From positions 1 to 64,000 of the forward strand of contig JAIXOL010000067.1 in the NCBI GenBank assembly GCA_027486845.1: 64,000 nt of DNA, in the 5' to 3' direction. Shown here in pieces: positions 1 through 64,000 of the stretch (positions are counted from its first letter, which is position 1; each line of letters opens with the position of its first letter). The position numbers and the translations under genes were made by a program. Below the pieces are notes generated by a model. That model searched no databases. It saw only the letters and a list, made by a program, of their open reading frames with translations, and had not been told where the DNA came from. Origin of the DNA: Cytophagaceae bacterium (GTDB taxonomy: Bacteria > Bacteroidota > Bacteroidia > Cytophagales > Spirosomataceae).

Positions 1-66
1 AAGTTAAGCCCCGCACCGCCGATGGTACTGAGTTCAAACTCGGGAGAGTAGGTAGACGCCAGAATT
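1..66 (+). rRNA. rrf: 5S ribosomal RNA, 3' part
   Basis: The first bases match the 3' half of a bacterial 5S rRNA: GCCGATGGTACTG, then GGGAGAGTAGG and a final GACGCCAGAA arm that would pair with the missing 5' end. The gene runs off the left edge, so an rRNA operon presumably lies just outside. The exact 3' end is uncertain by a few bases. Confidence 0.85.
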
Positions 67-74
67 TTATTAGT

Positions 75-106
75 AAAACGGCAATCTCAAAAGGATTGCC
101 GTTTTT
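75..106 (+). terminator. Terminator of the rRNA operon
   Basis: A 12-bp stem, AAAACGGCAATC paired with GATTGCCGTTTT, has a 7-base loop and ends in a T run. It lies about 10 bases after the 5S rRNA end, the normal place for an intrinsic terminator. Confidence 0.85.
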
Positions 107-222
107 GCGTTTAGACCAATTCAAAATAATTCAGCCACTAGATATATTCATAATATTCCTAGGTAATTTTTCTTAAATTTACGACCTACTTAACAAAAAG
201 CCGAGACATCGGATTGATTTAT

Positions 223-1392
223 ATGGGGTATATACTTTTTGATGATGAATTAATCAGAAATCAATTAAAACCTTTTACTTTTACTCGTCCAGTTGCAGAT
301 ATTCGTTGCGGAATCTTGACGATTAGAGATAAATGGGCACTTAGGTTTAAGACAAAAATCACGTGCCTTTCAAAACGATATTTAGAGGAAATTTCAGCTG
401 AGAGTTCGATAAATACTTACATCAATGGGGCGGTTTGTCCAAATGAAAATTTGATTGTAGAAATTGATAAATTGACAGTTGGTGAATGTTTGGTCGATGA
501 TAGTAACAATGTATTGGCGATTAGAACTACCGAAAAACTGTCGTTCCCAATTGATTTTCAGCCTTTTACGCAAAAAAAGTTTGATGGAGAGGTAATTATT
601 ATTACTCAATTACCGCATATTTTCTTGGAAAATGGCGACCAAATAAAGGCAGATTTTAAATTAATTACCGCTGACCGAAAATCACAAGAAATTACTGACC
701 CTTTTACTCGTGTTTATGGTGCTCAGAATATTTTTGTTGAAGAGGGTGCAAACATCAAATCAGTCATTTTGAACGCCGAACAAGGCCCGATTTATATAGG
801 TAAAAATGCTACGATTCAGGAAGGCTCAATTGTAATTGGGCCAGTTTCTATTGATGAAGGGAGTGTGGTGGTTTGGGGAAGTAAAATCAGACCAAATACA
901 ACGCTTGGGCCGTACTCAAAAGCAGGTGGGGAAGTTGGTAGTTCGGTTATCTTTGGTTATTCAAACAAAGCTCATGATGGATTTTTAGGGGCCTCGGTGA
1001 TTGGCGAATGGTGTAATTTGGGTGCAAATTGCAATAATTCTAACCTTAAAAATGATTATTCTGAAGTGAAATTGTATAATTATGCCACTGATAAACTCGA
1101 AAAAACAGGTGAATTATTCTGTGGTTTATTTATGGGAGATTATACAAAGGCGGGAATAAGCACAATGTTTAATACGGGTACGGTCGTTGGAGTTTGCTCG
1201 AATATTTTCGGAGCAGGTTTTCAAGACAAACACATTCCGTCGTTTATGTGGGGAGGTGCTGATACTGAATATGTTGACTATCGTTTTGAAAAGGCTTTGG
1301 ATGTAATTAGGGCAACAATGGCTCGTAGAGATAAGCAATTGACCGATAAAGATATTGCGATTTTGCAGCATTTGCATGATTTTAAAAAATGA
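223..1392 (+). CDS. GlmU-family putative sugar nucleotidyltransferase
   Basis: Resembles the Bacteroidota GlmU-like family thought to act as UDP-GlcNAc diphosphorylase/glucosamine-1-phosphate acetyltransferase. The N-terminal block (FTFTRPVADIR, residues ~18-28) is the family signature, and residues ~185-300 hold the hexapeptide repeats of a left-handed beta-helix (IYIGKNATIQEGS, SVIFGYSNKAHDGFLG). The classical pyrophosphorylase GxGTRM loop of E. coli GlmU is not seen. An upstream in-frame TTG would add three residues, but ATG gives the start MGYILFDD, which fits the family. It is first in a same-strand run with holB and hemC. That it makes UDP-GlcNAc here is inferred from the family. Confidence 0.85.
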   Translation: MGYILFDDELIRNQLKPFTFTRPVADIRCGILTIRDKWALRFKTKITCLSKRYLEEISAESSINTYINGAVCPNENLIVEIDKLTVGECLVDDSNNVLAIRTTEKLSFPIDFQPFTQKKFDGEVIIITQLPHIFLENGDQIKADFKLITADRKSQEITDPFTRVYGAQNIFVEEGANIKSVILNAEQGPIYIGKNATIQEGSIVIGPVSIDEGSVVVWGSKIRPNTTLGPYSKAGGEVGSSVIFGYSNKAHDGFLGASVIGEWCNLGANCNNSNLKNDYSEVKLYNYATDKLEKTGELFCGLFMGDYTKAGISTMFNTGTVVGVCSNIFGAGFQDKHIPSFMWGGADTEYVDYRFEKALDVIRATMARRDKQLTDKDIAILQHLHDFKK

Positions 1393-1423
1393 AAGTGTAT
1401 TTATAAGGAAATCTTTTTAACGA

Positions 1424-2524
1424 ATGCTTTTTCGAGAAATTATAGGTTTAGACGACGTAAAACAGTCGTTAATTCAAGCTGTTAATAATAACCACGTTGC
1501 ACATGCACAGCTTTTTCATGGAGCAGAAGGTAGTGCCAATTTGGCTTTGGCTTTGGCGTATGCTACCTATATTAATTGTGAAAACAAGCAGTCAGATGAT
1601 GCCTGCGGAGGTTGCCCGAACTGCAATAAAATGAGTAAATTGGCTCATCCAGATGTCAATTATATTTTCCCAACGGCTGGTGGAAAATCGGTGATTTCTG
1701 AAAATTTTATGACTCAATGGCGTACTTTTGTAAAAGATATGCCCTACGGAACACTTTCCGATTGGCTCGAACATATTGCTATTAAACAAGGAAATATTCC
1801 TGCCGAAGAATCTCGTCAGTTGATTAAGAAACTTTCTTTGAAATCTTACGAAGGTGGCTACAAAATTGTCATTATTTGGCAAGCCGAAATGCTCAATATT
1901 GCGGCGGGAAATGCTCTTTTGAAGGTTTTAGAAGAACCACCCGAACAAACTCTTTTTCTGTTGGTGGCAAATAGTTCGGATAAGTTACTCACAACTATTA
2001 TTTCTCGTACACAACGAATTGCTGTTCGGAGTTTTACGGCAGACGAAATTATGAGTTATCTTACTCAAAAACAAGATATTGGCCTCGAAAGAGCAAAACA
2101 AGTTGCATATCTTTCAGATGGAAATTTAAACCATGCTTTAGAAATTGCCCACAAGGCTGATGATAATCAACATTCTTGGTTTGCCACTTGGATGCGAATG
2201 TGTTATGCTTTAAATATTCTAAAATTAGTGCCAATGGCTGATGAATATGATGCCAAAGGAAAAGAATATCAGAAAGCTATGCTTGAATATAGCTTGAGTA
2301 TATTTAGAGAGATTTTCTTATATTGTAATGGCGGAGAAAATTTAATTCGACTTGAAGGTGATGAGTTAGTTTTTGTTCAGAAGTTTTCTAATGCATTGAA
2401 TATCGGCAATTTAGAATCTATTACTAATCTTTTGGGTGAATCTCATTATCATATCGAAAGAAATGGGAGAGCTAAGATGATTTTCTTGGATATTTCTTTG
2501 GCTATAGCTCGATTGATGCGGTGA
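1424..2524 (+). CDS. holB: DNA polymerase III subunit delta'
   Basis: Clamp-loader subunit of the replicative polymerase. The N-terminal AAA+ fold shows a degenerate P-loop (HGAEGSAN, ~32-39), four cysteines of the small zinc module (C52, C61, C64, C67), the stretch GNALLKVLEEPPE, and the arginine-finger region IISRTQRI that is the SRC-type motif of the family (the cysteine is T here). Delta' is usually ATPase-inactive, which fits the altered P-loop. The usual length is 330-380 aa and this is 366 aa. It starts 31 bases after the glmU-like gene and is probably cotranscribed with it. Confidence 0.9.
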   Translation: MLFREIIGLDDVKQSLIQAVNNNHVAHAQLFHGAEGSANLALALAYATYINCENKQSDDACGGCPNCNKMSKLAHPDVNYIFPTAGGKSVISENFMTQWRTFVKDMPYGTLSDWLEHIAIKQGNIPAEESRQLIKKLSLKSYEGGYKIVIIWQAEMLNIAAGNALLKVLEEPPEQTLFLLVANSSDKLLTTIISRTQRIAVRSFTADEIMSYLTQKQDIGLERAKQVAYLSDGNLNHALEIAHKADDNQHSWFATWMRMCYALNILKLVPMADEYDAKGKEYQKAMLEYSLSIFREIFLYCNGGENLIRLEGDELVFVQKFSNALNIGNLESITNLLGESHYHIERNGRAKMIFLDISLAIARLMR

Positions 2525-2620
2525 GTGAAGTGATGGGGATTTGTTACTGGGAAATTAGTGATTGGTTTAGACTGAGTTTGCTAGAATTTTGTAAGTATTT
2601 TTAAAGTGAAAAATATTACA

Positions 2621-2639
2621 GGCGAATAGGTTGTTCGCC
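2621..2639. repeat. Small GCGAA/TTCGC palindrome, copy 1
   Basis: GGCGAA and TTCGCC flank a 7-base loop just before hemC. It belongs to a family of similar palindromes found between genes in this window (near 32694, 36369, 40534, 47975 and, more diverged, 53191). It could also act as a hairpin between holB and hemC. Confidence 0.5.
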
Positions 2640-2651
2640 CCACAGATAAAT

Positions 2652-3587
2652 ATGAAAATAAAAATAGGTACACGTGGTAGTAAATTGGCCCTTTGGCAGG
2701 CTTATTATGTCGAAGAAAAACTTAAAGCCGATGGTATTGAAACCGAAATCTTAATTATTGAAACAAAGGGCGATAAGATTCTTGACAGAGCCTTATCGAA
2801 AATTGGAAGTAAAGGGGTATTTACGGAAGAATTGGAAGACGAATTGCGTTCGGGTGAAATTGATATTGCGGTTCATTCTGCCAAAGATTTGCAGTCGGAA
2901 TTGGCCGATGATTTAGAATTAATTGCCTTTACTGAGCGTGAGAAAATCGCAGATGTTTTGGTGAGTTTCAATAAAAATTTATCGCTTGGTAGTGGCGAAG
3001 GTTTTGTGGTAGGGACTTCTTCTACTCGCCGAGTGGCGATGCTTCGACATTATTATCCACACATAAAAATTGTGGATATGCGTGGAAATTTGCAGACTCG
3101 TTTGCGTAAACTCGAAGAAGGACAATGTGATGCACTTTTATTAGCTTATGCAGGTGTGCATCGAATGGGATACCACGAAATGATAGCCCAAGAACTGCCA
3201 ACAAATGAATTTACCCCACCAGTTGGACAAGGTTGTGTAGCTATTGAAGCCTCTAAGGGTTTATCAGATAAAAAACGTAAGGCTATTCGTAACTTGATTA
3301 ATGATGATGTTACAGAAAAGTGTTTAATTGCTGAAAGAGCTTATTTGCGTAAGTTGCAAGGAGGTTGTTCGATTCCATCATTTGGGTGGTGTGTGGCAGA
3401 GGAAAAGAATGGGGTACTGGCTTTAAATATGATTTGTGGAATCATTAGCCTTGATGGAAAAACGATTGTGAAAAAAAATGATTCTAAGTCTGCAACAGAG
3501 GCTGAACAGTTAGGCGAAACTTTAGCATTACAAGTTTTGAACGATGGTGGAGCAGAGATTTTGGAGGGAATTAGAAATAATATATAA
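2652..3587 (+). CDS. hemC: Hydroxymethylbilane synthase (porphobilinogen deaminase)
   Basis: Joins four porphobilinogen molecules into hydroxymethylbilane in haem/sirohaem synthesis. Visible family marks are the start KIGTRGSKLALWQA, VHSAKDL, GTSSTRR with MRGN, and LQGGCSIP near residue 240, whose cysteine carries the dipyrromethane cofactor. Length 311 aa is typical. An in-frame TTG 21 bases upstream lies in a palindrome, and ATG gives the usual N-terminus, so ATG was chosen. The rest of the haem genes are not adjacent, but a siroheme synthase dehydrogenase lies at 25998. Confidence 0.95.
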   Translation: MKIKIGTRGSKLALWQAYYVEEKLKADGIETEILIIETKGDKILDRALSKIGSKGVFTEELEDELRSGEIDIAVHSAKDLQSELADDLELIAFTEREKIADVLVSFNKNLSLGSGEGFVVGTSSTRRVAMLRHYYPHIKIVDMRGNLQTRLRKLEEGQCDALLLAYAGVHRMGYHEMIAQELPTNEFTPPVGQGCVAIEASKGLSDKKRKAIRNLINDDVTEKCLIAERAYLRKLQGGCSIPSFGWCVAEEKNGVLALNMICGIISLDGKTIVKKNDSKSATEAEQLGETLALQVLNDGGAEILEGIRNNI

Positions 3588-3639
3588 TTTTGGTCATTTC
3601 GACTGGTTCGGCAGTCCGATTCGCTCAATGACCAAAATT
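3586..3639. repeat. Inverted repeat after hemC with TCGACT-type core
   Basis: A 13-bp perfect inverted repeat (AATTTTGGTCATT and AATGACCAAAATT) encloses a GCAGTCCGATTCGCTC core. Nearly the same core sits after ilvE at 45163-45188, so this is a dispersed intergenic element. The stem may also help termination. Confidence 0.5.
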
Positions 3640-3671
3640 ATTGGATAAGGTCGAAATAACTAAAAATAGTT

Positions 3672-3710
3672 AAAAAGGTTGCCTGAGCGAAGTCGAAGGC
3701 AACCTTTTTT
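3672..3710. terminator. Bidirectional terminator between hemC and M16 gene
   Basis: A 12-bp stem, AAAAAGGTTGCC with GGCAACCTTTTT, and A/T tracts on both sides serve the two convergent genes. The loop carries GAGCGAAGTCGAAG, a sequence common in Bacteroidota intergenic hairpins. Confidence 0.85.
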
Positions 3711-3711
3711 T

Positions 3712-5109
3712 TTAATCCTTAATTTCTTCTTTAATCTGTACTTCGGTTATTGGGCCGTATTTCTCTGCAATTTTCTTAATTTCTGCCGATTTTCCCACCA
3801 ATACAAACTGCAATTTATCTTTCGGGAAATAAGTGTCAATGATTGATTTGGCTTTTTCAAGCGTAAGTCCATCAACGTTTTTCTCGAAATTATTGATGAA
3901 AGACTCATCAAAATTATACCAAAACATTTGTGTAAGTAAGCCTGATAATTGTCCAGCCGTTTCGTACAGTGGAGGGAATTGTCCTTTTACATAGTTTTTG
4001 GCTGAAGCCAAAGAGTTTTCGTCGATACCATTTTTGTGAAGTTTATCTAATACTTCTAATGCTTTATCAATAGCGGCTTCGGTAGTTTTATTGGCCGTAA
4101 AAGTTGAAATGGCGAAGGTTCCACCAGTTTTCAATGGACTGTAACGGCTATTCGCTCCGTAAGTAAGCCCAGTATTTACGCGAAGCTCATCGTTGAGCAT
4201 CGAAGTAAATCTACCGCCAAAAAGCGTGTTTACAACATCAATTGCAACAAAATCTGGATTATTTCTGCTAATTCCTGCCGCACCGATATTAAAAGTTGTT
4301 TCACGGGCATCATCTTTATTGATAAGCAAAACACGGTTTCCAGTTGGCTTTAAAATCGGCTTATTTGCCAAATTTTCTTGTGCTTTTGTGCCTTTTTTCC
4401 AAGAACCCAGTAAAGATGTAAGCGTGTTTTTCATTTCTGCACTATTGAAATCGCCAACTACTGCAATAGCTGATGTTTCGGGTAGGTAATTTTCTTTGTA
4501 AAAAGTTTTTACGTCTTCAACCATTAGCGGACTAACCGTCGATTTTTTTCCTTGAATAATATTTCCATATACATGATTGCCGTACATAAATTTATCGAAA
4601 TATGCAGGCAAAACTGAGCGTGGACTTTCTTTCTGTTGGTCGAGATTCGTCAGTAAACGTTTCTTTTCTTTCTCAAATTCGGTATTATCGAATGTTGGTT
4701 CAAGTAAAACCTCTTTGATGATACTCAACACTTTTTCCTTATCCTTGGTCGCAAATTTTGCAGATAAACTTGCCGATTCTTTTGAAGCATAGGTATTTAC
4801 GTAAGCTCCGATAAAATCTAGTTCTTCGTCGAGTTGAGTTTTGGTATAGCTTTTTGTGCCATGTTTAAGTGCAGTTGCAGTCAAAGATGCCAATCCTGCT
4901 TTTGTTCCGTCGTAGATTGCTCCCGCAGGCAAAACTACCGAAACATTGATAACTGGAACTTCTTTCTGTTCCATTAAATAGACAGTCAGGCCATTGGCTA
5001 ATTTGAATTTTTGGTATTTGGGTAATTGATAATTTTGTGCAAAAATTATACTGCTACTTAAGCATATCGCCAAAGTCGCATTAAAGAATATTTTGATATA
5101 TTTAGACAT
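3712..5109 (-). CDS. M16 family peptidase-like subunit lacking the zinc motif
   Basis: Exported protein (signal peptide to ~residue 24, ending IIFAQ) with two M16 (pitrilysin/insulinase) domains. Where active members have HxxEH, this one reads GLASLTATALKHGTKS, so the zinc ligands are absent. The C-terminal half keeps FGGRFTSMLNDELR...GLTYG, the Arg/Tyr region that lines the substrate site in the partner subunit. In known M16B pairs an HxxEH subunit and an inactive subunit form one enzyme. The gene follows an active M16 gene by 70 bp on the same strand, so the two products probably form a heterodimer in the periplasm. Confidence 0.85.
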   Translation of the reverse strand: MSKYIKIFFNATLAICLSSSIIFAQNYQLPKYQKFKLANGLTVYLMEQKEVPVINVSVVLPAGAIYDGTKAGLASLTATALKHGTKSYTKTQLDEELDFIGAYVNTYASKESASLSAKFATKDKEKVLSIIKEVLLEPTFDNTEFEKEKKRLLTNLDQQKESPRSVLPAYFDKFMYGNHVYGNIIQGKKSTVSPLMVEDVKTFYKENYLPETSAIAVVGDFNSAEMKNTLTSLLGSWKKGTKAQENLANKPILKPTGNRVLLINKDDARETTFNIGAAGISRNNPDFVAIDVVNTLFGGRFTSMLNDELRVNTGLTYGANSRYSPLKTGGTFAISTFTANKTTEAAIDKALEVLDKLHKNGIDENSLASAKNYVKGQFPPLYETAGQLSGLLTQMFWYNFDESFINNFEKNVDGLTLEKAKSIIDTYFPKDKLQFVLVGKSAEIKKIAEKYGPITEVQIKEEIKD

Positions 5110-5114
5110 GATTT

Positions 5115-5150
5115 AGACAAGAGATTTGAGACAAAAGACAAGAGATTTGA
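5115..5150. repeat. Perfect 15-bp direct repeat between the M16 genes
   Basis: AGACAAGAGATTTGA occurs twice, 21 bases apart. Related AGACAAAAGA words occur in the inverted repeat near 42674, so this is probably a fragment of a dispersed intergenic element rather than an operator. Confidence 0.5.
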
Positions 5151-5179
5151 AAATTCTTATCTTAGATTTAAGATAATTT

Positions 5180-6496
5180 CTATTCTTCAGTATTTGCTTT
5201 CAGAATACCGACTGTTCGAGTGGTTTTCTTGAAATATTTTTTTGCGACATTTTTAATGTCATTGACTGTGACTTTATTGAAAGCAGCTGGTGCATCAAAC
5301 ATTTTTTTATAGTCGCCAAAGAAAACCTCATAAGTGCCGATATTATTTGATTTTCCATTGATGGTTTCGATTTGTCCATAAAATTCCATCAATTTCTGAT
5401 TCTTTATTTTCTGTAATTCTTTTTCAGTAATGCCTTCAGTTTTAATCTTTTCAATTTCTTCATAAATGGCCTTTTCTAAATCATTTTCGTTGATTTTAGC
5501 AGCGGAAGTTGCATAAATACCAAACAAAGTTGGGTCGAAACTTTCGCCAAAATTAGTGAAAACTTGGGTTGCAAGTTGTTTTTTATCAACCAGCGAACTA
5601 TACAAACGAGAAGAATTACCACTACTGAGAATATCACTCAAAATTGTAAGTGCATAATAATCTTCGTTTTTCGATTCAGGAACTTTATAGGCAATCATCA
5701 ACGAAGGGGAAGAAACATCTTTTTGAACCCAAACGCGGCGTTCACCAGTTTGTGGAGGCTCAACAATCATTACTTTTGGTGGCTCGGGCTGGGCAGGAAT
5801 TGGCTCGATGTATTTTTCGGCCAAGCGTTTTACTTCATCAAATGTTATATTTCCAGCAATTACAGTTACGCAGTTGTTAGGGGCGTAGTAAGTTTTGAAA
5901 TATCGCTCCAAATCTGATTGTTTCCAGTTTTTCATGTCGTCTTCATAGCCAATTACTGGCCAATGATACGGGTGTTCTTGAAAAGCCGTGCCTTGAACGG
6001 TCTCTGAAAGCAATCTCCACTTTGAGTTTTCAAGCCCAGTGCTGCGTTCGCTTAATACTACGCCTCTTTCACTTTCAACCATTTTCGGGTCGATATTAAG
6101 CGTTGCGATGCGGTCACCTTCCAAATCGAAAATTACTTCAGTGGCTGATGAGGGAAACCAATTGGTGTAAACCGTTACATTTTCAGTGGTGTAAGCGTTG
6201 TTTGCTCCACCATTAAATTCCATGGTGCGGTCAAACATTTTTGGGCCATATTTTTTTGCACCGTTGAACATCATGTGTTCAAAAAAGTGCGAAAGCCCTG
6301 TAATACCTTGGTATTCGTTTCGACTGCCGACTCGATAAAACAAGTACATATTGGCGTTGGGAATGGAACTGTCTTCAATCACTAAAAATTTCATGCCATT
6401 TTTAAGTGTGAATGTTTTTACGTCTTCTGCTTTTATTTGTGCATTGGCCGAGAGTAGCCCCACACATAAAAGTGCCGACATCAGAAGCTTTTTCAT
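5180..6496 (-). CDS. M16 family zinc metallopeptidase, catalytic subunit
   Basis: Exported (signal peptide to ~residue 20, LLSANAQ). Residues 70-74 read HFFEH, the inverse zinc motif with catalytic Glu73. The third ligand is probably the Glu in VESERGVVLSER about 75 residues later. A second M16 domain follows. The length of 438 aa fits the short M16B class. It lies between the fatty acid hydroxylase (44 bp upstream) and the inactive M16 partner (70 bp downstream), all on the minus strand. The substrate cannot be read from the sequence. Peptide clearance in the periplasm is the family expectation. Confidence 0.9.
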   Translation of the reverse strand: MKKLLMSALLCVGLLSANAQIKAEDVKTFTLKNGMKFLVIEDSSIPNANMYLFYRVGSRNEYQGITGLSHFFEHMMFNGAKKYGPKMFDRTMEFNGGANNAYTTENVTVYTNWFPSSATEVIFDLEGDRIATLNIDPKMVESERGVVLSERSTGLENSKWRLLSETVQGTAFQEHPYHWPVIGYEDDMKNWKQSDLERYFKTYYAPNNCVTVIAGNITFDEVKRLAEKYIEPIPAQPEPPKVMIVEPPQTGERRVWVQKDVSSPSLMIAYKVPESKNEDYYALTILSDILSSGNSSRLYSSLVDKKQLATQVFTNFGESFDPTLFGIYATSAAKINENDLEKAIYEEIEKIKTEGITEKELQKIKNQKLMEFYGQIETINGKSNNIGTYEVFFGDYKKMFDAPAAFNKVTVNDIKNVAKKYFKKTTRTVGILKANTEE

Positions 6497-6540
6497 TAGT
6501 GTTAAATTTTAATTATTGATTAGCGTGTAAAAGTAATAGA

Positions 6541-7530
6541 TTAATTTTTATTGCTTGCCAAATATTCGTTTCTGACCACGGTTGCAGTTTTGTGGTCGCC
6601 CAAATGATGCCAACCAGGAGGCATAAAAATATATAAAACTTTATCTTTAAGCGTAGGAGCTGCCCAAATATCCCTGAAAAGTGCGATAAATTCACCAAAA
6701 TAAACATCCCAAAGATTTCCCGAATCCATTGGTCTAGTGATGCCATATTCGAGTTTTAATTCATCTTTTTCGAGTTGATAGGTACCGAAAATTTTATCCC
6801 AAATATTGAGTAAATTACAAAAATTAGTATCCATATAAAGTGGATTTCGGGCGTGATGCACTCGGTGGTGCGATGGCGTGAGAATAATATGATTCAAGAA
6901 GCCCATTTTGCCATTTTTCATCAGGTTTTCACCTACGTGAATAAACATTCCGTATGTGCCGTCAATAAACATAATGAAAAACAAAAGTGCAGGATGAATA
7001 CCCAAAATGATACAAATTGATCCACGGATGATATCAGCATAAGGGCCTTCGAGGAAGAAATGAGCGTGCGAAACCGAAAGATTCATGTTTTCGGGTGTGT
7101 GATGGGTTGAATGCAGACACCAAAATAAACGAACTTTATGTCCCAAGAAATGATATATAAAATGCGAAAATTCCCAAACGATATAGCCATAAATGAGCCA
7201 ATACCAAGTAAAAGTGGTTTGGAAGGGAGCATAAGGCTTAAGCGAAGCAATCAGAAACGAAATAGCTCCGATTGAAAGAAAGCGACTAATAAAACGGTTG
7301 AGAATGTAAATGAGGAAAGTCATTTTATAGACTTTGGTATGTGAGTTTTTTTGGATAACACCACTGATAAGTTCAATAACGAGCAGTATTGGCAAAATTG
7401 GGCCAATGGCTGTAATGATGCCATCGAAGGTGAGGAATGTGCTAAAATCGCCTGATTTTAGTATCTCTAAAGTACGGTGTAAGCCCAAGAAACTTATTAT
7501 TTCTTGGTACAAAAACTCAAGGATTTCCAT
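6541..7530 (-). CDS. Sterol desaturase / fatty acid hydroxylase family protein
   Basis: Integral membrane di-iron oxygenase of the fatty acid hydroxylase superfamily. The three histidine boxes are clear: H123xxxH127xxxH131, HSTHH ending at residue 144, and HHRVHH near residue 220. Four or five hydrophobic segments surround them. In Bacteroidota such enzymes hydroxylate or desaturate lipid chains, but the substrate is unknown here. It is the first gene of the minus-strand run that continues with the two M16 peptidases. A 13-base word, TCTATAATATTTG, is nearly repeated twice just upstream (7538 and 7576). Confidence 0.85.
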   Translation of the reverse strand: MEILEFLYQEIISFLGLHRTLEILKSGDFSTFLTFDGIITAIGPILPILLVIELISGVIQKNSHTKVYKMTFLIYILNRFISRFLSIGAISFLIASLKPYAPFQTTFTWYWLIYGYIVWEFSHFIYHFLGHKVRLFWCLHSTHHTPENMNLSVSHAHFFLEGPYADIIRGSICIILGIHPALLFFIMFIDGTYGMFIHVGENLMKNGKMGFLNHIILTPSHHRVHHARNPLYMDTNFCNLLNIWDKIFGTYQLEKDELKLEYGITRPMDSGNLWDVYFGEFIALFRDIWAAPTLKDKVLYIFMPPGWHHLGDHKTATVVRNEYLASNKN

Positions 7531-7537
7531 CTGATTG

Positions 7538-7588
7538 TCTATAATATTTGGTTAAGGTTGAATATGAATTCAATTTCTATAATATTTT
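7538..7588. promoter_or_regulatory. Twin TCTATAATATTT direct repeats before the hydroxylase
   Basis: TCTATAATATTTG at 7538 and TCTATAATATTTT at 7576 are 38 bases apart, immediately upstream of the minus-strand hydroxylase start. They could be operator half-sites or chance AT-rich similarity. Confidence 0.3.
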
Positions 7589-7624
7589 GATAAAACAGAT
7601 GAATTTTGATTGATTTTTTAAAAA

Positions 7625-7912
7625 CTATTCTGAAGAGGAAGTTTTTTCTTGAAATTTCATTCGAGCTTTTTCAAAGTTCTTCTTGTTTAGTGCATTGTGC
7701 TGTTCTTTGGTGATTTTTAAACCCTCTCTTTCCACAAACTTTATGACCGAAGAGCGAGTTCGTTTGAGGTTCTGTGCAATTTCTAACATTGAGATATTTC
7801 CATGACTTTTGAGAATGTATTTCTGTTCGATGACTGTAAACTCACTTCTATTCCATCGAAGTCTAATTGCCGTTGTTTCTTCATGAGTTCTTAAAAAAAC
7901 CATGTTTCTCAC
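7625..7912 (-). CDS. Small HTH protein, 3' fragment of the HTH array
   Basis: 95 aa from a GTG (ATG nine bases further in). Contains one helix-turn-helix-like unit at ~residues 25-65 (YILKSHGNISMLEIAQNL then RSSVIKFVEREGL) and a charged C-tail. Its start overlaps the end of the preceding ORF by 32 bases in another frame, and removing one T of the T7 run would fuse the two. No convincing separate start signal is seen, so it may be translated by coupling, by slippage, or not at all. The function is unknown; DNA binding is inferred from the fold pattern. Confidence 0.5.
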   Translation of the reverse strand: MRNMVFLRTHEETTAIRLRWNRSEFTVIEQKYILKSHGNISMLEIAQNLKRTRSSVIKFVEREGLKITKEQHNALNKKNFEKARMKFQEKTSSSE

Positions 7913-8216
7913 ATAGATGCCTTACTTGCGTCCAACTGTGCGTTCCCAAATTATTGCTCAGTTCTTTGGCGGTCATCGTGCGATAATTGACTTCCAAAAA
8001 TTTAATTACTTCAGAAGGTGTTTCTTGGCTCAGAGGAATCCTGAGTGCTTTAATTTTTAATTTATGAAGTGCGATTCTGATAACGTCTCCGCTACAATTT
8101 AGCTTTTCGGCAAACTCTTTTACAGTATAATTCTTATGATTTTCTTTAATAAACCTTTGTCGTTCCAGAATCGATGTTGGTATAGCTTTTGCGGGCTTAA
8201 TGGCCTTTATATGCAA
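7881..8216 (-). CDS. Small protein with two HTH units, middle fragment
   Basis: 111 aa in an open frame whose only start is a TTG two codons after an in-frame TAA. It holds two repeat units, about residues 17-55 (RQRFIKENHKNYTVKEFAEKL) and 68-105 (IKFLEVNYRTMTAKELSNNL). The peptide encoded just upstream of the TAA, SITSVRY-stop-YLHIKAIK, aligns with VIRIALHKLKIKAL in this ORF, so the true repeat array extends through the stop. It is better read as part of a broken gene than as a complete one. Confidence 0.4.
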   Translation of the reverse strand: MHIKAIKPAKAIPTSILERQRFIKENHKNYTVKEFAEKLNCSGDVIRIALHKLKIKALRIPLSQETPSEVIKFLEVNYRTMTAKELSNNLGTHSWTQVRHLCEKHGFFKNS

Positions 8217-8339
8217 ATATTAATACCTAACTGAGGTAATTGATAAATTCAACATTTTGGCCATTTCGAGAACACTATAATGTTTTTAGTGTTTCAGAAT
8301 AAATCCAATTTTTTTTGGCTGTAATGTTACTTTATTTCT

Positions 8340-8645
8340 TTATTTAGATTCTATCGCCGACACCGTTATATTGGGTTTACTTGTGAGTTTCTTGACAGGA
8401 ATATCTGGTTGAGGTGAATCAATTACTTTCGGTGTCTCAAGGGTAGAGGTTAATTTCTCCTTTTTTATAAATTTCTCAATAATTACAATAGGCTTTCCAA
8501 TTTTGATGGCCAATTGTTGTTTGGTCAACTGATTGATATTATTTCTGATGCTATTCTTGTCAGAAGCATTAAGTTCGTTTGGACCTACAGACTTAAATCT
8601 CTTTCCTTCAAAACTCTTTTTTCCGAAGAGTGTTATTTTTCTCAT
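8340..8645 (-). CDS. Small HTH-like protein, 5' fragment of the HTH array
   Basis: 101 aa starting MRKITLFGKKSFEGK. A single HTH-like unit lies at ~30-65 (NNINQLTKQQLAIKIGK, then IIEKFIKKEKL), followed by a Pro/Lys-rich tail. A -7 box lies 24 bases before the ATG, so this piece is probably still transcribed. The stop TAA is followed in the same frame by further repeat units, which suggests it is the 5' end of the longer decayed gene. No known family was recognised. Confidence 0.5.
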   Translation of the reverse strand: MRKITLFGKKSFEGKRFKSVGPNELNASDKNSIRNNINQLTKQQLAIKIGKPIVIIEKFIKKEKLTSTLETPKVIDSPQPDIPVKKLTSKPNITVSAIESK

Positions 8646-8668
8646 TTTATATTTTTTTTCTGAAAAAT

Positions 8669-8676
8669 CAAATATA
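8669..8676 (-). promoter_or_regulatory. Promoter -7 box for the HTH array gene
   Basis: Minus-strand TATATTTG matches TANNTTTG and is placed ~24 bases before the ATG at 8645. No matching TTTG at -33 was found. Confidence 0.45.
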
Positions 8677-8816
8677 ACGAATTTTAGTCAGATTTGTTGA
8701 AAAATCCTCTTGTTTTGACCGTTAAGAAGTTTTTGCCTTGTCTTTTTTTGCAATATTACACCAGAAAGTCACAAAAGACTTATCTTAAAAAGAGCACTCT
8801 AACAGCAGAATATTTT

Positions 8817-8824
8817 TATATTTG
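8817..8824 (+). promoter_or_regulatory. Promoter -7 box for the DJ-1/PfpI gene
   Basis: TATATTTG fits the Bacteroidota -7 consensus 27 bases before the ATG. A -33 TTTG at normal spacing is not evident. Confidence 0.4.
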
Positions 8825-8850
8825 TTTTTAATTCAACCATATTTTATATA

Positions 8851-9408
8851 ATGAAACAGAAAATATTGATTATCACTGGCGATGCTGGTGAAGGTTACGA
8901 ATGTTTATATGGCAAACATCGCTTTGAAGAAGCTGGATATGAGGCGGTTATTGCTGCACCGAGCGTAAAAAGACTTAATTTGGTTATTCATGATTTTGAA
9001 CCAGGCTGGGATACTTATATTGAAAAACCAGGCTATATTGTCGAGTCGAATATTGCTTTTGATAATATAAAAGTTGAGGATTACATTGCCGTACTGATTT
9101 TAGGTGGAAGAGCTCCCGAATTTTTGCGACACAACAATAAAGTAATTGAAATTGTAAGAGAATTTGATAAGGCTGATAAATTTGTTTTCTCGATTTGTCA
9201 CGGGATTCAGATTCTTACAGCTGCCGGTTTGGTTAAAAATAAAACCGTTACGTGCTACGAAAATGTTAGATTTGAAGTAGAAGTTTGTGGAGGAAATTTT
9301 GTGGGCAAAGACGAAGCCGTAAGAGACGGGAAATATGTTTCTGGCCAAACTTGGCAATCGCATCCCGATTTTTATAGAATGGTTTTTGAGTGTTTGAATG
9401 AATTATAA
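8851..9408 (+). CDS. DJ-1/PfpI family protein
   Basis: A 185-aa single-domain class I glutamine amidotransferase-like fold. The nucleophile elbow reads SICHG with Cys116 and adjacent His117, and an acidic residue in DAGEGYE (~14-17) is at the place of the conserved Glu that tunes the cysteine. Members include deglycase, chaperone and stress proteases, and the exact activity cannot be told. It stands alone between the divergent HTH array gene and a terminator. Confidence 0.85.
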   Translation: MKQKILIITGDAGEGYECLYGKHRFEEAGYEAVIAAPSVKRLNLVIHDFEPGWDTYIEKPGYIVESNIAFDNIKVEDYIAVLILGGRAPEFLRHNNKVIEIVREFDKADKFVFSICHGIQILTAAGLVKNKTVTCYENVRFEVEVCGGNFVGKDEAVRDGKYVSGQTWQSHPDFYRMVFECLNEL

Positions 9409-9419
9409 TTGCTATCAAG

Positions 9420-9450
9420 ATAACCCATGCAAGTTATGTATGGGTTATTT
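9420..9450 (+). terminator. Hairpin after the DJ-1/PfpI gene
   Basis: ATAACCCAT pairs with ATGGGTTAT across an 11-base loop and is followed by TT, 12 bases after the stop codon. It has a weak T tract. The 200 bases that follow, up to the next promoter, show no gene. Confidence 0.5.
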
Positions 9451-9651
9451 GAATTCTTCAAAACGTAATATTTTTTCAAATTTCGTACCACACCATAAAT
9501 CAAGGGTTGGCTTCATAGTTTGAGAGACTTGTAATATAATTTAAATTTTAGATAGTTTATACATAAGTCTCAACCAATCCAAAATTTGTCCTTTGGGAAA
9601 TCAACACACAATCTAATCCTTTGATTTCGGCAATTATTATTTTTTAATTCA

Positions 9652-9660
9652 TAACTTTGC
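9652..9660 (+). promoter_or_regulatory. Promoter -7 box for the exonuclease gene
   Basis: TAACTTTGC is a near-ideal Bacteroidota -7 box 24 bases before the ATG at 9684. It argues that the upstream in-frame TTG inside it is not the start. The nearest TTTG upstream is 28 bases away, longer than usual. Confidence 0.55.
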
Positions 9661-9683
9661 ACCTTGAATTAAAAATAGCCCAA

Positions 9684-10499
9684 ATGCTTACTCATTCGCT
9701 CAAATTACGTAAACCCTTAGCAGTAATAGACCTCGAAACTACGGGGGTAAATGTAGCCAAAGATAAAATCGTAGAACTATGTATCGCTAAAGCAAAACTT
9801 GACGGCACGGTAGAAGTAAAAACTAAGCTCATCAACCCTGGCATTCCGATTCCACTCGAAACGAGTCTTATCCATGGAATTTATGACGAAGACGTAAAAG
9901 ATGCTCCTACCTTCAAGCAAATTGGCAAGGCTCTTGCTCAGTTTTTGGAAGGTTGCGATTTGGCTGGTTTTAACAGCAACCGCTTCGATGTACCGATGTT
10001 AGTAGAGGAGTTCTTGAGAATGGATGTAGATTTCGATATTAAAAACCGCAAATTGATTGATGCCCAACGTATTTTCCACTTAATGGAACCTCGTACGCTT
10101 TCGGCCGCTTATAAATTTTTCTGTAATAAAAGCCTCGAAAATGCACATAGTGCTGAAGTCGATACATTAGCTACGCTCGAAGTCCTTTGTTCGCAAGTAG
10201 AACGATATGAAGGAGTAAAAATTAAAAACGAAAAAGGGGAAGAATACGAACCAGTAAAAAATGACATGGATGTATTGCATCTGCTTACTTCAGCCAATAT
10301 TGTTGATTTTGCTCAACGTATGACGCTAAATAAAAACGGTGAGATTGTATTTAATTTTGGTAAACATAGTGGAAAGCCTGTAAAACAAATACTAAAAAAC
10401 GAGCCGCAATATTACGATTGGATGATAAACGGTGATTTTCCACTCGATACCAAACGTAAATTAACTGAGATAAAGCTTAAAATGATGCTTGATAAGTAG
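9684..10499 (+). CDS. DnaQ-family 3'-5' exonuclease (ExoX-like)
   Basis: DEDDh exonuclease domain: AVIDLETTG near residues 13-21 (first Asp and Glu), the second motif around NSNRFDVPML, and HSAEVDTLAT holding the last His and Asp. The C-terminal segment VFNFGKHSGKPVKQIL...YYDWMINGDF resembles the short C-terminal domain found after exonuclease domains of ExoX/epsilon-like proteins. Likely roles are proofreading or DNA repair. The length of 271 aa is larger than a bare domain. It immediately precedes nuoK but has its own promoter box. Confidence 0.88.
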   Translation: MLTHSLKLRKPLAVIDLETTGVNVAKDKIVELCIAKAKLDGTVEVKTKLINPGIPIPLETSLIHGIYDEDVKDAPTFKQIGKALAQFLEGCDLAGFNSNRFDVPMLVEEFLRMDVDFDIKNRKLIDAQRIFHLMEPRTLSAAYKFFCNKSLENAHSAEVDTLATLEVLCSQVERYEGVKIKNEKGEEYEPVKNDMDVLHLLTSANIVDFAQRMTLNKNGEIVFNFGKHSGKPVKQILKNEPQYYDWMINGDFPLDTKRKLTEIKLKMMLDK

Positions 10500-10569
10500 A
10501 TAAGAGTCTGAATATCATGGCATATTCAACAATTTTCTTAAAAAGCACACTACAAAAACGAATATTGTT

Positions 10570-10578
10570 TATTTTTGC
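10570..10578 (+). promoter_or_regulatory. Promoter -7 box before nuoK
   Basis: TATTTTTGC fits TANNTTTG, about 70 bases before nuoK. It suggests nuoK-N is transcribed separately from the exonuclease gene. Confidence 0.45.
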
Positions 10579-10648
10579 GAAAATATTCTTAGATACACGC
10601 CAGATTACAGCGTATTTTGAATGAATTAAACTATTAATTAACAAAAAA

Positions 10649-10978
10649 ATGCAAAGCCAAATACCTGACATTTTTCAGATACCTCTAATAAATTATGTAT
10701 TATTAGCAAGTATCTTGTTTATCATTGGCATCGTGGGTGTACTTATTCGCCGAAATGCCATTATTATCTTTATGTCTGTCGAATTAATGCTCAATGCCGT
10801 AAACCTACTTTTGGTTGCATTTTCATCGTATCGTTCAGACCCAGCAGGACAAGTCTTTGTATTCTTTATTATGGCCGTAGCCGCTGCCGAAGTGGCCGTC
10901 GGACTCGCCATCATCGTAATGATTTACCGTAATATTCGCTCAATTGACGTGAGTCTTTTAGATAAATTAAAGTGGTAA
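10649..10978 (+). CDS. nuoK: NADH-quinone oxidoreductase subunit K
   Basis: Small membrane subunit of complex I, 109 aa with three transmembrane helices. It shows the proton-channel glutamates in MSVELMLNAVNLL and AAAEVAVGLAI. First gene of a nuoKLMN block, with 81 bases to nuoL. In most genomes nuoJ stands directly before nuoK; here the preceding gene is an exonuclease and nuoA-J must lie elsewhere if complex I is complete. Confidence 0.95.
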   Translation: MQSQIPDIFQIPLINYVLLASILFIIGIVGVLIRRNAIIIFMSVELMLNAVNLLLVAFSSYRSDPAGQVFVFFIMAVAAAEVAVGLAIIVMIYRNIRSIDVSLLDKLKW

Positions 10979-11059
10979 GATTCAATGAAATGAAAAACGC
11001 AACTATTCGTTTTTAATACTTCATTAATCATTAGTCATTGAAAATATAATTTGTAATAT

Positions 11060-13006
11060 ATGTTATTAATAAAACTTATACCTTTATTTCCACTCATCGG
11101 ATTTTTAATCAATGGGCTTGGTTTTCGTAAGATTTCTATAGGTCTGGCAGGTTGGATTGGCACAGGAGCGGCTCTTCTTTCTTTTGTTGGAGCTTTTTCA
11201 GCTTATCAAGCATTTATTGCAGGAGGTCAACAACCAATCATCATTAGTATTTTTGATTGGATTACGGTCGGAACGCTCAATATCAATTTCTCTTTCCAAA
11301 TTGACCAACTTTCTATCTTGATGCTCTTCGTCGTGACTGGTGTGGGTACGCTCATTCACGTATATTCGATGGGCTACATGCATGACGACGAAGGTTTTGG
11401 TAAATTCTTCGCATTCTTGAACCTATTTTTATTTTCGATGTTGTTGCTCGTGATGGGTTCAAACTACATCGTGATGTTTATCGGTTGGGAAGGTGTAGGT
11501 CTTTGTTCATATCTATTGATTGGTTTCTGGAACAAAAACTTTGAATACGGCAATGCCGCTCGCAAAGCGTTTATCATGAATCGTGTTGGTGATTTGGGCT
11601 TTTTGATTGGCATTTTCTTGATTATCAATCAATTTGGTACAGTCGAATACCTTCAAGTTTTCGATAAAGCGAAAGTTTTAACGGTTGGCGATGCAACAAT
11701 CGTAGCCATTACAGCCTTCTTGTTTATCGGAGCAATGGGTAAATCGGCTCAGATTCCACTTTACACTTGGTTACCAGATGCGATGGCAGGCCCAACGCCA
11801 GTTTCGGCCTTGATTCACGCGGCTACAATGGTAACTTCTGGTCTTTACATGATTGTTCGCTCAAATATCCTCTACACACTTGCACCAGGAACACTCGAAG
11901 TTGTAGCATGGGTTGGTGTAGCAACTGCACTTTTTGCCGCAACAATTGGTATTTTCCAAAATGATATTAAAAAAGTATTGGCTTACTCAACCGTAAGTCA
12001 GTTGGGTTATATGTTTATGGCAATGGGCGTTTCGGCTTATACGTCGGGCTTCTTCCATGTCGTAACTCATGCATTCTTCAAAGCATTGTTATTCTTAGGT
12101 GCTGGTAGCGTTATCCACGCAATGAGTGGCGAGCAAGACATTCGTCGCATGGGTGGACTAGGCGGTAAAATCAAAATTACAGCCATTACATTCCTTATCG
12201 GTACTATTGCCATCTCTGGTATTCCTCCATTTGCAGGTTTTTTCTCAAAAGATGAAATCTTAGCACACGTTTACGAACATAACAAAATCATGTGGGTTTT
12301 GGCAGTAGCTGGTTCGATGATGACGGCTTTTTATATGTTCCGTCTGTATTTCTTGACTTTCACAGGTAGCTTCAGAGGTACGCACGAGCAAGAGCATCAC
12401 TTACACGAGTCGCCATTTAGCATGACACTTCCTTTGATGGTGCTTGCAGGATTTTCAATCGTAGGTGGTTTTATCGGAATGCCCGAAATTTTTCACTTCC
12501 CTCATGCACTTGCCGAGTTTATGAATCCATTATACGAAGGTTCGAAAGCTGTAAATCCTAAGTTTGGCGGCACACCAATCGACCACTCAACAGAATGGAT
12601 GTTGATGGGTATATCGGTTGTGGCAGCAGTCGTTTCTATCGTTTATGCTTATTCTAAATTTGGTGGAAGTAAAAATGTTCCTGCCGAAGATTCAGAAATT
12701 ACGGGCTTACAAAAAACTATTTACAACAAATACTATATTGACGAGGCTTATTGGGGAATTTTCGTAAACCCAGTAAAACGTTTATCGAATGTATTTGCTA
12801 ATATTATCGAGCCAAAAGGATTCGATGGTGCAGTAAATGGCATTGGAGGTTTTGTAAATACATTCAGCGGAATTGCTCGAAAATTACAAGCAGGTGGAAC
12901 AGGATTCTATTTATTTGCCATGGTTATCGGCATTGCCGTAATCTTGGGAATTAATCTTGGATACCAAGTTTTGGAAAGTATATTGGCTTTTGTTGGCAAA
13001 AAATAA
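11060..13006 (+). CDS. nuoL: NADH-quinone oxidoreductase subunit L
   Basis: Antiporter-like proton-pumping subunit at the tip of the complex I membrane arm, 648 aa with about 16 transmembrane helices. Seen are GWEGVGLCSYLLIGFW with the key Glu, MGKSAQIPLYTWLPDAMAGPTPVSALIHAATM with the key Lys and His, and the C-terminal extension that forms the lateral helix. The length is normal. It sits between nuoK and nuoM on the same strand. Confidence 0.96.
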   Translation: MLLIKLIPLFPLIGFLINGLGFRKISIGLAGWIGTGAALLSFVGAFSAYQAFIAGGQQPIIISIFDWITVGTLNINFSFQIDQLSILMLFVVTGVGTLIHVYSMGYMHDDEGFGKFFAFLNLFLFSMLLLVMGSNYIVMFIGWEGVGLCSYLLIGFWNKNFEYGNAARKAFIMNRVGDLGFLIGIFLIINQFGTVEYLQVFDKAKVLTVGDATIVAITAFLFIGAMGKSAQIPLYTWLPDAMAGPTPVSALIHAATMVTSGLYMIVRSNILYTLAPGTLEVVAWVGVATALFAATIGIFQNDIKKVLAYSTVSQLGYMFMAMGVSAYTSGFFHVVTHAFFKALLFLGAGSVIHAMSGEQDIRRMGGLGGKIKITAITFLIGTIAISGIPPFAGFFSKDEILAHVYEHNKIMWVLAVAGSMMTAFYMFRLYFLTFTGSFRGTHEQEHHLHESPFSMTLPLMVLAGFSIVGGFIGMPEIFHFPHALAEFMNPLYEGSKAVNPKFGGTPIDHSTEWMLMGISVVAAVVSIVYAYSKFGGSKNVPAEDSEITGLQKTIYNKYYIDEAYWGIFVNPVKRLSNVFANIIEPKGFDGAVNGIGGFVNTFSGIARKLQAGGTGFYLFAMVIGIAVILGINLGYQVLESILAFVGKK

Positions 13007-13080
13007 AACTTAGGTCGAATCCTGACATATTTATATTCATAAAAATTACGGTTAAGTAATAATAATAAAATTAATTTCGA

Positions 13081-14526
13081 ATGTTGGCACTAACACTCAT
13101 ACTTATACCACTCATTGGTAGTCTCGTACTATTTTTATTGAAAGGAAGTAGCGGAAGTTCATCAAAAAACACAGCCCTTGTAGCATCTTTGGCTACGCTT
13201 GCTGTTGCTATTTATGCTTTTACGACCTTCAGTCCTCAATCAACTATTGGAGTAAAATACAGTTGGATGAAAGATCTAAACATCAATTTTCATATATCTA
13301 TTGATGGTATCAGTCTTTTATTGGTATTGCTTACGGCATTCTTAGTACCACTTATCATTACTTCAACATTTAAGCATACTTACAAAAATCACGCTTCATT
13401 CTACGCACTCATTCTTTTGGCTGAAACAGCCTTGATGGGCGTATTTATGGCTCGCGATATTTTCTTGTTCTATTTCTTCTACGAGGCAGCTTTGATTCCT
13501 GTTTACTTTATTGCCGCTCTTTGGGGAGGAAAAGATGCACCACGAATCACTTTCAAGATGTTTGTTTACACTATCTTTGGAAGTTTGTTTATGTTAGTTG
13601 CTCTTGTTTATTTGTACATGAAAGGAGCAAGTGCTGAAATTGACCAATTGGCAATAACAGCGAAATTGCTTTCACCAAATGCACAAAATCTTTTATTCTG
13701 GGCATTTTTCATTGCATTTGCTATCAAAATGCCAGTGCTTCCGTTCCACACTTGGCAGCCAGATGCGTATTCAGAATCGCCAACACCAGCAACGATGTTG
13801 CTTTCAGGTTTACTTTCAAAAATGGGAGTTTACGGTCTGATTCGTATCATGCTTCCTTTAGCACCTGTGGGCGTATCAAATTGGGGACAATTCGGAATGG
13901 TTCTTTCAATCATTGGTTTAATCTACGGATCTATCATTGCTATTCAGCAAAACAATATCAAACGCCTGATTGCTTATTCATCATTTGCTCACATGGGCTT
14001 GATGGCAGCGGGCGTATTGTCGGGAAACATCAACGGTATTCAAGGAGCATTGCTTCAAATGGTTGCTCATGGTGTGAATGCAGTTGGTTTATTCTTTATT
14101 GTAAAAATCATCTACGATCGCACAGGAACTCGTGATTTGACTGCTTTGGGTGGGATTACTCAAAAAACACCTGCTTTGAGTATCTACTTCATGATTATTA
14201 TGTTGGGAAGTGTTGCTTTACCGCTTACAAATGGTTTCGTTGGAGAGTTTTTATTGCTCAAAGGTCTTTATGATAAAAATGTATGGTTAGGTGGCTTGGC
14301 TGGTCTTACAATCATTTTGGGAGCCGTTTATATGCTTCGATTGATGCAACGCTCAATGTTTGGCGAAAGTAATGACATCACAGCTAAATTTAAAGATGTA
14401 AGTGGTAGCGAAGTGGCAGTTTTATTGCCAATTGCAGCTGTAGTTTTAATTATGGGCCTTTTTCCTAATGTTTTCTTAAAAATCACCGAGCCTGCTGTAA
14501 ATAGTATTTTACAGATGATGAAGTAA
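13081..14526 (+). CDS. nuoM: NADH-quinone oxidoreductase subunit M
   Basis: Second antiporter-like subunit of complex I, 481 aa with about 14 transmembrane helices. The pumping residues sit in FFYEAALIPVYF (Glu) and AIKMPVLPFHTWQPDAY (Lys), followed by SGLLSKMGVYGLIR. It lies 74 bases after nuoL and 112 bases before nuoN. Confidence 0.96.
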   Translation: MLALTLILIPLIGSLVLFLLKGSSGSSSKNTALVASLATLAVAIYAFTTFSPQSTIGVKYSWMKDLNINFHISIDGISLLLVLLTAFLVPLIITSTFKHTYKNHASFYALILLAETALMGVFMARDIFLFYFFYEAALIPVYFIAALWGGKDAPRITFKMFVYTIFGSLFMLVALVYLYMKGASAEIDQLAITAKLLSPNAQNLLFWAFFIAFAIKMPVLPFHTWQPDAYSESPTPATMLLSGLLSKMGVYGLIRIMLPLAPVGVSNWGQFGMVLSIIGLIYGSIIAIQQNNIKRLIAYSSFAHMGLMAAGVLSGNINGIQGALLQMVAHGVNAVGLFFIVKIIYDRTGTRDLTALGGITQKTPALSIYFMIIMLGSVALPLTNGFVGEFLLLKGLYDKNVWLGGLAGLTIILGAVYMLRLMQRSMFGESNDITAKFKDVSGSEVAVLLPIAAVVLIMGLFPNVFLKITEPAVNSILQMMK

Positions 14527-14604
14527 TCTCGGTCGATAGTTTTTTGATGTTTTAAAGACATTGAATTTTATCAAAAAATAGAAATATTATAAAACTCAAT
14601 TCCT

Positions 14605-14616
14605 CCCCTAAAGGGG
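14605..14616. repeat. CCCCTAAAGGGG hairpin between nuoM and nuoN
   Basis: A short GC-rich palindrome, CCCCTAAAGGGG followed by CTGGGGG, in otherwise AT-rich DNA 23 bases before nuoN. Similar CTCCCCTAAAGGGG elements are common between genes of Bacteroidota. It may be a small dispersed repeat or affect the mRNA. Confidence 0.4.
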
Positions 14617-14638
14617 CTGGGGGTTTATCAAATAAAAT

Positions 14639-16033
14639 ATGTATCCAATACTCGTACTCTCTGTTACTGGACTTGTTACCTTGTTTTTAGGTTTTCTAAA
14701 ATCAAAGAAAATACTTTTACCAGCTTCTTTGCTTTTTGTGGCGATTGCCTTTCTTTCAAATTTTATTGATTGGAATGCCCCAGGATTATATTTCTACGAT
14801 ATGCTCGAAGCCACTAATCTTTCAATCATATTCAGCTCAATCATTTTGCTTTCAGCATTTTTGGTGATGGCATTATCGAAAGGCTTCCTTGATGATGAAC
14901 ACGCTCAACCTGCTGAGTATTTTGCAATTTTGCAGTTTTCGTTGGTAGGGGCAATCATGATGACCAATTTCCAAAACCTCATCATGTTGTTTGTAGGTGT
15001 GGAAATTCTTTCTGTGTCGATGTATATTCTTACAGGAAGTGATAAACGTAATATTAGAGGCAATGAAGCTGCTCTAAAATATTTCTTAATGGGTTCGTTT
15101 GCGACTGGTATTATGCTTTTTGGTATGGCAATGCTTTACGGAGCTAATTATACTTTTAATATTTCTGATGCTCGCATATTATTGTTACAACCTGTTACCG
15201 ATGTTCGTCCTGTATTTTTATATGTCGGTGTTACATTTTTATTAATTGGTTTATTATTCAAAGTTTCGGCAGCTCCCTTCCACTTTTGGACTCCAGACGT
15301 ATATGAAGGGGCTCCAACTATTTTTACAACTTTCATGTCAACAGTTGTAAAAACTGCTGGTTTTGCTGCAATTTACCGTATTCTTGAAGTATCTTTCTCG
15401 CCAATGTATAATTTTTGGTGGGTGATGATCGTAACAATGGCTATACTTAGCTTATTTATCAGTAACATTACTGCCATTGCACAGCAGAGTTTTAAGCGTA
15501 TGTTGGCCTTTTCAAGCATCTCTCACGCAGGATATATGTTGTTGGCAGTTGTGGGTTTGAACAATAAATCAGGTGATTCTATCGTATTCTATTCATTGGC
15601 TTACGCTTTAGCAACTATTAGTGCATTTGGTGTGTTGATGATTGTATCGAAAGACCGCTTAGTTGATGGTCGCCCAAATGAAAATATTGCAGTTTTGAAT
15701 GGTTTATCCAAAAAAAGTCCTTTCTTAGCAGTAGTTTTGGCAATTTCAATGTTATCATTGGCTGGTATTCCGCTGACGGCTGGTTTTTGGGGTAAATTCT
15801 ATGTATTTACTGATGCAGCCTCACGTGGACATATTTGGGTACTTGTGATTGCAATCATGATGTCGGCGGTTGGTATTTATTACTACTTCAAGCCGATTAT
15901 TGCAGCATACATGAAAGAAGGTGAAGGAGAAAATATTCGATTAAGTGCATTTTATAAAATAATTCTTGGATTGACTACCGCAGGCTCAATTTTGCTCGGT
16001 TTGTTCCCTGACTTGATACGTGAATTGCTTTGA
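14639..16033 (+). CDS. nuoN: NADH-quinone oxidoreductase subunit N
   Basis: Third antiporter-like subunit of complex I, 464 aa with 13-14 transmembrane helices. Key segments are FVGVEILSVSMYIL (Glu) and LFKVSAAPFHFWTPDVYEGAPT (Lys, family signature). It ends the nuoKLMN block, and the next gene (GtrA-like) begins 64 bases later with a GTG. Confidence 0.95.
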   Translation: MYPILVLSVTGLVTLFLGFLKSKKILLPASLLFVAIAFLSNFIDWNAPGLYFYDMLEATNLSIIFSSIILLSAFLVMALSKGFLDDEHAQPAEYFAILQFSLVGAIMMTNFQNLIMLFVGVEILSVSMYILTGSDKRNIRGNEAALKYFLMGSFATGIMLFGMAMLYGANYTFNISDARILLLQPVTDVRPVFLYVGVTFLLIGLLFKVSAAPFHFWTPDVYEGAPTIFTTFMSTVVKTAGFAAIYRILEVSFSPMYNFWWVMIVTMAILSLFISNITAIAQQSFKRMLAFSSISHAGYMLLAVVGLNNKSGDSIVFYSLAYALATISAFGVLMIVSKDRLVDGRPNENIAVLNGLSKKSPFLAVVLAISMLSLAGIPLTAGFWGKFYVFTDAASRGHIWVLVIAIMMSAVGIYYYFKPIIAAYMKEGEGENIRLSAFYKIILGLTTAGSILLGLFPDLIRELL

Positions 16034-16097
16034 TTTGCGAAACCGCAATCACTGACCTATAAAGTATATTTTTAATTTTACTGGACTAAAACTATTT

Positions 16098-16595
16098 GTG
16101 AAATTACTTGATAAAATAAAGAATAAAGAATTAAGGTCATTTGTAACATTCTTTCTTACCGCTGTTTTAGGAGCGGGAACGAACTTTTTTACACGAATAT
16201 TATACAAACCACTATTTTTAGGTTTTGGCTTGGCTGACAAACCCGCATTTCAGTGGAGTGTTTTTGCAGGATACATGACTGCTACAATAATCACTTTCAT
16301 ACCACAGAAAGTCTTTGCATTCTCTGCAAAAGAGTCGGGAAATACTAAGCGAGAATCTATAAAATTTTTTTTTATAGCTACCATAGCATTGGGAATACAA
16401 TTAGGACTATCATCTTTAACCCTCGATTATGTCTCTAATATATACTTTACTGATTTCTCATTGACACTTCGAGAAACTTTTTCGCATATTGTAGGTATGG
16501 GGTTCAGTTTTATGGCCAATTTTTATGGTCATAAGTTCCTTACTTTCAGAAGCACAGGCGTTTATGATAAAATTAAGGCTCGTTCTAGTCGCTAA
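16098..16595 (+). CDS. GtrA-like membrane protein
   Basis: 165 aa with four predicted transmembrane helices and a basic C-tail. The pattern AVLGAGTNFFTRILY in helix 1 and FSFMANFYGHKFLTFRS at the end matches the GtrA family, which is linked to flipping of undecaprenyl-linked sugars or other cell-surface polysaccharide work. GTG start, chosen because no ATG precedes the first helix. It directly follows nuoN, but a functional link is not expected. Confidence 0.75.
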   Translation: MKLLDKIKNKELRSFVTFFLTAVLGAGTNFFTRILYKPLFLGFGLADKPAFQWSVFAGYMTATIITFIPQKVFAFSAKESGNTKRESIKFFFIATIALGIQLGLSSLTLDYVSNIYFTDFSLTLRETFSHIVGMGFSFMANFYGHKFLTFRSTGVYDKIKARSSR

Positions 16596-16669
16596 AATTG
16601 TACAAAAGCAAGAAAAGCTATTTTCTTAAAAAGAATTTAAGAAAATTTTAAATATTTTTTAAGAAAAAC

Positions 16670-16702
16670 TTGCATCATATCTTAAAATTGTCTTAAATTT
16701 GC
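16670..16702 (+). promoter_or_regulatory. Promoter of the small lipoprotein gene
   Basis: TTG at 16670 is followed after 21 bases by TAAATTTGC, a good match to the Bacteroidota -33/-7 promoter. The predicted start of transcription is about 40 bases before the ATG at 16746. Confidence 0.6.
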
Positions 16703-16745
16703 AATGCGTTTAAAATCAAACCTTAAAAAACCGCAAACAAATACA

Positions 16746-16925
16746 ATGAAAAAAGTAATCGCAATCTTATTCGTAGCTGGTGTAGCTTCTTTAGCTGCTT
16801 GTACTTCTAAAACTGAAACTGCAACTGATTCAACTGCAGTAACTTCTGATTCAGTTGCAACTGCTGTTGTTGACACAACTGCTTCAACTGATACTACAGC
16901 TGCTGCTGATACAACTAAGAAATAA
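16746..16925 (+). CDS. Small Ser/Thr/Ala-rich lipoprotein
   Basis: 59-aa protein with a lipoprotein signal peptide (MKKVIAILFVAG, lipobox LAAC, Cys19). The mature part is almost only Thr, Ser, Ala, Asp and Val (TTASTDTTAAADTTKK), a low-complexity acidic tail. An upstream start at 16704 lies in the promoter region and is unlikely. It has its own promoter and terminator. Such short lipoproteins are frequent in Cytophagales and their role is unknown; a surface or envelope spacer is conceivable. Confidence 0.75.
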   Translation: MKKVIAILFVAGVASLAACTSKTETATDSTAVTSDSVATAVVDTTASTDTTAAADTTKK

Positions 16926-16942
16926 TCTTTCTTAAGTTATAT

Positions 16943-16977
16943 AAAAAAACCTTGTTCATTTGAACAAGGTTTTTTTA
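16943..16977. terminator. Bidirectional terminator after the small lipoprotein
   Basis: AAAAAAACCTTGTTC pairs with GAACAAGGTTTTTTT around a 4-base loop. The A and T tracts serve both the lipoprotein gene and the convergent aminotransferase gene. Confidence 0.9.
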
Positions 16978-16995
16978 TTACCCAATACCAAGGAT

Positions 16996-17820
16996 TTACC
17001 AATTCTTGACTTTCTCATTTATTAAATCTAATAGAAACTTGGTTGTTTTACCAACTTTTCCGTCAGCAATAATTTTACTATCAATTTGAGTGATTGGTAA
17101 TACTTTTTTGGTTGAACTAGTCGTAAAAACCTCATCTGCTTCCAATAACTCTTTCAATGTTACATTTTTTTCTTCAATCTTTAAATGGTCTTTGGCTAAT
17201 TCTAAAACGACTTTTCGTGTAATTCCTCGCAAAATCTTTCTATTGGGCGTAATCAAGACATTGTTTTTTACGAGAAAAACATTACTTCGGCTTAACTCGC
17301 TTATATAGCCTCTTTTATGAAAAAGTACATCTGTTGCTCCTGCTTCTTTTATATCAACTTGTAAAATCATCAAATGCTTGTAATCGGTACTCTTTAAATC
17401 GGGGTAGTCACGCACATATTCATGCGAGATAACTTTGATGCCTGTTTCGTATTCTTGTGGCTTTATTGGATGAATATCTTCGCTGATAATGAGCAAATTT
17501 GGTTTCGACATTTTCATGCTATCTTCTGAATAACCACCCGTCAATACAAAACGAATACCACAGTCAGCTAAGCCACATTGCTCAATTAAACTTAAAACAA
17601 CCTTATAAGCATCTTCTTTCAGAATCGGATTTGGTAAACGCATCAACTTAGACGAACGCTCAAAACGTTCCCAGTACCAATCCCATTGAAATGGACGGCC
17701 ATTATACGTACGGAAATAGTCGAATAGGCCGTAACCACGTAAAAGACCTAGGTCTGTAATGTGAATATTGGTAGATTCAACTGGACTAATAACTCCGTTT
17801 AAATAACAATGATGTGGCAT
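16996..17820 (-). CDS. Class IV aminotransferase
   Basis: PLP enzyme of fold type IV (branched-chain/D-amino acid aminotransferase or aminodeoxychorismate lyase group), 274 aa. Visible are NIHITDLGLLRGYGLFDYFRT at the N-terminus, the probable PLP lysine in DLKSTDYKHL (~143), and SELSRSNVFLV and TSSTKKVLPI, the cofactor-phosphate contacts. A longer open frame upstream has no homology-like content and contains a repeat, so the ATG at 17820 was chosen. A separate clear IlvE occurs at 44086, so this one probably does something else, such as D-amino acid or PabC chemistry. Confidence 0.8.
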   Translation of the reverse strand: MPHHCYLNGVISPVESTNIHITDLGLLRGYGLFDYFRTYNGRPFQWDWYWERFERSSKLMRLPNPILKEDAYKVVLSLIEQCGLADCGIRFVLTGGYSEDSMKMSKPNLLIISEDIHPIKPQEYETGIKVISHEYVRDYPDLKSTDYKHLMILQVDIKEAGATDVLFHKRGYISELSRSNVFLVKNNVLITPNRKILRGITRKVVLELAKDHLKIEEKNVTLKELLEADEVFTTSSTKKVLPITQIDSKIIADGKVGKTTKFLLDLINEKVKNW

Positions 17821-17865
17821 ATTGAATTGAGAATTAATTGGTTTATCAATACTCAGCAATCTATA

Positions 17866-17897
17866 CTGTGGACTGTTGACTATCGACTGTGGACTAA
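17866..17897. repeat. GACTGT(T/G)GAC repeated words upstream of the aminotransferase
   Basis: Three near copies of GACTGTGGAC/GACTGTTGAC with a GACTATCGAC spacer form a 30-base simple repeat between the M28 gene and the aminotransferase. Such words are typical of intergenic DNA in this group. Confidence 0.4.
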
Positions 17898-17899
17898 GA

Positions 17900-19546
17900 T
17901 TACTTCTTGACTTCAAAAAAATCACCTTTGTTCCATGTTGGTCTTGCTTGGGTTTGTGCTACCAAATAACTTACCAAAAAGTTTACACGAGCATACGTTT
18001 TACCTGCTGCCCACACAAAACCATTCGTAATTTCATCAGATGGTTTATGATAATGTGCCTCACGCCATTTTTTTACTTTTTCAGCTAAATTTAAGCTTGG
18101 ATTACTAAATCTATAACCATATTTAATGTGTAAGGCAGGAATACCCGCTTTAACGAAATTATATTGGTCGCTACGTACAAACCTTCCTTCGCTTGGGTCT
18201 GGATCTGGTTCAACTTCCAATTTCGCAATGTTGGCTGCCGTTTCTACTGCTTTTTGCAAGCTACTATGCTCAGCACCTAAAGGAGCAACCGATTCTAGTG
18301 GAGCAAGCAACGTAGGCATATCGGTATTTATATCAGCCACAATTTGTTTCCTCTTGACTGTTGGGAAAGCATTAAAATAACCAGAGCCTAAAAGCCCCAT
18401 TTCTTCAGCAGTAACAAGCACAAACAAAATCGACCGCTTAGGTTTTTGTGGCAAAGTTGCATACATTCGGGCAATCTCTAAAGCACAAGCAACTCCCGAA
18501 GCGTTATCGTGAGCTCCGTTGTAAATTGAATCACCATTGATTGGTTTTCCAACACCAAGGTGGTCGAGATGCCCTGAATGAATCACAAATTCTTTTTTAA
18601 GTTTAGCATCTGAGCCTTCTGCTTTGGCAATGACATTATAGCTTATTACATCATGGAAAGTGCTTTCATAGTGCCCACTAATGGTGCTTTTGAGAGCTTT
18701 ACTCACATATTTGCCTTTTTCAAGCTGCTGCCAAGTACTATCAAGCATATTGTTTTCGGCACGCATAAGGTCTTGCAAAGCAGGAACAGAAATTCCACCT
18801 GCAACGATGATTTTACCACCTAAAACCGATGCAGAACTTGTTCGTTTACCAGTTGCTGTAACAGATGCCGAAACACCATTAGTAACCATATTATTGGCAG
18901 CAGCTTTAAACTGTACCATACTGTTGGTATAATTGCACACCAATACCCCGATTGCACCATTTTTGGCCGCAAACTCTTGTAAAGTTGCTGGATAGCCTAA
19001 GTGTAGTTTCACGTTTGTTGGTAAATTATCTGGAATTCTACGTAAAACCACCACTATTTTGCCTTTTACATTCAAACCTTTATAATCGTTTATATTGATT
19101 TGTGGAGTATCAAAACCTGAACCCACAAATACTAATGGAGCATTAAAATCCACGGATTTTTTCTCAGGATGTGGGTAAATTGACAAGTCATTGCCAAGAG
19201 TTAGTTCTCGTTTTTCGCCATTGGGCAGTGTAAGAGTAAACTTGGCTGTTTCTTTCACGAGTTTTGTTTTACGCAAAACAACATTTTGCGTGTAAGTGCC
19301 ATTTTCGCCAGCTGGTTTTAGTCCCATTTCTTTATATTGTTTCACAACATAATCAACTGCCATTTGGTAGCCTTCTTTTCCAGGCAGACGTCCTTTTAAT
19401 TTGTCGTCTGATAGATAGGCTACATGAGCTCTAATTCTGTTAGTATCAATGGTTTCAAGGTGTTTTAATACTTGTTCAGAAACGATGTTCTGTGCAAATG
19501 TAGAAAGGCCTAGAAAAGTAAAAAGGGTTAGGAATGTTATCTTCAT
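17900..19546 (-). CDS. M28 family peptidase with PA domain
   Basis: Exported zinc aminopeptidase-like protein, ~548 aa. Signal peptide MKITFLTLFTFLGLSTFAQ. A protease-associated insert (~residues 120-240) contains GSGFDTPQININDY and GKIVVVLRR. The catalytic domain has HSGHLDHLG, GAHDNASGVA and TAEEMGLLGS with the zinc ligands and catalytic Glu. An N-terminal TTG extension to 19624 is rejected because the ATG gives a proper signal peptide. Amino-acid or dipeptide supply from the periplasm is the likely role. Confidence 0.88.
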   Translation of the reverse strand: MKITFLTLFTFLGLSTFAQNIVSEQVLKHLETIDTNRIRAHVAYLSDDKLKGRLPGKEGYQMAVDYVVKQYKEMGLKPAGENGTYTQNVVLRKTKLVKETAKFTLTLPNGEKRELTLGNDLSIYPHPEKKSVDFNAPLVFVGSGFDTPQININDYKGLNVKGKIVVVLRRIPDNLPTNVKLHLGYPATLQEFAAKNGAIGVLVCNYTNSMVQFKAAANNMVTNGVSASVTATGKRTSSASVLGGKIIVAGGISVPALQDLMRAENNMLDSTWQQLEKGKYVSKALKSTISGHYESTFHDVISYNVIAKAEGSDAKLKKEFVIHSGHLDHLGVGKPINGDSIYNGAHDNASGVACALEIARMYATLPQKPKRSILFVLVTAEEMGLLGSGYFNAFPTVKRKQIVADINTDMPTLLAPLESVAPLGAEHSSLQKAVETAANIAKLEVEPDPDPSEGRFVRSDQYNFVKAGIPALHIKYGYRFSNPSLNLAEKVKKWREAHYHKPSDEITNGFVWAAGKTYARVNFLVSYLVAQTQARPTWNKGDFFEVKK

Positions 19547-19881
19547 AAAATGTAATATTAGATTTTTTATCAAAAGTAAAGTTTCTTGTTTAAAGCTACG
19601 TAAACGAAATCGCTTTTTTTGCATTTAGCAGTCAAACAAAATTATAAAAACAATGAAAAAGCTTTTCGCCTAAATAAACTCGATATTGATGACAAGTATA
19701 TGAACATAGGTGAAGAAAGCTTAAGCCAATTTTTACGTTAGTAGGCAAAAGACTAAGATAAAAATAGCTAACCATCGTTTACGCTCTCAACAAAAGATGA
19801 AAATGTAGTGAAAGAAATAACTCAGCACTTTGAAAGTACTATTAGAGAAGCGAGGAAGTAAATCACTGAACACTAAAACTA
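19547..19881. other. Gap between M28 and ettA genes with possible gene remnant
   Basis: No intact gene. On the plus strand two short open stretches look coding-like: one ending LNKLDIDDKYMNIGEESL-SQFLR-stop (to ~19741) and another, out of frame with it, reading KDENVVKEITQHFESTIR-EARK-stop (to 19861). They may be pieces of one broken gene. A minus-strand -7 box TACTTTTG (19571-19578) may serve the M28 gene. Confidence 0.3.
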
Positions 19882-19914
19882 AACTTCCCGAAAGTTAAGG
19901 ACTTTCGGGAAGTT
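19882..19914 (-). terminator. Terminator after ettA
   Basis: A 13-bp perfect stem (AACTTCCCGAAAG with CTTTCGGGAAGTT) with a 7-base loop stands just past the ettA stop on the minus strand, followed by a T-rich stretch. Confidence 0.8.
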
Positions 19915-19922
19915 GTTTATCT

Positions 19923-21587
19923 CTACTGCAATTTTCTATACTTAATACGCTTTGGTGTCACATCAGTTCCCAAACGTTTTTTGCGATTTTCTTCATATTC
20001 AGAGAAGTTTCCTTCAAACCAATACACTTGCGAATCACCTTCAAAAGCCAAAATATGCGTTGCAATTCTATCCAAGAACCAACGGTCGTGGGAAATAACT
20101 ACTGCACAACCTGCAAAATTTTCAAGACCTTCTTCTAAAGCACGGAGTGTATTTACGTCCAAATCATTGGTAGGCTCATCTAAAAGTAGCAAGTTTCCGC
20201 CTTCTTTAAGCATCATTGCCAAATGTACACGATTACGCTCTCCACCTGATAAAATACCTACTTTTTTCTCTTGGTCACCACCTTGAAAATTGAATCGACT
20301 CACATATCCACGGGCATTTACTTGTCGGTTTCCGAGCATTACCCAGTCATTTCCGCCAGAAATTAATTCATATACTGATTTATTTGGGTCAAGTTGATTA
20401 TGTTCTTGGTCAACATAAGAAAGTTTCACGGTTTCGCCTACTTCGAATGTTCCAGCCAAAGGTTTCAGTTGGTCAGTAATCAATTTGAAAAGTGTTGTTT
20501 TTCCAGCACCGTTTGGCCCGATAATTCCAACAATACCATTTTGTGGCAAACTGAAATTCAAATCTTCATAAAGCAATCTATCGCCAAAGCCCATTTTTAC
20601 GCCCGTCGCTTCAATTACTTTATTACCCAAACGTGGCCCTGGCGGAATGAAAAGTTCGAGTTTATCTTCTCTTTCTTTTGAGTCTTCACTCACCATTTTA
20701 TCATACGCCTGTAAACGAGCTTTCGATTTAGCCTGACGAGCCTTCGGAGCCATTCGCACCCATTCTAATTCTCTTTGCAAGGATTTCTGACGTTTCGACT
20801 CGGTTTTTTCTTCTTTCTCTAAACGATTTTGTTTTTGTTCGAGCCAAGAAGAATAATTTCCTTTCCACGGAATACCTTCGCCTCTATCTAACTCCAAAAT
20901 CCATCCCGCTACATTATCCAAGAAATAACGGTCGTGGGTAACGGCTATTACTGTACCTTTATATTGGCGTAAATGTTCTTCTAACCATAGCACTGACTCA
21001 GCATCCAAGTGATTGGTAGGCTCATCGAGTAATAATACATCAGGTTGTTTAAGCAACAAACGGCAAAGAGCTACACGACGTTTTTCTCCTCCCGAAAGGT
21101 TTTCTATCAAGGCATCTTCTGGTGGGCAACGCAGGGCGTCCATCGCACGCTCCAAACGAGTGTCTAATTCCCAAGCATCAAAGGCATCGAGCTTTTCTTG
21201 TACTTCACCTTGACGAGCCAGTAATTTATCAAAATCAGCATCAGGGTCGCCAAATGCTTCATTGATTGTGTCAAATTCTTTCAGTAAATCAACGATTTCC
21301 TGTACGCCTTCTTCGACAATCTGACGAACAGTTTTTGTTGGGTCGAGCGTTGGCTCTTGTTCCAACATTCCGACTGTATAGCCTGGTGAAAAAACCACAT
21401 CGCCATTGATGTTTTTATCAATTCCTGCAATGACCCTAAGAAGGGTTGACTTTCCCGAACCATTCAGACCTAAAACCCCGATTTTTGCTCCGTAAAAAAA
21501 AGAAAGATAAATGTTTTTTAAGATTTGACGACTAGGTGGAATGATTTTACTCACTCGCTCCATCGAAAAGATAATTTGTTCGTTCAT
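19923..21587 (-). CDS. ettA: ABC-F protein EttA (energy-dependent translational throttle)
   Basis: Soluble ABC-F ATPase that binds the ribosomal E-site and gates entry into elongation according to ATP/ADP. It has two ABC domains: GLNGSGKST (~39-47), LSGGEKRR, LDEPTNHLD; then GPNGAGKTT (~360), LSGGERNR, LDEPTNDLD. The linker between them (EWVRMAPKARQAKSKARL) is the EttA P-site tRNA-interaction motif, and the arm region is present in the first domain. Length 554 aa is exact for EttA. The gene is monocistronic. Confidence 0.95.
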   Translation of the reverse strand: MNEQIIFSMERVSKIIPPSRQILKNIYLSFFYGAKIGVLGLNGSGKSTLLRVIAGIDKNINGDVVFSPGYTVGMLEQEPTLDPTKTVRQIVEEGVQEIVDLLKEFDTINEAFGDPDADFDKLLARQGEVQEKLDAFDAWELDTRLERAMDALRCPPEDALIENLSGGEKRRVALCRLLLKQPDVLLLDEPTNHLDAESVLWLEEHLRQYKGTVIAVTHDRYFLDNVAGWILELDRGEGIPWKGNYSSWLEQKQNRLEKEEKTESKRQKSLQRELEWVRMAPKARQAKSKARLQAYDKMVSEDSKEREDKLELFIPPGPRLGNKVIEATGVKMGFGDRLLYEDLNFSLPQNGIVGIIGPNGAGKTTLFKLITDQLKPLAGTFEVGETVKLSYVDQEHNQLDPNKSVYELISGGNDWVMLGNRQVNARGYVSRFNFQGGDQEKKVGILSGGERNRVHLAMMLKEGGNLLLLDEPTNDLDVNTLRALEEGLENFAGCAVVISHDRWFLDRIATHILAFEGDSQVYWFEGNFSEYEENRKKRLGTDVTPKRIKYRKLQ

Positions 21588-21799
21588 GGTTGATTATGCT
21601 TAAAATAGATCTAAAACAAAAAAGTATTGTTAAATTTTTGATAATTTATGTAGAAAAGGTGTCGAGTTGTGTATTTTTTACTACATTTAATAAATTTTTA
21701 CGCAAATATCGGTAAAGCTGTTTGAATTATACAAAAAAACTACCAATTTTACCCAAACAAACCACCATCCCTAACTCACAAGCCATGTGATTTATTATT

Positions 21800-23071
21800 A
21801 TGAACGGCGTAACATTAGAAAACGAATATGCTTACATAAAAGACGGTAAGGTATTCTTGAAAGGGTATTTAGATATGCCCGACCGACAAATCGGAGAAGT
21901 TAAACGCACAGAAGAAGAGGCTTTCCAGTATTTCATTAACCGTTACCAAATTGCGGTAAACAAGGTTACTCAATTGGAATCTGAGATTACCGAGACCCAA
22001 AATAAGGGTTCTTTTTTGACCAAACTCACTCAACTTCGCAAACGCTTGTTAAATTTTGACGGCATTGGTGATTTTATTCCATTGCTTAAAATACTTGATG
22101 AGCAAGAAGAATTTCTGCGTAGTTTGATTGTGGACAATCAGGCCAACAACTTATCTATCAAAGAGGCTCTTATTGAAGAAGCCAAAGAAGCCAAAGAAGA
22201 AGTCGATTGGAACATTGTTGCAGAGCAACTCCAAGACATCAAAACTCGTTGGATTAGAACTGGTCCAGTTGATAAGCCTTTTCAAGAATCAACCGAACAA
22301 ACTTTCAAGGAAGTTTTGGATGATTTTTATCAAAGAAGAAAGGCTTTCTACGAAGAACAAAATCGAATCATTGGCGAGCGTATGGAGAAATACATGGAGC
22401 TTGTCCGTGGTGCAGAAATGTTGTTCAGAATGGGAAACTGGGAGCTTTCTTTCGTAGAACTAAAACGCCTTCAATCTGAGTGGCGTAACGTGGGCGACGT
22501 TCCACCTAAGCGATTGAAATACGAGTTCCGTAGGTTCAAAAAGCTCACTACATTATATTACGAAAAATATTGTGCAGCTAAAGGTATCCAAATCAAAATA
22601 CGTGTTGACCCTCGTGTAGAAGCTCAACAAAAAATGATGGAAGAAGCCGAAAACTTGGCAGAATCGAAAGATATTTTTGTAGCAACTGAGCGTGCAAAAG
22701 TAATGCTAAATGACTGGAAAGGTATTAAAGTTCCGTCGCACTTGGCAGTACGCAACGTTGCAGAGCGTTTCAGAGCAGCTTGTGATAAGATTTTTGAATT
22801 AAGCTACTTGATGAAAGTAGTTACTCGGAAACTACCTAATTACAATTACTTGAGCGAAAAACAACAAGTCTTGACGAAATTCCGTGAAATGGAAAATATC
22901 GTTATTCGTGCGAGAGGTGAATTGAAGATTTTAATTGAAAGTAACGAAGGCGTTTCGCAAGGGCCAGATTTAGATAAAATTACTCATTCAAATATTCAAA
23001 CGCAAAAACGTAAGTTATTAATGAAAGAAGTGATTTTAGAAGAATTACGCCGAGCGGCACAATCGCAATAA
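21800..23071 (+). CDS. DUF349 domain-containing protein
   Basis: 423 aa, highly charged and largely helical, with several DUF349 repeats from ~residue 130 on (EQLQDIKTRWIRTGPVDKPF; LKRLQSEWRNVGDVPPKRL; MLNDWKGIKVPSHLAVRNV). Each repeat shows the W...G.....D..L/W pattern. DUF349 proteins are common in Bacteroidota and are of unsettled function; links to nucleic acid or ribosome biology have been proposed. It is followed directly by the tRNA-Gln promoter. Confidence 0.85.
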   Translation: MNGVTLENEYAYIKDGKVFLKGYLDMPDRQIGEVKRTEEEAFQYFINRYQIAVNKVTQLESEITETQNKGSFLTKLTQLRKRLLNFDGIGDFIPLLKILDEQEEFLRSLIVDNQANNLSIKEALIEEAKEAKEEVDWNIVAEQLQDIKTRWIRTGPVDKPFQESTEQTFKEVLDDFYQRRKAFYEEQNRIIGERMEKYMELVRGAEMLFRMGNWELSFVELKRLQSEWRNVGDVPPKRLKYEFRRFKKLTTLYYEKYCAAKGIQIKIRVDPRVEAQQKMMEEAENLAESKDIFVATERAKVMLNDWKGIKVPSHLAVRNVAERFRAACDKIFELSYLMKVVTRKLPNYNYLSEKQQVLTKFREMENIVIRARGELKILIESNEGVSQGPDLDKITHSNIQTQKRKLLMKEVILEELRRAAQSQ

Positions 23072-23099
23072 AAAAATAAAAATATTTTTGGGTATAGAC

Positions 23100-23131
23100 T
23101 TGCGTCATTAAATCAAAAATATTAATTTTGC
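23100..23131 (+). promoter_or_regulatory. Promoter of tRNA-Gln
   Basis: TTG (23100), 20 bases, then TAATTTTGC: a near-consensus Bacteroidota promoter 16 bases before the mature tRNA 5' end. Confidence 0.65.
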
Positions 23132-23146
23132 ATCACAATTCAGGAT

Positions 23147-23217
23147 TGACCTATGGTGTAATGGTAACACAACTGTTTTTGGTACAGTCTTTCTAGGTTC
23201 GAATCCTGGTAGGTCAA
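23147..23217 (+). tRNA. tRNA-Gln (anticodon TTG)
   Basis: Complete cloverleaf of 71 bases: acceptor TGACCTA/TAGGTCA, D arm GGTGTAATGGTAACAC, anticodon stem ACTGT/ACAGT with loop TTTTGGT (anticodon TTG), and T arm with GGTTCGAATCC. The CCA end is not encoded. It stands alone with its own promoter and terminator. Confidence 0.95.
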
Positions 23218-23224
23218 CAACCTT

Positions 23225-23263
23225 AAAAGGTAAAATTTGATTTATTCAAATTTTACCTTTTTT
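23225..23263 (+). terminator. Terminator of tRNA-Gln
   Basis: A 16-bp stem (AAAAGGTAAAATTTGA with TCAAATTTTACCTTTT) and T run begin eight bases after the tRNA. Confidence 0.85.
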
Positions 23264-23368
23264 AATTTCCGCCATTTTCAGATAAATCTCTCTACGGAAT
23301 TATTTACCGATAGGCTTTGTTGAAGTTTAGTACAAATCAGACTTTTTGCCTTTCATTACTTCTACTTT

Positions 23369-25135
23369 ATGAAATTACTATTACAATACTTAGGCCGCTA
23401 CCGTTGGCAGGTAGTGCTTGCTTTGGCTTTAGCTGCCATTAATCAAACTTTTTCATTACTCGACCCACTCATTTTCGGAAAAATCGTAGATGAGTATGCT
23501 GGCAAAGCAAAAACATTTACTCAAGCTGATTATACCCAAGGCGTCATGCTAATGCTTTTGGCAGTCGTTGGTGTGGCGATGGTGAGTAGAATTGCCAAGA
23601 CTCTCCAAGATTATGTAATGAATATGGTTATTCAAAAATTTGGAGCATCAATCTTCACTGATGGCTTAAAACATACGCTCAAACTTCCTTACCAACAATT
23701 TGAAGACCAACGCAGTGGCGAAACGCTTTCGATTTTACAAAAAGTACGTACCGACACTGAGAAATTTATCACACTTTTTGTGAATGTTGGCTTTACTTCT
23801 TTGATTGGTATTATTGTGCTAAATGTTTATATTTTTCATTTTGGTATTAGCCCTTGGTTGTTTTTTGTGTATTTGGGCGGAGCAGCTGCTTTGGCGGCTC
23901 TGACGAGAGTTTTAAGTCGAAAAATTAAGAAAATTCAGCAGACGATTACAAAAGAAACAACTGCCTTGGCAGGAACAACCACTGAATCGCTCCGAAATAT
24001 TGAATTGATAAAAAGTCTCGGACTAACCGACCAAGAAATAAAGCGTTTGAATCTTAATACTTTCAAGATTTTACAACTCGAATTGAAGAAAGTGCGTAGC
24101 ATTCGTAGTATTGGTTTTATTCAAGGTACTTTCGTGAATTTTCTTCGTCAGGCGATTTTATTTCTCTTATTACTATTGATTTTCAAAGACCAAATGACTG
24201 TTGGTCAGCTACTTACGCTACAATTTTGTTCGTTTTTTGTTTTTGGGCCTATGCAAGAAATGGGCAATGTAATTATTGCTTACCGTGAAGCTGAAGCATC
24301 TTTAAATAATTTTCAGAAATTACTCAATAACCCGATTGAAGTTACTCCAGACCATCCAACAAAATTAGGAGGAGTAGAAAACTTGAAATTTAAAGAAGTA
24401 AGTTTCAGTCACTTGACTGCACAAGGAAAAGCCCTTGACGATGTAAGTTTTGAAGTAAAAAAGGGGCAAACCGTAGCATTTGTTGGGCCATCAGGTTCGG
24501 GAAAAACTACTTTGGTGAAATTATTAGTTGGACTTTATAATCCATCGGAAGGAACTGTTCTTTATAATAATTTACCTTCTAATGAAATCAATATTGAAGA
24601 ACTACGTTCACAAATTGGATTCGTAACGCAAGACACGCAATTATTTTCGGGATCTATCAAAGAAAATCTTCTTTTTGCCCAACCTCTTGCCACTGATGCC
24701 GATATTATGGACGCTTTGCAGAAAGCTTCGTGTCAGAATCTTTTGTCAAGAGCCGAAAATGGCCTTGATACCGTAATCGGTGAAGGTGGAATCAAGATTT
24801 CAGGTGGAGAAAAACAACGCTTATCAATTGCAAGAGCCTTATTGAGAAATCCTAAAATCTTTGTTTTTGATGAGGCAACTTCGGCTTTAGATTCATTGAC
24901 TGAAGAGGAAATTACAAACACCGTAAAAGACGTAACCGCTCAAGGCGACTACATAACAGTGATGATTGCACACCGTCTAAGTACTGTGATGCATGCTGAT
25001 AAAATCTTTGTTTTGGAACAAGGAAAAATCATTGAAGTTGGTAAACATGAAGAGCTTTTGGTAGAAAAAGGACTTTATTATGCCATGTGGCGTCAGCAAA
25101 TTGGCGAACGTAAGAGTAAATTGGTGGTTGCGTAA
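23369..25135 (+). CDS. ABC exporter, fused permease and ATPase
   Basis: 588-aa half-transporter of the MsbA/multidrug-lipid type. Six transmembrane helices in the first ~310 residues (ABC_membrane domain with coupling helix near FEDQRSGETLSILQKV), then an ATPase with Walker A GPSGSGKTT, Q-loop FVTQDTQLFSG, signature ISGGEKQR, Walker B FVFDEATSALD and H-loop IAHRLST. It would work as a homodimer in the inner membrane. The substrate cannot be predicted. It is a single-gene unit ended by a strong terminator. Confidence 0.9.
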   Translation: MKLLLQYLGRYRWQVVLALALAAINQTFSLLDPLIFGKIVDEYAGKAKTFTQADYTQGVMLMLLAVVGVAMVSRIAKTLQDYVMNMVIQKFGASIFTDGLKHTLKLPYQQFEDQRSGETLSILQKVRTDTEKFITLFVNVGFTSLIGIIVLNVYIFHFGISPWLFFVYLGGAAALAALTRVLSRKIKKIQQTITKETTALAGTTTESLRNIELIKSLGLTDQEIKRLNLNTFKILQLELKKVRSIRSIGFIQGTFVNFLRQAILFLLLLLIFKDQMTVGQLLTLQFCSFFVFGPMQEMGNVIIAYREAEASLNNFQKLLNNPIEVTPDHPTKLGGVENLKFKEVSFSHLTAQGKALDDVSFEVKKGQTVAFVGPSGSGKTTLVKLLVGLYNPSEGTVLYNNLPSNEINIEELRSQIGFVTQDTQLFSGSIKENLLFAQPLATDADIMDALQKASCQNLLSRAENGLDTVIGEGGIKISGGEKQRLSIARALLRNPKIFVFDEATSALDSLTEEEITNTVKDVTAQGDYITVMIAHRLSTVMHADKIFVLEQGKIIEVGKHEELLVEKGLYYAMWRQQIGERKSKLVVA

Positions 25136-25151
25136 AAATATTATGCTATTA

Positions 25152-25202
25152 AAAAACTAGCCACACCTTGTCATCGCTGACAAAAGATGTGGCTAGTTTT
25201 TG
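25152..25202. terminator. Terminator between ABC exporter and DUF6934 module
   Basis: AAAAACTAGCCACA pairs with TGTGGCTAGTTTTT, and an inner TTGTCA/TGACAA hairpin closes the loop. The symmetric A/T tracts allow use in both directions. Confidence 0.85.
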
Positions 25203-25231
25203 AAACGATTTTTCAAATAAATTAAAAACTC

Positions 25232-25393
25232 TTACTTTGGGGATTTAGGAAGCGTTGATAAATCAGCACGAGAAAGAATATCATTTAAGATAGCTGATTT
25301 TTTTGCCAAAATAGCATCAAGTTGCTTTGTACTGCTCACTTTTTGGTTTTGACTTCTTTTTATAGTGCTTTTATCTAAAACTGCTGTTTTCAT
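25232..25393 (-). CDS. Small basic protein in the DUF6934 operon
   Basis: 53 aa, starting MKTAVLDKSTIKRSQNQ and ending STLPKSPK. Lys/Ser-rich N-terminus, then a probable amphipathic helix (QLDAILAKKSAILNDILSRA). It starts 11 bases after the DUF6934 gene on the same strand, so it is probably translated from the same mRNA. No family recognised. The size and place are like those of antitoxins or small partner proteins, but nothing else supports that. Confidence 0.55.
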   Translation of the reverse strand: MKTAVLDKSTIKRSQNQKVSSTKQLDAILAKKSAILNDILSRADLSTLPKSPK

Positions 25394-25404
25394 ATTTTCT
25401 AAAT

Positions 25405-25839
25405 TTATTTCTTTGAAATCGCAAACGCTTCATAAGTTTTGTTTTTAACAAAAGGTTCAAACAAATTATTATTGAATCCTAATATATTAAATTTTTTTGA
25501 TGCCTTTTCAAGTTCCGAGTTTAGTGCAATCTGATACAGTCTTGTTCGAGAATCTGTGCTTCCTGCAAATAACACCACAACATCTGGGAAAATGGTTAAG
25601 AAATAGTTAAGGATTTGAAAAACTGTTGATAAAACCGTATCTCTATCTCCATTATTACTCATAATTTTATCATCAAAAGTACCATCTTCTTTCAAATCAA
25701 CCAAAGCTAATTGATAATAATTTTCTAAGTCCAATTTCTGAAATATAACTCGTTTCTCGACATTTCTCTTCCCTGTGCTTTCGAAACTAAATGATAATGA
25801 TTCATCTATCTGATTAAAATCGTAAAATGGTTGTTCCAT
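25405..25839 (-). CDS. DUF6934 family protein
   Basis: 144 aa matching the DUF6934 pattern known in Bacteroidota: an N-terminal YDFNQIDESLSFSFESTGKRN strand pair, LALVDLKEDGTFDDKIMSNNGD, VFQILNYFLTIFPDVVVLFAGSTDSRTRLYQ and a C-terminal KNKTYEAFAISKK. The function is unknown. The STDSRTRLYQ block is the most conserved part and could be the active or binding site. It is the first gene of a two-gene unit with a 53-aa ORF. Two near-identical 16-base direct repeats lie over and upstream of its start codon. Confidence 0.7.
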   Translation of the reverse strand: MEQPFYDFNQIDESLSFSFESTGKRNVEKRVIFQKLDLENYYQLALVDLKEDGTFDDKIMSNNGDRDTVLSTVFQILNYFLTIFPDVVVLFAGSTDSRTRLYQIALNSELEKASKKFNILGFNNNLFEPFVKNKTYEAFAISKK

Positions 25840-25903
25840 TATCAGTACATTGATTTTGATTGATTAACAAATATGTTTTTTTGATTTCATTATCAGTACT
25901 TTG
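25837..25903. promoter_or_regulatory. Twin 16-bp direct repeats at the start of the DUF6934 gene
   Basis: CATTATCAGTACATTG (25837-25852) and CATTATCAGTACTTTG (25888-25903) differ by one base and are 51 bases apart, about five helix turns. The first overlaps the DUF6934 start codon. This is a layout expected of operator sites for autoregulation. Confidence 0.45.
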
Positions 25904-25997
25904 CTACAAAAATGACTTTACATCAACAAAACAAACGATACACAACTTTTTATCATTATTTACCAAAGTTGAGGCACATTTATTTGTTAACTGAGGA

Positions 25998-26564
25998 CTA
26001 TTCCCGCATAACCTTGGTAATCTCATTCAGTTTCTGTACTTTACTCTGAAAGTCGCCTTTGAGTTTATTTCTGATTGCCTGTAAATTATTCAAAGTTTCC
26101 TGCAAATTCTCGGGAATGATTTCTTCTAAAATCTCACGGAAACGCTTCGCAAAGGTTGGTGATTTTCCGTTGGTTGAAATCGCAATTTTCAAATCTTCTT
26201 TCACCACAACCGAACTCAAATAAAAATCGCATAAATCAGGAGTATCTGCTATATTTACCAATATTCGTTTAGCTTTACAATCGTCTCTTACTTGTCGGTT
26301 CACTTCTTTGCTATCAGTTCCTGCCGTAACTATGTCTTTTCCCTCAAGGTGCGAAATATCGTATCTTTCTTGAATCAAAGTAAGGTTATGATGTGGCACC
26401 AAAGCCTTGATTTCCTCACGAATTTCGGGAGCAACGAGCGTCACTGTCGCTTTTGGGGAATTTCTAAAAATAGCTTCGAGTTTTTCCAGACCTACATTTC
26501 CACCGCCTACAACAAGCGTGTTCAATTCTTCAAGTTTAAGAAATACTGGAAATAATGTGTTCAT
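25998..26564 (-). CDS. Precorrin-2 dehydrogenase (siroheme synthase N-terminal type)
   Basis: NAD-dependent oxidation of precorrin-2 to sirohydrochlorin in sirohaem synthesis. The Rossmann motif is VVGGGNVGLEKLEAIF (~18-33), followed by VTLVAPEIR, TAGTDSKEVN and AISTNGKSPTFAKRFRE, the CysG-N signature. Length 188 aa shows only the dehydrogenase part, without the methyltransferase domain of CysG. It is adjacent to the Met-sulfoxide reductase gene (2-base gap). hemC earlier in the window makes the precursor's backbone. Confidence 0.88.
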   Translation of the reverse strand: MNTLFPVFLKLEELNTLVVGGGNVGLEKLEAIFRNSPKATVTLVAPEIREEIKALVPHHNLTLIQERYDISHLEGKDIVTAGTDSKEVNRQVRDDCKAKRILVNIADTPDLCDFYLSSVVVKEDLKIAISTNGKSPTFAKRFREILEEIIPENLQETLNNLQAIRNKLKGDFQSKVQKLNEITKVMRE

Positions 26565-26566
26565 TT

Positions 26567-27058
26567 TTAAGCGATAAAAGTTTTTTCTAATATTCTCACC
26601 AAAGCTTCTAAACCTTCTTTATCAACTTCCGAAAAATCGTCTAATTTATCACTATCGACATCCAAAACCATCGAAACATCTCCATTTTTATCAAAAACAG
26701 GCACTACAATTTCAGATTTTGAGGCCGAACTACAAGCAATATGCCCTGGAAACTCTTCAACATTTGGTACAATTACTGTTTCTTTTGTGCGATAACAATA
26801 GCCACAAACACCTTTATCGAAATTAATGCGAGTACAAGCAATCGGCCCTTGAAAAGGCCCTAAAACTAACTGATTTTCTTTTTTTAGATAAAACCCAACC
26901 CAAAAGAATCCAAAGGCTTCTCTGAGAGCAGCAGCAAAATTAGCTAAGTTGGCAGTCTGGTCAGTTTCGCCACTCAGAAGTCCTTCTACTTGGGGAATAA
27001 TACTATCATAAACGGCCTTGCGAGAGGCATTTTCTGGAATATATAATGTTTCAGCCAT
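26567..27058 (-). CDS. Free methionine-(R)-sulfoxide reductase (GAF domain)
   Basis: 163-aa GAF-fold enzyme that reduces free Met-R-sulfoxide with thioredoxin. The three cysteines of the fRMsr family are seen in IACTRINFDKGVCG and HIACSSASKSEIVVP, with the WVGFY and VLDVDS motifs. It ends two bases before the precorrin-2 dehydrogenase start, so the two genes are probably one operon. The pairing likely reflects chance operon structure or redox/sulfur metabolism; the latter is inference. Confidence 0.88.
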   Translation of the reverse strand: MAETLYIPENASRKAVYDSIIPQVEGLLSGETDQTANLANFAAALREAFGFFWVGFYLKKENQLVLGPFQGPIACTRINFDKGVCGYCYRTKETVIVPNVEEFPGHIACSSASKSEIVVPVFDKNGDVSMVLDVDSDKLDDFSEVDKEGLEALVRILEKTFIA

Positions 27059-27096
27059 ATTTGTGGGACGATGTTCCTATATCGTCCAAAGTAAGA

Positions 27097-27597
27097 TTAA
27101 GCCACTGTATTAACAAAAAATCTTTTCAAAGTCGGGGCATCAATGGCTTTTATTTGCCATTTACTGTTCAAATCACTCAGAATTGATAAAGTAATATTAT
27201 TAAAGATAATAGTATCGGGAGAAACAAGACCACTCTCAACAGCTTTTTTGTATTGAAAAACCGAGAAAGTTTTTATTTCGTTTCCATCAAGATAAGCCTG
27301 TGAGCGGTCGAAGAAATCTATATTTAGGGTATCGCCAAGCTCTTTAAACCAACGAGTAGAGGCATCAATCGAGCAACCACTGGCGGCATTCATGTTTTGG
27401 TCGAGGGCAATAATCACAAAGCGATTATGCAAAACTTTTGCGGATGCCAATAAAGATGCTCCATGAGCCGCCCATTGATTAACGGCAGGTTTTAAATAAT
27501 TTTCAATTGTATTTGCCTCAGCATCAGTCAATTGACGATTGGCTTGATATACCCAAATACGGGCATCTTGCGGAATTTTATCGAAATCTACGTACAT
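27097..27597 (-). CDS. Conserved hypothetical protein of Bacteroidota
   Basis: 166 aa, soluble. Start chosen at the ATG giving MYVDFDKIPQDARIWVYQANR; the longer frame to 27777 runs through the terminator-like hairpin and into the next gene and is rejected. Recognisable blocks are RIWVYQANRQLT near the start, FVIIALDQNM with ASGCSIDASTRWF (Cys ~85), and FDRSQAYL. Similar proteins are sometimes labelled ABC transporter ATPase, but no Walker motif is present, so that name looks wrong. The invariant-looking Ser-Gly-Cys-Ser-Ile-Asp block may mark the functional site. Confidence 0.65.
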   Translation of the reverse strand: MYVDFDKIPQDARIWVYQANRQLTDAEANTIENYLKPAVNQWAAHGASLLASAKVLHNRFVIIALDQNMNAASGCSIDASTRWFKELGDTLNIDFFDRSQAYLDGNEIKTFSVFQYKKAVESGLVSPDTIIFNNITLSILSDLNSKWQIKAIDAPTLKRFFVNTVA

Positions 27598-27615
27598 AAC
27601 AATATGGTTAAAAAT

Positions 27616-27644
27616 TTGTGGCACACTTTTGAAGTGTGCCACAA
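27616..27644 (-). terminator. Hairpin terminator after the CCG-domain protein gene
   Basis: TTGTGGCACACTT pairs with AAGTGTGCCACAA. On the minus strand the stem is followed by ATTTTTAA, so it can end the upstream Fe-S protein transcript. Confidence 0.75.
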
Positions 27645-27742
27645 TTAATTTGTAAACAATATTTTTGTAAAAATAGTCTCCGATAAAGTCAATTAAAATT
27701 TTTGTACAATAAGTTAGAAATTTGGTCGCCGATGCGATTCTT

Positions 27743-28537
27743 CTACATCGCTTGCTCAAGCAACTCAGCCAAGTCATAAACTTTTACATCATGCTCACGC
27801 TCTTTGTTTTTTACACCATCTGACATCATTACCATGCAGAATGGGCAGGCAACAGCAATTGTTTTCGCACCAGTTGCCAAAGCATCTTCGATTCGCTCTA
27901 TATTTACTTCTTTTGTGCCTTTTTCAGCATCTTTAAACATTTGTCCACCGCCCGCACCGCAGCAAAGTCCGTTGGTTTTGCAACGCTTCATTTCTACGAG
28001 CTCGGCATCCAAATTTTCGAGTAATTGGCGTGGAGCTTCATAAATATCATTGGCACGACCCAAATAGCAAGAATCGTGATACGTAATTTTTTGTCCTTTA
28101 AATGAGCCTCCTCCTTCAATTTTTACTCGCCCTTCGTTGATTAATTGCTGTAAATAGGTCGAGTGGTGAATCACTTCGTAGTTTCCGCCCAATTCTGGAT
28201 ATTCGTTTTTAAGCGTATTAAAGCAATGCGGACAAGCCGTCACGATTTTCTTCACGCTGTAGCCATTCAAAACCTGAATGTTTTGTTGAGCCAACATCTG
28301 AAATGTAAATTCGTTGCCCGCTCTACGTGCGGGGTCGCCCGTACAAGCTTCTTCTGTACCGAGAACGGCGAATTTCACCCCAATTTTATTCAAAATCTTC
28401 ACAAACGAAATCGTTACTTTTTTATATCGGTCATCAAACGAACCTGCACAACCAACCCAAAATAATACTTCGGGTTCTTGACCGTTTGCTGCCATTTCTG
28501 CCATTGTTGGCACTTTATATTCGATAGTCTCTTTCAT
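27743..28537 (-). CDS. CCG-domain (Fe-S)-binding oxidoreductase subunit
   Basis: 264 aa with two cysteine-rich CCG modules: FWVGCAGSFD ... EEACTGDPARRAG ... ACPHCFNTL and HDSCYLGR ... LCCGAGGGQMF ... ACPFCMVMM. Such domains bind an iron-sulfur cluster in LutA/GlpC, succinate dehydrogenase-like and heterodisulfide reductase-like complexes. A partner flavoprotein or ferredoxin subunit is expected but is not adjacent. In many Bacteroidota a similar protein pairs with a 4Fe-4S ferredoxin-like partner elsewhere. Confidence 0.85.
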   Translation of the reverse strand: MKETIEYKVPTMAEMAANGQEPEVLFWVGCAGSFDDRYKKVTISFVKILNKIGVKFAVLGTEEACTGDPARRAGNEFTFQMLAQQNIQVLNGYSVKKIVTACPHCFNTLKNEYPELGGNYEVIHHSTYLQQLINEGRVKIEGGGSFKGQKITYHDSCYLGRANDIYEAPRQLLENLDAELVEMKRCKTNGLCCGAGGGQMFKDAEKGTKEVNIERIEDALATGAKTIAVACPFCMVMMSDGVKNKEREHDVKVYDLAELLEQAM

Positions 28538-28689
28538 ATTTATTGGAAAATTGGTTATTTGTTATTGGTTAAAATTCCAAAACAATCATTTTGAATCAAA
28601 AATAGTATGCGTGCATAACATTTGCAAGCGAGTAACCGAAAAATATTTCCTGCAAAATAATCAATTTTCTTATCTAAGGCTGAATTTAG

Positions 28690-28697
28690 TACCTTTG
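28690..28697 (+). promoter_or_regulatory. Possible -7 box before priA
   Basis: TACCTTTG fits TANNTTTG about 80 bases upstream of priA. Between it and the start lies a 40-base stretch of repeated ATTCTTA/ATTCTAC words. Confidence 0.35.
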
Positions 28698-28777
28698 AGT
28701 ATTGTTTAGAATGTACCTAATTAAAAAATTTGAGCATTCGACATTCTTAATTCTTAATTCTACATTCTCAATTCTAC

Positions 28778-31267
28778 ATGGAAGGTCTTTTTTCTGTTGA
28801 AACAACCTATTTTGCTGATGTGATTTTGCCCGTGCCGATTCCACGAATGTTTACATATCGTGTGCCGAGAAACTTTGTGGATGAGATAAAAATAGGGGCA
28901 AGGGTTATTGTTGAATTTGGCAAAAATCGAGTCGTGACGGCGGTTGTCGGACGGATTCATGAAACGCCTCCCGCAAAATATCAAGCAAAATATATTCTCG
29001 AACTACTTGATAGTGAGCCACTTATCACGAAGCAACAACTTTGGTTATTCGATTGGATTGCCGATTATTATATGTGTTGTGTGGGCGAAGTGATGAACGT
29101 AGCAGTGCCTTCGGGCTTGAAGGTCACCAGCCAATCAAGGATTCAACTTAATCCAGACTTTGATCATCCTGAACTTTTAGAAGAAAACGAAATTCAATTT
29201 TTGGATATTCTTAAAAACCACGCTTCGTTGACTTATGATGATGCGTTAAAATTTGTGGGCGAAACCAATATCAACACCATGATAAAATCGTTGATTGGTA
29301 AGCACGCAATTATTATGTATGAAGAAGTTAAGGAGAAATACAAGCCCAAAATTGCCAAGAAGGTTCGACTAAAAAGGGTTTATGAAGGCAGCGAAGAAGT
29401 AGCAAATTTGATTGATTCTTTGGCCAAAAATGCCAAACAACAAACGGTTATTTTGGAGTATTTACGCCAGATTCCGATGCACCAACTAAGCGAACGCAAT
29501 CAGTTTGGAGTTGATAAATCGTTTTTTACACAAGGGGAAACTTCCGATTCTTCGCTCAATAAATTGATTGAAAAAGGAGTTTTGGAGCAGTTTGAAATCG
29601 TGGTTTCTCGTTTTGGCGATGATATGCCAACCGAGCAAGTAAAAATAGAACTGACTGAAGCCCAACAGCAGGCAAGCAATGAAGTTTTGACGCACTTTCA
29701 AGAAAAAGATGTGGTTTTACTGCACGGAATTACGGGAAGTGGTAAAACCGAGATTTATATTGATTTGATTCAACAAGTGCTGGAAGGTGGCTCGCAAGTA
29801 TTGTTTTTATTGCCTGAAATTGCTTTAACAACCCAAATTGTGGTACGGATGAAACGAGTTTTTGGCGATAAAATGGGCGTGTATCACTCCAAATTTTCGG
29901 ACAATGAGCGGGTTGAAGTTTGGCGAGGTGTGCTTGAAGGACGTTACCAATTTGTGGTTGGAGTGCGTTCGGCGGTTTTCTTGCCGATGGATAATTTGGG
30001 CTTGGTGATTATCGACGAAGAGCACGAAAGTTCGTATAAACAATATGACCCCGCTCCACGCTACCACGCACGTGATGTGGGCATTATGCTGGGGCTGAAA
30101 CAAGGTGCGAAAATCTTGTTGGGTTCGGCCACACCATCGCTTGAAAGTTATTATCAAGCCACTACTGGTAAATATGGTTTGGTTACGCTTAATCAACGAT
30201 ACGGAAATGCTCAATTGCCTGATATTCAGCTAATTGATTTGAAGTCGGAGCGTAAGGCAAAAACCATGAAAAATGATTTTTCGGGAACTTTATGTCAGCA
30301 TATTGAGCATAATTTGGCCATTGGCGATCAAACGATTATTTTCCAAAACCGACGTGGTTATTCGCCGTATTTGAATTGCCAAGAATGTAATTGGATTGGA
30401 GAATGTGAGCAATGTGCGGTGAGTTTGACTTATCACCTCGACTCGAAAGAATTACGTTGCCACTATTGCGGACATAAAGAGGAGATTCCGAAAGCTTGTC
30501 CAGTTTGTGGTTCGGGCAAAATCCGAACGGTGGGTTTTGGTACTGAAAAACTCGAAGATGACCTTCGAATCATGTATCCAGCGGCACGAGTGCAACGCAT
30601 GGATTTGGATACAACTCGAACAAAAAATGCTTATCAAACAATTCTTGGGGAGTTTGAGCAAGGAAATACCGATATTTTGGTAGGAACGCAGATGATTAGT
30701 AAAGGGTTGGATTTCGACCGAGTGAGTTTGGTTGGCATTTTTGATGCAGACCGTATGATACATTTTCCTGATTTTAGGGCAGCCGAACGAGCCTTTCAGA
30801 TGCTTACGCAGGTAAGCGGGCGTGCAGGCCGACGTGAGAAAAAAGGTTTGGTGCTGATTCAAACTGGCAATACACAGCAGAGTTTGCTCCATAAAGTTGT
30901 GGCGAATGATTATATGGGTTATTATAATGATGAAATCAAGGAGCGAGAAGGGTATTTTTATCCGCCTTTTACTCGTGTTATTTCGATAACCGTGAAGCAT
31001 GAAGAACAAGACAAAGCTGAAAAAGCTGCTCATTGGTTAGCCAATAAATTGCTCGAAAAACTCGGCAAAGCTCGTGTGCTTGGCCCCGAAAAAGGCATGG
31101 TTGAGCGAGTAAGAAATAAGTTTTTGTACGATATTTTACTAAAACTCGAAAAAGATAAACTCAATATAAAAGCCGCAAAGGTTTTCTTACAAGAACAAAT
31201 CGACGCCGTAATGACGCAGCGTGAGTTTAGAGGGATTTATGTGGTGGTTGATGTTGATGCGGTGTAG
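28778..31267 (+). CDS. priA: Primosomal protein N' (replication restart helicase)
   Basis: 829-aa superfamily 2 helicase that reloads the replisome at collapsed forks. The N-terminal DNA-binding domain begins ADVILPVPIPRMFTYRVP; the helicase core has GITGSGKTEIYIDL (Walker A), IDEEHESSYKQ (DEEH-type Walker B) and SATPSLESYY; the zinc region has CxxC pairs in CQECNWIGECEQC and CHYCGH...CPVCGS; the final motifs include GTQMISKGLDFD and QVSGRAGR. All are intact. Monocistronic. Confidence 0.96.
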   Translation: MEGLFSVETTYFADVILPVPIPRMFTYRVPRNFVDEIKIGARVIVEFGKNRVVTAVVGRIHETPPAKYQAKYILELLDSEPLITKQQLWLFDWIADYYMCCVGEVMNVAVPSGLKVTSQSRIQLNPDFDHPELLEENEIQFLDILKNHASLTYDDALKFVGETNINTMIKSLIGKHAIIMYEEVKEKYKPKIAKKVRLKRVYEGSEEVANLIDSLAKNAKQQTVILEYLRQIPMHQLSERNQFGVDKSFFTQGETSDSSLNKLIEKGVLEQFEIVVSRFGDDMPTEQVKIELTEAQQQASNEVLTHFQEKDVVLLHGITGSGKTEIYIDLIQQVLEGGSQVLFLLPEIALTTQIVVRMKRVFGDKMGVYHSKFSDNERVEVWRGVLEGRYQFVVGVRSAVFLPMDNLGLVIIDEEHESSYKQYDPAPRYHARDVGIMLGLKQGAKILLGSATPSLESYYQATTGKYGLVTLNQRYGNAQLPDIQLIDLKSERKAKTMKNDFSGTLCQHIEHNLAIGDQTIIFQNRRGYSPYLNCQECNWIGECEQCAVSLTYHLDSKELRCHYCGHKEEIPKACPVCGSGKIRTVGFGTEKLEDDLRIMYPAARVQRMDLDTTRTKNAYQTILGEFEQGNTDILVGTQMISKGLDFDRVSLVGIFDADRMIHFPDFRAAERAFQMLTQVSGRAGRREKKGLVLIQTGNTQQSLLHKVVANDYMGYYNDEIKEREGYFYPPFTRVISITVKHEEQDKAEKAAHWLANKLLEKLGKARVLGPEKGMVERVRNKFLYDILLKLEKDKLNIKAAKVFLQEQIDAVMTQREFRGIYVVVDVDAV

Positions 31268-31274
31268 GGGTTTT

Positions 31275-31320
31275 GCCGTTCAGAGAACGGCTGATACATT
31301 GACTAAATTTGGAATATTTA
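31275..31320. repeat. Double-hairpin repeat, copy A
   Basis: GCCGTT-cagag-AACGGC, a short spacer, then GACTAAATTTGGAATATTTA. The first half is a perfect hairpin and the second has CTAAAT/ATTTA arms. Copies B-D lie at 32729, 32821 and 32898. Confidence 0.6.
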
Positions 31321-31384
31321 ATTAAATGGGGAGTGTTCAAATACCTTCAGATGTTTTTTTAAACAGCATCTACAAAATCAATTT

Positions 31385-31476
31385 TATGCAAATCAGAAAA
31401 TAAAATCTATGTAAATAAGAAAATATAATCTATGTAAATCAGAAAATTAAATTTATGTAAATCGTAAAATTAAGCT
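31385..31476. repeat. Four tandem 23-bp repeats before the ATPase gene
   Basis: Units of the form TATGTAAATCAGAAAATTAAATC: starts at 31385, 31408, 31431 and 31454, each 23 bases, with one to six differences from the consensus. The last unit touches the -7 box TATATTTG (31476-31483) of the gene at 31503. Two-turn spacing of a repeated site at a promoter suggests an operator/iteron for a DNA-binding protein. Confidence 0.75.
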
Positions 31477-31483
31477 ATATTTG
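31476..31483 (+). promoter_or_regulatory. -7 box of the AAA ATPase gene
   Basis: TATATTTG, 20 bases before the ATG, directly abutting the tandem 23-bp repeats. No canonical TTTG at -33. Confidence 0.5.
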
Positions 31484-31502
31484 TGCTTTAAATAAATAAT
31501 TT

Positions 31503-32663
31503 ATGATAGAGCGAAATATAGCCAAGGTGATTAAAGAATTGATGCTTGTTTATCCAGTTATTGCACTTACTGGACCAAGACAATCTGGCAAGACTACTTT
31601 ACTAAAAAGTATGTTTAAAGATTATCGTTATGTTTCGCTCGAAAATCCAGACAATAGGCTTTTTGCTGAGCGAGACCCTAACGGCTTCTTAGAATTATAT
31701 AATCAAAAGGTTATTTTTGATGAAGTACAACGAGTACCTTCTTTATTTTCTTATATTCAAGCTTTAGTCGATGAGTCAAAAATAATGGGGCAATTTATAT
31801 TGTCTGGTTCACAGAATTTTAGTTTGATTAAAAGTATTACCCAAAGTCTGGCGGGTAGAGTTGCCCTTTTCAAGCTGCTACCGTTTGACTTTGAAGAATT
31901 ACAATCTCAAAATTTACTGCCGCACGACTACGCATCAATGATTATGCGTGGCTGTTATCCTGCTTTATATGACCGCCCTATTCCCACTACGGCTTTTTAT
32001 GCAAATTATATTGAAACCTATGTAGAACGAGATTTGTCAGAAATTTTAAATGTGAAAGATATTCGTCTATTCAGAATATTTCTAAAACTATGTGCTGGTA
32101 GAATCGGTCAGCAACTTAACCTAACAAATCTTGCCAAGGAAGCTGGTATTTCTATTCCAACGGTTAAATCTTGGCTATCAATTTTAGAGAGTAGTTATAT
32201 TGCTTATCAATTACCTCCATTTTTCAATAATTTCAATAAAAGGTTAGTTAAAAGTGCTAAGTTATACTTTTATGATACTGGTTTAGTAAGTTATTTACTT
32301 GGAATAAAAAGCGAAAAGTCTATTCAAGAAAGTGAATTTAAGGGAGCTTTATTTGAAAACATGGTCATTAACGAATATATTAAACAAAATTATCATCATA
32401 ATTTATACCATGAATTTTACTTTTGGCGAGATTCAAATGGTCATGAAGTCGATTTATTGGTCAGTAATGAAACCGCTTACGATATTGTAGAAATAAAAGC
32501 AACAAAAACAATTTTACCAAAACTTTTCGACGGTTTGGATTTGCTGAAAAACATAGGCAAAGAAAAAATCAATCGAAAAGTCTTGGTTTATGGCGGAAAA
32601 GAAAGCCAAAATAGAAGTAATTATAAAGTATGGGCATGGAATAACGTAAAAATTGATTTCTGA
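31503..32663 (+). CDS. AAA ATPase with C-terminal DUF4143 (PD-(D/E)XK-like) domain
   Basis: 386 aa. Walker A TGPRQSGKTTLL (~21-32), Walker B VIFDEVQRVP, sensor FILSGSQNF, then an HTH-like stretch (NLTNLAKEAGISIPTVKSWL) and the DUF4143 part with ATKTILPKLFDG; the nuclease-like core is FYFWRDSNGHEVDLLV...DIVEIKATK (Asp, Glu-x-Lys). This architecture (AAA_14 plus DUF4143) is widespread in bacteria and archaea, and its role is unsettled; toxin-like or defence functions have been suggested. It has no partner gene here and is preceded by tandem repeats. Confidence 0.85.
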   Translation: MIERNIAKVIKELMLVYPVIALTGPRQSGKTTLLKSMFKDYRYVSLENPDNRLFAERDPNGFLELYNQKVIFDEVQRVPSLFSYIQALVDESKIMGQFILSGSQNFSLIKSITQSLAGRVALFKLLPFDFEELQSQNLLPHDYASMIMRGCYPALYDRPIPTTAFYANYIETYVERDLSEILNVKDIRLFRIFLKLCAGRIGQQLNLTNLAKEAGISIPTVKSWLSILESSYIAYQLPPFFNNFNKRLVKSAKLYFYDTGLVSYLLGIKSEKSIQESEFKGALFENMVINEYIKQNYHHNLYHEFYFWRDSNGHEVDLLVSNETAYDIVEIKATKTILPKLFDGLDLLKNIGKEKINRKVLVYGGKESQNRSNYKVWAWNNVKIDF

Positions 32664-32693
32664 AAATGTTTTTTGTTTAAATCTGTTTTACCG

Positions 32694-32713
32694 TTCGCCT
32701 ATGTATTAGCGAA
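32694..32713. repeat. TTCGCC/GCGAA palindrome, copy 2
   Basis: TTCGCC and GCGAA flank a 9-base AT-rich interior, in a gap that also holds copies B-D of the double-hairpin repeat. Confidence 0.45.
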
Positions 32714-32728
32714 TGAAGCGAGTTTTTT

Positions 32729-32777
32729 GCCGTTCAGAGAACGGCTGACATATTGACTAAATTTGGAATATTTAGCC
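32729..32777. repeat. Double-hairpin repeat, copy B
   Basis: GCCGTT-cagag-AACGGC, then GACTAAATTTGGAATATTTAGCC. Nearly identical to copy A. Confidence 0.6.
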
Positions 32778-32820
32778 AAATAGGTGTATACTAAACTGCA
32801 AAAAAACCTATTTCTCTAAT

Positions 32821-32868
32821 GCCGTTGTAACAACGGCTGACACAAGACTAAATGTGGAATATTTAGCC
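32821..32868. repeat. Double-hairpin repeat, copy C
   Basis: GCCGTT-gtaac-AACGGC then GACTAAATGTGGAATATTTAGCC. Loop bases differ from copies A and B while the stem is kept, which is what selection for a structure would give. Confidence 0.6.
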
Positions 32869-32897
32869 TAACGGGGGCTTTACAGATACCAGAGAAT

Positions 32898-32932
32898 AGC
32901 TAACCCACTGACTAAATTTGGAATATTTAGCC
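32898..32932. repeat. Double-hairpin repeat, partial copy D
   Basis: Only the second half is present, CACTGACTAAATTTGGAATATTTAGCC; the GCCGTT hairpin is missing. The 315-base gap between the ATPase and the next gene consists almost entirely of these repeats and holds no gene. Confidence 0.55.
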
Positions 32933-32978
32933 AATCTGGGCTATACATCAAACTATTTCAGCCAAAAATACAAAGTTC

Positions 32979-33608
32979 TTAGTAGGTATCATCAACACTT
33001 TTATCAACACTATTTTTGTTTCTGAGAATTCTTGGTTTGAAGTTATGACTGATAGTTTGGTATTTTTTATCTATTTTTATGTCCATTATTTTCAATTGCT
33101 TATTCCTTTGTTTTGATATTATATAGATAGTGTAAATTCCATACTCTAAGTCTGAAAAATAGAATGTTCCATTACCATCTACAATCTCGCTACCATCGCT
33201 TAAATTAGAATTTAATTTCTGTTTTATACAAGATTCGTGTTCTGTTTCATATTGGTTCAATTTATATTCATTTAATTCAATCGAACTTTTCAGCTCCTTC
33301 CTTTTTTTTCTTAAATCTTTTGGAATTAATATTAAGACCTTGCTCATTTCTTTATCAGTAAGTGAAAAGTCTGAAAGATTTTGAAAGTAATCACTTCTAG
33401 TTTTGTAGTAATCATCTTTAATACATGAGTTCAATTCATGATAAAAATTTGATGTGTTTTTTAGGATATATACTTGTGAACCAATATCAGGTTTATCCCC
33501 ATAATTATCATTAAAAAAATACATTACAACACCTTTTAAGGTCCCCGTTTGAGAATATGAAGTGAAAGTAATTATTGAAAATAAGCAAAGAATAATAGAT
33601 TTTTTCAT
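32979..33608 (-). CDS. Secreted protein with carboxypeptidase-regulatory-like domain
   Basis: 209 aa with a signal peptide (MKKSIILCLFSIITFTSYSQ). It begins with GTLKGVVMYFFND and later has DGNGTFYFSDLEYGIYTIYIIS, the pattern of a prealbumin-like beta sandwich (CarboxypepD_reg), with a charged helical insert between (~65-125, Lys/Glu-rich, coil-like). The C-terminus is basic. Probably a periplasmic or surface protein. No partner gene is adjacent. The exact family could not be named. Confidence 0.6.
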   Translation of the reverse strand: MKKSIILCLFSIITFTSYSQTGTLKGVVMYFFNDNYGDKPDIGSQVYILKNTSNFYHELNSCIKDDYYKTRSDYFQNLSDFSLTDKEMSKVLILIPKDLRKKRKELKSSIELNEYKLNQYETEHESCIKQKLNSNLSDGSEIVDGNGTFYFSDLEYGIYTIYIISKQRNKQLKIMDIKIDKKYQTISHNFKPRILRNKNSVDKSVDDTY

Positions 33609-33910
33609 AAATAAATTTACTGCTAATGGTTTAATTTTTTACTTGAATTCCAACGACCAACAATATAATAATAATTTAGTGATTTTTGAGCGGTCGCCTA
33701 TCCGCTTAATTTACGGTTCGCCCCTGCGATTGATTATTAAGCTTTTATATAATGATTCGTTTTTGATTTTAGGATATTAAAACCTTTCTTCATTGATCAA
33801 GTCTAATAGTAAAAATAAGGTAATAATATAAAAAATTTACATTAAAAACTTAGGAGTTTTTGAAAATAAAAAACACACCTTTTATCCTATTTTTTATCTA
33901 AATTTTTCCA
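33609..33910. other. Gene-free interval between two secreted-protein genes
   Basis: About 300 AT-rich bases. Part of it (33690-33725) carries the words GGTCGCC, GGTTCGCCCC and CTGCG, which look like a rearranged copy of the TTCGCC palindrome family. No credible coding frame. Confidence 0.5.
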
Positions 33911-35209
33911 TTATCTATACCATTGTTTTCCATCTACAATTAAAGAATTTTTAATGGCATCGTATTTTATATCTACTGATTTCCAAGAAGCATCAATAGA
34001 GTTTCCCCAACTACGAGTAAAAAATTTACTTTGTGCATCAATTTTGTATTGATATTTTTCTGCTTTTTTGCTTCCATCATAAGTTTCATATCTTTTCCAA
34101 AAAAAGTTTTTATTTTCAGAAAAATCATAAACAATATTTTTATCTGGAAAATAAAGGTTGGGATTGTCGGCTTCTTTCCATAATCCAGTCATTTTATCCA
34201 AAAAATCTGAATTCTTAATTACTTGTGCATTATTTTGCTCTACATAATCAGCTTTATTAAAAATTCCCATTAAACTTTCTCTATAAGAGGTTGCAGTTTC
34301 GCTGATGCTATATGCCTTAAATTGATCTAATGAATTTTTCTCAATTCTTATAAACTTTATAAATTTTTTATAATCTGTATCAAAAATATAAATGATATCT
34401 TTTTCTATTTTAAAGGAATAAGCTTTTGTTACATAATTGCTAATATCGACATAATAATTATAGTTATAAAAGTGAATAAGCTTTAATGTTGAACTATTGC
34501 TTTCAAATGTCATTTTATAGGAATCAAACCATTGTTCTTTTCCATTGTAGTAGTACAACCATGTAAATGGGAGATAGCTGGCATATGATTTATCATCAAC
34601 AACATCCACAAGTGTTGCAGGTAAAGTCTTTACTATCAATGCTTCTGACTTAGGGCTTTCACCGAATTCATTAACTAAAGTTAAATTATATATATATGTT
34701 GTTTCTGCGGTTAATCCAATATCTTCAAAAAATAGATTGCTGCCCTCATAAACTACTATATTGTTTCGGTAGATTTTATATGACTTGATATTGTCTATTT
34801 TTGCCCATTGTAACTTGACGATATTGCTTGAAACTAATGTAGATGTTGGTTTTGAGGATTTTGGAGGAGCAATAATATTGACAGTAAATGTTTGACTTAA
34901 GCCATCTTCCGCTGTTACTGTATATAAAACGGGTTTTGTAAAGTTTTGTATTATATCTGATGCAGGAGAAATAGTTGCCTTAGGTGATATGGTAATTGTT
35001 GGTGTGAGTAGACTTGCATCGGTACCAAAAGGTAAAGTTGCAGTAATATTTCTTTGAACACTATCAATATTTGCGTTTATGTTTAGCGTTCTGAATGAGA
35101 ATGATTTTATCTCTTTATTCGAACTTTTGATTGGAATTAACTCCTTTGTAGAACATGAAGCTGATAAAATTGCCGTCAGTATGAATAAAAAGTAAATATA
35201 TGATTTCAT
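33911..35209 (-). CDS. Lipoprotein with DUF5018-like and fibronectin type III domains
   Basis: 432 aa from the ATG giving a lipoprotein signal (MKSYIYFLFILTAILSASC, Cys19). Residues ~30-110 resemble the DUF5018-type beta domain (FSFRTLNINANIDSVQRNIT, VTAEDGLSQTFTVNI). Residues ~115-195 look like FN3 (LQWAKIDNIKSYKIYRN, AETTYIYNLTLVNEFGES). The rest, aromatic- and Lys/Asn-rich, was not recognised. Probably exported to the outer membrane surface. A binding or adhesin role is only inferred. Confidence 0.6.
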   Translation of the reverse strand: MKSYIYFLFILTAILSASCSTKELIPIKSSNKEIKSFSFRTLNINANIDSVQRNITATLPFGTDASLLTPTITISPKATISPASDIIQNFTKPVLYTVTAEDGLSQTFTVNIIAPPKSSKPTSTLVSSNIVKLQWAKIDNIKSYKIYRNNIVVYEGSNLFFEDIGLTAETTYIYNLTLVNEFGESPKSEALIVKTLPATLVDVVDDKSYASYLPFTWLYYYNGKEQWFDSYKMTFESNSSTLKLIHFYNYNYYVDISNYVTKAYSFKIEKDIIYIFDTDYKKFIKFIRIEKNSLDQFKAYSISETATSYRESLMGIFNKADYVEQNNAQVIKNSDFLDKMTGLWKEADNPNLYFPDKNIVYDFSENKNFFWKRYETYDGSKKAEKYQYKIDAQSKFFTRSWGNSIDASWKSVDIKYDAIKNSLIVDGKQWYR

Positions 35210-35677
35210 GATAATGGTTTTAAAAATTTCCAACAATTCACAAATGCTATGCTGGAGGTTTTTATTTGATTTAACTAATTGATTTTAAAGCGTTTAAGCA
35301 CATACATAGAGCTGGAAGAAAAGTATTGAACATTCTTCTTTCCATGTGTCATTAAGCATCAACAAACACAAATATATAAAATATGTAGAAGAATAAAAGA
35401 GGTTTTTGCTAAAAGGCCTTTGCAAACCCTTCTTTCTCCCTCGCTCCCCTAACTCCACTCAAATTAAGCGAGGAAGTTCAACTGATTTTAAAACCGTAGT
35501 GTAACTATCAGTCTGTATTTCAAGGGCAAAAGTGGAGTATGACAATATTAATTTAGTTTGGCATTAAAAATGCCTTGCTCTTTAAGTCCAACATCACAGA
35601 TGCGGACTAACAGTGTCAGTTTGAGAATACCAAACGATAAATACAAACTTCTCACAACAAGCATTTTACACCAAAAA
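35210..35677. other. Gene-free interval before miaE
   Basis: 468 bases with no usable frame. It contains an inverted repeat ACTGATTTTAAAACCGTAGT...ATCAGT (35481-35512), a CTCCCTCGCTCCCCTAACTCC GC-rich patch near 35433, and AGTCC/GGACT arms near 35600. These are dispersed intergenic elements. Confidence 0.5.
35481..35512. repeat. CTGATTTTAAAACCGTAGT palindrome, copy 1
   Basis: ACTGAT...ATCAGT arms enclose a TTTAAAACCGTAGTG centre. A second copy with arms GGCTGAT/ATCAGCC is at 36405-36438, with the same centre. Two copies of the same imperfect hairpin point to a repeat family. Confidence 0.5.
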
Positions 35678-36271
35678 TTAACCATGAATAGTTTCTGATT
35701 TTCCGTAGCGAGCTATTACAGAATCCTCGAATGCTATCCATTCTCGCCAACGTTTTTCAACGTCAATACCTACTCCATACTTGCGGGCATAAGTTATAAA
35801 AGTGGTATAATGCCCCGCTTCACTCTCCATGAGCTGTCTATAAAATATCGCCAACTCGGCATCTCTAATATTTTCTGAAAGTATCTTAAAACGTTCACAA
35901 CTTCGGGCCTCTATCATGGCCGAAAAAAGGAGTCTTTCTACCAAAGCAGAAACACGACTGCCGTTGTTACTTCGCTTCATATAATCGGCTAGCTCTATTA
36001 CATATTTATCTTTTTGCTCTCTTTTAAAATCTAATCCTCGTTTTCTGATGATGGCGTGAACCATCTGAAAATGTTCTAATTCTTCCTTAGCTAAGGCCAA
36101 TAAATCAGTTACAAGGTCTGGATATTCAGGATTGTTTGTAACAATGGTGATTGCATTGGTAGCAGCTTTTTGTTCACACCAAGCGTGGTCTGAAAGAATC
36201 TCTTCAATGTTTTTCTCAACAATATTGACCCATCTTGGGTCGGTAGGCAATTTTAATCTTAAAACAGACAT
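35678..36271 (-). CDS. miaE: tRNA-(ms2io6A)-hydroxylase
   Basis: 197-aa di-iron enzyme that hydroxylates ms2i6A at position 37 of certain tRNAs. Di-iron ligand motifs are visible as AKEELEHFQMV, IEARSCERF and MESEAGHYTTF. Full length for the family. It is isolated between two repeat-rich gaps. Confidence 0.9.
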   Translation of the reverse strand: MSVLRLKLPTDPRWVNIVEKNIEEILSDHAWCEQKAATNAITIVTNNPEYPDLVTDLLALAKEELEHFQMVHAIIRKRGLDFKREQKDKYVIELADYMKRSNNGSRVSALVERLLFSAMIEARSCERFKILSENIRDAELAIFYRQLMESEAGHYTTFITYARKYGVGIDVEKRWREWIAFEDSVIARYGKSETIHG

Positions 36272-36368
36272 TCTTTTTCAATTATAAAAATTTTCTGCTC
36301 TGCGAAGACTTTTATCCGCAGTGGCGTTTTGACATACGAATGATATCATTTTGAAATTTATTCCCACG

Positions 36369-36388
36369 TTCGCCTAAGTAACAGCGAA
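36369..36388. repeat. TTCGCC/GCGAA palindrome, copy 3
   Basis: Same arms as at 32694, again with a 9-base AT-rich interior, in the gap before the M13 peptidase. Confidence 0.45.
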
Positions 36389-36404
36389 TGAATGGAGTAT
36401 GTTA

Positions 36405-36438
36405 GGCTGATTTTAAAACCGTAGTGGAGCTATCAGCC
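36405..36438. repeat. CTGATTTTAAAACCGTAGT palindrome, copy 2
   Basis: GGCTGAT and ATCAGCC arms flank TTTAAAACCGTAGTGGAGCT. Compare the copy at 35481. Confidence 0.5.
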
Positions 36439-36658
36439 CTTGTTAAAATGGCATCTTTAATTTTTTCACAAATATACAAGAATGACTAACAAACTGACTA
36501 AATATAGAACAATTGGCTAAATGACTTAAGTAATGTCAATAATACAAAGTCGATAATTTCCCACAGCAGGTCGATAAACATAGAAAATACCTTCATCGGT
36601 TGTAGATTTTTTGGGCTTATAGTAGTAACTTTCGTTTCAAGACAAATTATCAATAATC

Positions 36659-38671
36659 ATGAAAAAACACCTACCTATTTTATTAATCCTTTGGTTTTTA
36701 GTAACCAGTATAAACATAAGTTTCGCTCAGAAAGTAAGCATTACGGGCATTGACCCTACACTAAAGCCTGGCGATGATTTCTTTATGTATGTCAACGCAA
36801 AATGGTATAATTCTACCGAAATTCCTTCTACACAATCGGGTGTTGGGGCTTATTCGTTTATGAATTATCCGCAACGCATACGCCTACAAGGTATTTTAGA
36901 TAGTGTTTCGGCTGCCAAAAGCCTCAAAGGTAGCATAGAACAGAAAGTGGGTGATTTTTATGCTTCTGGAATGGATACCATCACCATCGACAAAAGAGGT
37001 TTTGAGCCCGTAAAGCCAATGCTCAAGCAAATTGATGGCATCAAAGATGTGGCTGGAATCATGAAATATGTGGCCGACCAACAGAAGTTTAATAACTATT
37101 CTATTATCGGTTTTCGTGTTGGGCCAGATATTAAAAACAGTGCCGTTAATATCGTCAATTTAGGTCAAACAGGCATTGGTTTACCCGAAAGAGACTATTA
37201 TTTTAGAACTGATTCTTCGACGCTTTTTATTCAGAAAGCTTATCAAAATTACCTAAGCACTTTGTTTAAACTTACGGGTATTGATGCAACTACGGCACGC
37301 AAAATGGCTTCGGGTGCGTACAATATTGAGAAAGAATTGGCGGCATCGCACAAAACCAATATCGAACGCCGAAATGTGCAGGCTAATTATAATAAAATGG
37401 CAGTTTCGGCTATCGCCCAAAAACAAACAAACATTGGCTGGCAAGCATTTTTTACGGCATTGGGGGTGAAAATAGATTCGCTGAATGTGCAACAACCTGC
37501 CTATTATGACCGATTAAACGCTTTACTTGCTTCGTCATCAATCGAAGACTGGAAAGCTTATTTAAGAGCAAAAACGCTGGTTTCGTATGCTGATTTTTTA
37601 AGCAAACCTTTCACAAAAGCATCTTTTGAATACGCTAAAGTGCTTTCAGGACAAGCGACTCAAAAGCCAAGGGGTGAAGATATTACAGATGCAGTAGATA
37701 AATCGCTCGGACATGGCCTTGCCCAACTTTATGTTAAAAAATACTTTCCTGAAGAAGCCAAGCGACGAATGAAGGAATTAGTGAAGAATTTGAAAACAGC
37801 CTTTGAAAATCGAATCAATAAACTTGAATGGATGAGTGATTCGACCAAAACTAAAGCCAAAGAAAAACTCTATGCATTTACTGAAAAAATTGGCTACCCT
37901 GATAAATGGAGAGATTATTCGAAAGTAGTCATAAATCGTGGTACGTACTTTGAAAATAGATTGGCTACGAGCAAAAATGATTTTGTTTATGGAATTTCAA
38001 AAATAGGTCAACCTGTTGACCGTACTGAATGGGGAACAACTCCGCCAACGGTAACGGCCTACAACAATCCGCCATTGAATGAGATTGTTTTTCCTGCGGG
38101 AATTCTTCAGCCGCCGTATTTCGATATGAATGCCGATGATGCCCTTAATTATGGTGGCATTGGAATGGTAATTGGCCATGAAATCACGCATTCGTTTGAT
38201 GACCAAGGAGCTTTATATGATAAACAAGGTAATGTAAAAAACTGGTGGAAAGAAGCTGATTTTAAGAAATTTAAGGCTAAAACTCAACTCGTAATTGAGC
38301 AATACAATCAATTTACAGTACTCGATTCGATGCACGTAAAAGGGGCTTTAACAGTTGGTGAAAATACGGCAGATATTGCAGGAATTGCCATTGCTTTCGA
38401 TGCGTTTAAGCTAACCGAACAAGCAAAAAGTAATGAAAAAATTGATGGATTTACGCCCGAACAGCGGTTCTTCATTTCAATTGCCAGAATTTGGCGAGTA
38501 AAAACCAAAGATGCCTACATGCGTACGTATGTAAATACTAACCCTCACTCGCCAGCAAAATGGCGTGTGAATGGCCCATTGATGAATTTTACGCCTTTCT
38601 ACAAGGCATTTGATATAAAACCTGGCGATAAAATGTACAAACCCGAAAGCGAACGAATTACTGTTTGGTAA
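36659..38671 (+). CDS. M13 family zinc metalloendopeptidase (neprilysin-like)
   Basis: 670-aa exported oligopeptidase, signal peptide ending SFAQ. The zinc motif is GHEITHSF (His near residue 507), the third ligand and stabiliser are in ENTADIAG (~565), and the terminal region has MNFTPFYKAFDIKPGDKMY. The N-terminal half is the large alpha domain that closes over the active site. M13 enzymes degrade short peptides. Followed by a symmetrical terminator. Confidence 0.92.
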   Translation: MKKHLPILLILWFLVTSINISFAQKVSITGIDPTLKPGDDFFMYVNAKWYNSTEIPSTQSGVGAYSFMNYPQRIRLQGILDSVSAAKSLKGSIEQKVGDFYASGMDTITIDKRGFEPVKPMLKQIDGIKDVAGIMKYVADQQKFNNYSIIGFRVGPDIKNSAVNIVNLGQTGIGLPERDYYFRTDSSTLFIQKAYQNYLSTLFKLTGIDATTARKMASGAYNIEKELAASHKTNIERRNVQANYNKMAVSAIAQKQTNIGWQAFFTALGVKIDSLNVQQPAYYDRLNALLASSSIEDWKAYLRAKTLVSYADFLSKPFTKASFEYAKVLSGQATQKPRGEDITDAVDKSLGHGLAQLYVKKYFPEEAKRRMKELVKNLKTAFENRINKLEWMSDSTKTKAKEKLYAFTEKIGYPDKWRDYSKVVINRGTYFENRLATSKNDFVYGISKIGQPVDRTEWGTTPPTVTAYNNPPLNEIVFPAGILQPPYFDMNADDALNYGGIGMVIGHEITHSFDDQGALYDKQGNVKNWWKEADFKKFKAKTQLVIEQYNQFTVLDSMHVKGALTVGENTADIAGIAIAFDAFKLTEQAKSNEKIDGFTPEQRFFISIARIWRVKTKDAYMRTYVNTNPHSPAKWRVNGPLMNFTPFYKAFDIKPGDKMYKPESERITVW

Positions 38672-38686
38672 GAATTTAATTATTGT

Positions 38687-38737
38687 ATAAAAAAACACCT
38701 CTGCAAAGAATATTTCTTCACAGAGGTGTTTTTTTAT
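38687..38737. terminator. Bidirectional terminator after the M13 peptidase
   Basis: AAAAAAACACCTCTG pairs with CAGAGGTGTTTTTTT across a 17-base loop. It serves the convergent small gene as well. Confidence 0.9.
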
Positions 38738-38745
38738 AGCTAAGA

Positions 38746-38928
38746 TTACTTACGATTTCTAAGTTTCTTATCATCAACAGTTTTATTGAGAAACTGATTG
38801 ATTTTTTCGATGTCGTAACTCATCTGAATTTCGCCAAAAGAGTTTATTTTTATATCGAAACCATCCAAATCTTTGTGCACACGAGGTTTTTCTTCGTTTG
38901 GTTTTTCATCTGTTTTTTTCTTTGCCAT
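38746..38928 (-). CDS. Small conserved charged protein
   Basis: 60 aa from the ATG giving MAKKKTDEKPNEEKPRVHKDL. Lys/Glu-rich N-terminus, then DGFDIKINSFGEIQMSYDIEKINQFLNKTV, which looks like a folded core. This type of small protein recurs in Cytophagales, but no function is known. An upstream in-frame start adding MYIFPTHLLKNI is less likely. Confidence 0.65.
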   Translation of the reverse strand: MAKKKTDEKPNEEKPRVHKDLDGFDIKINSFGEIQMSYDIEKINQFLNKTVDDKKLRNRK

Positions 38929-39018
38929 GATATTTTTTAATAAATGTGTTGGAAATATATACAAACAATAGGGAATATCAAATTAACAAATTCACCATCC
39001 TCGTTTTGATTTTTAGGA

Positions 39019-40524
39019 CTAAGCTAAAGCAATAACCGCTTTTTCAATGCGTGAAATAACTTCGGCTTTGCCCAAAATCTCCAACGTTAGCATCAAATCT
39101 GGGCCTTTTCCTACACCTGTAATCACCAAACGGAAGGCCTGCATCACTTTTCCTGCTTTGATTCCCGCTGCTTCAAGAGCTGGGAAAATGGTGTCATGAA
39201 TGTTCTGCGAAGTAAAATCAGCATCGTTTATACCAGCAATCGCCTCTTTAATTACGCCCATTGCTTTGCGAGCATCATCATTCCACTTTGATTTAGCTAT
39301 TTCTTCGTCATAAACATTTGGTGCTTCAAAAATGAATGGCACTTCCGAAACTATTTCCAGCGGAAAAGTTACACGGTCTTTCATCAAATATACTAATTTA
39401 ACTGCTAACTCATCAGTTAAATCTGCTTTTGATTCTTTGATGATTGTTGCCAATTCACCTTCAGATTTCGACTTAATATAATGCTGATTAAACCACTTTG
39501 CCTTATCAATCATAAATCTCGCACCTGCTTTATGGATTTTATCTAAACTAAACGAATCAATCAATTCGTCCATCGTGAAAAACTCCTGCTCAGTGCCAGG
39601 ATTCCAGCCCAAAAATGCCAAGAAATTGACAACCGCTTCGGGCAAATAACCATCTTGCTTGAAACCACGAGCGATTTCTTGTGTGAAAGGGTCTTGCCAC
39701 TCCAATGGAAAAATCGGGAAATTACCTAACAAACCATCACGTTTGCTAAGTTTTCCGTTGCCTTCTGGTTTCAAAAGTAGCGGTAAGTGTGCAAACTCTG
39801 GTGCTTTCCAACCAAATGCTTTGTATAATAATATATGTAATGGAGCAGAAGGCAACCATTCTTCTCCACGAATTACGTGTGTGATTTCCATCAAATGGTC
39901 GTCAACGATGTTGGCTAAGTGATAAGTTGGCATTCCGTCTGATTTCAATAAAACTTTATCGTCAATCGTCGAAGAATGAACCACAACCCAGTCACGAATA
40001 ATATCTTTGAAGCGAATCTCTTCTTTCAAAGGCACTTTCAAACGAATCACATAAGCATCGCCGTTGGCAATTCTGGCCTCAACATCTTCTTTCGTAAGCG
40101 TGATTGAGTTTTTCATTTGCATTCTCGTAACGGCATTGTACGACATATTGTCAACTTTAGCTTCTTCGAGACGCTTACGCATTTCGTCTAATTCTTCGGC
40201 GGTATCGAAAGCATAATAGGCTTTTCCTTCTGAAATTAATTGGTCGGCATATTGGCGATACATCGGTTTTCTTTCCGACTGGCGATATGGAGCATGCGAG
40301 CCTCCAACCCCTTGACCTTCATCGATTTCGATACCTACCCATTTTAAGGCTTGTAAAATATAATCTTCGGCACCGGGTACATAGCGAGTTTGGTCAGTAT
40401 CTTCGACACGGAGAAGCATTTTTCCGCCCATTTTGCGGGCAAAAAGATAATTATACAAAGCAGTACGAACACCTCCGATATGTAGAGGGCCTGTTGGACT
40501 GGGAGCAAATCTTACACGAACCAT
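39019..40524 (-). CDS. gltX: Glutamate-tRNA ligase
   Basis: 501-aa class I synthetase that charges tRNA-Glu. HIGH motif region RFAPSPTGPLHIGG at the N-terminus, EDTDQTR, the second motif GKLSKRDG, and the anticodon-binding domain follow. The frame is open 126 bases further up, but that part contains a dispersed palindrome and has no homology. The ATG giving MVRVRFAPSPTG was chosen. Confidence 0.95.
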   Translation of the reverse strand: MVRVRFAPSPTGPLHIGGVRTALYNYLFARKMGGKMLLRVEDTDQTRYVPGAEDYILQALKWVGIEIDEGQGVGGSHAPYRQSERKPMYRQYADQLISEGKAYYAFDTAEELDEMRKRLEEAKVDNMSYNAVTRMQMKNSITLTKEDVEARIANGDAYVIRLKVPLKEEIRFKDIIRDWVVVHSSTIDDKVLLKSDGMPTYHLANIVDDHLMEITHVIRGEEWLPSAPLHILLYKAFGWKAPEFAHLPLLLKPEGNGKLSKRDGLLGNFPIFPLEWQDPFTQEIARGFKQDGYLPEAVVNFLAFLGWNPGTEQEFFTMDELIDSFSLDKIHKAGARFMIDKAKWFNQHYIKSKSEGELATIIKESKADLTDELAVKLVYLMKDRVTFPLEIVSEVPFIFEAPNVYDEEIAKSKWNDDARKAMGVIKEAIAGINDADFTSQNIHDTIFPALEAAGIKAGKVMQAFRLVITGVGKGPDLMLTLEILGKAEVISRIEKAVIALA

Positions 40525-40533
40525 AATTGTAGG

Positions 40534-40550
40534 GCGAACTTCGAGTTCGC
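40534..40550. repeat. GCGAACT/AGTTCGC palindrome, copy 4
   Basis: Perfect 7-bp arms with a TCG loop in the 5' untranslated region of gltX, 10 bases before the start codon. Confidence 0.5.
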
Positions 40551-40673
40551 TCAAAAAAATAGAATAATAAAAAAACAGAAAACACAAGTTGGAATCGGAA
40601 CGGTCCGCCGCAGCGGTTGCGAACAACATTGTGGAACAAACGGGTCGCAAAATTACAGAAAATTATGCAAGAA

Positions 40674-41186
40674 TTATACTTTCGGCTTTTTATAAAGTGG
40701 CACAGTGCTGCAAGGCTCGCCAAACATAATGCTTTGTGCATAAGGACGCAAACGGCGAGTGACTTCCACATACGCACTCGTAGGAACAGCAACTTTACTG
40801 CAACCTTTTACTACTACTCTTGTGCCTTCGTATTCTTGGAAATTGATTTTTGAAAGTGCTTCTTCGTAAAGTTTAGTTTCTAAATCTGTCAAACTTCCAA
40901 AAACAACCATGTGAGCGTAAGGTTCAAGCTGAATCGCCAAAAGCATATAAGCCCAAGTTGGCACAATGGCATCTTCGGAGCAGGTAATGGCTACGTTTTT
41001 GTCCGAATATTGGCTCCAATCATGAGCTTTAATAAATTCTCTGAAATCTTTTTCTTTCAGAATCAAACCCATGAAAAGGTTATCTTTCAAATCATAAACT
41101 ACTCGTTCGCCTGTGTGGTAATAATCTTCTAAGTCGAGCGATAATAAACCGCTTTTGGCTACTCTATTTACTATTATATCTTCCAT
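40674..41186 (-). CDS. DUF2480 family protein
   Basis: 170 aa: NRVAKSGLLSLDLEDYYHTGERVVYDLKD, LILKEKDFREFIKAHDW, NVAITCSEDAIVPTWAYMLLA, VVKGCSKVAVPTSAYVEVTRRLRPYAQSIMFGEPCSTVPLYKK. These are the typical blocks of DUF2480, a family largely restricted to Bacteroidota. Two Cys residues near the end (GCSKV and EPCSTV) are noticeable. The function is unknown. Upstream of gltX on the same strand, so possibly cotranscribed. Confidence 0.8.
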   Translation of the reverse strand: MEDIIVNRVAKSGLLSLDLEDYYHTGERVVYDLKDNLFMGLILKEKDFREFIKAHDWSQYSDKNVAITCSEDAIVPTWAYMLLAIQLEPYAHMVVFGSLTDLETKLYEEALSKINFQEYEGTRVVVKGCSKVAVPTSAYVEVTRRLRPYAQSIMFGEPCSTVPLYKKPKV

Positions 41187-41218
41187 TTCGACTAATTTAA
41201 AACAAGTATTACGTTACT

Positions 41219-41253
41219 AAGGAAGGCTTCCCTCCAAGGGAAGCCTTCCTTAA
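41219..41253. terminator. Hairpin between the membrane protein and DUF2480 genes
   Basis: A 15-bp palindrome AAGGAAGGCTTCCCT/AGGGAAGCCTTCCTT is followed by AAAA. It lies after the minus-strand membrane protein gene and probably ends its transcript. Confidence 0.75.
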
Positions 41254-41281
41254 AATCACTTCTTTACAAACAACAAATCTC

Positions 41282-42238
41282 TTATTCAGAAAGTTTAGTT
41301 TCCGAATTATGTTCTTTATTGGTTTGTGTTTCCTGACTTACTTCTTCTTTAATTATGAGTTCAATGATTATTGGCTTAGGTGTGAGCGGAATCGGACGGA
41401 GAGAAACAAAATCAAAGGCATTGCTTAGATTCCAAGTGCGAATAAAAACTCTACAAAAGATAAAAAACTGTTGGATGATAAACATCAACCAAATTTTAAA
41501 ACCCGAAGTCATGCCAATAGTCGATTCAAGTATTAGGTAAACCAAAATTACTGCAAAGCCAACCAAAACTATCGCCCAATAAACTTGCATGGTTTTGAAA
41601 TTTCGGAAAATATACTCGGTAGCTTTCCAAAATGCTTTCCACGGATTTAGTAAATCATCTCGATGTAATAAAACTCTGGCGTAGTCGCCCACATTGAGCA
41701 AAAACGTAATGATAAAGAAAGTAAAAGCACTCGGAAAAATCATCCATGCCACAAAAGTTGGCTCTGTTTTTCCATCGGCAATCACTCCAAAAATGCCAAA
41801 TACGATAAAAGTAGCTAATAAGGCAATGATAAGAAAAATGATCTGAACTATAAATAACACAAAAAATCGGAGGAAATAATGCCAAGAATTTTTCAGAAAT
41901 TCGCTCAGCTTGAAAGTATCACGGATTGTAAATTGGCTCAGAATCCCACCCGAAAAGAAAATATTTAATATTGTGTAAAGACCAGCCAAGAGTAAACTAA
42001 CAGGCATAATTGAAACCAAAGATTTGCCGTTTTTGTGCATAAAATCATAGAAAACCGTAAAATCAAAATCTTTGATTAGCTTCTCGAACGCCAACGATTG
42101 TTCTGATTCGGCTTTGATAATACTAAAGCTCGGAAAAGCAACGATAAGCCCCAAAGTGAAGTTTACCAAAAATATAACCAAAACTATTTGCCAGTTTTGA
42201 GCGGTACGACGGAAGGCTTGTCTCAGAATTGTAAACAT
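41282..42238 (-). CDS. Integral membrane protein, DUF-type
   Basis: ~318 aa starting MFTILRQAFRR (a longer start at 42262 is less natural). About six transmembrane helices (including VLVIFLVNFTLGLIVAF, FVLFIVQIIFLIIALLATF, VYWAIVLVGFAVILVYLIL) and a charged, Pro/Glu-rich C-tail (IKEEVSQETQTNKEHN). No recognised domain. The single-gene layout before a mazG-like gene gives no functional hint. Confidence 0.65.
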   Translation of the reverse strand: MFTILRQAFRRTAQNWQIVLVIFLVNFTLGLIVAFPSFSIIKAESEQSLAFEKLIKDFDFTVFYDFMHKNGKSLVSIMPVSLLLAGLYTILNIFFSGGILSQFTIRDTFKLSEFLKNSWHYFLRFFVLFIVQIIFLIIALLATFIVFGIFGVIADGKTEPTFVAWMIFPSAFTFFIITFLLNVGDYARVLLHRDDLLNPWKAFWKATEYIFRNFKTMQVYWAIVLVGFAVILVYLILESTIGMTSGFKIWLMFIIQQFFIFCRVFIRTWNLSNAFDFVSLRPIPLTPKPIIIELIIKEEVSQETQTNKEHNSETKLSE

Positions 42239-42328
42239 CAGGCAGTTGGTATTAAAGCACAATGAAGAATTTTGATTATGGATATTTTATGTTGTTTTTG
42301 TTTCCTAAAAAAATATGGAATTTATTAC

Positions 42329-42658
42329 TCATGGATTTAGTTTTTCATTGTTTTTGTGGCGTAATAAATCACGTTTGGTTTTCTTTTCGAGATTTTTGCG
42401 GAGAGCTTCCGTGAGGTCGATACCTGTTTGATTAGCCAAACAAATCAAGACAAAAAGTACGTCGGCCATTTCGTCGCCCAAATCTTTGTTTTTGTCTGAT
42501 TCCTTTTCCGACTGTTCGCCGTAGCGGCGTGCCATGATTCGAGCCACTTCGCCCACTTCTTCCATGAGCATTGCCGTATTGGTCAATTCATTAAAATACC
42601 TTACGCCAATTGTCGTAATCCATTTATCAACAATCTTTTGTGCTTCTTCTATGGTCAT
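42329..42658 (-). CDS. MazG-like nucleotide pyrophosphohydrolase
   Basis: 109 aa. It has the metal-binding EExxE...DxxD pattern of all-alpha NTP pyrophosphatases: MEEVGEVARIMARRYGE (~33-49) and LGDEMADVLFVLICLANQTG (~64-83). It would hydrolyse non-canonical or excess nucleoside triphosphates. The N-terminal IGVRYFNELTNTAMLMEEVGE is typical of the short bacterial type. Confidence 0.85.
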   Translation of the reverse strand: MTIEEAQKIVDKWITTIGVRYFNELTNTAMLMEEVGEVARIMARRYGEQSEKESDKNKDLGDEMADVLFVLICLANQTGIDLTEALRKNLEKKTKRDLLRHKNNEKLNP

Positions 42659-42673
42659 TTTTTATCAGATATT

Positions 42674-42735
42674 AGACATGAGACAAAAGAAGAAAAAGAA
42701 TTTGCATGATTTCTCTTGTCTTTTGTCTGATGTCT
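42674..42735. repeat. Near-perfect 17-bp inverted repeat before the cyclase gene
   Basis: AGACATGAGACAAAAGA (42674-42690) and TCTTTTGTCTGATGTCT (42719-42735) match at 16 of 17 positions. Its words resemble the direct repeats at 5115-5150, suggesting a dispersed element. Confidence 0.55.
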
Positions 42736-42822
42736 TGAATTCTATTTCACAAAGCTAATCAAAAAAATGATTCTTGAAATACTTAATTCGATTCAACGTT
42801 AGTAGAAAAGAATCAAAACTTA

Positions 42823-42831
42823 TAACTTTGC
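42823..42831 (+). promoter_or_regulatory. -7 box of the glutaminyl cyclase gene
   Basis: TAACTTTGC fits the -7 consensus exactly, about 53 bases before the ATG. A clear -33 TTTG at the right spacing is not present. Confidence 0.5.
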
Positions 42832-42883
42832 TAAACTACTGGAGCATTCTATTGGAATCATCCGATTTTATTCAAAATTTACT

Positions 42884-43906
42884 ATGAATTTACTGAAATA
42901 CACTTGCTATTTGTCTATTTTTACCATTTCTACGGCTTTTGTTGGTTGTAAACAATCGGTCAGTTCGGAAGAAACTTCTACCTCAACCGAAACTGTGAAA
43001 CTTGCAACTGCACCATCATTTAACGCTGACACAGCCTATAATTATATAGCAAAACAAGTAAAGTTTGGTCCGAGAATTCCAAATTCGGCAGCTCACGAAA
43101 AATGTGGCGATTGGATGGCAAGTGAACTAAAAAAACTTGGTTGTGAGGTGATTGAACAAAAATTCAAGCCAGTTACTTACGATGGAAAAGTCCTAAATGC
43201 TCGAAATATTATCGGAAGCATTAATCCACAAGCTACCAAGAGAATCGTATTGGCTTCGCACTGGGATACTCGCCCATTTTCGGATGATGATTCAACCGCA
43301 AAAGATAAACCTTTTGATTCGGCCAACGATGGCCCAAGTGGCGTAGCTGTTATTTTTGAGATTTTACGCACAATTCAAAATTCTGCACAAAAACCAAATA
43401 TTGGCATTGATGTTGTATTATTTGATGTTGAAGATTGGGGACCGCCAAATAGTTATACAAAAGAAGTAACGATTCCGAATGGTGGCTGGTTGATGGGTTC
43501 TGAATATTGGTCGAGAAATTTGCACAAACCTAATTACTCGGCATATTTCGGAATTTTGTTTGATATGGTTGGAGCAAAAGGAGCAACTTTCACAAAAGAC
43601 AATGCTTCGATGCAATACGCTCCTGCGGTGATGAATAGCGTTTGGGGCATTGCGAGTCAGTTGGGTTATAGCCAATATTTCTTGAATCAAGATTTTGGTA
43701 ATATCACCGATGATCATGTGCCGGTTAACGTAAATGCAAAAATCCCGATGATTGATATTTGTGATTTGCGTCCGACTTCTGGCAATACTTTTGGCGATTA
43801 TCATCATACTCAAAAAGACAATATGAGTATCATAGATAAAGGCACTTTAAAGGCTGTCGGACAGACAGTTTTACAAGTTTTATACGAAGAAAGTAGGGTG
43901 CAATAA
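42884..43906 (+). CDS. Glutaminyl-peptide cyclotransferase-like lipoprotein (M28 fold)
   Basis: 340 aa. Lipobox at STAFVGC (Cys22), so probably anchored in the outer membrane. The M28-type metal-binding residues are in ASHWDTRPF, SANDGPSGVAVI and VEDWG, with DDHVPVN and DYHHTQKDN at the C-terminus, the pattern of animal-type (type II) glutaminyl cyclases. It would convert N-terminal Gln of exported peptides to pyroglutamate. Such cyclases are known in Bacteroidota. Confidence 0.82.
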   Translation: MNLLKYTCYLSIFTISTAFVGCKQSVSSEETSTSTETVKLATAPSFNADTAYNYIAKQVKFGPRIPNSAAHEKCGDWMASELKKLGCEVIEQKFKPVTYDGKVLNARNIIGSINPQATKRIVLASHWDTRPFSDDDSTAKDKPFDSANDGPSGVAVIFEILRTIQNSAQKPNIGIDVVLFDVEDWGPPNSYTKEVTIPNGGWLMGSEYWSRNLHKPNYSAYFGILFDMVGAKGATFTKDNASMQYAPAVMNSVWGIASQLGYSQYFLNQDFGNITDDHVPVNVNAKIPMIDICDLRPTSGNTFGDYHHTQKDNMSIIDKGTLKAVGQTVLQVLYEESRVQ

Positions 43907-43943
43907 AAAAAAGATTGTCTTGACAACCATTTTTGCATTTTTC

Positions 43944-43976
43944 TTTGACAATATTGCATATTATTTGTTACTTCGC
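43944..43976 (+). promoter_or_regulatory. Possible promoter of ilvE
   Basis: TTTG, 21 bases, then TACTTCGC, one base off TANNTTTGC. Between it and the ATG are ~110 bases with a GGTCG...CGACT pairing around 44000, which could be a leader structure. Confidence 0.35.
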
Positions 43977-44085
43977 AAATATAAATAACTAATAGGTCGA
44001 GTGTGGTACACCTACCGACTGCAATAAACAGGTGTCATACTTAAGCTAAAGTAAATCAAATTGCCATCATTCAAATTTTTTTGTT

Positions 44086-45156
44086 ATGACAGAAACACTA
44101 AACATAGACGTAACGCTGGTTGCTGAGAGTCGAATTCATCAACTTGACCCTAATAATATTGCTTTTGGGACAATATTTACTGACCACATGTTGGTCGCAG
44201 ATTGTATCAACGGAGAATGGCAAACCCCAAAGATTTTGCCTTACGGAGATATTAGTTATAATCCCGCGTTGGCATCGCTTCATTATGGACAAACAATTTT
44301 TGAAGGAATGAAAGCTTTCAAAAATGATGCTGATGAAGTCTTGATGTTTCGCCCTTTAGAAAACTTCAAGCGTTTTAATATTTCAGCCGAACGTATGTGC
44401 ATGGCACAAGTTCCAGAAGAAATTTTCATAGGAGGCTTGGAAGAATTATTGAAAATTGATGCTGCTTGGGTGCCAAAAGGAGAAGATAACTCGCTTTATT
44501 TGCGTCCATTCATGATTGCCAGTGATGTTTATTTGGGTGTTCGTCCGTCAAATAACTACCGCTTCATGATTATCATGAGTCCAGCAGGAAAATATTATTC
44601 AACGCCACCAAAAGTAAAAGTTGAAACTGAGTTTATTCGTGCTGCTCCTGGTGGTGTAGGTTCGGCAAAATGTGGTGGTAATTATGGTGCATCATTATAT
44701 CCTGCAAAATTGGCTCAAGAGCAAGGTTATACACAATTATTGTGGACAGATGCTATTGAACATAAATATTTTGAAGAATCTGGCACGATGAACGTAATGT
44801 TTGTGAAAGATGGCAAACTCGTTACGCCAAACACAAGCTCTACAATTTTGAAAGGTATTACTCGTGATACATTGCTCCAATTAGCCAAATCAATGGGCAT
44901 TGAAGTTGAAGAAAGAAGGGTTTCTGTAGAAGAAATTATTTCTGGAATTGAAAACGGAAGCGTAACCGAAGTATTTGGTGCAGGAACTGCCGTTGTAGTT
45001 TCGCCATTTGCAGCCATTGGTTTTGAAGGTAAAGATTACGCATTACCAGTAATCACAGATGAATCATATTCAACTCGCTTGAAAAATGCTTTGAATGATA
45101 TTCGTACTGGTAAAGTAGAAGATACATTTGGTTGGGTTTGGAATATTCATGCTTAA
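44086..45156 (+). CDS. ilvE: Branched-chain amino acid aminotransferase
   Basis: 356-aa PLP enzyme (fold type IV) for the last step of Val, Leu and Ile synthesis. PLP lysine in GSAKCGGNYGASL, the N-terminal block LHYGQTIFEGMKAFK, the phosphate-binding area TPNTSSTILKGITRD, and AGTAVVVSPF. The long form of BCAT is typical for this size. Monocistronic, with a strong terminator after it. Confidence 0.93.
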   Translation: MTETLNIDVTLVAESRIHQLDPNNIAFGTIFTDHMLVADCINGEWQTPKILPYGDISYNPALASLHYGQTIFEGMKAFKNDADEVLMFRPLENFKRFNISAERMCMAQVPEEIFIGGLEELLKIDAAWVPKGEDNSLYLRPFMIASDVYLGVRPSNNYRFMIIMSPAGKYYSTPPKVKVETEFIRAAPGGVGSAKCGGNYGASLYPAKLAQEQGYTQLLWTDAIEHKYFEESGTMNVMFVKDGKLVTPNTSSTILKGITRDTLLQLAKSMGIEVEERRVSVEEIISGIENGSVTEVFGAGTAVVVSPFAAIGFEGKDYALPVITDESYSTRLKNALNDIRTGKVEDTFGWVWNIHA

Positions 45157-45162
45157 CCCTCG

Positions 45163-45188
45163 ACTGCTTCGTCAGTCCGATTCGCTCG
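45163..45188. repeat. TCGACTG...GATTCGCTC dispersed word, second copy
   Basis: TCGACTGCTTCGTCAGTCCGA followed by TTCGCTC matches the core at 3598-3628. Same place relative to a gene end, just after the stop codon. Confidence 0.5.
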
Positions 45189-45194
45189 GGTAAC

Positions 45195-45236
45195 AACAAA
45201 AACGCCACTACGAAAAATCGCAGTGGCGTTTTTGTT
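45195..45236. terminator. Terminator after ilvE
   Basis: AACAAAAACGCCACT pairs with AGTGGCGTTTTTGTT. Both sides carry A/T tracts, so it may serve the convergent gene as well, whose 3' end overlaps it by a few bases. Confidence 0.9.
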
Positions 45237-45627
45237 ATTTATTAATTTTATCATTGAAGGAAAATAGAAAAAATAAGTAGTAAATAGTACCAAATGCTAC
45301 TCCGCTAATTAAGAATGAAAAGGTTTGCAAATAACCTACATTGGATGCTGTAAAAAAAAATTGTAGAGAATTAACTGTAGCACCCCAAAGTGTACAAATC
45401 AAAAATAGACCTTTGTAGTTGCAGTATTTATATAGCTCAATTAAGCCAAATCTGAATATAATAAGGATTGGTACAAAAAACATCCATCCGTAGAATATTA
45501 CGATTAAGTATAACACAAAAAAGCGTTCTGCATTCATTATATCAGACTTTTCGATAAGGGCATTAATCATTACCCAAAAAAAAGCGTAGAAAAGGTAAAT
45601 AATTATATATTTTAGAACTGTTTTCAT
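45235..45627 (-). CDS. Small integral membrane protein, unknown family
   Basis: 130 aa with about four transmembrane helices (YIIIYLFYAFFWVMINAL, FFVLYLIVIFYGWMFFVPILII, LFLICTLWGATVNSLQ, FLISGVAFGTIYYLFFLF) and short loops. No motif recognised. It ends within the ilvE terminator. Confidence 0.55.
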   Translation of the reverse strand: MKTVLKYIIIYLFYAFFWVMINALIEKSDIMNAERFFVLYLIVIFYGWMFFVPILIIFRFGLIELYKYCNYKGLFLICTLWGATVNSLQFFFTASNVGYLQTFSFLISGVAFGTIYYLFFLFSFNDKINK

Positions 45628-45710
45628 TTAATTTCTCTTTGTTTCAATTTGTGTCGAAATATATTTCATAATTTGCAAAAACTTGATAAATTCGTACAAA
45701 AATCAAATAA

Positions 45711-46319
45711 ATGCTTGTTTTCGACGAAATATTGCAGTCTCCTAATCTTCGTGAAATAATTGACGAACTCGAAGCTGCTTGGGCTGATGAACAGAAACGA
45801 CGTCATGAGTTTTGGGCTGACATTGATGAAAATATCAAAGCCGAGTTTATTATGGGCGAAATTATTTATCATTCGCCTATTTATGGAAGACATTGGATGG
45901 CTTCGTCTAACTTAACAAGAAGGTTACTGCCTTTTGTCTATGAACAAGATTTAGGGAAAGTTGCTTACGAAAAAGTAATGGTTAGACTCACAAGAAATGA
46001 TTATGAGCCTGACATTTGTTTTTGGAAAAAAGAACGCACACTTGATTTTGGTAAAAAACAATCAGCTTTTCCTCCTCCTGATTTTATCATTGAAATTTTA
46101 TCTGATAGCACCAAAGAACGTGATTATGGCATCAAAATGACTGATTACGCTCTTCATGGTGTGCAAGAATATTGGATTGTTGATACTGATGCTCAGACAG
46201 TTGAGCAATATCTACTAGAAAACCATACTTACAAATTAGCCCAAAAATTGAAAGATGGTATTTTATACTCAGATGCAATTATAGGTTTTGGAATGAAAGT
46301 AAAAGAATTTTTTGAGTAA
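45711..46319 (+). CDS. Uma2/DUF820 family putative nuclease
   Basis: 202 aa of the Uma2 (DUF820) family, whose fold is that of PD-(D/E)XK endonucleases. The site is YEPDICFW (Asp) followed by DFIIEILSDSTKERDYGIKMTDYA (Glu ... Lys) and EYWIVD. Common in Cytophagales and cyanobacteria, often in many copies, without a known substrate. It stands alone and is not part of a restriction operon here. Confidence 0.8.
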   Translation: MLVFDEILQSPNLREIIDELEAAWADEQKRRHEFWADIDENIKAEFIMGEIIYHSPIYGRHWMASSNLTRRLLPFVYEQDLGKVAYEKVMVRLTRNDYEPDICFWKKERTLDFGKKQSAFPPPDFIIEILSDSTKERDYGIKMTDYALHGVQEYWIVDTDAQTVEQYLLENHTYKLAQKLKDGILYSDAIIGFGMKVKEFFE

Positions 46320-46326
46320 AAATATT

Positions 46327-47736
46327 TTACTTCAATAACCCCATTCCAATCATCGCCACCTCTTCTGCTGAGTTTGAAAGAACGACCACGCCAATTTGGC
46401 GGTCTTTGTCGAAGCCTACGAAAGTTCTAAACCCGCCTGTACCGCCTGAGTGCTGATAAATTGTATGCTCTTTTCGTTTGGTGATGTGCCAGCCTAAACC
46501 GACGATATTTTGTCCACTTTCAAAAGTTACTTTTTGGCTTAAATCTATTGCCTCTTGTAGTTGTTTTGGGGCTTTGGTCATGTTCGCTTCAATAAATTTT
46601 GCCATGTCGTTTGTTGTGGAGCGAATCCCGCCTGCACCAGCCAACATATTTAAATCCCATGCCGAGGCGGCTTTGCCATTTTCGTCGTAGCCTTGTGCAA
46701 AATTGTTTTTATCAAAAGCCTCTAAGCTGATTTTTGTGTTTTTGAGTTTTAGTGGCTTACAGATTTTTTGTAATAATAATTCTTCGTAAGAAAGCTGATT
46801 TTGTTGAGCTAAAATTGTTCCGAGCAAACCAACTGCAAAATTTGAATAATCATAATTTGTACCAACTTCACGGTAAGGCTTAAAGGTTTTTAGATAACTA
46901 AACATTCGTCCTGCATCATAATTTTGATATGGATTATTGGCATTATCGCCTTTTTTATAAAGATTCATCGGTAAACGAGGAAAACCTGATGAATGATTCG
47001 ATAAAGTTTTGAGCGTGATTGGAACATCTTTAAATGCCATTTTTCCAATCGAATCGGGCAAGTATTTATTGATAGGGTTATCGAGTGACATTTTGCCTTT
47101 CAACACTTCGTCGGCGAGCAAAATTCCTGTAAAAGTTTTACTAATTGAGCCAATTTCAAAAAAAGTTTTATCGGCATCGGGTAGTTGTTTTTCGTCTTTT
47201 TTTACCTCTCCGTAGCTGTAAGTAGTAGTTTTTCCATCTTTTATAAATGCTACGCAAATTCCCGCTGTGTGTTGAATTTGAATATACGGCCTTACTAAAC
47301 TATCAACTTGTAAATCCAGTAGTGTTTTCATTGGATTATTACTGGCAACTTGAAAATCTTTTTTTGGAACATCGCCTTTATAAGGTTGAAAAAGGAGTGT
47401 TGATATTTTGCCGTTTTTATCGAGTCCAATAAAAAAATTTTGATTTCCTTTTTCAAAAACAGCTTTGTAGAATGCTACACCATCGGAGGTTTTCTGAAAT
47501 TCCGAAGTTTTCCATTTACCAAGTTGATTATAAAGCGTCGACGAAACTTGGGCGATTTGAGTTTCAGAAACTTGTTTTTGAAAATCCGTATTTGTTAGAG
47601 CGTATAAAGCTTTGCTGTTTTTTTCATTGAAAGTGGTTTCGACTAATTTTCGTACCGAATCTGTTTTGACCGAAACGGCTTGGGAAAAGCCTGCAAATGA
47701 GCCTGTTAATAATAAAATTGTGAGTAAAGTTTTCAT
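46327..47736 (-). CDS. Serine hydrolase (class C beta-lactamase/DD-peptidase type)
   Basis: 469 aa with a signal peptide (LLTGSFAGFSQA). An N-terminal domain of ~100 residues (SKALYALTNTDFQKQV ... KISTLLFQPYKG) resembles DUF3887. The penicillin-binding fold has SISK (Ser197, Lys200), YDYSNFAVG (Tyr-x-Asn) and HSGGTGGFRTF (KTG-equivalent). The closest families are esterases, D-aminopeptidases and beta-lactamases, and resistance is not implied. Confidence 0.85.
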   Translation of the reverse strand: MKTLLTILLLTGSFAGFSQAVSVKTDSVRKLVETTFNEKNSKALYALTNTDFQKQVSETQIAQVSSTLYNQLGKWKTSEFQKTSDGVAFYKAVFEKGNQNFFIGLDKNGKISTLLFQPYKGDVPKKDFQVASNNPMKTLLDLQVDSLVRPYIQIQHTAGICVAFIKDGKTTTYSYGEVKKDEKQLPDADKTFFEIGSISKTFTGILLADEVLKGKMSLDNPINKYLPDSIGKMAFKDVPITLKTLSNHSSGFPRLPMNLYKKGDNANNPYQNYDAGRMFSYLKTFKPYREVGTNYDYSNFAVGLLGTILAQQNQLSYEELLLQKICKPLKLKNTKISLEAFDKNNFAQGYDENGKAASAWDLNMLAGAGGIRSTTNDMAKFIEANMTKAPKQLQEAIDLSQKVTFESGQNIVGLGWHITKRKEHTIYQHSGGTGGFRTFVGFDKDRQIGVVVLSNSAEEVAMIGMGLLK

Positions 47737-47893
47737 AATGTACGTTTTGTTTTGTGGTTCAAATTGGACAAGAATTTTTAAATGAAAGTCTTAATTTTGA
47801 CAAATGGTAAAATTAGTGGCCGAAAATTAAAAATCATAAATAAAACTAAATTTAACTTTAATAAGTTGATATTCAAAGTCTTGTAATTTTATG
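47737..47893. other. Intergenic region between divergent genes
   Basis: About 160 AT-rich bases with no open frame, between the serine hydrolase and the polyprenyl synthase promoter. No strong promoter was seen for the hydrolase gene. Confidence 0.4.
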
Positions 47894-47928
47894 TTTGGCT
47901 TGAATTTATAATTTACTTGGTAGTTTTG
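47894..47928 (+). promoter_or_regulatory. Promoter of the polyprenyl synthase gene
   Basis: TTTG, 23 bases, then TAGTTTTG. Transcription would start near 47935, giving a ~70-base leader that contains a perfect GCGAACAT/ATGTTCGC hairpin. Confidence 0.5.
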
Positions 47929-47974
47929 TGAAGTTTGGCGTTATTTGTTATTCAATCCGTGTATGTGATTTTCG

Positions 47975-47991
47975 GCGAACATGATGTTCGC
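47975..47991. repeat. GCGAACAT/ATGTTCGC palindrome, copy 5
   Basis: Perfect 8-bp arms around one base, 13 bases before the start codon, so it lies where a hairpin could hide the translation start. Confidence 0.55.
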
Positions 47992-48003
47992 ACCACAAAA
48001 AGT

Positions 48004-48978
48004 ATGTCATTAGAAGTATTTCTTAAAGCAATTCAAACTGAAATTGCCAGTACAAAATACGGCGATAGCCCAGTTGAACTCTACGAACCAATCGAATATC
48101 TGATGTCGCTTGGTGGTAAAAAAATGCGTCCATTACTCACAGTAATGGCTGCCAATATTTTTGTTGACGATTGGCAAAAAGCTGTAAAACCAGCACTTGG
48201 CGTAGAGGTTTTTCATAATTTCACGCTCATGCACGATGATATTATGGACGCCGCTCCACTACGTAGAGGAAAGCCAACAGTGCATGAAAAATGGGATACA
48301 AACGTGGCTATTCTCTCTGGCGATGTGATGCTCGTATGTGCGTATGAATTAATGACGGCCGTTGATGATAAAATCTTCAAACATATAATCAGAAGATTCA
48401 ACCGCACCGCGGCCGAAGTGTGTGAAGGGCAGCAATGGGACATGAATTTTGCGACCCGAAATGATGTTACAGAAGAAGAATACATCAATATGATTCGCTT
48501 AAAAACCTCAGTTTTACTCGGTTTTGCCTTAGAACTGGGTGGTTTGATTGCCGAAGCAGGCGAAGAAGCTACGCAACTATTATACGATTTCGGAACAAAC
48601 ATCGGTATTGGATTTCAGCTAAAAGATGATATTTTGGATGTTTACGGCGACCCTGAAAAATTTGGTAAACAGGTTGGTGGCGATATTATCGAAAATAAAA
48701 AAACGTGGCTTTTATTAAAAGCTCTCGAATTAGGAAAAGGTACGCCACAAGAAACTGAACTACAAGCGTGGATTGATGCTAAAGAGTTTGATAAAGAAGA
48801 AAAAGTAAAAGCCGTAAGAGCCATTTATGACACCTTGAATATCAGACAATTGGCCGAACAAAAAATGAATGCGTTTTTTGGTAAAGGTTTAGAAGATTTA
48901 GAAAAACTCAATGCTTCGGCTAAAAGAAAACAGCCTTTGATTGAACTTACCAAACAATTAATAGAAAGAGAATCTTAA
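48004..48978 (+). CDS. Polyprenyl diphosphate synthase
   Basis: 325-aa trans-isoprenyl diphosphate synthase that lengthens isoprenoid chains. The two aspartate-rich motifs are LMHDDIMDAAPLRRGKP and LKDDILDVYGD, and GGKKMRP is near the start. Product length cannot be read securely: farnesyl, geranylgeranyl or a long-chain (quinone-type) product is possible. An upstream frame of 23 residues is discarded because it runs through the palindrome and has no family match. Confidence 0.88.
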   Translation: MSLEVFLKAIQTEIASTKYGDSPVELYEPIEYLMSLGGKKMRPLLTVMAANIFVDDWQKAVKPALGVEVFHNFTLMHDDIMDAAPLRRGKPTVHEKWDTNVAILSGDVMLVCAYELMTAVDDKIFKHIIRRFNRTAAEVCEGQQWDMNFATRNDVTEEEYINMIRLKTSVLLGFALELGGLIAEAGEEATQLLYDFGTNIGIGFQLKDDILDVYGDPEKFGKQVGGDIIENKKTWLLLKALELGKGTPQETELQAWIDAKEFDKEEKVKAVRAIYDTLNIRQLAEQKMNAFFGKGLEDLEKLNASAKRKQPLIELTKQLIERES

Positions 48979-48983
48979 TTAAG

Positions 48984-49014
48984 GAAGGCTTTGCATGGAG
49001 CGAAGCCTTCTTTT
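48984..49014 (+). terminator. Hairpin between polyprenyl synthase and rhomboid genes
   Basis: GAAGGCTT and AAGCCTTC pair, followed by TTTT. The rhomboid gene starts 12 bases later, so read-through is possible. Confidence 0.55.
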
Positions 49015-49025
49015 GAAACAAACAA

Positions 49026-49661
49026 ATGGAGCAACTAACTGCAAATTTATTAATTATCATCGTCACGGTAGGCGTGAGTCTTTATGCACTGAGCAATCCA
49101 ATCATGCTTTATAGTTGGATGATGAACCCCAAAGCCATTGACCGAAATCGAGAATACCATCGTTTCGTCACTTCAGGTTTTGTTCATGCCGATTTCATGC
49201 ACTTGTTTTTCAATATGTTCACTTTGTATAGTTTTGGTGATTTTATTGAGCAGGTTTTTATCCAAAAATTCGATAATGACCCTCGCCTCGGCTCGGTGGC
49301 TTATGTGATTTTCTATGTGGTAGCAATCGTAGTTTCTGATTTATCTACATTTTTCAAGCATCGTAAAGATGGTAATTATAATTCATTGGGAGCTTCTGGG
49401 GCGGTTTCGGCTGTAATTTTTGGAGCAATTTTATTCATTCCTACTGCGAAACTGGCGGTATTTTTCATTCCAATGCCTGCTTTTATTTTTGCAATACTTT
49501 ATTTGGCTTTTACCTACTACGAAATGAAGCGAGGTAATGGTTATATCAATCATTCTGCCCATTGGTGGGGAGCTGTGTTTGGAGTGGTTGTTATGATTGC
49601 AATGTACCCTGAAGTAGTGCCAAGTTTTATTAGTCAAATTGCTAATTGGCGACCGTTTTGA
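49026..49661 (+). CDS. Rhomboid family intramembrane serine protease
   Basis: 211-aa polytopic membrane protease with six or so helices. The catalytic serine lies in SLGASGAVSAVIFG, and the His in INHSAHWWGAVFG. The N-terminal HxxxN-type loop (FVHADFMHLFFNMFTLYSFG) is the family hallmark. Substrate unknown. Confidence 0.88.
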   Translation: MEQLTANLLIIIVTVGVSLYALSNPIMLYSWMMNPKAIDRNREYHRFVTSGFVHADFMHLFFNMFTLYSFGDFIEQVFIQKFDNDPRLGSVAYVIFYVVAIVVSDLSTFFKHRKDGNYNSLGASGAVSAVIFGAILFIPTAKLAVFFIPMPAFIFAILYLAFTYYEMKRGNGYINHSAHWWGAVFGVVVMIAMYPEVVPSFISQIANWRPF

Positions 49662-49748
49662 TTGATAATTAGCTATTGATTATTTGTTTTGTAGATACTT
49701 TTATTTAGTTTTTTACTCAATCTTATAATCTTGTAAATCTTTTAAAGC

Positions 49749-50630
49749 GTGCTTAAAATCCTTCAACAGCCTTATCCTTTTGGCGAGAAATCAAACATCC
49801 GTTTGCTTATACAAAGTATTGGAGAAGGTACTTTTATTGCTCTTTTTTTGATATTTTTCCGGCCTTTCGGCGTTTCTGAATGGCAAGACCCCAATAAAAA
49901 TTCGTATTTGGCTGGTTATGGGCTAATTACTGCTTTGTGCGGAATTATTCTTCGATTTGCGGTTTTCAAAACATTCCCCAAATACCACAGTGAAGCTACA
50001 TGGAATGTCGGAAAAGAAGTTCTTTCGATAATGATGCTCATTCTGATGATTGCAGCTGGAAATATAGTATATAGTAATCTTATTTTTAATTTTGAAAATG
50101 GTATAATTAGTTTCTTGTGGATGCTTTTGGCAGTGGTGATTATTGGTATTTTTCCCGCAACATTTGGGGTAATGCTCAATTATATCATTCAACTAAAGAA
50201 ATTTAATCAACAAATCGTTGTTCATCATCATCATCAACACACGCCCGAAATTACTTTAGCAGAACAGGTTTCTGAAAATAAGATACAAAATTCTGTACTT
50301 TTTAAATTAATAGCCGAAAACGAAAAAGATTCAATAGAACTCGCTGTTGATTCGCTTTATTTTATCGAATCTTCTGATAATTATTCAACCATTTATTTCG
50401 AGAATCAAGGTAAACTCCAAAAAGAACTCCTACGTAGTAGTCTTACTCGCCTCGAAAGTCAAATCTCGTCCGAAAACATCGTGCGTTGTCATCGGTCATT
50501 CATTGTTAATCTTGATAAAGTCGAGAAAGTAACGGGAAATGCACAAGGCTACAAACTTCACCTCAAATCTCCCGAGTTGCTTGTGCCAGTTGCCCGAAAA
50601 TATTCAGAAATTATTGAGCGATTAAAATGA
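49749..50630 (+). CDS. LytTR-domain DNA-binding protein with membrane N-terminus
   Basis: 293 aa from a GTG. Four transmembrane helices in the first ~140 residues, a His-rich linker (HHHHQH), then a LytTR domain (~195-293) with IEFSSDNYSTIYFE-like core (LYFIESSDNYSTIYF), RSSLTRLESQ, and IVRCHRSFIVNLDKVEK. The membrane part is likely the sensor, though no response-regulator receiver domain is present. The signal and targets are not apparent from the neighbours. Confidence 0.85.
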   Translation: MLKILQQPYPFGEKSNIRLLIQSIGEGTFIALFLIFFRPFGVSEWQDPNKNSYLAGYGLITALCGIILRFAVFKTFPKYHSEATWNVGKEVLSIMMLILMIAAGNIVYSNLIFNFENGIISFLWMLLAVVIIGIFPATFGVMLNYIIQLKKFNQQIVVHHHHQHTPEITLAEQVSENKIQNSVLFKLIAENEKDSIELAVDSLYFIESSDNYSTIYFENQGKLQKELLRSSLTRLESQISSENIVRCHRSFIVNLDKVEKVTGNAQGYKLHLKSPELLVPVARKYSEIIERLK

Positions 50631-50779
50631 ACCTTTGTCAATTATCCCAAGCATTTGTCAAACCTCCCTTTACTTTGTCAAACTTCCCAACTGTTTGATA
50701 ATCAGCCCTTTGATTGGTGTATTTTTTTGAGACGTTCTACATTTGTGTCATTCAAAAACGCAAATAAATATTCAAATAA

Positions 50780-51499
50780 ATGGAAACACTCATTTATAAA
50801 TCTTCAATCGCTGTTCATGTTTTGTGTGGAATCTTTTCTTTGGCTGCTGGTTTGGTGGCTATGATTGCCAACAAAGGCGGCAAAGTTCATAAGCGTGCAG
50901 GTTTCATTTTTTATTGGTCAATGTTTATCATATTCCTTACGACGACACTCTTTTTCATACTTTCTCCAACCAACTTAAAATATCAATTTTTCTTAGGAAT
51001 CGGTATTGTGAGTTTTTATCCAAACTGGTCAGGTAAAAGAATGTTAGCCATGAAAAAAGGCTTAAAATCAACTTTTGTAGATAAAATCGGTGCGTGGTTG
51101 ATTGGCTTTTCTGGTGTTAGCATGTTGACTTATAGCGTTTATTTGACTGCAAATCCAGCCAAAGGGTTTGATACTCTTAATATTCTTTTCTTTGTATTTG
51201 GAATAGTAAGTTTATTAAATGCCTACGGAGATTTGAAGTTCTATTTAGGTTACATAAAAGCCGAAAAAATGCATTGGTTTTTTGCTCATGCTGGCAAAAT
51301 GATGGGAGCTTATACAGCAGCAATCACGGCATTTTGTGTAAATATTATACCAAGATTTATGCCCGAAAACACGCCATCTTTTGTATTTATTATTATTTGG
51401 ACAGCACCAGGGATTATTCTCGGAATTATATCTGCTCATATTATCAAAAAATTTAAAATAAAATTCAAAATCGAAGCAAAACCAAGTTTTTCCCGCTAA
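50780..51499 (+). CDS. DUF2306-like membrane protein
   Basis: 239 aa with about seven transmembrane helices. The start IAVHVLCGIFSLAAGLVAMIANKGGKVHKRAGFIFYW, with its GxxHKRxG element, and HWFFAHAGKMMGAYTAAITAF (His residues in helices) fit the DUF2306-type predicted membrane family. It may be the target or partner of the LytTR regulator upstream (150-base gap). That is inferred from position only. Confidence 0.65.
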   Translation: METLIYKSSIAVHVLCGIFSLAAGLVAMIANKGGKVHKRAGFIFYWSMFIIFLTTTLFFILSPTNLKYQFFLGIGIVSFYPNWSGKRMLAMKKGLKSTFVDKIGAWLIGFSGVSMLTYSVYLTANPAKGFDTLNILFFVFGIVSLLNAYGDLKFYLGYIKAEKMHWFFAHAGKMMGAYTAAITAFCVNIIPRFMPENTPSFVFIIIWTAPGIILGIISAHIIKKFKIKFKIEAKPSFSR

Positions 51500-51540
51500 A
51501 ATCAAACAACTTTTCGCTAAGAAAGTTTAGTCTAAAAACT

Positions 51541-51569
51541 AATTGTGGTACGTTATGCGTGTCACAATT
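51541..51569 (+). terminator. Hairpin after the DUF2306-like gene
   Basis: AATTGTG pairs with CACAATT around 15 bases. Short stem and no strong T tract, so termination is only likely. Confidence 0.4.
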
Positions 51570-51720
51570 AACATTTATTTCGCAATATTCAGATTGTTCA
51601 CCAAAATAATCTATCGTAATTTTGACTAAGATTCGAGATAAGTTTTTTTTAATTTATTAAAGAAAATTCTCATATTCCAAATCTCGAATGCGGAACGCCG
51701 CCCGCTCAAATCTAAAAACG

Positions 51721-52560
51721 ATGGAAACCACAGAAAATATAGATTACCATCGAATCGAAAAAGCGATTCGGTTTATTGAAGAAAACTTCCAAAATCAGCC
51801 AAGTTTGAAAGAAATTGCCGGGCACGTAGCACTTTCAGAATTTCATTTCAATAGACTTTTTTCAAAATGGGCAGGCATAAGTCCGCAGCGTTTTATGCGG
51901 TTTTTGACTAAAGAATTTGCCAAAGAGAAACTAGCTGAAAGTACTAATTTACTCGAAGCAACTTTCGAGTCAGGCTTATCGAGTTCGAGTCGTTTGCACG
52001 ATTTATTTGTAAGTTATGAGGCCATGACTCCTGCTGAATTTAAAACAAAAGGAGCTGGACTAACCATTCATTACGGCATTCATGAAACACCTTTTGGCGA
52101 ATGCTTAATTGCAACCACTGAGAGAGGAATTACCGATCTTAGATTTCTTGAGGGTGAAAGTAAAGAGTTGATAATTAAAGAAATACAACAAGATTTTGAA
52201 AAAGCTATACTCATTTTTGATAATAAATTAACGAAGCCATGTATTGAACAAATTTTCTACGAAACCACCAACACAAGTGCACCAATTTCACTCTTGTTAC
52301 GGGGAACAAATTTCCAGATAAAAGTTTGGGAAGCACTGCTGAAAATTCCGTTTGGTCAGATGGTGAGTTATGAAACTATTGCCAAAGCCATAAAAAAACC
52401 AAATGCCCAAAGAGCCGTAGGTACAGCCATCGGAGGCAATCGACTTGGCTATATTATTCCATGCCACCGAGTGTTGCAAAAAGTAGGTGGAATTGGCGGT
52501 TATCGCTGGGGAACGACTAGAAAGAAAGCGATTTTAGGCTGGGAAATGGCAAAATTATAA
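51721..52560 (+). CDS. Ada-like methyltransferase with AraC-type HTH
   Basis: ~279 aa: an N-terminal AraC-type DNA-binding domain (KAIRFIEENFQNQPSLKEIAGHV, FNRLFSKWAGISPQRFMRFL) and a C-terminal O6-alkylguanine-DNA methyltransferase with AVGTAIGGNRLGYIIPCHRVL, whose Cys (~248) accepts the alkyl group. Without the zinc-binding Ada N-domain it is an OGT fused to a regulator. ATG at 51721 was preferred to the in-frame ATG 33 bases earlier. Confidence 0.88.
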   Translation: METTENIDYHRIEKAIRFIEENFQNQPSLKEIAGHVALSEFHFNRLFSKWAGISPQRFMRFLTKEFAKEKLAESTNLLEATFESGLSSSSRLHDLFVSYEAMTPAEFKTKGAGLTIHYGIHETPFGECLIATTERGITDLRFLEGESKELIIKEIQQDFEKAILIFDNKLTKPCIEQIFYETTNTSAPISLLLRGTNFQIKVWEALLKIPFGQMVSYETIAKAIKKPNAQRAVGTAIGGNRLGYIIPCHRVLQKVGGIGGYRWGTTRKKAILGWEMAKL

Positions 52561-52634
52561 TCTTCAAACCAACCCAAATAGCTATTATTTATCTTTTCGT
52601 TTTAATCAACTACAAAAAAATAATCGTGTACATC

Positions 52635-52665
52635 TTGTAAAGATTTTTAATTCTTCTATATTTGC
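52635..52665 (+). promoter_or_regulatory. Promoter of the MarR-type regulator gene
   Basis: TTG, 19 bases, TATATTTGC. A consensus Bacteroidota promoter. Predicted transcription start overlaps the two operator palindromes that follow. Confidence 0.7.
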
Positions 52666-52689
52666 GTAATCAATTACGTAACTAATTAC
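52666..52689. promoter_or_regulatory. Two adjacent 12-bp palindromes: likely MarR operator
   Basis: GTAATCAATTAC and GTAACTAATTAC stand back to back right after the -7 box and end three bases before the ATG. Both are inverted repeats with GTAA/TTAC arms. Position and form fit an autoregulatory site for the MarR protein encoded next. Confidence 0.6.
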
Positions 52690-52692
52690 ATA

Positions 52693-53181
52693 ATGCAAGA
52701 TGTTTTTTCAAAACTGGGGCCATTAATCATTGCTAGCCGACTCAAACGCATGAGCGATTATATCATGCGAGCGGGAGCGGAATTTTATAATAGCAATGGT
52801 GTGGACTTTGAGCCAAAATGGTTTCCGCTTTACTATTTGCTTTCGCATGAAAAAGAGTTAGGCATCATGGATATTGCCCAAAAACTCAATATTTCGCACC
52901 CTGCTGTTATTCAGTTAGCGAAAGAATTGGAAAAAAAGGGTTGGGTAACTTCTACAAAATCAAAAGAAGATGCCCGTAAAAGATTATTGAAACTTAGCAA
53001 AAAAGGAATAAGCTTTTTACCTCAATTGCAATTAATTTGGGACGATATTCGAGAAGTAAATCGACAAGTTGTTGAGTCTCAATCGACCAATGTTTTGAAT
53101 GCTTTGGAGGAAATGGAGGTGTTTTTTGCTTCAAAATCTTATACCGAACGAATGAAAGAGTATCAGGAATCAAAAAAATAA
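52693..53181 (+). CDS. MarR family transcriptional regulator
   Basis: 162-aa winged-helix regulator. Core HTH IMDIAQKLNISHPAVIQLAKELEKKGWV (~58-85) and the wing TKSKEDARKRLLKLSKKG. Its own gene is preceded by two GTAA..TTAC palindromes, so autorepression is likely. It may also regulate the following GNAT gene 60 bases downstream. Confidence 0.85.
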   Translation: MQDVFSKLGPLIIASRLKRMSDYIMRAGAEFYNSNGVDFEPKWFPLYYLLSHEKELGIMDIAQKLNISHPAVIQLAKELEKKGWVTSTKSKEDARKRLLKLSKKGISFLPQLQLIWDDIREVNRQVVESQSTNVLNALEEMEVFFASKSYTERMKEYQESKK

Positions 53182-53190
53182 TAGTTGTAG

Positions 53191-53209
53191 GGGCGTATCG
53201 CATACGCCC
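53191..53209. repeat. GGGCGTAT/ATACGCCC palindrome
   Basis: Perfect 8-bp arms around CGC, between the MarR and GNAT genes. Related in layout to the GCGAA/TTCGC family, but with diverged arms. Confidence 0.45.
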
Positions 53210-53240
53210 ATTATGAAATAATAATTACTAAAAATTTATT

Positions 53241-53732
53241 GTGAAAATTTCAATTCAAACATATTCAAGTATTTTTCAAAAGCAAGTTGAGAAATTAGTT
53301 TTGGGCATTCAGAACGACGAATTTGGTTTAGGGCTTACCGCACAAGACCAACCAGATTTACCAGATATTGCAGAATTTTATAAAAATGGCAGATTTTGGG
53401 TGGCACTTGATGAAAATGACCAATTGATGGGAACAATCGGAATCGAACCACTTACCGATGGACAAGCCTCGCTCCGAAAAATGTTTTTGGATAAATCAAT
53501 ACGTGGGAATAAAGATGAAAACTTAGCACAGCGACTTTTTGAAACGTTGCTTCAATACGCCAAAGAAAAAGGTTATAAAGAATTATGGCTTGATACACCA
53601 CCACCAGCAAAAGCTGCACATCGGTTTTATGAGCGAAACGGTTTTGAATTGATGCCCTCTGAAAGGACACCTTCAACCTATAAGCATCCAACCATTGAAG
53701 GTTTGAAAATTTACCGATTGACCATAAAATGA
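53241..53732 (+). CDS. GNAT family acetyltransferase
   Basis: 163 aa from a GTG. Acetyl-CoA fold signature LRKMFLDKSIRGNKDENLAQRLFETLL, a slightly altered RxxGxxG, then ELWLDTPPPAKAAHRFYERNGF. The substrate is unknown. It follows the MarR gene on the same strand. Confidence 0.8.
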   Translation: MKISIQTYSSIFQKQVEKLVLGIQNDEFGLGLTAQDQPDLPDIAEFYKNGRFWVALDENDQLMGTIGIEPLTDGQASLRKMFLDKSIRGNKDENLAQRLFETLLQYAKEKGYKELWLDTPPPAKAAHRFYERNGFELMPSERTPSTYKHPTIEGLKIYRLTIK

Positions 53733-53747
53733 AGTTTTAGTAGAAAC

Positions 53748-53822
53748 GTTCAATCTGGACATTCTGCAAGAATATTTTACAAAATAACAAAACAATTTTC
53801 TTCGAAAATGTTCAATTTGGAC
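53748..53822. promoter_or_regulatory. Twin GTTCAATYTGGAC sites before the decarboxylase gene
   Basis: GTTCAATCTGGAC (53748-53760) and GTTCAATTTGGAC (53810-53822) are 62 bases apart in the gap before the decarboxylase. Flanking bases are also shared (AACGTTC/AATGTTC; GGACATT/GGACGTT). Likely operator copies flanking the promoter. Confidence 0.5.
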
Positions 53823-53857
53823 GTTTATTCGATTGAAAATTAATCAAAAAATGACCT

Positions 53858-55312
53858 ATGAATAACAATACATTAGATTTTAGCCAAGAAGAATTTAGCA
53901 AGATTCTTGAAAAAGCTTCATCGATGATTCTCGAAAAATACAAGAATCTTGATACTATCAAGGGTTTTAATGTAAACTCGCAAGAAGAAGTTGAAAGCTG
54001 GTTTGATGAACCGCTTCCCCGAATTGGAAAAGATAGCTTTGAGCTTCTTGACGAAGTAAAAACCAAGGTTTTTGATAGTGCAACGGGCAATTTGGGTAAA
54101 AATATGTACGCCTACGTGATGTCAGGGGGAAATCAAATTTCAACTGTAGCCGAACTGTTGCTTTCCACTGTCAACCAAAATAATACGAAATGGCATTTAG
54201 CACCAGCTATGACCGAAATCGAAAAGCGTGTCATTAAATGGGCGGCCGAAATGATTGATTATACGCCCAATGCTGGCGGTGCTATGGTCAGCGGTGGTTC
54301 GGAAGCAAATTTGGCAGGTTTGACAGTTGCCCGAAATATCTTTTTCAAAAAATTTGATATTAAACGCAATGGACTTTTCGGCATGAAACCGTTTATGGTT
54401 TATTGTTCGAAAGAAACGCATAATTGCACGGATAAAAGTTTGTCATTACTTGGAATTGGTACAAATCAACTTCGCCGAATTGATACAAATGCTGATTTGA
54501 CGATTGACCTAAATGCACTCGAACAGCAAATTCAAGCAGATATTGCCAGTGGTTTTATGCCTTTTTGTGTAGTAGGAAACGCTGGAACGGTAAATACTGG
54601 TGCAATTGATGATTTAGAAACACTTTCGGCAATTGCCAAAAAATACCAAATGTGGTTTCATGTTGACGGTGCTTATGGTGGTTTGGCTTCGGCTTTGCCT
54701 TCAATCAAGCATAGATATGCAGGTTTAGAAAAAGCCGATTCGATTGCCCTTGATTTTCATAAATGGCTCTATCAGCCTTTTGAGATTGGTTGTGTTTTGG
54801 TACAAGATTGGAGTAAAATGCGAGAAACTTATTACAAAGAAGCTGATTATTTGACTACCGAATTACAAACGAATGCCAATATTCGCTTGGAATTTAATGA
54901 GCATTATTTTCAGCTTTCACGAAATGCTAAAGCATTTAAAGTTTGGTTGTCAGTAAAAACCTATGGTTTCGACCGAATCAGGGATATGATTCAGAAAGAC
55001 ATTGATTTGACCAATTATTTGATAAAACTCGTTGAAGAATCGACCGATTTTGAACTGAAGTCAAAGGCAGATTTAGCAGTGTCATGTTTTCGATATAAAG
55101 GAAATCTAACTGATAGTGAAGCAATTAGCGAATTAAATCAACAACTTATTCCTGCTCTCGAAGCCGATGGAAGAGTGTTTATTACGAGTACAAAACTAAA
55201 TGGAGAGTTTGTGCTTCGGGCGTGCATCATCAATCACCGAAAAACCGAAACTTCGATAGCATATTTATTGGATACGATTCGTGATGTGGCTTCAAAATTA
55301 CAAAATGCTTAA
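53858..55312 (+). CDS. PLP-dependent group II decarboxylase
   Basis: 484-aa fold type I enzyme of the aromatic-L-amino-acid/glutamate/tyrosine decarboxylase group. PLP lysine in ALDFHKWLYQPFEIG (~302), pocket residues in GGSEANLAGL, CSKETHN and WFHVDGAYGG. Substrate specificity cannot be read with confidence. The GNAT gene 6 bases downstream is surely cotranscribed and may act on the amine product, as amine-acetylating pairs exist; this is inference. Confidence 0.85.
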   Translation: MNNNTLDFSQEEFSKILEKASSMILEKYKNLDTIKGFNVNSQEEVESWFDEPLPRIGKDSFELLDEVKTKVFDSATGNLGKNMYAYVMSGGNQISTVAELLLSTVNQNNTKWHLAPAMTEIEKRVIKWAAEMIDYTPNAGGAMVSGGSEANLAGLTVARNIFFKKFDIKRNGLFGMKPFMVYCSKETHNCTDKSLSLLGIGTNQLRRIDTNADLTIDLNALEQQIQADIASGFMPFCVVGNAGTVNTGAIDDLETLSAIAKKYQMWFHVDGAYGGLASALPSIKHRYAGLEKADSIALDFHKWLYQPFEIGCVLVQDWSKMRETYYKEADYLTTELQTNANIRLEFNEHYFQLSRNAKAFKVWLSVKTYGFDRIRDMIQKDIDLTNYLIKLVEESTDFELKSKADLAVSCFRYKGNLTDSEAISELNQQLIPALEADGRVFITSTKLNGEFVLRACIINHRKTETSIAYLLDTIRDVASKLQNA

Positions 55313-55318
55313 AAAAAT

Positions 55319-55789
55319 ATGCATAAAATAGAAATTATTGAACTCGACCCATATAATGAAGCCCAGAAGTTGGCTTTCAAGCAGATCAATTATGAGTGGA
55401 TTGAAAAATATTTTAAAGTAGAAAAAGGGGATTTGGCCTCACTTGAAAATCCCGAAAAATATTTTTTAGCTACGGGCGGAGCCGTACTTTTGGCACGTAG
55501 GGGTGAGGAGTATCTTGGTACTTCGGCACTAAAACCAATGGGTTATGATGCCTATGAACTTTGTAAAATGGGTGTCATTGAAGAAGCTCGTGGCTTAGGA
55601 ATCGGTGGACTGATTGGTGAAGCTGCTCTTAAAAAAGCCCGTGATTTGAAAGCAAAAAGAGTATATCTCGAAACCAATTCGAGCCTTACGCCCGCACTGA
55701 CTCTTTATGCAAAATTAGGTTTTATTCGCATTGAAAATTTTACGTCGCCTTACGAGCGTGCCGATGTGGCTATGGAGGTTTGGTTGTAA
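55319..55789 (+). CDS. GNAT family acetyltransferase, linked to the decarboxylase
   Basis: 156 aa. GNAT motif A reads MGVIEEARGLGIGGLIGEAALKKA, preceded by EYLGTSALKPMG and followed by VYLETNSSLTPALTLYAKLGF. The long N-terminal arm (~1-50, KQINYEWIEKYFKVEKGD) is also typical. It is 6 bases after the decarboxylase stop, implying one transcript. Confidence 0.8.
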   Translation: MHKIEIIELDPYNEAQKLAFKQINYEWIEKYFKVEKGDLASLENPEKYFLATGGAVLLARRGEEYLGTSALKPMGYDAYELCKMGVIEEARGLGIGGLIGEAALKKARDLKAKRVYLETNSSLTPALTLYAKLGFIRIENFTSPYERADVAMEVWL

Positions 55790-55820
55790 TTTAATTTGAA
55801 AATTTGTTCTATAATTCCAG

Positions 55821-55852
55821 TTTGCCACAAAACCAAAAAAACGGTATCTTTG
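55821..55852 (+). promoter_or_regulatory. Promoter of tpiA
   Basis: TTTG, 20 bases, TATCTTTG: the best promoter match of the window. Predicted start near 55859, 22 bases before the ATG. Confidence 0.75.
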
Positions 55853-55880
55853 AGCTTTTAAAAACAAAGATTCTAAGAAA

Positions 55881-56642
55881 ATGAGAAAAAAAATCGCCGC
55901 TGGTAACTGGAAAATGAACAAAACTTTTGAAGAAGGTCAAATATTGCTTTCGGAAGTTGTAAATATGGTAAAAGACGAAGTTGTAAACCCAAACGTAGTG
56001 GTTGTGCTTTGTGTGCCTTTTCCCTATTTGAGTACTTTTGGAAAATTAATTGATACTGATAAAGTTTCGTTGGGAGCTCAAAACTGTTATCCAAAGGCTT
56101 CAGGTGCATATACAGGTGAAGTTTCGATTCCGATGTTGAAATCAGTTGGTGTTGGTCACGTAATTATTGGGCATAGCGAACGTCGTCAGTACTTCGCCGA
56201 GTCTGATGCGTTTTTGGCTGAAAAAGTTGATGCAACTTTGGAAGGTGGACTTACACCAATCTTCTGTTGTGGCGAAACTTTAGAGCAACGTAACGAAGGC
56301 ATTCACTTCGACTTCGTTCGTGGACAAATCACTAATAGTCTTTTCCATCTTTCGGCGGAAGATTTACAGAAAACAGTGATTGCCTATGAGCCAATTTGGG
56401 CGATTGGAACGGGAGTTACTGCTTCAAACGACCAAGCACAAGAAATGCACAAGGTTTTAAGAGATCATTTGGCATCAAAATACGGTCAAGAAGTAGCTGA
56501 CGAAATTTCAATCCTTTATGGTGGAAGCGTAAACGGAGCGAATGCTCAAGAGCTTTTCGCTTGTCCAGATGTTGATGGCGGCTTAGTTGGCGGAGCATCG
56601 TTGAAATCAAGAGAATTTACGAATATTGCGAAATCGTTTTAA
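55881..56642 (+). CDS. tpiA: Triose-phosphate isomerase
   Basis: 253-aa TIM-barrel glycolytic enzyme. Active-site parts are AAGNWKMNKTFEEG (Asn, Lys), GHVIIGHSERRQYF (His, near residue 100), and AYEPIWAIGTG (catalytic Glu, ~170). GGSVNGAN and GGLVGGASL close the phosphate site. Intact and monocistronic. Confidence 0.97.
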   Translation: MRKKIAAGNWKMNKTFEEGQILLSEVVNMVKDEVVNPNVVVVLCVPFPYLSTFGKLIDTDKVSLGAQNCYPKASGAYTGEVSIPMLKSVGVGHVIIGHSERRQYFAESDAFLAEKVDATLEGGLTPIFCCGETLEQRNEGIHFDFVRGQITNSLFHLSAEDLQKTVIAYEPIWAIGTGVTASNDQAQEMHKVLRDHLASKYGQEVADEISILYGGSVNGANAQELFACPDVDGGLVGGASLKSREFTNIAKSF

Positions 56643-56663
56643 TCATATATTGATTGAAAAGTT

Positions 56664-56699
56664 AAAGCCTTACAGAACGAAATTCTGTAAGGCTTTTTT
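56664..56699 (+). terminator. Terminator of tpiA
   Basis: AAAGCCTTACAGAA pairs with TTCTGTAAGGCTTT followed by T's. It begins 22 bases after the stop codon. Confidence 0.9.
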
Positions 56700-56715
56700 G
56701 TACTGTAAAATGCTG

Positions 56716-57900
56716 TTATTCAATCAAATGTCCGCAAAACTGAGCTTTGTTATCTAAAATTTTACCACCTCTTCGATAGCCAAGTCCGCATGCTTCGCCT
56801 ACAAAAAATATGCCTGCCTGATAGTGGAACGCCGTCCGAGAATTTCCAGCATTATCTTTTATAAATTCAGTATATTCTTGAAAAATAGTGTTCTGCTCAA
56901 AATATTCTCCATCGGTCGAGGTTTCGGTTGTACCTGATGGCGAAATAATGCGAACATTTGCACCTTCACGGCCAAATAATACTTTTTCTACACAAGTTTT
57001 GCCTAAAATAGATTTAGAACTTGTTTCTAAAAGTAAAGGGTGATTTGGATATAATTCCCACAAAACTTTTAAAATAGCTTTCGATTGGAAAAGTAAAGTG
57101 TAAGCAGGATTCAGAATAACAGCCTTTTTGTTTTTTGATATTTCGGTTAGAATTTGAGCCAATTCGGGTTCGTCCCAGCCAATATATTCCCACGGAATGA
57201 GTTTGAACCAAAAATCATATTTTATAAAACTACCATTGCTTGAATTTTGCTTGAAAATGCCTTCTGTTGCCGAAAATTCCACATTTTCGATATAATCAAA
57301 CGCTACCTCAAAACCTGCTTCTTTAGCTGCTTCGCCCAAAACTTGCATATTGGTTTCGTCTTCGGGAAAATCTTTTATCGTTGAAATCAACAAGGTTTTC
57401 TCAAAACTCGGATTCAGCCGGTGCAATTCCCTGAATTTTTCTACGAAAGTTTCATACAAAGTATTGAATTGTTGGCTTTCATCCAAGTAATTTGCTTTCA
57501 ACGAAGCCCACTGTACGACAGCCGTTTCTGGAATACAAGTGGCAGTATCGGCATTAAATTCGATTAGTTTTATTGGTTTTCCATCAATTCCACCACTTAA
57601 ATCGAAGCGACCATAAATGTGCCAATTTGCATCGTTTTCCCACGAATCTTCTATTAATTCAATCAAGTTTTCGGGAATACCGAGTTCGGAATAACGCTCG
57701 TTATCGATGACATGTTGAGCGGCTGCGATATACATTTCGTAAAGCTCATTGGCCGCATCGAAATAATTTTCTGCTTCGGTTTCTGAAACGACTACCATTT
57801 CGTTGGTAATATATGGTAAAGTATCTTCGCCGAGCATCCAATTCCAGCCAATACTGCGGAGCGAGGCTTCGGGAGAGATTGTGAGATTTTTTAATTTCAT
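56716..57900 (-). CDS. Glutathionylspermidine synthase family ATP-grasp protein
   Basis: 394 aa of the GSP_synth domain type (C-terminal half of E. coli GspSA and YgiC/YjfC relatives). Key blocks: IYGRFDLSGG, KLIEFNADTATCIPETAVVQWA, GKTCVEKVLFGREGANVRI and TAFHYQAGIFFVG. It lacks the amidase half of E. coli Gsp. Ligation of an amine to a peptide-like acid is the expected chemistry. Glutathionylspermidine itself is unlikely in Bacteroidota, so the product is unknown. Confidence 0.85.
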   Translation of the reverse strand: MKLKNLTISPEASLRSIGWNWMLGEDTLPYITNEMVVVSETEAENYFDAANELYEMYIAAAQHVIDNERYSELGIPENLIELIEDSWENDANWHIYGRFDLSGGIDGKPIKLIEFNADTATCIPETAVVQWASLKANYLDESQQFNTLYETFVEKFRELHRLNPSFEKTLLISTIKDFPEDETNMQVLGEAAKEAGFEVAFDYIENVEFSATEGIFKQNSSNGSFIKYDFWFKLIPWEYIGWDEPELAQILTEISKNKKAVILNPAYTLLFQSKAILKVLWELYPNHPLLLETSSKSILGKTCVEKVLFGREGANVRIISPSGTTETSTDGEYFEQNTIFQEYTEFIKDNAGNSRTAFHYQAGIFFVGEACGLGYRRGGKILDNKAQFCGHLIE

Positions 57901-58116
57901 GTTTTTGTGTATTGTGATAAATTACATTCGGAGTAAGTAAAATTGGCAGATTTTCGACTAAATGTTGTTCGGAAGTTATTCAAATACCACTTGTAGAAAC
58001 CTTCTGGGTAAGCCTCAAGAAGGTGAGTTTGTATTGTAAGTTGTATTTAAAAACATCAAATTGGTTTATTAATTAAAATCAAATCGATTGATAGGCGGTA
58101 TATTAACTTCCATTGT

Positions 58117-58764
58117 TCATATTTCTTTCCGAAGTTTTTTAAACTTTTCTCTCAATTTATTCATAAATTCATCGCCGGGGTCAGATTTTACGGTTTGATA
58201 GTTTGGGTCAGTTTCTTTCCAAATTTTTGAACCTTTAAACTTGGTATATTCATGATGCCCGATGAGATATTTTATTTTGTATTTTTTATGTAATTGTTTG
58301 ATTAATAAGTAGTTGGCTCTAAATTGTTTTTCTGTTAATGGATTTTTACCACCATCTCCTACATTTTCGATACCGATTGCACAATAGTTGAGTCCGATTA
58401 CATGGCGAGCCAAAAGAGTATCGGGCATCAGATGATAAACCGTTCCGTCTCTATCAATCAGATAATGTGCTGAAACATTGAGTTGACTGGCATTTTGTAG
58501 TTCTTTGCGGGCATTAGGTAATGTTGAAGAATTAAAGGCAAAGAACGATTTCTCGAATGTGGGAATGGCCGTCCAATGCACTACAACCATTTTGGGTTGA
58601 ATAGTTGGTTGAGTTTGCTCAATTCCATGTCGCTGTTTAAGATACTCTACTGATAAAGCGATACGGGTAGAATCCCAAAGGATTGGTTTTTCAACAATTT
58701 TTAGTTTTTGACTAAATGATTGGGAGGCGATAAGTAGCAATAAAACTATAAACGATTTTTTCAT
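58117..58764 (-). CDS. N-acetylmuramoyl-L-alanine amidase
   Basis: 215-aa exported amidase_2/PGRP-type protein (signal peptide ending QSFSQ). Zinc ligands: His in MVVVHWTAIP, the internal His near ARHVIGLNYC, and the C-terminal Asp-type ligand in VKSDPGDEF. The TSLF-like Glu/Lys region is SAHYLIDRDGTVYHL. It cleaves the peptide from muramic acid in peptidoglycan. Its ATG overlaps the stop of the YCII gene (ATGA overlap), so both are translationally coupled. Confidence 0.85.
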   Translation of the reverse strand: MKKSFIVLLLLIASQSFSQKLKIVEKPILWDSTRIALSVEYLKQRHGIEQTQPTIQPKMVVVHWTAIPTFEKSFFAFNSSTLPNARKELQNASQLNVSAHYLIDRDGTVYHLMPDTLLARHVIGLNYCAIGIENVGDGGKNPLTEKQFRANYLLIKQLHKKYKIKYLIGHHEYTKFKGSKIWKETDPNYQTVKSDPGDEFMNKLREKFKKLRKEI

Positions 58765-59270
58765 GGCTGTTTTTTAGCGATTTTGTAATGAATAGCAGGA
58801 ATTTGCATCATTGCAGCCGAACCATACCACGGGTGCAATTCCATTATCAACGAACCTGCTTTAATTGCTGGGTCAGTTTCACAAAGCTTTTGAGCTTCTT
58901 CAATTGTTTTTACATCAAAAACATAAATTCCTTTCAAGTCAGTATTATCGGTAAATGGCCCTGCAGCTACTAATTTACCCTCATCGGCTAAGCGTGTAAT
59001 ATTGGCCATGTGTGCTTTTTGTAAGTTTGTGGCCGTCACTGAGTCAATCATCAAGCGACGTGGACCTTGTTTTAATAGAGCCAACACGTAGGTTTTCATG
59101 CCATAATCATCGGCACCCAATTGCATAGCCAAAAGGCTATCAATACCAGAGCCTGCTTCGGTTGTATCTATTTGTACCACACGCTTTTTCTCAGGAACTA
59201 AACAACTATATGAAACCGAAGCAATGGCAACAAATAAGTATATTTTGATGAAGGTTTTACGTTTTATCAT
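58761..59270 (-). CDS. YCII-related domain lipoprotein
   Basis: 169 aa. Signal peptide with lipobox ASVSYSC (Cys23). Residues ~60-150 match the YCII-like fold: MKTYVLALLKQGPRRLMIDSVT, NITRLADEGKLVAAGPFTDNTDLKGIYVFDVKTIEEAQKLCETDPAIKAG. YCII proteins are usually cytoplasmic, so an exported lipoprotein form is notable. It shares an operon with the amidase. Confidence 0.75.
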   Translation of the reverse strand: MIKRKTFIKIYLFVAIASVSYSCLVPEKKRVVQIDTTEAGSGIDSLLAMQLGADDYGMKTYVLALLKQGPRRLMIDSVTATNLQKAHMANITRLADEGKLVAAGPFTDNTDLKGIYVFDVKTIEEAQKLCETDPAIKAGSLIMELHPWYGSAAMMQIPAIHYKIAKKQP

Positions 59271-59358
59271 TATTGCGAAAGTTTTGACTAAAATCTACTT
59301 TTCAAAGATAGGAATTAAATGTAATATGAGTAAAATATTGAAGGCTTAAAGCAAAAAA

Positions 59359-59396
59359 CTTCTTCTATGTACAAAATCATAGAAGAAGCTTTCTGT
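59359..59396 (-). terminator. Terminator of mraY
   Basis: On the minus strand CTTCTTCTATG pairs with CATAGAAGAAG, followed by TTTTTT. It lies ~65 bases beyond the mraY stop. Confidence 0.8.
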
Positions 59397-59463
59397 TGTA
59401 ATTGGGTAAAGAAAGTATTGAATTAAGGTCAACTTATGGATATTGTCTATTGACTTTTAAAAA

Positions 59464-60684
59464 TTATCTCAACTTCAGAGTTACCAAACAAGCTACTGCC
59501 AACACGATACCGATAATCCAGAAACGAGTAACGATTTTGGCCTCGTGATAGCCTTTTTTCTGATAGTGATGATGTAAAGGCGACATCAAGAATAAACGGT
59601 TTTGTTGGGCAAACTCTAAGCCTTTCCGACGACGTTGGTATTTAAAATAGCTTACCTGCATAATCACCGAAAGGTTTTCAATTAAGAAAATTCCACACAT
59701 CACAGGTATTAATAATTCTTTTCTAAGTGCCAAAGCTAATACCGCAATTACGCTTCCGAGCATCAAACTACCTGTATCACCCATGAAAACTTGAGCAGGA
59801 TAAGCATTGTACCATAAGAAGCCAATGCATGCCCCGACAAAGGCTGCACAGAAGATTACTACCTCGCCAGAATTCGGAATCATCATAAGATTAAGGTACT
59901 GAGCAAAAACTTTATTTCCCGATAAATAAGCAAAAACTGCTAAAGTTATACCAATAATTGCTGAAGTTCCTGCGGCTAAACCATCAATTCCATCGGTGAT
60001 ATTAGCTCCATTTGAAACCGCCGTGATGATAAAAATGACTACCAAAACATAAGGCAACCAAGCCAGGCTTTCCGGTAAAAAACTACCAAACATTTGATAA
60101 TCAATTTCGTTGTTCTTGAAAAAAGGAACTGTTGTAGTCAAGGAATGAACTTCTGTATATTTTTGAATATCACTTATTGAACTTGCAATTTTACCCTTTT
60201 CATAAACTCTGATTTTTACGTAATCATTAAAATAAAGTGTTAGACCAACAATTATTCCTAAGCCTACTTGCCCAATAATTTTAAATCGACCTTTTAAGCC
60301 TTCTTTATCTTTCTTGAAAACTTTGATATAATCATCGGCAAAGCCAATACCGCAAGTCCACAGAGTAGCGATTATCAACAAGACAATATAGACGTTGTCG
60401 AGTTTAGCAAAAAGCAATACTGGAATCATCAAAGATGCCAAAATAATGAAGCCGCCCATGGTTGGTGTGCCCTTTTTTTGCATTTGTCCTTGTAAACCAA
60501 GGTCACGAATTGATTCTCCGATTTGAAGATTTTGTAATAAAAGAATGATACGTTTTCCGAAGATTGAGGCAATCAAAAGTGAGAAAACAATAGCTCCCAT
60601 CGCACGGAAAGTAATGTACTGAAACACGCCCGCTCCTGGGAAATTGAAAGATTTGTCAAGGTAAGTAAATAGATAATAAAGCAT
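59464..60684 (-). CDS. mraY: Phospho-N-acetylmuramoyl-pentapeptide transferase
   Basis: 406-aa ten-helix membrane enzyme that makes lipid I from UDP-MurNAc-pentapeptide and undecaprenyl phosphate. Active-site motifs: [29 protein letters not shown] and [18 protein letters not shown]. It normally sits in the dcw cluster between murE/murF and murD; here it is a single gene with its own -7 box and no cell wall neighbours. Confidence 0.96.
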
Positions 60685-60713
60685 AGGACATTAGAATTTA
60701 TAGGAAAGTACTG

Positions 60714-60722
60714 GCAAAGATA
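60714..60722 (-). promoter_or_regulatory. -7 box of mraY
   Basis: Minus-strand TATCTTTGC, a strong -7 match ~30 bases before the ATG. The fitting -33 TTTG is missing. Confidence 0.55.
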
Positions 60723-61117
60723 CTTTTTTTTGAAAACCTAAGAAATAAATGGCTAAAAAAAGTAAAGAATGAATGAAGTTTTTGCGTTTTTTGAGAAATA
60801 TAATGGTTTTTTTGATAGTCAATTAAGGTGTTCGACTAATTCTTTATGATGATATCGACAGTATTGTGTTATATCTAATAAATGTGATAAATCGGAAAGT
60901 TCGCTAATAATTTTTCTTCGATTGTTGTTTTAGTTATTGAAGTGCAACACTTCATTCATTCAAAAATAAAACCAATCATTATAAAATATTTTTTCATTAT
61001 CAATTTTTTGAAAAATAATTTTTTATAAAGACTTGAAAAGAAAACCTTCCTACATTAATATTGTAGTATAATTTAATCTCAGCCAAATTCAATTCAACAA
61101 AACTCTTCTTTCGTACT
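60723..61117. other. Gene-free interval between mraY and the hexosaminidase
   Basis: About 395 AT-rich bases. No coding frame, no obvious repeat family. The last 100 bases before the plus-strand gene lack a consensus promoter. Confidence 0.4.
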
Positions 61118-63004
61118 ATGAAAAAAGTTCTCTTTTCGGTGCTTAGTTTTGCCTTTCTTAATCTAAATGCCCAAAATACACCCTTAAATCTTATTCCGCA
61201 GCCCGTTGAGGTATCGCAGAGTGCAGGCAGTTTTGCTTTAACTCCTAAAACTACTATCAGTTACAACAAAGCTGACGCAAGCGGCGTAGCCGAAATGTTG
61301 ATACAGAAATTGAGCGTACCGACAGGTTTGGCATTAAAAGCCCAAGAAGGAAAAATGGCTATGATTCAACTTAATTTGAATGATACGCCAAATACTCAGA
61401 TTGGAAAAGAAGGCTATACTTTTGAGTCAACTCCGAAAGGCATTGTTATTTCGGCTAACCAAACTGCGGGTTTGTTTTATGGAGTGCAGACTTTGTTACA
61501 ACTTTTACCAAAAGAAATTGAAAGTAAGTCAGTTGCGAAAGCTACGTGGGCGATTCCTGCAGTAAAAATTACTGATTATCCACGCTTCGGCTGGAGAGGT
61601 ATTATGCTTGATGTAAGCCGTAATTTCTTTACAAAGGCTGAGGTAAAAAAATACATTGATGATATTGCTCGCTTGAAATACAATACTTTTCATTGGCACT
61701 TGACCGATGATGAAGGTTGGAGAATCGAGATAAAATCTTTACCTAAATTGACTGAAGTAGGAGCGTGGAGAGTTCCTAGGTCAGGACATTTCGGCGACCG
61801 TGAACCTGCAAAAGTAGGCGAAAAAGCCACCGTTGGTGGTTTTTACACGCAAGAAGACATCAAAGAAATTGTAAAATATGCTCAAGAACGCAACGTTACC
61901 ATTGTTCCCGAAATTGATGTACCCGGACACAGCATGGCGGCAATTGCGGCATATCCAGAATTGAGTACCAAAAAAGACCCAAATACTTTCGTAAATCCAG
62001 GAGCAAATATTGCTGATTGGTACGGAAACGGCACATTCAAAATGCGTTATGAAAATGCAATCAATCCCTCTGATGAAAAAGTTTATGAGTTTTTGGATAA
62101 AGTAATGACCGAAGTTGCAGCACTTTTTCCGAATCAATATATTCATGTGGGTGGCGACGAATGTTACAAAGGTTTTTGGGCGGCTGATGCTGGTTGTCAG
62201 GCTTTGATGAAAAAATTGGGTATTCGGCACGTTGAGGACCTTCAAGGCTATTTTATGAATCGTTTGGAGAAAATTTTAACAGCAAAAGGTAAAAAACTTA
62301 TTGGTTGGGATGAGATTTTAGAAGGTGGAATCTCGCCAAATGCAACCGTGATGAGTTGGAGAGGAGTGAAGGGAGGAATTGAAGCAGCACATCTCGGCCA
62401 TGAAGTTGTAATGACACCAACGACATTTGCTTACATTGATTATAATCAAGGCGAAAATACCATCGACCCGCCAATTTATGCAGGTTTACGAGTAAGTAAA
62501 TCATATAGCTTCGAGCCAGTGCCTGATGGTGTTGATGCCAAATATATTTTGGGTGGACAAGGAAATCTTTGGAGTGAACAAACACCAACTTTACGCCATG
62601 CTGAATATATGACTTACCCACGAGCATGGGCATTGTCGGAGGTTTATTGGTCGCAAAAATCAGCTAAAAATTGGGATAATTTCAGCAAACGCATGGAAGC
62701 TCATTTCGACCGTGCCGAGGTTGCCGAAATTGGTTTCTCGAAAGCTGTTTATGATGCGATTATCACACCAAGCTATAAAAATGGCAAATTAATGCTCGAA
62801 TTAGGCAGCGAAATATCAGATTTAGATATTTTCTATTCGATTGACGATTCGATGCCAGATAAATTTTCGCCAAAATATTCACTACCAATTGAATTGCCGG
62901 ATGGCCCAATTACCCTCCGAGTGATTACTTTTCGTGCAGGAAAACCAATCGGTCATTTGATTACATTGAAGCGTGCCGAGTTGGAACTCAGAGCCGGAAG
63001 GTAA
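61118..63004 (+). CDS. Family 20 glycoside hydrolase (beta-N-acetylhexosaminidase)
   Basis: 628 aa, secreted (signal peptide ending LNAQ). N-terminal GH20b domain (~20-150), then the catalytic barrel with GWRGIMLDVSRNFF, NTFHWHLTDDEGWRIEIK, EIDVPGHSMAA and HVGGDECYKGFW (Asp-Glu pair near 345), WDEILEGG, MSWRGVKGG and GGQGNLWSE. The last ~90 residues (LMLELGSEISDLDIFYSIDDS) look like the chitobiase/hexosaminidase C-terminal domain. It would remove terminal GlcNAc/GalNAc from chitin or glycan fragments. Confidence 0.92.
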   Translation: MKKVLFSVLSFAFLNLNAQNTPLNLIPQPVEVSQSAGSFALTPKTTISYNKADASGVAEMLIQKLSVPTGLALKAQEGKMAMIQLNLNDTPNTQIGKEGYTFESTPKGIVISANQTAGLFYGVQTLLQLLPKEIESKSVAKATWAIPAVKITDYPRFGWRGIMLDVSRNFFTKAEVKKYIDDIARLKYNTFHWHLTDDEGWRIEIKSLPKLTEVGAWRVPRSGHFGDREPAKVGEKATVGGFYTQEDIKEIVKYAQERNVTIVPEIDVPGHSMAAIAAYPELSTKKDPNTFVNPGANIADWYGNGTFKMRYENAINPSDEKVYEFLDKVMTEVAALFPNQYIHVGGDECYKGFWAADAGCQALMKKLGIRHVEDLQGYFMNRLEKILTAKGKKLIGWDEILEGGISPNATVMSWRGVKGGIEAAHLGHEVVMTPTTFAYIDYNQGENTIDPPIYAGLRVSKSYSFEPVPDGVDAKYILGGQGNLWSEQTPTLRHAEYMTYPRAWALSEVYWSQKSAKNWDNFSKRMEAHFDRAEVAEIGFSKAVYDAIITPSYKNGKLMLELGSEISDLDIFYSIDDSMPDKFSPKYSLPIELPDGPITLRVITFRAGKPIGHLITLKRAELELRAGR

Positions 63005-63054
63005 TATAAATTTACCAGTGCTGTGTATATTTACAGCACTGGTAAATTTATATT
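63003..63054. terminator. Terminator after the hexosaminidase gene
   Basis: A 22-bp perfect stem around an 8-base loop, with A/T-rich flanks. It overlaps the end of the decayed ammonia-lyase gene on the other strand. Confidence 0.85.
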
Positions 63055-63825
63055 TTGTAAAAATTCGACGGCTGATTTGATGTCAGTATGCAATACTCGG
63101 TCGTTATCATTGAAGGCTGTTTTTAGCCTAAATTTTTCGTAGATTTCTTCTACTATTTCTGAGCTTTTGAGTTTTTAATAAAGCATAAATCCCGTAAGCG
63201 GCCATAAATTGTGTGCCATTGATGAGGGCAATTCCTTCTTTGCTTTGTAGCTCGATAGGTTGCTAGCCGAATTGGCCTAAGACTTCTTTTGAGGCTCTTT
63301 TTTAATTAAAATCACTTCTCCTAAACCAATCAACGGTAAAGCCAAATGTGATAGCGGAGATAGGTAGCCTGAAGCACCAGGTGACCCATTTGCATAAATA
63401 ACAGGTGTAATGTCGTAATTGTAAAAATCAATCAATCGCTGAACGGTTTGCAGGTGCACGCCCGAATATCTGCAAGAAAGCGACTGAATTTTTAAGAAAA
63501 GCATCCATTTTACAATCTCATGAGGAACCCCATCGCCAATTCCATAAGCATGCGATTGTAATAAATTATATTTTAGTTTAGCAATTTGAGTTTTGTCAAT
63601 CGCTATATTTTGCACGAAACCAGAGCCTGTATTTAGGACATAAAAAAGGCATTCACTATTGTTGAGTTTTTGGTCGAGAAAATCTCGGCAATTATTGATT
63701 CGGTTGGGTGTTGCTTCCGAAAGGGTGAGGTCTAGCTTATGTATTGAGATTTGCTGTAAATTATCAATGTCCAGCCAATCTTGGGCAATAAAGAGTATGC
63801 TTTTGTCAATGATTGTGGTAATCAT
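63031..63825 (-). pseudogene. Decayed histidine/aromatic amino acid ammonia-lyase gene
   Basis: The 182-aa open part (MITTIIDKSILFIAQ ... GEVILIKKEPQKKS, 63277-63825) matches the N-terminal third of the HAL/TAL family: NTGSGFVQNIAI and the MIO region GSPGASGYLSPLSHLALPLIG. The usual ASGD is ASGY. Past the stop the other frame continues KRASKEVLGQFG-TAG-QPIELQSKEGIALINGTQFMAAYGIYAL, and a third frame ends EIVEEIYEKFRLKTAFNDND-RVLHTDIKSAVEFLQ, like the family C-terminus. About 240 residues between are missing. So: one frameshift, one nonsense codon and one internal deletion. Confidence 0.75.
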
Positions 63826-63881
63826 TGTTGAACCTAATTTTTTAACAAAATTCGGCCTACTATTTAATAATTAAAAATAGT

Positions 63882-63889
63882 ATTTTTGT
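63882..63889 (+). promoter_or_regulatory. Possible -7 box at the right edge
   Basis: TATTTTTG on the plus strand in an AT-rich stretch. Any gene it serves starts beyond the window. No open frame begins within the last 170 bases. Confidence 0.25.
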
Positions 63890-64000
63890 GAGTAATTAAT
63901 CAATTAAAGTGATTAGCTGCGTTTTATTTGCACAACAAAAAGCAAACAAAATATTATAATTTATCCCTCTAGCACAGTATTATAATGAAAGTGTTTAGCT

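Follow-up and report, generated by a model that had tools for sequence, protein, structure and literature searches.

One minus-strand reading frame of an Emticicia (Bacteroidota) genome, running from the ATG at position 8645 to position 7625, is almost certainly the pseudogene of a fast-evolving protein built of tandem helix-turn-helix (HTH) units. The frame is interrupted by three TAA codons and then changes frame, and its decay is supported by the intact orthologs that occupy matching genomic surroundings, the absence of the lesions from those orthologs, and the relaxed selection on the broken copy, a combination that bears out the recently decayed gene proposed in the initial annotation of this DNA. 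The protein is presumably no longer produced from the locus, and in its intact form it probably bound DNA. As a pseudogene the locus is an ordinary phenomenon; it is of mild use as a worked example, in which one genus shows the same gene whole, newly broken, deleted, and all but erased, and it draws attention to a little-described tandem-HTH family of bacteria in which the unit number varies, a family worth an annotation line.

Organization of the broken locus

The 64,000-nucleotide stretch of DNA analyzed here (hereafter the window) belongs to an Emticicia genome of 5.36 Mb (82 contigs, given as 99.96% complete) in which a profile search recovered no second copy of the gene at an E-value of 0.001 or better. 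The earlier description of a single minus-strand frame crossing three TAA codons and shifting at a run of seven Ts was reproduced in its coordinates and its ORFs (101, 111, and 95 aa): counted from 8645 the stops fall at codons 102, 120, and 142, the T7 run is present, and the last ORF lies in another frame (Table 1). When the ortholog profile was compared with the window, profile positions 1–260 matched across all three stops (E = 2.4e-99) and positions 255–342 matched the last ORF (E = 9.6e-41), so the split pieces align to successive parts of one intact-ortholog profile, a pattern beyond chance.

Table 1. Features of the broken locus and its flanks, in window coordinates
Feature	Positions	Strand	Description
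DJ-1/PfpI family gene	8851..9408	+	Divergent, upstream neighbor; Pfam PF01965, E = 3.6e-32
Promoter-like box TATATTTG (TAnnTTTG type)	8669..8676	-	31 bases upstream of the first ATG
First ORF	8340..8645	-	101 codons; HTH-like unit 1 and start of a variable linker; ended by stop 1
HTH-like unit 1	8451..8564	-	Three helices at residues 27–63 of the modeled intact ortholog; weak profile similarity to the other units
Stop 1, TAA	8340..8342	-	Sense codon in the four intact orthologs and in G006
HTH unit 2	8220..8315	-	Interrupted by stops 2 and 3; near its end two codons shorter than in G004 and G005
Stop 2, TAA	8286..8288	-	Equivalent part deleted in G006
Stop 3, TAA	8220..8222	-	Adjoins a six-base alignment gap; equivalent part deleted in G006
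Middle ORF	7881..8216	-	111 aa
HTH unit 3	8043..8165	-	Pfam HTH_11 match (E = 3.5e-5; 24.0 bits, cut-off 25); matched by profile to units 2, 4, and 5
HTH unit 4	7905..8012	-	Ends at the last codon used ahead of the frame change
T7 run, frame change	7893..7899	- (A7 on plus strand)	Not in the four intact orthologs
Last ORF	7625..7912	-	95 codons from GTG, in another frame; unit 5 and C-terminal tail
HTH unit 5	7715..7846	-	In the frame of the last ORF; coordinates counted by hand
Fatty acid hydroxylase family gene	6541..7530	-	Downstream neighbor; Pfam PF04116, E = 9.3e-21

Orthologs in Emticicia and comparison of lesions

A profile built from four intact proteins was run on 11 Emticicia genomes, including that of the window, and matched the gene in seven of them, the window's included; no match at an E-value of 0.001 or better was found in genomes G001, G002, G003, and G009. 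The intact ortholog that the initial annotation had proposed seeking among relatives is carried by four of the 11 genomes as one uninterrupted ORF of about 313–356 codons, namely by Emticicia aquatilis (G004) and the metagenome-assembled genome (MAG) Emticicia sp. HJF.15 (G005), with 356 aa each, by Emticicia aquatica (G008; 346 aa), and by G007 (313 aa from the aligned ATG). Its surroundings match those of the window on both sides in E. aquatilis, HJF.15, and E. aquatica and through the hydroxylase gene alone in G007. In wider searches the profiles gave few matches (in 12 of 200 family genomes, seven of them Emticicia; in 12 of the 395 genomes of a phylum-wide sample, one being the window's own), and many of the distant matches may share the HTH units only. 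The small ORFs of the window were also considered as separate genes, a reading that was rejected: the four undamaged matches among the 11 genomes are single ORFs, and the pieces in two further genomes, the MAGs labeled Emticicia agri (G006) and Cytophagaceae bacterium (G010), are fragments of damaged copies.

Damaged copies are thus present in the window's genome, in the E. agri MAG, and, as a remnant of 37 residues, in the Cytophagaceae MAG. The three stops and the T7 run occur in none of the four intact orthologs, and the site of the T run holds six Ts in E. aquatilis and fewer in the others. Stops 1 and 2 fall at codons with substitutions, stop 3 adjoins the six-base gap, and none of the three coincides with a change in homopolymer length. 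In a tree of three flanking genes, of which several genomes lacked one or two and in which the placement of G007 is doubtful, the window's genome and the E. agri MAG are sisters with an ultrafast bootstrap of 100. The damage in the E. agri MAG is of a different kind, consisting of a stop at codon 99 (three codons before the position of stop 1), the deletion of a large internal part, and a further stop within the tail. The sites of stop 2, stop 3, and the frame change have been deleted there, so the two genomes may have one first lesion in common. Stop 2 had seemed, from the DNA alignment, a possible lesion of this kind and was rejected, since on a reading of the frames the TAA in the E. agri MAG is located at the deletion junction. 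In the Cytophagaceae MAG, a gap of about 390 bases between both neighbors holds only a scrambled N-terminal remnant. The damage in the window/E. agri pair and in the Cytophagaceae MAG implies at least two losses of the gene, and its absence is evidently tolerated.

Selection and timing of decay

Branch tests were performed by maximum likelihood, with code written for the purpose, on six sequences for which dS to the outgroups was saturated. Downstream of stop 1, omega on the window and E. agri MAG branches was 0.495 against a background of 0.130 (LRT 12.2, p about 0.0005 by our conversion; LRT 13.1 on a second tree), and a value of 1 was not rejected for these branches (LRT 3.5). In the N-terminal domain the corresponding values were 0.241 and 0.097 (LRT 3.7; second tree 3.2). 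Compared pairwise, the window copy and that of the E. agri MAG gave an omega of 0.25 for codons 1–98 and of 0.53 for 58 tail codons, and the intact genes of E. aquatilis and HJF.15 gave 0.10 along their whole length. Among the points that count against the verdict of decay are the intact promoter-like box and the omega of the window branch alone downstream of stop 1; the latter, at 0.376, is well under 1, and we take it to average over a functional and a dead period. Belinky and colleagues (PMC7918605) argue that many bacterial genes with in-frame stops are not pseudogenes, since they keep dN/dS below 1. On this criterion by itself, the copy in the window would qualify as a candidate for retained function, but its stops are not shared and its constraint has dropped.

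The window branch spans about 0.17 neutral changes per site, of which about 0.28 was unconstrained. Of random changes, 4.2–4.4% create a stop, and about 45 stops arise per change per site; by rough arithmetic, about two stops would be expected from the neutral time, and the number seen is three, including the one next to a small deletion. The saturated dS and the different trees preferred by the N-terminal part and the remainder make these numbers approximate. As a rough estimate, the loss of function falls in the final fifth to third of the window's branch after it parted from the E. agri MAG.

It is very unlikely that the first 101-codon ORF has been kept as a working truncated protein, with one HTH-like unit and a linker, and that only the rest is dead. 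Such a protein would agree with the N-terminal ORFs of 101 codons in the window and 98 codons in the E. agri MAG, which end three codons apart at different stops, with the retention of the promoter-like box, and with an N-domain omega that lies below 1 on both branches (LRT against 1, 11.9). In a joint model, however, one shared unconstrained fraction of 0.30 fitted as well as two separate ones, 0.20 for the N-terminal part and 0.43 for what follows (2ΔlnL = 1.0), and imposing full constraint on the N-terminal part made the fit worse by 4.6, so that a separately kept N-terminal protein finds no support. Uniformly placed lesions would all miss the N-terminal part by chance with a probability of 0.24 in the window and 0.36 in the E. 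agri MAG, and in the Cytophagaceae MAG this part is scrambled.

Programmed recoding, the other possibility put forward in the initial annotation, would require readthrough of the TAA codons and slippage on the T run to give the complete protein, perhaps in small amounts, and we consider it extremely improbable. The protein is recognizable from end to end behind an intact promoter-like box, and in-frame stops have been proposed to be read through frequently in bacteria (PMC7918605). A recoding site is not conserved, however, given the absence of the stops and the T7 run from all intact orthologs; stop 1 is not common to the E. agri MAG, which has a sense codon there, the yield would fall multiplicatively over the three stops and the frame change, and selection is relaxed. 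TAA is also the usual stop in what is an ordinary code, ending 26 of the window's 39 non-overlapping ORFs that reach 200 aa, and TTTTTTT is common, with 83 matches on both strands of the window (overlaps in longer runs counted apart) and one run inside the intact hydroxylase gene at 7346–7352. That the lesions are sequencing or assembly errors in an intact gene is hardly credible: one lesion does lie in a homopolymer, but the stops are found at substituted codons or beside a six-base gap and accompany substitutions that show relaxed constraint over the length of the gene, the assembly is given as 99.96% complete in 82 contigs, and related genomes bear different damage in the same gene.

Two side observations concern these analyses. 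The count of TTTTTTT is about half that in dinucleotide-preserving shuffles of the window, positions 1–64000 (83 vs. 172 on average, sd 20), a shortfall that would fit an avoidance of long homopolymers in the window. The N-terminal domain (8645–8436) and the rest of the gene (about 8327–7628) each prefer a different tree by about 17 log-likelihood units, the former placing the window copy and that of the E. agri MAG with E. aquatica and the latter placing them with E. aquatilis and HJF.15, which suggests recombination inside the gene or very uneven rates. The intact gene evolves fast, with a dN between E. aquatilis and E. aquatica of 0.28 vs. 0.06 for the adjoining hydroxylase gene.

HTH units and the modeled intact protein

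An AlphaFold2 model of the E. aquatilis protein, made together with two relatives, contains five three-helix groups (residues 27–63, 105–153, 166–206, 221–257, and 281–316) and a long C-terminal helix. Mean pLDDT was 72 and pTM was 0.27, so that the units themselves are predicted and their arrangement is not. In the profile–profile comparison of units that the initial annotation had suggested, five of the six pairs among units 2–5 matched with probabilities of 78–98% (10.7% for units 4 and 5), which supports a common origin of these four units. Unit 1 gave 0.7–5.5% in four pairs with the other units; its designation as an HTH unit follows the predicted three-helix fold, its likeness in sequence being weak. 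The original claim of similar HTH units in all parts of the locus holds for units 2–5, with unit 1 as a candidate further unit. With the letters of the window alone, compared with shuffles, the strong pairs were units 2 and 3 (z = 6.8), 3 and 5 (3.7), and 3 and 4 (3.3), and the low pairs were units 4 and 5 (1.3), 1 and 4 (1.3), 2 and 4 (0.4), and 1 and 2 (0.3). Pfam HTH_11 scored above its cut-off in the four intact orthologs. The profiles and the predicted fold together support the earlier reading of a tandem-HTH protein, which would presumably bind DNA.

The number of units is variable: five are present in E. aquatilis, HJF.15, E. aquatica, and the window, four in G007, which is without most of unit 2, and apparently six in a 388-residue relative from a genome of another genus (G035). 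The loci that bear on this difference are L005 1132–2070 and L063 970–2133.

A Foldseek search of the PDB with the intact model returned nothing at an E-value of 0.001 or better. The structural alignment by VIA-align covered mainly residues 100–213 of the model, with a best Z of 7.8, and in the region of unit 3 (166–213) 48 residues superposed on the HTH of FapR (4a0z) and of regulators like it with an rmsd of 1.8 and a Z of 7.8, a score that may reflect only a common arrangement, as the tool itself remarks for Z under 8. FapR carries one HTH plus another domain. A search of solved structures by sequence yielded at best an unrelated-looking adhesion protein (E = 0.079), which was rejected.

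Relationship to described families

The initial annotation did not recognize the family. This stands in so far as no model in Pfam or NCBIfam spans the whole protein, and it does not stand for a part of the protein, which is matched by the phage family PHROG 323 ("transcriptional regulator, D5-like"), the nearest described family. PHROG 323 was the best phage family for the three intact orthologs scanned, which matched it over the HTH units (E = 1.7e-20, 6.1e-14, and 6.6e-12), and the middle piece of the window matched at E = 1.4e-7. The best match nevertheless covers only about positions 94–199 of the 319 in the profile, which is itself unspecific, with matches in 11 of 14 control genomes, and the Emticicia gene differs in lying between DJ-1/PfpI and fatty acid hydroxylase genes. 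A phage origin of the window copy was rejected, no relative having been found in viral contigs or in 50,697 phage records and its direct neighbors being those two genes. Plasmids gave only partial matches below 60% identity, in eight of 72,556 records.

Two genomes from another genus of the family (G149 and G124) hold tandem-HTH relatives, at L064 1474–2358 and L065 1315–2247, which match PHROG 323 at 1e-35 and 4.8e-25. Two ORFs tested beside the G124 relative had no PHROG match. In G149 a phage portal protein gene (PHROG 11226, E = 1.3e-29) precedes the relative by two ORFs, which places proteins of this kind in prophage-like stretches as well. Another parallel is the G035 protein, which is colinear with the Emticicia protein in its N-terminal unit and C-terminal tail and shares 31% identity with that of E. 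aquatilis; it differs in being about one unit longer and in having no TAnnTTTG in the 70 bases before its aligned ATG.

A further comparison is offered by Cbp1, the CRISPR-repeat-binding protein of Sulfolobales, which has three HTH domains that arose by duplication and are aligned along the repeat (PMC10883916). Tandem HTH units are common to both proteins, and Foldseek lists a CRISPR repeat binding structure (2lvs) with a probability of 0.92 but an E-value of 0.2. Cbp1 is, however, archaeal and has three units, and its model (NF040595, cut-off 140 bits) scored 16.8 in HJF.15 and 20.6 in E. aquatica and was not listed for G007 or the window piece; judged by its sequence, the intact protein is not a Cbp1. 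Among the matches listed in literature searches, those on Emticicia pseudogenes contained nothing on this gene in their titles and the starts of their abstracts, and those on D5 and tandem HTH proteins contained nothing on this protein family in the portions available.

Proposed history of the gene

The ancestor would have been a chromosomal gene with its own promoter-like box, encoding a protein of about 340–356 residues with five three-helix HTH modules on linkers and a helical tail. By analogy with Cbp1, the intact protein most likely lay along DNA with successive modules on successive stretches, and we infer that it served as a transcription or chromatin-type factor. The window copy would then have gained the three stops, the small in-frame deletion, and the frame change, and the most that ordinary translation from the first ATG could now give is an N-terminal fragment of 101 residues. 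In a more extended picture, the intact family would read DNA by modules, its HTH unit count and hence its site length would shift in evolution, its loss would be tolerated repeatedly, and a one-unit truncated remnant in the window and the E. agri MAG may compete for part of the old site; taken as a whole, we think this picture unlikely.

Promoter-like box and flanking genes

The promoter box that the initial annotation had reported before the first ORF is present, and it is kept at −29 to −32 in all six Emticicia copies that the scan took in (the window, E. aquatilis, HJF.15, the E. agri MAG, G007, and E. aquatica, with the remnant in the Cytophagaceae MAG left out). We take this TAnnTTTG box to be the Bacteroidota −7 box; the pattern occurs 117 times in the window, both strands included.

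The DJ-1/PfpI gene adjoins the locus in E. aquatilis, HJF.15, E. aquatica, the E. agri MAG, and the Cytophagaceae MAG, and there is no such neighbor in G007. The hydroxylase gene adjoins the locus in G007, E. aquatica, and the remnant of the Cytophagaceae MAG and lies one ORF further on in E. aquatilis and HJF.15. In the E. agri MAG the hydroxylase neighbor is also broken, the search showing a match to the last quarter only (residues 252–329) with four stops, at L020 3550–3780 (G006:C52:27049-27279). A distant hydroxylase paralog of E. aquatilis (G004:C1:385917-386771) has two TAA codons inside the match.
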